The notes under the pieces: model-generated
What the model was told of the DNA's origin: nothing
What the model saw: only the letters and a program-made list of their open reading frames with translations
Databases searched by the model: none
Shown: positions 1-21,178 of the stretch, piece after piece
Layout: every line of letters begins with the position of its first letter
Numbering within the stretch: the first letter of the stretch is position 1
Program-made: the position numbers and the translations under genes
From: a virus
Direction: 5' to 3' (one strand)
DNA: 21,178 bases
Virus record (IMG/VR): IMGVR_UViG_3300020470_002117
Coordinates: 1-21,178 of that record

Positions 1-138
1 TGGGGAATAAAAACTGCTGGCAACGCTTTTTCATTCACAGAAACGCTAGCAAATCCGGGCTTGTCAAATGTAACCACAATAAACAGAACAACAACTACAG
101 AGTCCTTAGTCGAATCGGTATCTGTCTTTACTCAATAA
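1..138 (+). CDS. C-terminal end of an unidentified cyanophage-type protein (partial)
   Basis: Frame 1 is open from the left edge to a TAA at 136-138 and encodes 45 residues. It begins WGIKTAGNAFSF and finishes with a Ser/Thr/Val-rich run ending VESVSVFTQ. I recall a similar ending (GxWGIKTxGNAFSF ... ESVSVFTQ) in uncharacterised marine cyanophage proteins; this is from memory and unverified. Only the tail of the protein is visible, so no function is assigned. Its 3' end lies under the apparent signal-peptide region of the next plus-strand gene, which uses a different frame (frame 3), so the two coding regions probably overlap. Nearly all of the gene lies outside the window. Confidence 0.55.
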   Translation, partial: WGIKTAGNAFSFTETLANPGLSNVTTINRTTTTESLVESVSVFTQ

Positions 139-245
139 CATTTAGTCAACCTGTATTTGCAAATTCAACGACTATAGCCTCTCCATCTGCAACATCCCAA
201 GGTTCCGTAATCAATCAAGGTATTCAGGTTCAATCGGGAAGTTTT
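72..245 (+). other. In-frame upstream extension with signal-peptide-like sequence, no standard start codon
   Basis: The frame of the 246-812 gene stays open leftwards to the window edge but contains no ATG, GTG or TTG before 246. From about position 72 it encodes a polar stretch with K and R (including YRVLSR), then a hydrophobic run (IGICLYSITF), then QPVFA followed by N. That is the layout of a signal peptide with a VFA cleavage site. Next comes Ser/Thr-rich STTIASPSATSQGSVINQG. An ATG at 68-70 lies one base out of frame and is immediately followed by TAA; removing one base at 71 would join it to this segment. The true start is therefore unresolved. Confidence 0.5.
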
Positions 246-812
246 ATGTTTCAAGAATTAGGCGATGGAATCCGTTGCAGTGGAACGACTTTGACCATTA
301 ATCCCTTCATCTCAAAAGTCAATACTTGGAAAGATCCATTTGAACCAACGTACCTTGAAAATGTCTATGACGACAGCACAGATGCAGATGGAAATTTAAC
401 TAATCCGGGTGGAGTTTTATATACAAAGCCAATCAGAACAGGACAGGCTAAGAATAATCTTTCATTTAACTATGGCATAACTGCAACCATAGCAGTACCA
501 CTAGATCGCCGTATGGTTAATAACTGCGTGGCCGCACAAACTAGCAGGGTTAAATATTTAGATCAAGCATACAAAGCTAGAAAATTAGATTACGCTTTAA
601 GCCGTTTAAAAATTTGTGCCGAGCAATTAAAACTCGGCGTTGTTTACGCAAAAGACAGTCCTAGTTATGTTGTCTGTGAAGATGTTCGCTTAATCAATCC
701 TCCTAATACGCTCCCGAATCATACGCACAGTATTGAGGTTACTTCCGAGACTCCCTCTGATCCTTTCGCCTTTCAGCGAGGCTCTTTACAGGAGGATTCT
801 TCTTCCGAATAG
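246..812 (+). CDS. Secreted/periplasmic cysteine-containing protein of cyanophage type, unknown function
   Basis: Position 246 is only the first in-frame ATG. The protein very likely begins upstream (see 72-245), because the sequence before it has a signal-peptide pattern. The visible 188 residues contain four cysteines (IRCSG, NNCVA, KICAE, VVCED), fitting disulfides in an exported protein. A central segment reads GVLYTKPIRTGQ, then a likely helical, coiled-coil-prone stretch around residues 98-130 (LDQAYKARKLDYALSRLKIC). Near the end lies VCEDVRLINPPNTLP. I recall this arrangement (TRTGQ..., helix with Cys, VC.DV...NPP) from uncharacterised marine cyanophage proteins; no search was run. The last 74 bp overlap the convergent minus-strand gene, leaving no room for a terminator between them. 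Function unknown; a virion or host-envelope role is conceivable. Confidence 0.8.
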   Translation: MFQELGDGIRCSGTTLTINPFISKVNTWKDPFEPTYLENVYDDSTDADGNLTNPGGVLYTKPIRTGQAKNNLSFNYGITATIAVPLDRRMVNNCVAAQTSRVKYLDQAYKARKLDYALSRLKICAEQLKLGVVYAKDSPSYVVCEDVRLINPPNTLPNHTHSIEVTSETPSDPFAFQRGSLQEDSSSE

Positions 813-1539
813 CAAGCAATTTTTTAGTCAATTTTTTACTAAAACTTTTGACCTTCCCTTTAAGCTGACCTTGTACGAATTTCGCTAGGGGCTGCCCAAT
901 AACAGTGACTCCGATAACTGAAGTAATAGCAATTGTTGATGTGTTTACAAGGGTGCTTGGTGGCGGCGTGTATGAATTAATGACATCAAATAACGCTCTG
1001 TCTTGGTAAATGGTTTCACATAAATCACCATTTTTTTCATAGCGTAAAACGACCTTGGTTGAGAATTTGCCTGTAGCTCCGGGCGGAGGCGAGCCGGGTC
1101 TGGGGCAAGGCAAGTCAATATTTTGATCTGTTTTTATTCCTGATAAATCAACTTTTGGAAGCTCTAAACCCTTGGCAAGGCTTTCTGTTTTTTGAGTTTC
1201 TTTTTCTTTTTTAGTTTCTGTTTTTGGTGTTTTTACATTTGGAGTAGGAGCAACTAATTCTGGTTCTTCTGCTTTTACAGGCCCAACAGCAGACAGTCCT
1301 TCCCAATCAATCGCCATGCTTTCCAATGTGGGTACATTGCCATCACAAAGAATCAAATTTCCTTTTTCATCATTTGTTACTAGCTGCTTATTTTTTAACG
1401 TCCTAGCTCTTACACAGCCGGGCATTTGAATAACTGGAAAACCTATATTGCTAGGTATTTGTGGATTTGATGTGCGGATTATTGTTGTATCAATCGAAGC
1501 GTCTGGTATCTCTCTAATTCCAATTTCTTCTATTTCCAT
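739..1539 (-). CDS. Conserved cyanophage-type protein with C-terminal hydrophobic segment and basic tail
   Basis: The product has 266 residues. An N-terminal region contains FPVIQMPGCVRAR (about 34-46) and NKQLVTNDEKGNLILCDG (about 50-67). A charged Pro/Lys/Glu/Thr-rich linker follows (about 90-125), then a CPRPGSPPPGATG segment, a Cys-containing strand region (GDLCETIYQ), a hydrophobic stretch (about 197-215, TIAITSVIGVTVIG) and a strongly Lys/Arg-rich tail. By the positive-inside rule the tail would be cytoplasmic if the segment spans the membrane. The PGCV...N.QLV.DD..G...LCD.G...P pattern with a late PCP motif is, from memory, a recurring uncharacterised cyanophage protein. The start ATG directly abuts the stop of the preceding 185-residue gene, implying co-transcription. 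The 3' end overlaps the plus-strand secreted gene by 74 bp. Biochemical role unknown. Confidence 0.85.
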   Translation of the reverse strand: MEIEEIGIREIPDASIDTTIIRTSNPQIPSNIGFPVIQMPGCVRARTLKNKQLVTNDEKGNLILCDGNVPTLESMAIDWEGLSAVGPVKAEEPELVAPTPNVKTPKTETKKEKETQKTESLAKGLELPKVDLSGIKTDQNIDLPCPRPGSPPPGATGKFSTKVVLRYEKNGDLCETIYQDRALFDVINSYTPPPSTLVNTSTIAITSVIGVTVIGQPLAKFVQGQLKGKVKSFSKKLTKKLLAIRKKNPPVKSLAERRKDQRESRK

Positions 1540-2097
1540 TTAGCAGTCATTCCATTGACCAGCAACGTCACTTGCAAGGTTGCCCACCTGCTTTCTTGCC
1601 TGACCAAAAAATATTCCTGCTAATACTGGCCCTACTATTGGAACGCTTGCAATGGCAGGACTAACTGAAACGCTTGCACTATCCGCAATTAGCTGACCAT
1701 TACTGCGACCCTGTGCCATTTTTTCAATACAAGCAATCTGTTCTGCTGTTAATTTCCCTCCATCGCCTTTTGGATAAATAGCAAACTGAGCTACATCTTG
1801 TTTATGCGTATATCTCTTTTTAACTCCACCATTAAAAGTAGGCTTGGAATCATCAACAATAGTTGTAACTAGCTTTGGATCGTGTTGCTTAGAATTAAAC
1901 ATCCACTCTTCAGCTCCATCAGGCTTGGTTTCACTCCTGATTTGGATTGAGCTATAAGGAGTGCTAGATAGTTTGGCGATGTCTGGTATGCCTGAATCTT
2001 TACGAGCCAAAAGATTAAGGCTCATAAAATTTGTTGCGATTAATCCAGAGGCAAGCACTAACGTACTTAATCCATTAAATGACTTAAATTGAATCAT
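1540..2097 (-). CDS. Membrane-associated protein with N-terminal TM/signal and C-terminal hydrophobic segment, unknown
   Basis: The product has 185 residues. Residues about 9-30 (LSTLVLASGLIATNFMSLNL) form a hydrophobic signal/anchor helix after a short N-terminus with one Lys. The middle is polar, with the charged motif GGVKKRYTHKQDVAQFAIY. Near the C-terminus a Gly/Ala/Pro-containing hydrophobic stretch (about 140-165, PAIASVPIVGPVLAGIFFG) precedes an ending of WNDC. The cysteine in IACIEK and the terminal Cys are the only two, so they could pair. The ATG overlaps the TGA of the upstream 72-residue gene (ATGA), and the stop abuts the next start, so it is a central member of a four-gene cassette of small membrane proteins. 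I do not recognise a named family; similar Cys-ended proteins occur in cyanophages as far as I recall. Confidence 0.8.
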   Translation of the reverse strand: MIQFKSFNGLSTLVLASGLIATNFMSLNLLARKDSGIPDIAKLSSTPYSSIQIRSETKPDGAEEWMFNSKQHDPKLVTTIVDDSKPTFNGGVKKRYTHKQDVAQFAIYPKGDGGKLTAEQIACIEKMAQGRSNGQLIADSASVSVSPAIASVPIVGPVLAGIFFGQARKQVGNLASDVAGQWNDC

Positions 2098-2312
2098 TTG
2101 CTAAACGGAATACCCTTCAAAGAAGCCCCACCTGTCATCTTTGGCATTTTTTGAATCTTTGGCATTGCTCCTTTAACAAGAGAAGGCAATTGTTTTTGCA
2201 CTTCACTCATTATGGATTCTGTAATCTTGCCACGCTGGAAGTAAGCAAACGTACCACCAGCTACTGCCACCACTAGGGCAGCAGCATTTATATAGGTAAG
2301 GATCTTGATCAT
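2094..2312 (-). CDS. Small single-TM protein
   Basis: The product has 72 residues from the ATG at 2312, which overlaps the TGA of the upstream 55-residue gene as ATGA. A second in-frame ATG three codons earlier (2321) is possible but would deepen the overlap to 13 bp. After MIKILTY, residues about 8-25 (INAAALVVAVAGGTFAYF) form one transmembrane helix, followed by a basic, amphipathic, Lys/Met/Pro-rich tail (KITESIMSEVQKQLPSLVKG..., then repeated PKIQKMPKM-like units). With one TM helix and a basic tail, a holin-like or membrane-scaffold role is possible, but nothing diagnostic is visible. Its stop overlaps the next ATG, so translation is probably coupled along the cassette. Confidence 0.75.
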   Translation of the reverse strand: MIKILTYINAAALVVAVAGGTFAYFQRGKITESIMSEVQKQLPSLVKGAMPKIQKMPKMTGGASLKGIPFSK

Positions 2313-2476
2313 GCAGGGCAAGCCTCTCCACTATCGACTTCATCCATATTTGCCTTAACTAATTGAGCTACTTTTGCTTCTAATGCGGCTTGATTCTCTT
2401 TCCATTCAGCAGCTCTGCGTTCTTGATCAGCTTGTAATTGTTTAACTTCGGCTGCAAGGCTTAAGCGGTCAGACAT
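2309..2476 (-). CDS. Small coiled-coil protein (55 residues)
   Basis: ATG at 2474-2476, TGA at 2309-2311. The product begins MSDRLSLAAEVKQLQADQER and is almost entirely helical by composition. Leu/Ala/Val heptad-like positions (LSLAAEV, ALEAKVAQLV) alternate with Glu/Lys/Gln, so a short coiled coil is likely; it ends DSGEACPA. The 38-bp gap upstream is one of the larger gaps on this strand and holds a TATAAT-like sequence. The stop codon overlaps the ATG of the TM protein (ATGA), which argues strongly that this short frame is a real gene. A coiled-coil partner next to a single-TM protein could suggest a membrane complex, but that is inference. No family is recognised. Confidence 0.75.
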   Translation of the reverse strand: MSDRLSLAAEVKQLQADQERRAAEWKENQAALEAKVAQLVKANMDEVDSGEACPA

Positions 2477-2498
2477 AAAAATAATACATTGCCTTCAA

Positions 2499-2504
2499 AT
2501 TATA
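2499..2504 (-). promoter_or_regulatory. Possible -10 element upstream of the small membrane-gene cassette
   Basis: The minus strand reads TATAAT at 2504-2499 in the gap before the 55-residue gene. A TTGACG lies at 2518-2513, but the spacer is only 8 bp, far from the 17 bp a sigma-70 promoter needs, so the -35 match is probably chance. TATAAT-like strings are common in A+T-rich DNA. Confidence 0.2.
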
Positions 2505-2514
2505 GCCTTAACCG

Positions 2515-2970
2515 TCAAGATGGCTTAGTAGGCCAAGTTACGTTATGAGGCCAATCAGCACCAGAAGAAGCTGGAAGATCTCTTAATTCTTGTCTATAAG
2601 TTTTCATTTCATCCGACATGGTTACATCAGACAAAGCATAAAAATCTGTTTCTTTTAAAAGCTCATCACGCTTCGCTCTTCTATTTGCTGCTGTTTGATT
2701 ATCAATCTCTGTGGCATCATCTCCTGTTGCAGTAACAACCTTAAATTCTGTGTACCATTTGCCGTCAATTTGTTCTACACCATCTCTTTGTACTCTTTGA
2801 TAAGGAGGTGTTGTAGTAGGCCACGCACCATCAAATACCCAGTCGTAGCCAAGAGAATTTACGTTTTCTTCAGTTAATGGTTTAGGGATTGATACATTAG
2901 GAAATTCACGACGAAACATCGATTCCCCAATAATTAGAGAACCATCGCTTTGTTTTCTAAATTCAGTCAT
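2515..2970 (-). CDS. Phage tail assembly chaperone-like protein
   Basis: The product has 151 residues. The C-terminal third (about 96-151) reads RRAKRDELLKETDFYALSDV, then YRQELRDLP, then NVTWPTKPS. This is the pattern of the Phage_tail_APC family (R..RD.LL..TD......D.........YRQ.LRDLP......WP..P), usually found at the ends of tail-fibre modules and thought to help fibre or tail assembly. The N-terminal two thirds (FRREFPNVSIP, LGYDWVFDGAWP, IDGKWYTEFKV) match a fibre-associated domain often fused to it in marine phages, as I recall. It sits just after the last fibre gene, as expected. No strong Shine-Dalgarno is seen before its ATG; the 54-bp gap upstream holds a hairpin. The family call is from motif recognition only. 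Confidence 0.85.
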   Translation of the reverse strand: MTEFRKQSDGSLIIGESMFRREFPNVSIPKPLTEENVNSLGYDWVFDGAWPTTTPPYQRVQRDGVEQIDGKWYTEFKVVTATGDDATEIDNQTAANRRAKRDELLKETDFYALSDVTMSDEMKTYRQELRDLPASSGADWPHNVTWPTKPS

Positions 2971-2987
2971 GATTAATAAATAAGGGT

Positions 2988-3023
2988 GGAAAATAAAGGG
3001 GTTAAATTCATATAAATTCCCCC
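2988..3023 (-). terminator. Weak candidate rho-independent terminator after the DUF7483-like gene
   Basis: Immediately after the stop at 3025, the minus strand has a G-run (3023-3019), AATT, a 6-nt loop, AATT, a 3-nt bulge and a C-run (3001-2998), followed by the U-rich TTTATTTT. The four-GC-pair base plus AATT stem gives a plausible but bulged hairpin. It could lower expression of the downstream small-protein cassette without fully terminating. Confidence 0.3.
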
Positions 3024-3024
3024 A

Positions 3025-4623
3025 TTAAGCGTGGGCGTAGTAGATGTATTCTTTACCAGTATTATTAAAATCATCGTTCCCAGAGTAAAAATCAAAACCA
3101 CCACCACCAGAAGAAACAGGATCACCTACGTCCTGATTAGTTTGAGCAAGATCTGTTAAGAATATTTTCTTATCATCACCTGATCCCCATCCTCTAGTTG
3201 TGTCAAATACAACCCATTTACCTGTTCCATCACGACGTTTTACTAATAAAAATCTTGGCGTAAAACCAAGATTCCTTATTTGTAATTGACCGCTTACTCC
3301 TGTATAGCTACCCACGGCTGAAATTCCCGAAATGCTGGCGAAGAGCATCATAATAAAATTAGACGTGCCCGTATCATTAGTAACTTGACTAGATCCAAGT
3401 GTTACGACAGAAGCCGTGGGAGCTGTGTCATTCCATCTATTAGCCGAATCAACTTCGGCAGAACTCGTATTTAAAACTAAATGATATTGTTCTGGATTGG
3501 TTCCACCGTTCAATCCTTTGTGATAAACCATCCAATCCCTGGCAGAACCATCTCTTCGCTTGCACCAGATCATTTCTGGAACAACGCCTAAATTATGGTT
3601 AATTTGTAAACCTGCTACACCTGTGGCCTTGTAGGTCACCACATCAAACCCCGCGTGGCGTTTAAACATCCAGGCCATATAGGGACTATCGTAATTTTGA
3701 AAAACCCCGTTCTGATAAGGAAACGTCGAATCTGAATCAGAATCTTCTGAACTAGTGTTATTTGGGTATACTCTCTTTCCTTCAATTAATCTTGCTGAAA
3801 GTCGCCAATCTTGTTGGTTGGCTGGTTTCTTCATGAGAACCATATCAACAACATGTGATGAGTCAAAAGCAGGAGACCCAGCACTACCTGCTGCATCCAT
3901 AGAGAATACGTTTGTTCCAGCAGTTATATTTTCAGGATTCATTGTCTTTCCTGTTTCTGCTGCAATAGCAACATACATATAGCTTTTACCTGAAACATTT
4001 ATACCTGAAGATCCGCCAACTTGAAGCAAAAAACCATCTGCCAATGGATCAGATTGAGGCCAAGTCCATTGATTATCATTTTTATCAACGTCTACAACTT
4101 TGTCTCTTTCTGCGGTGACTGAAGATGTCCCGTTAACAGCCCAACCTCTCATATTGTCCTGAATCTGTGGACGGCCCATATTTGGGTCTGTATCACTTTC
4201 TATTTGCTTTAGTAATAACCAACCAGGCTCAAACGGTAATGAAATTTTATTATCACCTGCATTACCCGTTCCATTGTACTTACCGCAAGAAATAATTGAT
4301 TGTGTCCCATCTGGTCCAAATTCTGCTTCCTCATGAGCAAAAATAAAAGCAATATATTGACCAACCTTATTATTATCAGAGCCTACAACAAATTGAGTAG
4401 CACTTACACTATTCACTGAAGCATTAGCATCAGTATTAACAGCATCCTTACTATTTAACTTCCAGAATTGATTTGTACTAAGGCTACGATGCCAACATAT
4501 CCAGTTTTCACTCCCGTTGTATTGCTTCAACATAATAAAGCCAGGAGTAGAACCAAGGCTATGGTTTAGGGTTCTTGCTGATCCATCAGATCCTGTTTTT
4601 TCCCAAGTAACTATATCGAGAAA
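3025..4623 (-). repeat. Two diverged ~325-residue tandem copies within the DUF7483-like protein
   Basis: Residues about 138-461 and 462-669 align as an A+B module pair. Shared landmarks recur about 325 residues apart: DIVTWEKTG versus DVVTYKATG, LNHSLGSTPGFIMLK versus INHNLGVVPEMIWCK, and WICWHRSL versus WMVYHKGL. The second copy is shorter because the trailing B-like unit is absent. The DNA of the copies is strongly diverged, so this is an old duplication. Confidence 0.65.
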
Positions 4624-5034
4624 TTTTTCTTTCTTTTTAAACGTCCAAGAAACATAATCAGCACCACTAGTATTTTCTCTTGTGCCTGATCCTATTGAAA
4701 AACCATTATTATTAAAAGAACTTAAACCATTAGAGCCATAATTAAGACCAGAAGCCTTGTTAGGCGAATTATACATAAAAAGAGAATCACCAGACGAGTA
4801 AAAGGTTCGAGTGAACAACATGTGATCAGCAACGTTGTTACCTGTTGATCCAGTTAACTTTTTAATCCATACAATTCCATCTTCTGAACCACTTAAATCA
4901 ACACCTGTATTTATTGATCTTGCTGTTGCATTCCCCTTGTAAACACATGTTTTGAAAACATCTTCTACCCCTAATTTTTCAGCGCCAGCAGCACCAGCAG
5001 CACCTTGTAAAATCTTGAGAGTACTAGGGTCCAT
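3025..5034 (-). CDS. DUF7483-like repeat tail fibre/adhesin protein
   Basis: The product has 669 residues with no cleavable signal. After a helical N-terminus (to about 25) it is built from repeated beta-rich modules. Type A units (about 138-235 and 462-568) run F.DVVTW/YxxTG, a NHxLGxxPxxIMxK segment and W..WH/YHKGL. Type B units (about 245-356 and 573-669) run YTGTG...LGFxPxxLLVKxxDGT..W..FD..RGW, and each ends near an aromatic strand (YMYVAIA, YIYYAHA). More diverged B-like units lie at about 29-131 and 372-456. This matches DUF7483 as I know it from marine phage fibre proteins, so a host-surface contact role at the virion is inferred. It starts 9 bp after the 260-residue fibre gene, with no clear Shine-Dalgarno. 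The family call is from motif reading. Confidence 0.85.
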   Translation of the reverse strand: MDPSTLKILQGAAGAAGAEKLGVEDVFKTCVYKGNATARSINTGVDLSGSEDGIVWIKKLTGSTGNNVADHMLFTRTFYSSGDSLFMYNSPNKASGLNYGSNGLSSFNNNGFSIGSGTRENTSGADYVSWTFKKKEKFLDIVTWEKTGSDGSARTLNHSLGSTPGFIMLKQYNGSENWICWHRSLSTNQFWKLNSKDAVNTDANASVNSVSATQFVVGSDNNKVGQYIAFIFAHEEAEFGPDGTQSIISCGKYNGTGNAGDNKISLPFEPGWLLLKQIESDTDPNMGRPQIQDNMRGWAVNGTSSVTAERDKVVDVDKNDNQWTWPQSDPLADGFLLQVGGSSGINVSGKSYMYVAIAAETGKTMNPENITAGTNVFSMDAAGSAGSPAFDSSHVVDMVLMKKPANQQDWRLSARLIEGKRVYPNNTSSEDSDSDSTFPYQNGVFQNYDSPYMAWMFKRHAGFDVVTYKATGVAGLQINHNLGVVPEMIWCKRRDGSARDWMVYHKGLNGGTNPEQYHLVLNTSSAEVDSANRWNDTAPTASVVTLGSSQVTNDTGTSNFIMMLFASISGISAVGSYTGVSGQLQIRNLGFTPRFLLVKRRDGTGKWVVFDTTRGWGSGDDKKIFLTDLAQTNQDVGDPVSSGGGGFDFYSGNDDFNNTGKEYIYYAHA

Positions 5035-5043
5035 AATTAATAA

Positions 5044-5826
5044 TTAAGTTGTGTAATCAACGATTGAAGAAGCACGATAAGTTGTGCCGCCATCATCAGT
5101 TGTCAGAATTATTAAATGTGTTTTAGACGCACTTAAAGTTGGTGCGGTATCAGCAGGCCATTTAATAGTTCCACTGGCTAATGTCCAAGCTGTTGTATGA
5201 CTTGCATTTGCTAATTCAATCACAAAAGAAAAACTTCTACTTGCTGGAGGATTACTAAATGTCCATTGAGTAACGTTAGCGTTTTGAGTAAGAGTGAAGT
5301 AATTCCCTGTTGATAAATCAACTGTAGGTGTAGCTGATTGAGTTATTGCTACAACTGTTTGTTTATATGGTCCAGCAATATCAACACCATCTACTGCTGC
5401 TGTTCCCGTCACGTCAATTCCCGTTCCAGTGGTAGCTAGTTTTGCATTTGCCGAGTGATAGAATGTGCAACCTGCTCCTTGAGTAGCTAAAAATATATTT
5501 TCAGTAAAATCTGAATTACCTACTGAGAATGATTTATTGTCAGCTATATGTATATTTAAGTGCCCTGAAAGACCTTTAATATTATTATTTGTTCCATTGG
5601 TGTCGACAGATAAAGTTGCCCCAAAAGTAGCTTTAGCATTATCCGCAAACTCAAGAGCGTTATCTGATACATCCCATACAACATTATGGCTTGCACCTGT
5701 CAGAGTGACATCTCCCGTAAAGGTCGCTCCAGCAGTTGAAGGAATTGTACTAGTGGCAACTGTTACATCGCCAGAACCTGTTTCATAAATCAGGTTGTTA
5801 CATTTTAAGTCACCGTAGGGAGCCAT
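5044..5826 (-). CDS. Cyanophage-type virion structural/fibre protein
   Basis: The product has 260 residues. The N-terminus (MAPYGDLKCNNLIYETGSGD, then STAGATFTGDVTLTG) resembles that of the 316-residue neighbour (7395-8345), suggesting a shared docking segment. Residues about 55-125 carry ALEFADNAKATFGA and NIHIADNKSFSVGN, a beta-repeat style common in marine cyanophage fibres. The C-terminal half (YKQTVVAITQSATPTVDLST, then FSFVIELANASHTTAWT, then KWPADTAPTLS) resembles a beta-rich tip domain seen repeatedly in such phages as far as I recall. It is separated by 57 bp from the upstream 503-residue gene and by 9 bp from the next. A role as one of several fibre or adhesin components is inferred. 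Confidence 0.8.
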   Translation of the reverse strand: MAPYGDLKCNNLIYETGSGDVTVATSTIPSTAGATFTGDVTLTGASHNVVWDVSDNALEFADNAKATFGATLSVDTNGTNNNIKGLSGHLNIHIADNKSFSVGNSDFTENIFLATQGAGCTFYHSANAKLATTGTGIDVTGTAAVDGVDIAGPYKQTVVAITQSATPTVDLSTGNYFTLTQNANVTQWTFSNPPASRSFSFVIELANASHTTAWTLASGTIKWPADTAPTLSASKTHLIILTTDDGGTTYRASSIVDYTT

Positions 5827-5865
5827 GATTCACTCGTGTTTGTTGATAGTTTAGCCCCTAATAAG

Positions 5866-5885
5866 AAGCATGGGAAAAGATGCTT
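5866..5885 (-). terminator. Short hairpin after the 503-residue gene, possible attenuator
   Basis: The minus strand shows AAGCAT, an 8-nt loop and ATGCTT, a perfect 6-bp stem that starts inside the TAA stop codon and is followed by CTTATT. The U tract is poor and the stem is A+T-rich, so efficient termination is unlikely; a 3'-end processing or attenuation signal is possible. The 57-bp gap contains nothing else recognisable. Confidence 0.2.
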
Positions 5886-7395
5886 AATCCCACAGTTCTC
5901 CCCCATAAGTAACGTTTGATGTATCGGTCACTGCTCCACTGGTCCAAGAATCTGTAACTGGCTCGTACTCGTCTGAATCTCCCATAACAGTAAAAGTATT
6001 CGTACCAGTAGTAGGAGTTCCAATGCTTGAAGTGCCATCGCTAGGACCACTACTTATGACAACAGTGCAAGTTCCACCAGAAATGGTTCCTAAAGAATAA
6101 GTTCCTGTTGATGGTGCTGTACTTCCTGTATCAAATTGACAGAAAAATGCAGGCAGACCATTTGGATTTACATAAAGAAGACCTTTCCCATTTGAAGGAT
6201 GAATAATTACATCTTTAGGGTACAAACTCATTCTTCCACTATTTGCATTGAAATCACTATGAGTGCTTACCAATTCAAATTTTCTAGACCAAACAAGACT
6301 GTTACTTGTTATTTTTGTTAAAACCGCATTTGAATATCCCTGCCCTGAAGGTTCGTGTTGAACAGAAATAAAGATAGTATTAGTGTCTGAAGGGTCTTTT
6401 GCACATCCAGTAACAATAAAAGTACCATTAAAATTTTTAGCGTAATCGTACCAAGTGCCAGCGTGGTATGAATTATTAACGTAGGCAATTTTGGCCCCTG
6501 CATGATTGCCTACTACAAGTGTTGCAGAATCTATTGAAGTTCCTGAGTAATCACGAAGAACATCAAGTCCTCTATTCGCTGATTGCAAGTCAACATGCCC
6601 TCCACTACTTTGTAAAAAAGTTGCTGAAGAATCAAAATCAATATTTTTATCGCCTGAATGATCAGCAGTATAGAAACTACCTTTTATACGATGCATATTT
6701 TTCCAACCAGTTTCATTCTTAAGACTCTTACCACTTATCATCGTAAAGTAGCCTTGAGTAGCACCAGACCCAAGACAAACAGCCCAGTCTCTTATTGACA
6801 TATTTGAAACAGTACCACTTTGACTAGACCTAGCTCCACCCCAACCTATTTTTGTTCCGTCTGTCATCTTAAAAGACAACATAATAGGTGCTCTGTTTTC
6901 CCCTGATCCAGAACTGTTGTTAACATTAGGAGCTTCAATTAAAAGCAAACCTATATCTGCATTAGGAAGTGCCCTAAGTGATGCACCTTGACCATGATCA
7001 ACAAAAGATGAACCTGCATTCGTGTCACTACTATGATCAATGTGCCATCGTTTATTCCATAGCAAAGCACCGCTCTTGTTTAAGGCCCAGATGTTGTAAT
7101 ATGCACCGCTTGTGCTACCCATATAAATTTGAATATCTTGATAACCAACCGCCATGCCATAAGTAGTTCCAGCACTATGACTGCTAAATACTTTTTGAAA
7201 AACTATTTCCCCAGCAGCATCAAGTTTAATTGCTTTCCATGTATTAGCTATTGAATGATAGTAGATACTTCCATCAGAACCATAATGGAACGAAGTCCTA
7301 TCATTTCCATTGCCTTGAGCAGTATTTAGTTTCACAAAATCGACAGGATCAACTCCTCCTGCACCTACACCTAAGAGCATTTGTTGTATAGGCAT
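5884..7395 (-). CDS. Putative beta-propeller-like phage surface/tail protein
   Basis: The product has 503 residues, begins MPIQQMLLGVGAGG (a start I recall from other cyanophage structural proteins) and has no TM segments. It contains recurring strand motifs in which a lysine- or asparagine-bearing strand leads into a W/F-K strand: KAIKLDAAGEIVFQKVF (about 53-69), IWALNKSGALLWNKRW (about 102-117) and VLTKITSNSLVWSRKF (about 358-373). This suggests delta-60/PQQ-like propeller blades. The last 90 residues are Gly/Ser/Thr-rich with a likely separate beta domain ending YGGELWD. Its ATG overlaps the stop of the 316-residue fibre gene (TAATG). A carbohydrate- or surface-binding role fits the fibre context but is inference; no family is named with confidence. 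Confidence 0.85.
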   Translation of the reverse strand: MPIQQMLLGVGAGGVDPVDFVKLNTAQGNGNDRTSFHYGSDGSIYYHSIANTWKAIKLDAAGEIVFQKVFSSHSAGTTYGMAVGYQDIQIYMGSTSGAYYNIWALNKSGALLWNKRWHIDHSSDTNAGSSFVDHGQGASLRALPNADIGLLLIEAPNVNNSSGSGENRAPIMLSFKMTDGTKIGWGGARSSQSGTVSNMSIRDWAVCLGSGATQGYFTMISGKSLKNETGWKNMHRIKGSFYTADHSGDKNIDFDSSATFLQSSGGHVDLQSANRGLDVLRDYSGTSIDSATLVVGNHAGAKIAYVNNSYHAGTWYDYAKNFNGTFIVTGCAKDPSDTNTIFISVQHEPSGQGYSNAVLTKITSNSLVWSRKFELVSTHSDFNANSGRMSLYPKDVIIHPSNGKGLLYVNPNGLPAFFCQFDTGSTAPSTGTYSLGTISGGTCTVVISSGPSDGTSSIGTPTTGTNTFTVMGDSDEYEPVTDSWTSGAVTDTSNVTYGGELWD

Positions 7396-8345
7396 TATTC
7401 TAATCCTGCTCCTGAGCCGTAATAAACATTACTTGCTGTACATATAAATGTTGCGACACCTCTTCCTTTTAATGTTAATGAACTTTTAGTACTTGTATCA
7501 CCAGCTAAATACATCGTGCAACCAGTGTTTGTAACAGTCTGATCAGAGCCACTATTATTAATCAACGTTATTGCCTGACCTGCTGTAAAACCTGTACTAG
7601 TGTTTATTATCCAGCCACCTGTACTGTTGATTGAATGTTTACCTGAGTCAGCAGCAACAATTGTATGTTGAGCAGATTTAATGGTTTGAACAATAGTCCT
7701 TACATCGCCTTTGCTGTCTGATACCGATCCACCAGAAGTGCTAATTGATCCAGAAACTGCGACATCGCCAAGGGTGTTGACTGTTACTCTCGTATCTGTC
7801 CCGTCTCTAACTGTTAAATCGTTATTGGAAACAACTTCCCAAGTATTTTGATCATCACTTAAAACAATCGAAGAATGATCAGCATTATGAACATGTATAA
7901 ATCTATTAACACTATTAGGAGAAGTAACAGAGTGAGTTCCTACTCCTAAATTTCCAGTTGATGTAATGATGCTGTTACCTTTTATCGCTCCTGTAGTTTC
8001 TATACCTTGGTTAAACGTCCAATTATTTGTCGCATCAACCCATTTGATTTCTTTATTTCCATCACCTGATTCTAATGTAATACCACCACCATCAGCCGCT
8101 GCGTCATTAGCAGCACCTTTAGCAAGTTCAATATTCTTATCAGCAACAGTCATCGTAGAAGATGCAACTGTTGTAGTCGTCCCGTTTACTTGGAGGTTGC
8201 CACTCAATGTTAAAGCAGCGGCAGTAATTGTTCCTGTGAAAGTTGGATCTGCCTTAACAGCAATGTTGCTAACAGCTAGATCAATCGCACTCCCTGACGA
8301 GTCATAGGTAATCGTATTGACCTTTACCTTTCCGTAAGTTGGCAT
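7395..8345 (-). CDS. Cyanophage-type virion structural/fibre protein
   Basis: The product has 316 residues. The N-terminus (MPTYGKVKVNTITYDSSGSA, then DPTFTGTITAAALTLSG) parallels the 260-residue protein at 5044-5826. Residues about 52-112 read VNGTTTTVASSTMTVADKN, IELAKGA and GGGITLESGDGNKEIKWVDA, a block very common in fibre proteins of marine T4-like and other cyanophages as I recall. A middle segment (SVNRFIHVHNADHSSIVLSD) and a C-terminal beta domain (HTIVAADSGKHSINSTGGW ... ITLINNSGSDQTVTNTGC) follow; the latter resembles a trimeric beta-tip region. The ATG directly abuts the stop of the 1141-residue fibre gene, so translation is probably coupled. Likely a receptor-binding or fibre component; the exact position in the virion is unknown. 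Confidence 0.85.
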   Translation of the reverse strand: MPTYGKVKVNTITYDSSGSAIDLAVSNIAVKADPTFTGTITAAALTLSGNLQVNGTTTTVASSTMTVADKNIELAKGAANDAAADGGGITLESGDGNKEIKWVDATNNWTFNQGIETTGAIKGNSIITSTGNLGVGTHSVTSPNSVNRFIHVHNADHSSIVLSDDQNTWEVVSNNDLTVRDGTDTRVTVNTLGDVAVSGSISTSGGSVSDSKGDVRTIVQTIKSAQHTIVAADSGKHSINSTGGWIINTSTGFTAGQAITLINNSGSDQTVTNTGCTMYLAGDTSTKSSLTLKGRGVATFICTASNVYYGSGAGLE

Positions 8346-11300
8346 TTAAAGCACCACCCAAGTTCTACCTGTGGGTATTGTAATCGTTACTCCATTATTT
8401 ACCGTTAACTCACCAACTGAAACAGCATTCTTACCAGAACCTAATTGATAATTTGCTGTAACTGTATGGTCATTTTCTATAAATACTTCATCAGTAGATC
8501 CTCCAGTTGCTCCAGCCCCACCTCCAATTGCTCCCCATCCTGTACTTGAATAACCTTCAAATTGATTAAGAGTGCTGTTATATCTAAACATCCCAGTATT
8601 AGCCGATCCGGGTCGTTGTGCTGTAGTACCAACTGGAATATCAAGAACGCCAGTTCCACTCATTAAAATATCTCCGCTTACAGTCAGGCCAGTTAACGTG
8701 CCAACACTTGTAATTGCTGATTGAGCAGCTCCAGTAACGGTTGCAGCCGATCCAGAACAATTTCCAGTGACATTTCCAGTTATATTTCCACTAAATGTTC
8801 CTGTAATTGTTCCACCGTTTGTAATATCGTTTGTGCCTAAATTGATGTCACCAGACATAGTGCCGCCAGCCAACGGGAGCTTCGTTGCGTCTGTGGCAGC
8901 GTCCGTTGCCCATTCAAGAGTTGTAGGTGTGCTTGCATTAGCTTTTAAAACCTGACCTGCTGTAGGGCTGGCTGCTGGAAGGCTGATTGTATAACTGGAT
9001 TCTGAACCTTTATCTGTTGCCCCTTTAATTCCTACATAAGCAGTACCATTTCCATCTGCTTCGTAGAAACGAACTTCTTTATCATTATCTACAAGTGCAT
9101 TACCAGTTAATGTTCCTCCCGCTTTTGGGAGAGCTGCGTCAGCTAAATCGTAAGCAGATTTAACAGCGTTAGGAGTAGCAGCAGTGGTAGTGCTAGTGCT
9201 TGAAGTTGAGTCAGTTAGTTGAAGAACACCAACTGCACTTGTTGTTCCAATAGTGATCTTGCTTCCAGCAATTGCAGCACTAGCATTTATATCAGCGTTA
9301 ACAATTGCACCAGCAGTAATAGAAGTTAAACCTGCATTTGTTATCCCTATATCACCTGTAACTGCAACTGCTGTAGCTACATTTGATCCGTTACCAACAA
9401 GGATTTGAGCAGAAGTTAAAGCAGCTAATTTACTGAAAGCAATTGCAGCCGTGGCAGCTAAATTTGCATTAACTAAACTTGCATCAACCATTGTTGATGT
9501 AACTGTATTTGTATCTCCGCTTGTAATTACTGTGCCAGTTACGTTAGGCAAAGTAATAGTTTTATCTGACGTTGTTGGATCGGCAACTGTTAATGTTGTT
9601 TCAAATGAGTCAACAGTCGACCCTTCAAATACAAGGCTTCCACTGTTACCAATTAACACCTGACCTGTAACAGTACCACCTGCTTTTGCTAATTTTTCTG
9701 TTTCTACTTCTTGAATCGCATCTTGTACATTTGTACTTGAAATCTGCCCGTATGGACTAAACGTAATATTCGAAGCAACTTGTCCCGCAATTGTCTGAGA
9801 AAGATCAACCTCATACCAGCCACTACCTGATGAATTAGTAACACCTAAAATGTAATCAGGAGGAGCAAATGCAATAGCTGGAGCAGGCGAACTTGGCGTT
9901 CCAGCCGTTGCAACCACGACATATACACCATCTGTAGTAGCAGATGCTGTAGGAAGATTAGATCCAACAGACAAACCAGCAGCAATACCAGCAGATGTCG
10001 TAGCAACCATCTGGCTCGTATTTGCGTTATAGGTTCCACCAAAAACAAGACTTCCCTTGGTCAGCGTTGTTATCGCCTGCCAAGCGTTTCCATCCCAGAT
10101 AAACGCATCCTCAGAAACAGTATCAAACAGAATCTGGCCTGAGAACTGAGCCGTTGGATAACCACTTTGGGCAATAGATTGAAATATTGCTACAGAACTA
10201 TTGCTGAGTTTTGTTCCGTCAATACTGTCTGTACCAATTCTTGCAGCGTTTATAGTTCCAGAAGTCAATAATGCTGCACTGTGATTAGGTAAATCAGAAT
10301 CAGCAAGAGCTGCAAGACCTGTAACTCTTCCCTTTGCATCTACAGTTACTTTTGTATTCGTACCAGCAGTAACTCCTGAATCAACAACGGTTAAAGCACC
10401 ATTACCATCAACAGATAAAGGCCCACCTGTCGGAACAGAAACACCACCTACAGCACTAGCAGTAGCAAGAGGTAAGTCGCCAGCCGCTAGGGTCGCTGTT
10501 CCTGTTATTTGTCCAAAATTATTAAAGGTAACTTTTGTCGCTGTAGCACCAGTTGTTGTTGCTGCAATAGATAAAGCACCTGCACCAGTAACAGAAAGAC
10601 CTCCTGCACTAGCAATTGAAACACCACCAACAGCAGATGTAGTTGCAATAGGCAGATCACCAGCGGCGAGAGCAACAGTTCCAGTAATGAGTCCTTGAGC
10701 GTTATATGAAATACCTGAACGAGTAGCAGCCGTAACTGTGTTATTTATTCCAAGGTTCCCGCTGGCTACATTTAAAGACCTATCAAGGTTGGAAGAATTT
10801 AATTTCGCTGGGGTTATTTCACCATCTTTTATTTTTGCATTTGTAACAGCATCAGTAGCAATTTTTGCTTCGATAACAGCATTGCTAGCTATCGCTCCAG
10901 CATCGACAGAATTATCTGCTAACTCAGAAGCTGTTATTGCATTTTGAGCTATTTGAGTAGCAGTAATAGTATCGTTGGCAAGCTTTACACCAGTTATCGA
11001 TCCAGCGCCTAATGAACCAGCAGCAATAGTTCCGTCTAACTTTGCAGCATTTACAGCTCCATCAGCTATTTGATCTGTTCCAATGGCTCCATTAGCAATT
11101 TGCGTTGCTGTGATTGTGTTATTAACAATATTTCCAGCAGCGATAGTCTGACTTGCAATCTTCGCTCCAGTGATTGCTCCACTGGCAACAGCAGCAGTAT
11201 CAACAGCATTGTCAGCAAGTTCTGTGGCAGTAACAGAATTAGTTGCTAATTGAGTAGCAGTAATCCCTCCAGATGCAATTTTTGCCCCAGGTATATCTCC

Positions 11301-11771
11301 ATCGCTTAAGTTTAATTTTCCATAAGCAATTGTTGTATTTGCAATTCGATCATTATCAACAGCAAGATCAGCAATAGCAGCAGTATCAACCGCATCATCA
11401 GCTAACTCAGAAGCAGTTATCGCATTAGCAGCAATTTGTGTTGCAGTAACAGTATCGTTAACTAACTTCGCTCCAGTTATCGTTGCGTTTGCTATCTGCG
11501 TTGCTGTAATAGTTGAGTTAGCAATCTTGGAAGCAGTTACAGCTAAATTTTGAATCGTTGCTGTCGCTACGGCATCAGCAGCAAAAGGCGTTGCAACTTT
11601 GGCAGCAGGTATATCTCCAGAATCAATAAGAGCTACACCAGCCGCTACTAAGTCTTTTACAGTGACCTTCTTCGTCTCAGTCGCACTTAGATCAGCAAGG
11701 GCTAATACATCAGTGTTTTGTATCCCTGCTTCTGCTAAAGCAGGCAGATTACTTATCTGTAGATCAGCCAT
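8346..11771 (-). CDS. Large repeat-rich tail fibre protein
   Basis: The product has 1141 residues, Ala/Thr/Ile-rich. The N-terminus (LQISNLPALAEAGIQNTDVL, then KKVTVKDL) is the attachment-type start seen in cyanophage fibres. Residues about 64-325 are short-period ITATQIAxxAITxxxLADxAV repeats, probably a beta-helical or triple-stranded shaft. Residues about 346-500 hold three ~60-residue repeats ending in GDLP or SDLP. A WDGNAWQAI segment follows, then three AGGTxTG/SG motifs typical of fibre shafts. The C-terminal domain contains PVGTTAQRPGSANTGMFRYN and finally TIPTGRTWVVL, a tip style I recall from marine cyanophages. The 31-bp gap upstream has no clear Shine-Dalgarno. It is the first of five fibre-type genes and probably the main shaft; host-receptor contact is inferred. 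Confidence 0.9.
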   Translation of the reverse strand: MADLQISNLPALAEAGIQNTDVLALADLSATETKKVTVKDLVAAGVALIDSGDIPAAKVATPFAADAVATATIQNLAVTASKIANSTITATQIANATITGAKLVNDTVTATQIAANAITASELADDAVDTAAIADLAVDNDRIANTTIAYGKLNLSDGDIPGAKIASGGITATQLATNSVTATELADNAVDTAAVASGAITGAKIASQTIAAGNIVNNTITATQIANGAIGTDQIADGAVNAAKLDGTIAAGSLGAGSITGVKLANDTITATQIAQNAITASELADNSVDAGAIASNAVIEAKIATDAVTNAKIKDGEITPAKLNSSNLDRSLNVASGNLGINNTVTAATRSGISYNAQGLITGTVALAAGDLPIATTSAVGGVSIASAGGLSVTGAGALSIAATTTGATATKVTFNNFGQITGTATLAAGDLPLATASAVGGVSVPTGGPLSVDGNGALTVVDSGVTAGTNTKVTVDAKGRVTGLAALADSDLPNHSAALLTSGTINAARIGTDSIDGTKLSNSSVAIFQSIAQSGYPTAQFSGQILFDTVSEDAFIWDGNAWQAITTLTKGSLVFGGTYNANTSQMVATTSAGIAAGLSVGSNLPTASATTDGVYVVVATAGTPSSPAPAIAFAPPDYILGVTNSSGSGWYEVDLSQTIAGQVASNITFSPYGQISSTNVQDAIQEVETEKLAKAGGTVTGQVLIGNSGSLVFEGSTVDSFETTLTVADPTTSDKTITLPNVTGTVITSGDTNTVTSTMVDASLVNANLAATAAIAFSKLAALTSAQILVGNGSNVATAVAVTGDIGITNAGLTSITAGAIVNADINASAAIAGSKITIGTTSAVGVLQLTDSTSSTSTTTAATPNAVKSAYDLADAALPKAGGTLTGNALVDNDKEVRFYEADGNGTAYVGIKGATDKGSESSYTISLPAASPTAGQVLKANASTPTTLEWATDAATDATKLPLAGGTMSGDINLGTNDITNGGTITGTFSGNITGNVTGNCSGSAATVTGAAQSAITSVGTLTGLTVSGDILMSGTGVLDIPVGTTAQRPGSANTGMFRYNSTLNQFEGYSSTGWGAIGGGAGATGGSTDEVFIENDHTVTANYQLGSGKNAVSVGELTVNNGVTITIPTGRTWVVL
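10272..10736 (-). repeat. Three ~60-residue repeats ending in (G/S)DLP
   Basis: Residues about 346-500 contain GLITGTVALAAGDLP, GQITGTATLAAGDLP and GRVTGLAALADSDLP, ending near residues 374, 434 and 495. The first two are followed by ATxSAVGGVS, and GALS or GALT strands lie between units. This is consistent with a regular beta-structured shaft segment distinct from the preceding short repeats. Confidence 0.65.
10797..11582 (-). repeat. Short-period TATQIA/SELADxAV coding repeats in the fibre shaft
   Basis: Codons for residues about 64-325 encode degenerate units of roughly 5-12 residues (ITATQIA, ITASELADDAVDTAAIA and relatives). A longer super-unit recurs: residues 105-139 match 266-300 (NDTVTATQIAANAITASELA versus NDTITATQIAQNAITASELA). 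The protein copies are close but the DNA differs at many synonymous sites, with only short identical stretches such as GCTTCTGAGTTAGC. Confidence 0.75.
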
Positions 11772-11802
11772 TGACTACTAACTAAAAACCATTAGCAATA
11801 GT

Positions 11803-12669
11803 TTAAACCTGTTCGAGCAATATGGGACTTTCATCTTCTTGTAAAACTTTATCTGAGTTCTCCTGTAATAGATAACCAGCAGTGTCACCAGTCTTTAATC
11901 GAATAACTCCATTGGTTATAAATTCAACTCTAGTCTCAATGACTTCCGCAGGAGTAACACTTACAGCAACATTAGTAATAATACAATTCGCTTCGTAATA
12001 AACGTTTTTAGCAGAATTATTTGGATCACGGTAAATGTAAAACAAACCATCAAAATCTGATCCTTGCTGTGTCCTAACGATTAACTGAGCAAGATAAAAA
12101 GGAAATTCTGGATCGCCACCATATTCATTTTTTCTATCTCCCGTGTCATAACTATGCTCCCAAATGCAACTCATTGTTCCTTGACCGCTAATTAATCCAG
12201 CTTCATATTGATTCCTAAATTCATCTCCAAGGTTTGTTAAATCAACTTGCTCTCTACTCGTTGTCATCTCAAAATCTCGAACATTGGCAACATGCCTATA
12301 CCTTTCATTTCGAGTCCTTACTAAAACATCTTTTGCTGCACTAGGAGTGACAAGAGTTAAAGCGTTTGTCTGTAATCCTTCTATTGCTTTCGGAAATGTG
12401 TCATATAAACGAATACCTCCCATAGGATCAACATTAATAAACCACTTGCCATCTGGGTAGCTATGACCATTAACAAGTTCGAGCGTTGAACCATCAACCG
12501 TTTCAATTTCTACTTCATCTCCTGTCAACAACGAACCAGAACTATGATCAACACTAAATCTCTTTGTTGAAGTGTTTACATCAAAAGGATCTAACTTCGT
12601 CTGCAAAGCAGCTTGAAGTGCATCTCTTTTAAGGGCTATTTCACCCGATTGCCCAAAATAAACACCCAT
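11803..12669 (-). CDS. Tail-tube-fold-like minor tail protein with C-terminal LLQE repeats
   Basis: The product has 288 residues. Residues about 118-175 (RTRNERYRHVANVRDFEMTT, then VDLTNLGDEFRNQYEAGLIS and GQGTMSCIWEH) follow the pattern of the tail-tube protein family: ...W/FxMTxxxxxVDxTxLGDxxRxxxxGLxSGxGxxxxxW. The N-terminal 110 residues are beta-rich (TGDEVEIETVDG, GKWFINVDPMGG). The C-terminus has three short strand-like units, YLLQENSDK, VLQEDESP and ILLEQV, a motif type common at ends of cyanobacterial phage proteins. It lies 3 bp after the 144-residue tube-like gene and upstream of the fibres, so an adaptor between tail tip and fibres is a reasonable inference. Possibly a second tube-like paralogue. 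No clear Shine-Dalgarno precedes the ATG. Confidence 0.75.
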   Translation of the reverse strand: MGVYFGQSGEIALKRDALQAALQTKLDPFDVNTSTKRFSVDHSSGSLLTGDEVEIETVDGSTLELVNGHSYPDGKWFINVDPMGGIRLYDTFPKAIEGLQTNALTLVTPSAAKDVLVRTRNERYRHVANVRDFEMTTSREQVDLTNLGDEFRNQYEAGLISGQGTMSCIWEHSYDTGDRKNEYGGDPEFPFYLAQLIVRTQQGSDFDGLFYIYRDPNNSAKNVYYEANCIITNVAVSVTPAEVIETRVEFITNGVIRLKTGDTAGYLLQENSDKVLQEDESPILLEQV

Positions 12670-12672
12670 GAT

Positions 12673-13107
12673 TTAGATAGATACTTCTGTAGGTGCTCCA
12701 TTTGATTCCCAACTAATATCAGCACTTAACACTTCACCAACAGCACTATTCATTGATATTCCAGTAATCAAAGTCGAGAAGGTAATAAAACGACCATTAG
12801 CAGAACCATCAACAATTTTTAGTTTTAAAGTTGCAGTAGTAGAGGTCATATCTGTACTACCAGCAGCTTTAATACATTTACCAATTAATGTTGTTACATC
12901 TCCGCCAGACCCAGCAGAAGCTTGATAGTAAAACAATCTTGCACTGCCGCTATAACTTCTAACTCCTTGAACAATTGTTCTGTCAGTGTCTTCTAAACTT
13001 GTTGTTTCAAGAACAGCTTGTGAACTAGAAAAAGACCAAGATTGAACTTTGGCGGCTTTAGTGCCGTCAATAAAAAGCTGTCCGTCCTTTCCGCTATAAA
13101 AAGCCAC
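12673..13107 (-). CDS. Phage tail tube-like protein
   Basis: The product has 144 residues from a GTG start (13105-13107) with a weak AGG four bases upstream; no ATG lies nearby. Residues about 7-60 (KDGQLFIDGTKAAKVQSWSF, then LETTSLEDTDRTIVQGVRSY and SGSARLFYY) fit the tail tube protein family (G.L.ID.T...V..WS.....LETTSL.D..RT...G.RS.SGSA...YY). The second half (TATLKLKIVDGSANGRFITF, then ISMNSAVGEVLSADISWESN) is also typical of that fold. The family normally assembles the hexameric tube and is encoded before the tape measure. Here it lies after the J-like gene, so it may instead be a distal tube-fold protein, and the true major tube gene may lie to the right of the window. Confidence 0.8.
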   Translation of the reverse strand: MAFYSGKDGQLFIDGTKAAKVQSWSFSSSQAVLETTSLEDTDRTIVQGVRSYSGSARLFYYQASAGSGGDVTTLIGKCIKAAGSTDMTSTTATLKLKIVDGSANGRFITFSTLITGISMNSAVGEVLSADISWESNGAPTEVSI

Positions 13108-13135
13108 GACCTAAAAAATCAATACGTTGTTCTTA

Positions 13136-13537
13136 TTATATGGGTGCATCCAAACAAGCAACAAAACTACAGCTCACATTACTGATACCAGGGAAAACAC
13201 TTGTAACGTTTGGAGGACCAGAATATCTCCATTTTAAAGGAGTTCCTTCTTTGAAAAAGGCTTGAAGTTGACTATCAGCACCATCAATAACATTTGTTCC
13301 ATCAAAAGTCACGTTATCCCATACAGAATTAACAGCTTCATAATTAGACAAAATACTTGCTGCTTGAGCATCAGTAATATTACTAAAACCCAATGACAGT
13401 GTTGCGTTCGTTCTGTTTTTTCCATAACGAATCACAGTTTTAACACCATTTTGAGCTTCAAACTCTGCTTGTGGATATGTGCCAGGAGAATAACTTCTAG
13501 TTGTAGGAGTTGGAACGGAAGCAGGAAAACTAGCCAT
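13136..13537 (-). CDS. Minor tail protein (lambda M-like pattern)
   Basis: The product has 133 residues. FPASVPTPTTRSYSPGTYPQ, then FEAQNGVKTVIRYGKNRTNA, then TLSLGFSNITDAQAASILSN and YEAV form a pattern resembling small siphophage minor tail proteins: PG.YP...F...NG....I.YG....A.L.LGF.NI.D..A..I...Y. The C-terminus (LKWRYSGPPNVTSVFPGISN) has a GPPxVxSVxPG strand typical of these proteins in cyanophages, as I recall. The ATG has a good Shine-Dalgarno (AGAGGA, 8 bp spacing) embedded in the end of the J-like gene, whose stop lies only 2 bp upstream. A structural role near the tail tip is inferred from position; the M-like label is tentative. Confidence 0.7.
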   Translation of the reverse strand: MASFPASVPTPTTRSYSPGTYPQAEFEAQNGVKTVIRYGKNRTNATLSLGFSNITDAQAASILSNYEAVNSVWDNVTFDGTNVIDGADSQLQAFFKEGTPLKWRYSGPPNVTSVFPGISNVSCSFVACLDAPI

Positions 13538-13539
13538 TT

Positions 13540-16500
13540 TTAAAGTCCTCTTAATTCAGGAAAGCGATCTATGAAATTAATTCCATTAGCAGCAGCATAA
13601 GGGTTAGCGTTATATAAAACTGCAAGTTTATTATTAAACAAAGGAGCGTGACTAGCCGCTATTTGAATAAATCCTTCTTCTCCATAAGTAATTGATTCAA
13701 CCTTGTAAATTCTATCTTCAGTTGTGTTGTCAACTTGAGCAAATAATTTATTAGTTAAACCAAGTGAATTTTTACCATCACTACCAACAGAAAAACTCTT
13801 TTCTTCTATTCCTCCCAATGTTCCTGGTGTCCAGCAATAAGTATTAATCGAACCAGAAATAGTTGCTCTTGAAGTGACGTATCCATTAGCATCAATACTT
13901 CCATTATTAAATCGACTTGTATGAGTTGCTTCTGTTAAGACCCGAATATAGTCACCAGCAAGCAACCCAAAAACAGAACTTGGCGGCGTATCAAAAACAA
14001 TCCCATGATCAACTTCTTTTCTTATTGATAAAGCAATAGCAGCAAAAAGTTTTGCATGTTCTTTATGAGTACACCAATTACTTAAATCAAAAACTTCTTC
14101 AGGCAATTGCTCAGCCGTCGGAAAGAAATCATTTGCATTTTGTCCTGTTGGATTGTAAGCATAAGTCTTTGCAATATTTTCAGGGAAACCCGCTATTTTA
14201 TTTTCATTCCTTCTATCATCTCTATAAATAACAGTTGCCTTAAACATCTTCCTTTCTTCTGGAGTTAAAAAACTAACTTTAATACCCTTCATATTTCCAT
14301 CAGTAAATAAGGCTTTTATATCAATGCCTGAATCAATAGTTGCATCATAATTAATCGTGTAATCACTATTAACAGGGAAACTAGGTCTTAAGCTAAATCG
14401 ACCACCTAAAATAGAAAAATCTAAGAAGTTATAACCAGCATGTTCAAAAATAAACTCTCTTAAATTAAATTGACGATCAATAATTCCATTCCAATGGAAA
14501 TTATTAGCTTTGCAATATTTCGCTCCTTCAATCATACTTAACCGATCAACACCATCATGACCTACAACATCTCCAGCCCCATAAGATTTATTTGTCAACA
14601 AATCATGTGCTATCTCAACAAAATTATCAGTAGATGCTTTTAAAGATCCTCTAGTAGGAAGCCCATTATTGGAATCATTAACCAAACGATCTACTATTAT
14701 TCCTTGCTCAATAAAAGCAGAAAAAGAATTAAAACTAGATAAAGTATTTGTTGCTCCAACTCTTATTCCTGCTATAGCAAGATGCTCGTAATTAATTTGA
14801 GGAGCATTACTATATCCTGCATGAACAATTTCATTTACATGAGTTAATTCATGCTCGGGTCCATTCTCATGGCTTGAAGATTCTGCATCAAACAAGAAAT
14901 AATCAGCAATTGCATTATTAGGATTATGTTTAACAATTGACCAATAATTTCTATAAAATTCTTTTTCTTTTTCTGTCCAGTTACCATGAGTATCAACATC
15001 AGGAGGATCAATAGTTGGCGGTACAATTTGGACTGTTACTGTATGTGATTCGCCGTTAACGCTGACTCTATCTCCGTCTTTATAGCCAGAACCTCCTGAA
15101 AACAAAGAATATCGCTTACAAGTATTACTGCTATCACTTGTTGTTGTGACTTCAACAATCATTCCAGTTCCTGAACCAGTTACGGCTGTTGTCTGTTTCG
15201 CAACAACTGTTGTTGTAGGAGGTTGTCTACTTGCTTTTTGAACAGCGACAGCAAAATGATCATGACCATTTGGATGTCCTCCTCTCCAATCTTCTTTTCC
15301 TCCTAAACTAGAAGGATTTACTGCAACTCGAAATCTATGCCAAACCTGAGCCATAGTTCCATCAGGGTTTCGATATTGTACTGGAGAAGTCCAATCCGAA
15401 TCTGTTATTGGCTTATGGCCTCTAGGCTTAAGATATTCAACTGTTACTCCATTTGGAATCAAAGTACCGCCAAAGATGAAAACCCATCGGTAGTGAGTAT
15501 CTGAGTGAGGAACACGGATAGCAACAATTCCTTTTTGCGGGCTGTAATATGAGTTTCCTACAGCAGGTGTTCCTTTGAGATTGTAGTTAGTAACGTTAGT
15601 CCAATATCCGTCATGAATTTGAGGATGACTATTAGGGAGAGTTCTTGAATCTACATTTCCAGGGCCGATACCTTGGTAAGTTGTTATAGGGACTAAGCCA
15701 AAAGCTCCTAGCCCATTATTAACTGTATTAAATGACCACTGAAGATCAGAAACATTAGGACAAGGATTGTTATCAGTTAAAGGGGCAAATTGCTCGACAG
15801 GACCAGTAATGTCTTGAACTGGTTGTCCAGTAGCAACATCTATTGCACCACCCAAACCACCTCTGTCCCATTCAGTGTTATTAGTAAAAGAGTTTCCATT
15901 CTTCTTATTGGTAGGAAGCTGTTCAACTCTTGCGTGATATACAAGTGATAACCCTAAAGTATAGTTTGACTCTTGTTGTCTTGGAGCAGCGTAATCAAGA
16001 ACATGAACAACACCTTGGTAATAATTAAGGACTACATTTCCTGGGACTGGTAAAAATCTAAATTCATATTGACTAGGGTTAAAATGTTGTATATCAATTG
16101 AATTGTATTGAGCAACAGGAGCAGAACCTTTAACACAAATAACAGTACTACTTATATCAGCAAAATCATCTCCTGAACTCATTCTTTTTGCCTGTATTTT
16201 AAAGAAACTCAGTCTCTTAACATATTTGCTTACTTGTCCTATTTGTATAGATCCATTTGCTTTTTCATAGGAAGCAATTCTTGGCTGAGAAGGCATTTCA
16301 TTAACATTAGGAAATCCATTTATCCTTCTCCATACAGTGCTTTTTAAACCTACTTGTGTAATATCACATTCTTTAGTATTTGAAAAAGTTGCAAGTTCTA
16401 CTTTTTGAACAACTAAAGATTCATAAGGCTCTCGTGTTTCATCTGTATTTCTAAATTCAAGATAACCAGGTTCATCTGCCTTTAATCTTATAGCTTTTGA

Positions 16501-17898
16501 AAAACCAAGAACAGGATCTTTTGTCCATCTATTACCATTATCTTCTTGCTCTACTGTCATTAGAGTAGAACCAACCATATATTGCTCCCCTACACTCATT
16601 ACATCATCAACATTCTCCCGTGTTGTATCAGCAACAGCTTTAGCATCTGACGACCCCCAAGGAGAAAACTTTGTCCATTTCTTTGTTGGATCTGAGTTGG
16701 CAATTGTTGAATCTATAAATGCACTTTCGTTTTGATTGTGATAAATCCGATAATTAACACTTAAAGATCCAGGGACTACTTCATTTGGCCTTAAGACAAC
16801 ACCATTTCCCGCACTTGAATGAGTAGGAGAACTTCCATGATTAGTAATTCCTACATATCTAGGATATTTATGATAAATTTTTCCCATTTTAATCCTTGTA
16901 TCTGCTTTAACACCATCATCTGCATCTAGAGGAAGTAGTAATAATTCCCAATTAACCTTATAAGCATTGCCATTAGGCATAGGTGAATAAACACCAAAAG
17001 AACTATTAGTAGAAGGCGTTTTCGTGCTGCTAAAACTAGGTCTGTATGAAACAGAATTATTACTAACGACTTTTACAAGGAACGGATCATTGTCGTCATA
17101 TTCCCTATTAAATCTATTACCATAATTATTAGCATTTGGGGATGATCCTTCTTGGTATTGATCATGAGTAATTGAAGGTGTTTGAGTATCTGCTACACCT
17201 TGCAATCTCCCATCAGACCTTGCACCTCTAGAAAAATATACTTTTATCTTTGACTCAGCTAAATCTGCTAAAAAAACTTCTCCTAAAGCTAAAGACTCAT
17301 ATTTTGGTTTAGATCCTATTTCTCCATTAGAGAACAAAACAATGGCATTAATAACTTCGCCATATTGAGCTGTTCTTATTTGCGACCAAAGAAGTTGACT
17401 TGCAACCCTTACTCCTTGTCTTGCGTAAACCAAAGGAATAAAAGAACCAAGAGCTGCTAAGTCCTGAACAGAATCAAATCCACTTAAAGGATTAAATCTA
17501 CTTCTACCTTGAACGCCACCAATTTGTAATCTTGGAGACTGACTAGGATCTTTTGGCTTAGGAGTTAAAGCATAGGAAATAGCAGTCATTGCAACGGCAA
17601 CTGCAATAGACCCCCAAGCGGAAAGAGTAGCTGTTGTTCCTACTGTTGAAACCATCCAACCCGGCAAAACCGCAGCGGCTGGACCTGCCACGATATTAGG
17701 AATATGATCGTATTCCTTCTTCCTTTCAGGGAAATAAGCTTCGGTTAAATCTAAAAATTCAAAATATTCTTTCTCTGTAATACCTAACGATTCACAAAGT
17801 CCTACTTCATAGGGCAATAACGTTCTAAAACCGCCAATCCGTCTATGGGGTTCCAACGAACCGTCTTGTCTGCGAATGATAGCCAACCTCTTTCCCAA
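13540..17898 (-). CDS. Tail tip attachment (lambda J-like) protein, possibly I-J fusion
   Basis: The product has up to 1452 residues. The start is uncertain: every candidate before residue 82 is TTG (residues 1, 5, 15 and 28), and the frame overlaps the NlpC/P60-like gene by up to 97 bp. Residues about 26-70 (LLPYEVGLCESLGITEKEYF, ERKKEYDHIPNI) form a conserved-looking N-terminus. A Gly/Ala-rich hydrophobic stretch (about 71-111) follows, then SPRLQIGG and GSFIPLVYARQG, which begin the J-like part. The most diagnostic block is about 1090-1180 (NFVEIAHDLLTNKSYGAGDV, YCKANNFHWNGIID, EHAGYNFLDFSILGGRFSLR), followed by a phage-tip pattern around 1271-1320 (CTHKEHAKLFAAIALS, then FGLLAGDYIRV). J-like proteins form the host-contacting tip. 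The hydrophobic part resembles the membrane-active region of I-like proteins. Confidence 0.9.
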   Translation of the reverse strand: MGKRLAIIRRQDGSLEPHRRIGGFRTLLPYEVGLCESLGITEKEYFEFLDLTEAYFPERKKEYDHIPNIVAGPAAAVLPGWMVSTVGTTATLSAWGSIAVAVAMTAISYALTPKPKDPSQSPRLQIGGVQGRSRFNPLSGFDSVQDLAALGSFIPLVYARQGVRVASQLLWSQIRTAQYGEVINAIVLFSNGEIGSKPKYESLALGEVFLADLAESKIKVYFSRGARSDGRLQGVADTQTPSITHDQYQEGSSPNANNYGNRFNREYDDNDPFLVKVVSNNSVSYRPSFSSTKTPSTNSSFGVYSPMPNGNAYKVNWELLLLPLDADDGVKADTRIKMGKIYHKYPRYVGITNHGSSPTHSSAGNGVVLRPNEVVPGSLSVNYRIYHNQNESAFIDSTIANSDPTKKWTKFSPWGSSDAKAVADTTRENVDDVMSVGEQYMVGSTLMTVEQEDNGNRWTKDPVLGFSKAIRLKADEPGYLEFRNTDETREPYESLVVQKVELATFSNTKECDITQVGLKSTVWRRINGFPNVNEMPSQPRIASYEKANGSIQIGQVSKYVKRLSFFKIQAKRMSSGDDFADISSTVICVKGSAPVAQYNSIDIQHFNPSQYEFRFLPVPGNVVLNYYQGVVHVLDYAAPRQQESNYTLGLSLVYHARVEQLPTNKKNGNSFTNNTEWDRGGLGGAIDVATGQPVQDITGPVEQFAPLTDNNPCPNVSDLQWSFNTVNNGLGAFGLVPITTYQGIGPGNVDSRTLPNSHPQIHDGYWTNVTNYNLKGTPAVGNSYYSPQKGIVAIRVPHSDTHYRWVFIFGGTLIPNGVTVEYLKPRGHKPITDSDWTSPVQYRNPDGTMAQVWHRFRVAVNPSSLGGKEDWRGGHPNGHDHFAVAVQKASRQPPTTTVVAKQTTAVTGSGTGMIVEVTTTSDSSNTCKRYSLFSGGSGYKDGDRVSVNGESHTVTVQIVPPTIDPPDVDTHGNWTEKEKEFYRNYWSIVKHNPNNAIADYFLFDAESSSHENGPEHELTHVNEIVHAGYSNAPQINYEHLAIAGIRVGATNTLSSFNSFSAFIEQGIIVDRLVNDSNNGLPTRGSLKASTDNFVEIAHDLLTNKSYGAGDVVGHDGVDRLSMIEGAKYCKANNFHWNGIIDRQFNLREFIFEHAGYNFLDFSILGGRFSLRPSFPVNSDYTINYDATIDSGIDIKALFTDGNMKGIKVSFLTPEERKMFKATVIYRDDRRNENKIAGFPENIAKTYAYNPTGQNANDFFPTAEQLPEEVFDLSNWCTHKEHAKLFAAIALSIRKEVDHGIVFDTPPSSVFGLLAGDYIRVLTEATHTSRFNNGSIDANGYVTSRATISGSINTYCWTPGTLGGIEEKSFSVGSDGKNSLGLTNKLFAQVDNTTEDRIYKVESITYGEEGFIQIAASHAPLFNNKLAVLYNANPYAAANGINFIDRFPELRGL
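13546..13551 (-). promoter_or_regulatory. Shine-Dalgarno for the 133-residue minor tail gene
   Basis: The minus strand reads AGAGGA inside the last codons of the J-like gene, 8 nt before the ATG at 13537. Most other starts in this operon lack a match this good, so the gene is probably translated efficiently on its own. Confidence 0.6.
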
Positions 17899-18161
17899 TA
17901 AACTGCTAAAGCGTAACCTTTTTCTGCTTTACAGAGAGCTACAACTCCGATATTAGCGGTTGTTGTAAGTGTTCCCCACTTTTTCAATTCATCACGAAAT
18001 ACGTCATAGTCTTTTTTTCTTAAACGTCTGTACCATTCACGCTTTTGACAAGGAAAATCTATACCGTAATTTTTAAGAACTTCTCCTGCAAGAGAAACAC
18101 AATCAGCAGCTTTATGTTTATCAGGGGTAGCACCTAAACGATAAGGCAACCCCAATAGCAT
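17802..18161 (-). CDS. NlpC/P60-like tail protein (lambda K-like) lacking the catalytic His
   Basis: The product has 119 residues from ATG 18161, chosen because AAGGTG lies 9 nt upstream. A GTG at 18173, overlapping the preceding TGA as GTGA, would add four residues. GLPYRLGATPDKHKAADCVS, then LAGEVLKNYGIDFP, fits the NlpC/P60 start (GxPYRxGGxxxxxxDCxxL), with Cys as the nucleophile. Where the family normally has HxGIYxG, the sequence reads KGYALAVYWERGWLSFADKT, so no histidine follows the Cys anywhere. If the alignment is right, peptidase activity is doubtful and a structural role likely. Lambda K is encoded between L and I/J in the same way. The 3' end overlaps the J-like frame by about 97 bp. 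Confidence 0.75.
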   Translation of the reverse strand: MLLGLPYRLGATPDKHKAADCVSLAGEVLKNYGIDFPCQKREWYRRLRKKDYDVFRDELKKWGTLTTTANIGVVALCKAEKGYALAVYWERGWLSFADKTVRWNPIDGLAVLERYCPMK

Positions 18162-18169
18162 AGGAGTCT

Positions 18170-18715
18170 TCACCTTGTTCTCATCGCAGCAGTAACAGGA
18201 ATATGACCAACCAAACTACTTGTTAAGAAACGTCCTATATTTCCACCTACAGCATCAATAGAAGATGTCAATAAAATTTCAATTGAGCTTTTGTCATAAC
18301 CCATCGAAGCAATTTTCCACGTGTCAACAACTAATACAGTCTTGACAGAACTAAAAGTCAAATCAGTCATTTGACAAGTATAAACTCTAACGCTCCAACC
18401 ATTATTAACAGCTTCTGCTGCATAACTCATCGACAATTTGTTCGTACCTACAGAACCTTCTCTATCTTCACTTTCATTTGCCAAAATCAAAGTTGACTCA
18501 AGATTATTCCCATCTTTGCTTCTAGTTGCACCTTGATAAAGGAACGAAAGATAATTGAATCTTTGATTATTTCCTACTTTTGGATCAGTAATACCAGTAG
18601 AAGTAGGCTCACTGTTTTGAAAACGATGCTGAACGGCACCAGAAATATCACCTGAATCTGAAACCTTTGTAGGATCATAAATCTCTATAAAGGTAACTAA
18701 AGCAATAGCACTCAT
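18170..18715 (-). CDS. Minor tail protein (lambda L/M-like, distal tail)
   Basis: The product has 181 residues, beta-rich throughout. Its ATG overlaps the tape-measure stop (TAATG), with AGGA upstream. Landmarks are the early ALVTFIEIYDPTKVS, a central FNYLSFLYQGATRSKDGNNL, then LESTLILANESEDREG, RVYTCQMTDL and VLVVDTWKIASMGYDKSSIE, and an ending of RFLTSSLVGHIPVTAAMRTR. A terminal P.T...R-type strand with a preceding R.L..S..GH.P resembles small tail-hub proteins of the L/M/DUF1833 kind, which connect the tube to the tip; the specific family is not settled. Cysteines number one (YTCQM), so an Fe-S centre like that of lambda L is not supported. Position between tape measure and NlpC/J-like genes matches the lambda order. 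Confidence 0.65.
   Translation of the reverse strand: MSAIALVTFIEIYDPTKVSDSGDISGAVQHRFQNSEPTSTGITDPKVGNNQRFNYLSFLYQGATRSKDGNNLESTLILANESEDREGSVGTNKLSMSYAAEAVNNGWSVRVYTCQMTDLTFSSVKTVLVVDTWKIASMGYDKSSIEILLTSSIDAVGGNIGRFLTSSLVGHIPVTAAMRTR
18171..18176 (-). promoter_or_regulatory. Shine-Dalgarno supporting the ATG start at 18161
   Basis: AAGGTG on the minus strand matches the anti-Shine-Dalgarno at AGGTG and lies 9 nt before the ATG at 18161. It overlaps the GTG at 18173, so it cannot serve that codon; this decides in favour of the ATG start. Confidence 0.45.
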
Positions 18716-21177
18716 TACATTCCTATCCTTGATCTAGCAGAGCGATTATTTTGCATTGCTTTCATGGTAGAAGTTTCACCCATAGCAGCACCTTGTCTTG
18801 CAGCCGTTGAAATAATCTGACCAACAGCAGATTTAGGAATAAATTCTTCAGAGTTAAAGTTCAATATCGGACCAGAGTAGTTGACGGTAGTTGACGAACC
18901 AGCTCCGCCTCCTGTGGATGATTGACCAGTCCCAGGGATCACAGATTCACCCCTAGCCCCTGCTGAATACCGTTGCATTGACTGAGCCATCTTAGAGGCT
19001 GGAATAACGTACTCGTCCTCACCAGCTTCTCCCACAAGTCCTATTGTGGGCTTAGTAACTAAACCACCTTGATTAAATGGCCTGATTCCATTAGCGACAT
19101 AAGCACCTTCAGCAACCTTTAATCCAAACGCTCCAAAAATTGCTTTCTTTAACATCAAGCTTGCAATTTGTTTAGCAATACCAGCAAGAGATTCTCCAAG
19201 AGATTTAGTTCCGTCTATTAAGCCCATAACAGCATTATGTAAACCTCCAGCAATTGTTTCTTTAACAGATTCAAACGCTTCTTTTAATTTATTAACAGCA
19301 GGAACAGATTTGTTTTCTGTATTACTTGTTCCTTTTTCAAGTTCTTTATTTGTTTCTTGAACAGTGCCAAGATATTCTTTCCAAGCCTTATTAATATCGC
19401 CACCAGCTTTTGCAATTGCATCTTGAAATTTGCTCATATCAATAAATCGTTGATTGCCTTCTTCGTCTTGATTCCATCCTGCTAAATCTCCTTTTAAATC
19501 ATTAAAACCTTCAGCAAAAGGTTGAGCTGCACTACTCGCTACTGAAGCAACTTTTTCTCCTGCTCCTTTTAAAAATTGTTTTAACTTATCTGGAATAGCA
19601 TCCCAAACTCTTTTTATTCCGCCACTAATAAAATCAAAAATTCTTTTAAAAATTTTGCTAATTATTTCTGCTAGACCTACAAATATATCCCTTAGCCCTG
19701 TAGCAAAACGCATAAATCTTTCTCTTGCGTCAGTTATTACTTCAGGGATAACTTTAAACAAAGGATCAAAAGCTAAAGCAATTGAACCAATAGCCGTTCC
19801 TATTGCTGTTGCAACAGCTTCTACTAATTGAAAACCTTTTTCAACTTTCGTCAAGAAGAACGTCCAAGCTTTTGTAATTAAGACAATTGCACTATTTCCT
19901 TTTCCAAATTGCTCTTCAAAAACAGCTCCAACACCAGCAAACAATTTAAACAACAATCGAACAGGCAACATTAAAGTTTTTATTGCTATTCCAAGAGCGT
20001 CAATAACAACAGAAACACCTTGCAAAGTTGTTTTTATCGCTATACCTAATTCACTTTGATCTGCAAATAAATTACTAAATGATTTAGCCACCCGATCCCA
20101 TGCCCCTTGAATAGTATTACTTGCTTCAATTTGTGCATTAGCAGCAGCTCCAGATGCGCCCTCTTGATTTCTAATTAGCTGCTCATATTTTTCTAAGTCT
20201 TTTATTAATGGAGCCATCACCTGAATAGCTTCCTGACCAAATATTGACTCAAGAGATTTAATATCCAGACCTTCAAGCTTCTTCAAGTTTGCAGCTAATC
20301 CTTCAGAGGCAATAGTTGAAGCGTTTATATCAATGCCTAGTTTTGCTAATTTTTTACCACCTGCTTCTCCAGTTAATCTTAAAAGGGCTGTTTTCATGCC
20401 AGTAAAGGCAACTTCAGATTTAACACCTGCTGCTGTTACTTGAGCTATTGCAGCATTAACCTCTTTAAGCGGAACATTCATTGTCGCAGCAACAGAAGCG
20501 ACCTTACCTATGTTTTGTGCATATTCAGCTACAATTATTTTTCCATCGTTCTGTGTTTGTATAAATTGATCTACTAAAAACTGAGCATCTTTAGCACTTT
20601 TTCCATAAGCATTTAAAACACTTGTTGCAGCATTTCCAACAGTATTAATATCACTAAACCCACCTGTTGCACCTTGACTTGCTGCTTTTAATATCATTGC
20701 AGCATCAGCAGCTTCTACAAATCCAGCAGAAGCAACGTCATAAGCAGCTCCAGTTAATTCAGCAACACTTGCAGATCCGTTTAACTCAATACTTACAAGC
20801 TTTAATTTATTAACTAAGTCAGTTGAATCGCCTCCTAACGTCCTGAATTTTGCACTTGCAAACTCAACTTCTTTTAAAGTTCCAAATGCTGTAGTTAAAC
20901 CTGCTATTCCAGCAGTAAGTCCAGCCATAAGGCCGAAAGTGCTTTTTATTGCAGTGCCTAACGCTTTAACACCTACAGCACCAATTTTTGATTTAGCACC
21001 TGTAGCGACTGCGGAATTACCAAACAATCCAAGTTTTTTAGATCCTAATGCTGCCTTCCCTGCTAATTGGTCAAATGCTTTTTCTGTCTGTTTTGCTGCA
21101 ACAGCAGTCTTCTTTAATTTGGCTGGTGTCCCAAAATCGTCATATCTTATTCCAACTGTTGAAATTAACGAGGTCAC
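18715..21177 (-). CDS. Tail tape measure protein (start at or beyond right edge)
   Basis: At least 820 residues are visible, starting at a GTG one base from the right edge. Because STVGIRYDDFG lies at about residues 6-16, a common tape-measure N-terminal strand, the start may be close, but upstream codons are cut off. Residues about 105-345 are the typical tape-measure domain (DINTVGNAATSVLNAYGKSA, VAATMNVPLKEVNAAIAQVT, SIFGQEAIQVMAPLIKDLEK). Hydrophobic stretches lie at about 76-98, 384-420 and 428-470, usual in proteins that enter the host membrane. The C-terminus reads GGLVTKPTIGLVGEAGEDEY, then VIPASKM and QRYSAGARG, a tail found in many phages with cyanobacterial hosts. If the rule of about 0.15 nm per residue holds, the tail is near 120 nm. 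It heads the visible operon. Confidence 0.92.
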   Translation of the reverse strand: MTSLISTVGIRYDDFGTPAKLKKTAVAAKQTEKAFDQLAGKAALGSKKLGLFGNSAVATGAKSKIGAVGVKALGTAIKSTFGLMAGLTAGIAGLTTAFGTLKEVEFASAKFRTLGGDSTDLVNKLKLVSIELNGSASVAELTGAAYDVASAGFVEAADAAMILKAASQGATGGFSDINTVGNAATSVLNAYGKSAKDAQFLVDQFIQTQNDGKIIVAEYAQNIGKVASVAATMNVPLKEVNAAIAQVTAAGVKSEVAFTGMKTALLRLTGEAGGKKLAKLGIDINASTIASEGLAANLKKLEGLDIKSLESIFGQEAIQVMAPLIKDLEKYEQLIRNQEGASGAAANAQIEASNTIQGAWDRVAKSFSNLFADQSELGIAIKTTLQGVSVVIDALGIAIKTLMLPVRLLFKLFAGVGAVFEEQFGKGNSAIVLITKAWTFFLTKVEKGFQLVEAVATAIGTAIGSIALAFDPLFKVIPEVITDARERFMRFATGLRDIFVGLAEIISKIFKRIFDFISGGIKRVWDAIPDKLKQFLKGAGEKVASVASSAAQPFAEGFNDLKGDLAGWNQDEEGNQRFIDMSKFQDAIAKAGGDINKAWKEYLGTVQETNKELEKGTSNTENKSVPAVNKLKEAFESVKETIAGGLHNAVMGLIDGTKSLGESLAGIAKQIASLMLKKAIFGAFGLKVAEGAYVANGIRPFNQGGLVTKPTIGLVGEAGEDEYVIPASKMAQSMQRYSAGARGESVIPGTGQSSTGGGAGSSTTVNYSGPILNFNSEEFIPKSAVGQIISTAARQGAAMGETSTMKAMQNNRSARSRIGM

Positions 21178-21178
21178 A

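Follow-up and report, generated by a model that had tools for sequence, protein, structure and literature searches.

The tubes of phage tails and the rings at their tips are thought to stem from one tube fold. Among described systems the closest parallel is found in phage T5, where the side fibres are held by a collar of p132. Enclosed by this collar is a single ring of p140, a duplicate of the tail tube protein (TTP) without its Ig domain, with the last TTP ring on one side and the distal tail protein on the other; the p140/p132 pair has been called a landmark of T5-like phages only (PMC10038345). In lambda, the tip is anchored to the tube by gpM, whose topology is identical to that of gpV-N (PMC10721106). 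For T4, the T5 paper cites gp54 and gp48 as one or more extra tube-like rings between the baseplate and the first true tube ring (PMC10038345). These T5 and T4 cases were the only other tube paralogues met with in a literature search that was not exhaustive. TTP-derived tube-fold tip rings are already known; what is new, as far as the searched literature goes, is that an uncultured marine clade has two such paralogues behind the central tip gene, sharing a cassette with a gpM homologue that has changed place.

The locus lies in a viral sequence of 21,178 nucleotides (IMG/VR record IMGVR_UViG_3300020470_002117, positions 1 to 21,178), hereafter the window, whose operon runs on the minus strand from the tape measure protein (TMP) gene through gp181, an NlpC-like gene, the J-like gene, gp133, F144 and F288 to the fibre gene and more fibre genes (Table 1), with a gap of 3 nt between F144 and F288. 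The window stops at the start of TMP, so the tube and chaperone genes fall outside it and the phage's own TTP is not seen. Besides its best match, the J-like protein resembles phrog_1727 (tail protein and host specificity, 1.1e-4) and phrog_32 (0.09), and its N-terminal stretch weakly resembles the tail assembly protein gpI. In contigs L054, L063, L065 and L141 the J gene consists of two ORFs (about 860+530 or 898+556 aa). The fibre gene cluster of the window also contains a 669-aa protein at 3025-5034 with a DUF7483 match of 9.6e-73, and past the fibre region, at 739-2097, lie two proteins matching phrog_570 and phrog_605, the first of which has relatives in large cyanophage genomes (>130 kb), which suggests shared fibre-region genes.

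Table 1. Tail genes of the window, in the order of transcription
Feature	Position	Strand	Evidence
Tape measure protein (TMP)	18715..21177	-	phrog_991 1.3e-50, PF10145 1.4e-22; runs to window end
gp181 (F181), remote gpL (hub) homologue	18170..18715	-	gpL profile; PF05100 E 0.003 in G001 orthologue
NlpC/P60-like peptidase (gpK-like)	17802..18173	-	PF00877 E 0.02, sub-cut-off; conserved place
J-like central tip protein, 1452 aa	13540..17898	-	phrog_27845 tail protein 2.9e-19
gp133 (F133), 133 aa, remote lambda gpM (distal tail protein) homologue	13136..13537	-	gpM profile, hhalign, phrog_15525 minor tail protein
F144 (P0001), tail-tube paralogue without insert, 144 aa, GTG start	12673..13107	-	PHROG, AF2 fold, profiles, own clade
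F288 (P0002), tail-tube paralogue, 288 aa, ATG start	11803..12669	-	PHROG, VIA fold, profiles, own clade
Tail fibre, first gene past F288	8346..11771	-	PF03406 Phage_fiber_2 9.9e-13; after F288 in surveyed loci

The first-pass annotation had recognised tail-tube motifs in F144 and, more weakly, in F288. Both ORFs are found at their positions, the quoted motifs are present in both proteins, and in both a tail-tube fold is detected well above chance by PHROG, by comparison of AlphaFold models with solved tube proteins and by hhalign. F144 matches two PHROG major tail protein families (1.9e-6 and 3.7e-4) and F288, with its C-terminal part only, matches one of the same two (3.3e-4), the families being 10528 and 1407; among family members, a PHROG major tail protein is matched by 35/36 for F144 and 29/40 for F288. 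Confidence in the AlphaFold (AF2) models is moderate (pLDDT 70 for F144, 67 for F288). The model of F144 matches the R-type tube protein CD1364 (Foldseek E 1.3e-4, VIA Z 9.9) and lambda gpV (Foldseek 5.3e-4), and that of F288 matches the tube protein of marine phage R4C with a VIA Z of 9.9 over 109 residues, as well as many other tube proteins. With Foldseek alone F288 gives only weak matches (best 4.5e-3, to the T1 tube protein), and its tube assignment consequently rests on VIA-align and sequence profiles. The structural alignments of F288 span residues 6-262 with only about 110 residues aligned, because some 105 aa are inserted after the first strand; its C-terminal tail carries short LLQE(D/N)-type repeats that are conserved in the sampled members. 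Sequence searches of the PDB with A1, A4 and A5 returned nothing useful. On profile and model evidence, F144 and F288 are confirmed as tail-tube-fold proteins and as paralogues of a separate major tube protein.

The existence of that separate protein ahead of the tape measure, a question already raised in the first-pass annotation, is answered by close relatives. Scans of viral contigs yielded 73 relatives of F144, 80 of F288 and 68 of TMP, and whole contigs carry head genes, an adaptor, Neck1, a tail terminator, a 252-256-aa protein (TTP252, PHROG major tail protein at 1.4e-6), a chaperone of about 120 aa and TMP. TTP252 upstream is combined with F144 and F288 downstream in 31 contigs (44 loci minus 13 duplicate copies of the same contigs), L140/G007 being the sole exception among the loci with long upstream sequence. 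The window phage itself probably encodes a TTP252, to judge from its relatives; the TMP of L126, for example, is 94% identical to that of the window over the N-terminal 392 residues. The slot of the major tube, from terminator to chaperone and TMP, is occupied by TTP252 in the relatives and not by F144 or F288, which stand after J; the idea that F144 is simply the major tube protein in an odd place was rejected on this ground. Even G025 (L166), which has a 138-aa TTP before the chaperone, carries F144 and F288 after J.

Tube genes vary in other respects among these phages. Two adjacent, clearly different tube genes precede the chaperone and form two parallel clades in S-H1 (L002:19582-19998 and 20001-20423), where they are annotated as hypothetical, in L210 (3255-3671 and 3674-4090) and in L174 (167-583 and 586-1008). 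Genome G005 has an extra 138-aa tube gene between the presumed terminase and portal genes (L203:7678-8094), in addition to TTP252, F144 and F288, which makes four tube-fold genes in one genome. In L209/L210 (G018) and L232/L233 (G020) the tube and chaperone genes are far from TMP and on the opposite strand, and the MED4-117 record (L004, NC_020857.1) has tube and chaperone genes at both ends (611-1030 and 38473-38805), which has the appearance of a redundant end of the assembly. In the major tube protein at L091:240-998, the insert (residues 21-134) matches phrog_967, a baseplate wedge tail fibre protein connector (1.4e-5).

The kinship of the tube families was assessed with hhalign, 30 other families of these genomes serving as background. 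TTP138, a protein of 138-140 aa that is the single tube protein in cyanophages of the S-H1/MED4 type, was compared as a further tube family. Scores of 52-118 were obtained for the pairs TTP252-F288, TTP252-F144, TTP138-F144, TTP138-TTP252 and TTP138-F288, and of 29-33 for F144-F288, with unrelated families at about 16-24 in nearly all comparisons and one chance match at 29.5. The matches to TTP252 (F144 6.9e-9, F288 3e-10) are above background, and of the paralogues F144 is the closest to TTP138 (hhalign 118; tree grouping 87/89). F288 and TTP252 carry their inserts in the same place, and insert against insert scores 18.4, within background, as against 63.5 for the tube parts; with the F288+TTP252 grouping only at 87/89, the insert as proof of descent from TTP252 is unsupported. 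In a maximum-likelihood tree of 146 columns F144, F288 and TTP252 each form one clade (100/98), and the deeper joins are weak (87/89) with long branches. Median dN/dS values of 0.16 for F144 and 0.12 for both F288 and TTP252 indicate purifying selection, which together with the single clades points to old paralogues kept together. The repeated duplication of the tube gene considered in the first-pass annotation is not borne out as a recent or recurrent process within the clade: there are two old, separately conserved paralogue lineages.

The position of the tube-like genes after the J-like gene, first noticed in the window, is general in the group, the order TTP-chaperone-TMP-gpL-NlpC-J-gp133-F144-F288-fibre being kept in 31 contigs. 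When the survey was started from gp133 rather than from the tube genes, F144 was the next gene in 68/68 loci with at least 500 bases downstream; F288 was also seen in 65 of them and F144 alone in 3. The spacings are narrow (J-gp133 -4 to +15 nt, gp133-F144 26-36 nt, F144-F288 -1 to +6 nt, F288-fibre 30-41 nt). The extra tube copies have a constant place, with tip genes on one side and the fibre gene on the other. The clade is an uncultured, widely sampled marine group; searches found no cultured phage with F144 or F288, and a search of bacterial genomes found no copies of F288. The tail genes are akin to those of Synechococcus and Prochlorococcus phages, and a cyanobacterial host is suggested for the clade.

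The neighbour of F144 in this cassette, gp133, is by profile comparison remotely homologous to gpM, which forms the distal-tail ring of lambda. A gpM profile built from S-H1, MED4-184, L177, L144 and lambda was searched against 10,072 ORFs and gave 37 strong hits and 89 further ORFs at 1e-6<E<1, of which 89/89 belong to the gp133 family (best reversed-sequence E 4.1), and in the same test with a gpL profile the gp181 family accounted for 24/24 of the matches at E<1 (reversed best 2.0), these counts not being independent since the ORF sets include overlapping copies of the same contigs. By hhalign, gpM-gp133 scores 35.9 (24.5 for the best unrelated family) and gpL-gp181 37.7 (24.6), and F144 and F288 compared with the gpM profile are at background level. 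The Pfam models PF05939, PF09343 and PF08875 gave no match at gp133 or F181 in these genomes, and PF05100 matched weakly (E 0.003) at F181 of one genome, G001; the links to gpM and gpL were obtained solely with clade-built profiles and amount to remote homology only.

In the lambda-like relatives of the group (S-H1, MED4-184, L177 and L144) a true gpM (PF05939, 2e-13 to 4e-29) directly follows TMP, and gpL comes next, as recognised by Pfam in S-H1 and MED4-184 and by PHROG in L177. In the window gp181 overlaps TMP by 1 base and leaves no room for gpM there. S-CBS3 and S-LBS1 have two gp133 (gpM-like) homologues each after J (L227:17001-17369 and 17366-17890; L228:16008-16559 and 17001-17441), and no tube paralogue was detected in either, so that this arrangement does not depend on the paralogues. 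On this gene order, the distal-tail gene has moved behind J, and the marine clade has two tube paralogues beside it.

Set against the described systems, F144 and F288 resemble T5 p140 (DT57C gp116, tail tip middle protein) in being tube-fold paralogues of the phage's own TTP and in a link to fibre attachment, here a putative one. Just as p140 is without the Ig domain of its TTP, F144 is without the insert of TTP252. F288 is unlike p140 in having an insert of its own. The gene order differs as well, as the table numbering of DT57C (TTP gp117, TTMP gp116, TMP gp113) places the p140-type gene beside TTP and before TMP, whereas F144 and F288 follow J in every surveyed locus; there are, moreover, two paralogues here, one with an insert, and they travel with a gpM homologue. 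Sequence kinship to the own TTP is detectable for F144 and F288, whereas p140 and pb6 are only 9% identical (PMC10038345). The T4 rings are comparable as extra tube-like rings at the baseplate end of the tube, but belong to a contractile myophage and are tied to sheath assembly (PMC10038345). Lambda gpM/Dit is a tube-fold ring between tube and hub, with the homologue gp133 as the neighbour here, but F144 and F288 belong to the TTP lineage. The cyanosiphoviruses S-H1, MED4-117/184 and P-HS2 have homologous TTP, chaperone and TMP, but S-H1 and MED4-184 keep a lambda-like order with gpM after TMP, and no post-J tube paralogue was detected in the S-H1/MED4-117/184/P-HS2 group.

With moderate confidence, we propose that the tube ends, next to the hub, in rings made of F144 and F288; the grounds are where their genes lie, the gpM-like neighbour and the precedent of T5 p140. 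A gene's place in the operon is no proof of where its product sits in the virion, and the collar, hub or fibre-adaptor use suggested in the first-pass annotation would rest on the same three grounds. The shaft would be built from a separate 252-256-aa tube protein encoded before TMP, as in the relatives, and F144 and F288 would each contribute one tube-fold ring, prolonging the channel from the last shaft ring to a gp133 ring on the gpL/J hub. These rings would stack via the usual tube loops with a different outer surface exposed. F288, which adjoins the fibre gene and has the conserved repeat tail, would be the likelier fibre anchor, its C-terminal tail being a candidate fibre dock, and the insert-free F144 may be a smooth spacer or starter ring, like T5 p140. 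The insert of F288 is a departure from the insert-free p140 and counts against placing it in such a tip ring. A broader and more doubtful proposal is that a whole distal-tail module was transferred to behind J and that the tube fold was twice co-opted as a fibre platform, which would give three ring types past the shaft (two tube paralogues and the relocated gpM-like protein) in one cassette with the fibre gene.

The same features could be read differently. F144 and F288 might be outer collar proteins or fibre adaptors around the tube or tip, outside the channel and only joining the fibre to the tail, as the position of F288 immediately ahead of the fibre gene at the loci surveyed, its repeat tail and the outer ring that holds fibres in the T5 collar (PMC10038345) would allow; this seems unlikely, since both proteins retain the tube fold in full and are related in sequence to the shaft protein, and the known collar p132 has an Ig fold and no tube fold (PMC10038345). 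Being tube-fold paralogues, one or both might instead be co-polymerised along the tube as minor tube proteins, and S-H1-type relatives do have two adjacent tube genes in the canonical slot. Such a mixed shaft is improbable, however, as the genes lie after J with the gpM-like gene, have diverged separately from the shaft protein for long, in unmixed clades, and adjoin no second chaperone. More improbable still is that the main tube is made of F144, leaving the upstream 252-aa protein with a different role: of the paralogues F144 is indeed the closest to the 138-aa single TTP of S-H1/MED4-type phages, but the 252-aa gene stands between terminator and chaperone/TMP, and G025 has both a 138-aa TTP before the chaperone and the pair after J. 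The tip-proximal rings are the reading we retain.

For annotation, the locus is a warning: an annotator relying on gene order alone would take F144 for the major tail protein and overlook the true tube gene as well as the distal tail protein. For the evolution of tails, one phage clade contains a shaft protein and two tip-side paralogues that can still be aligned and placed on a tree, beside a displaced gpM homologue, and so allows the origin of specialised end rings and fibre adaptors from a repeating tube protein to be put to the test. The arrangement suggests that in these marine phages the last rings of the tube are built from special parts, which possibly hold the fibres.
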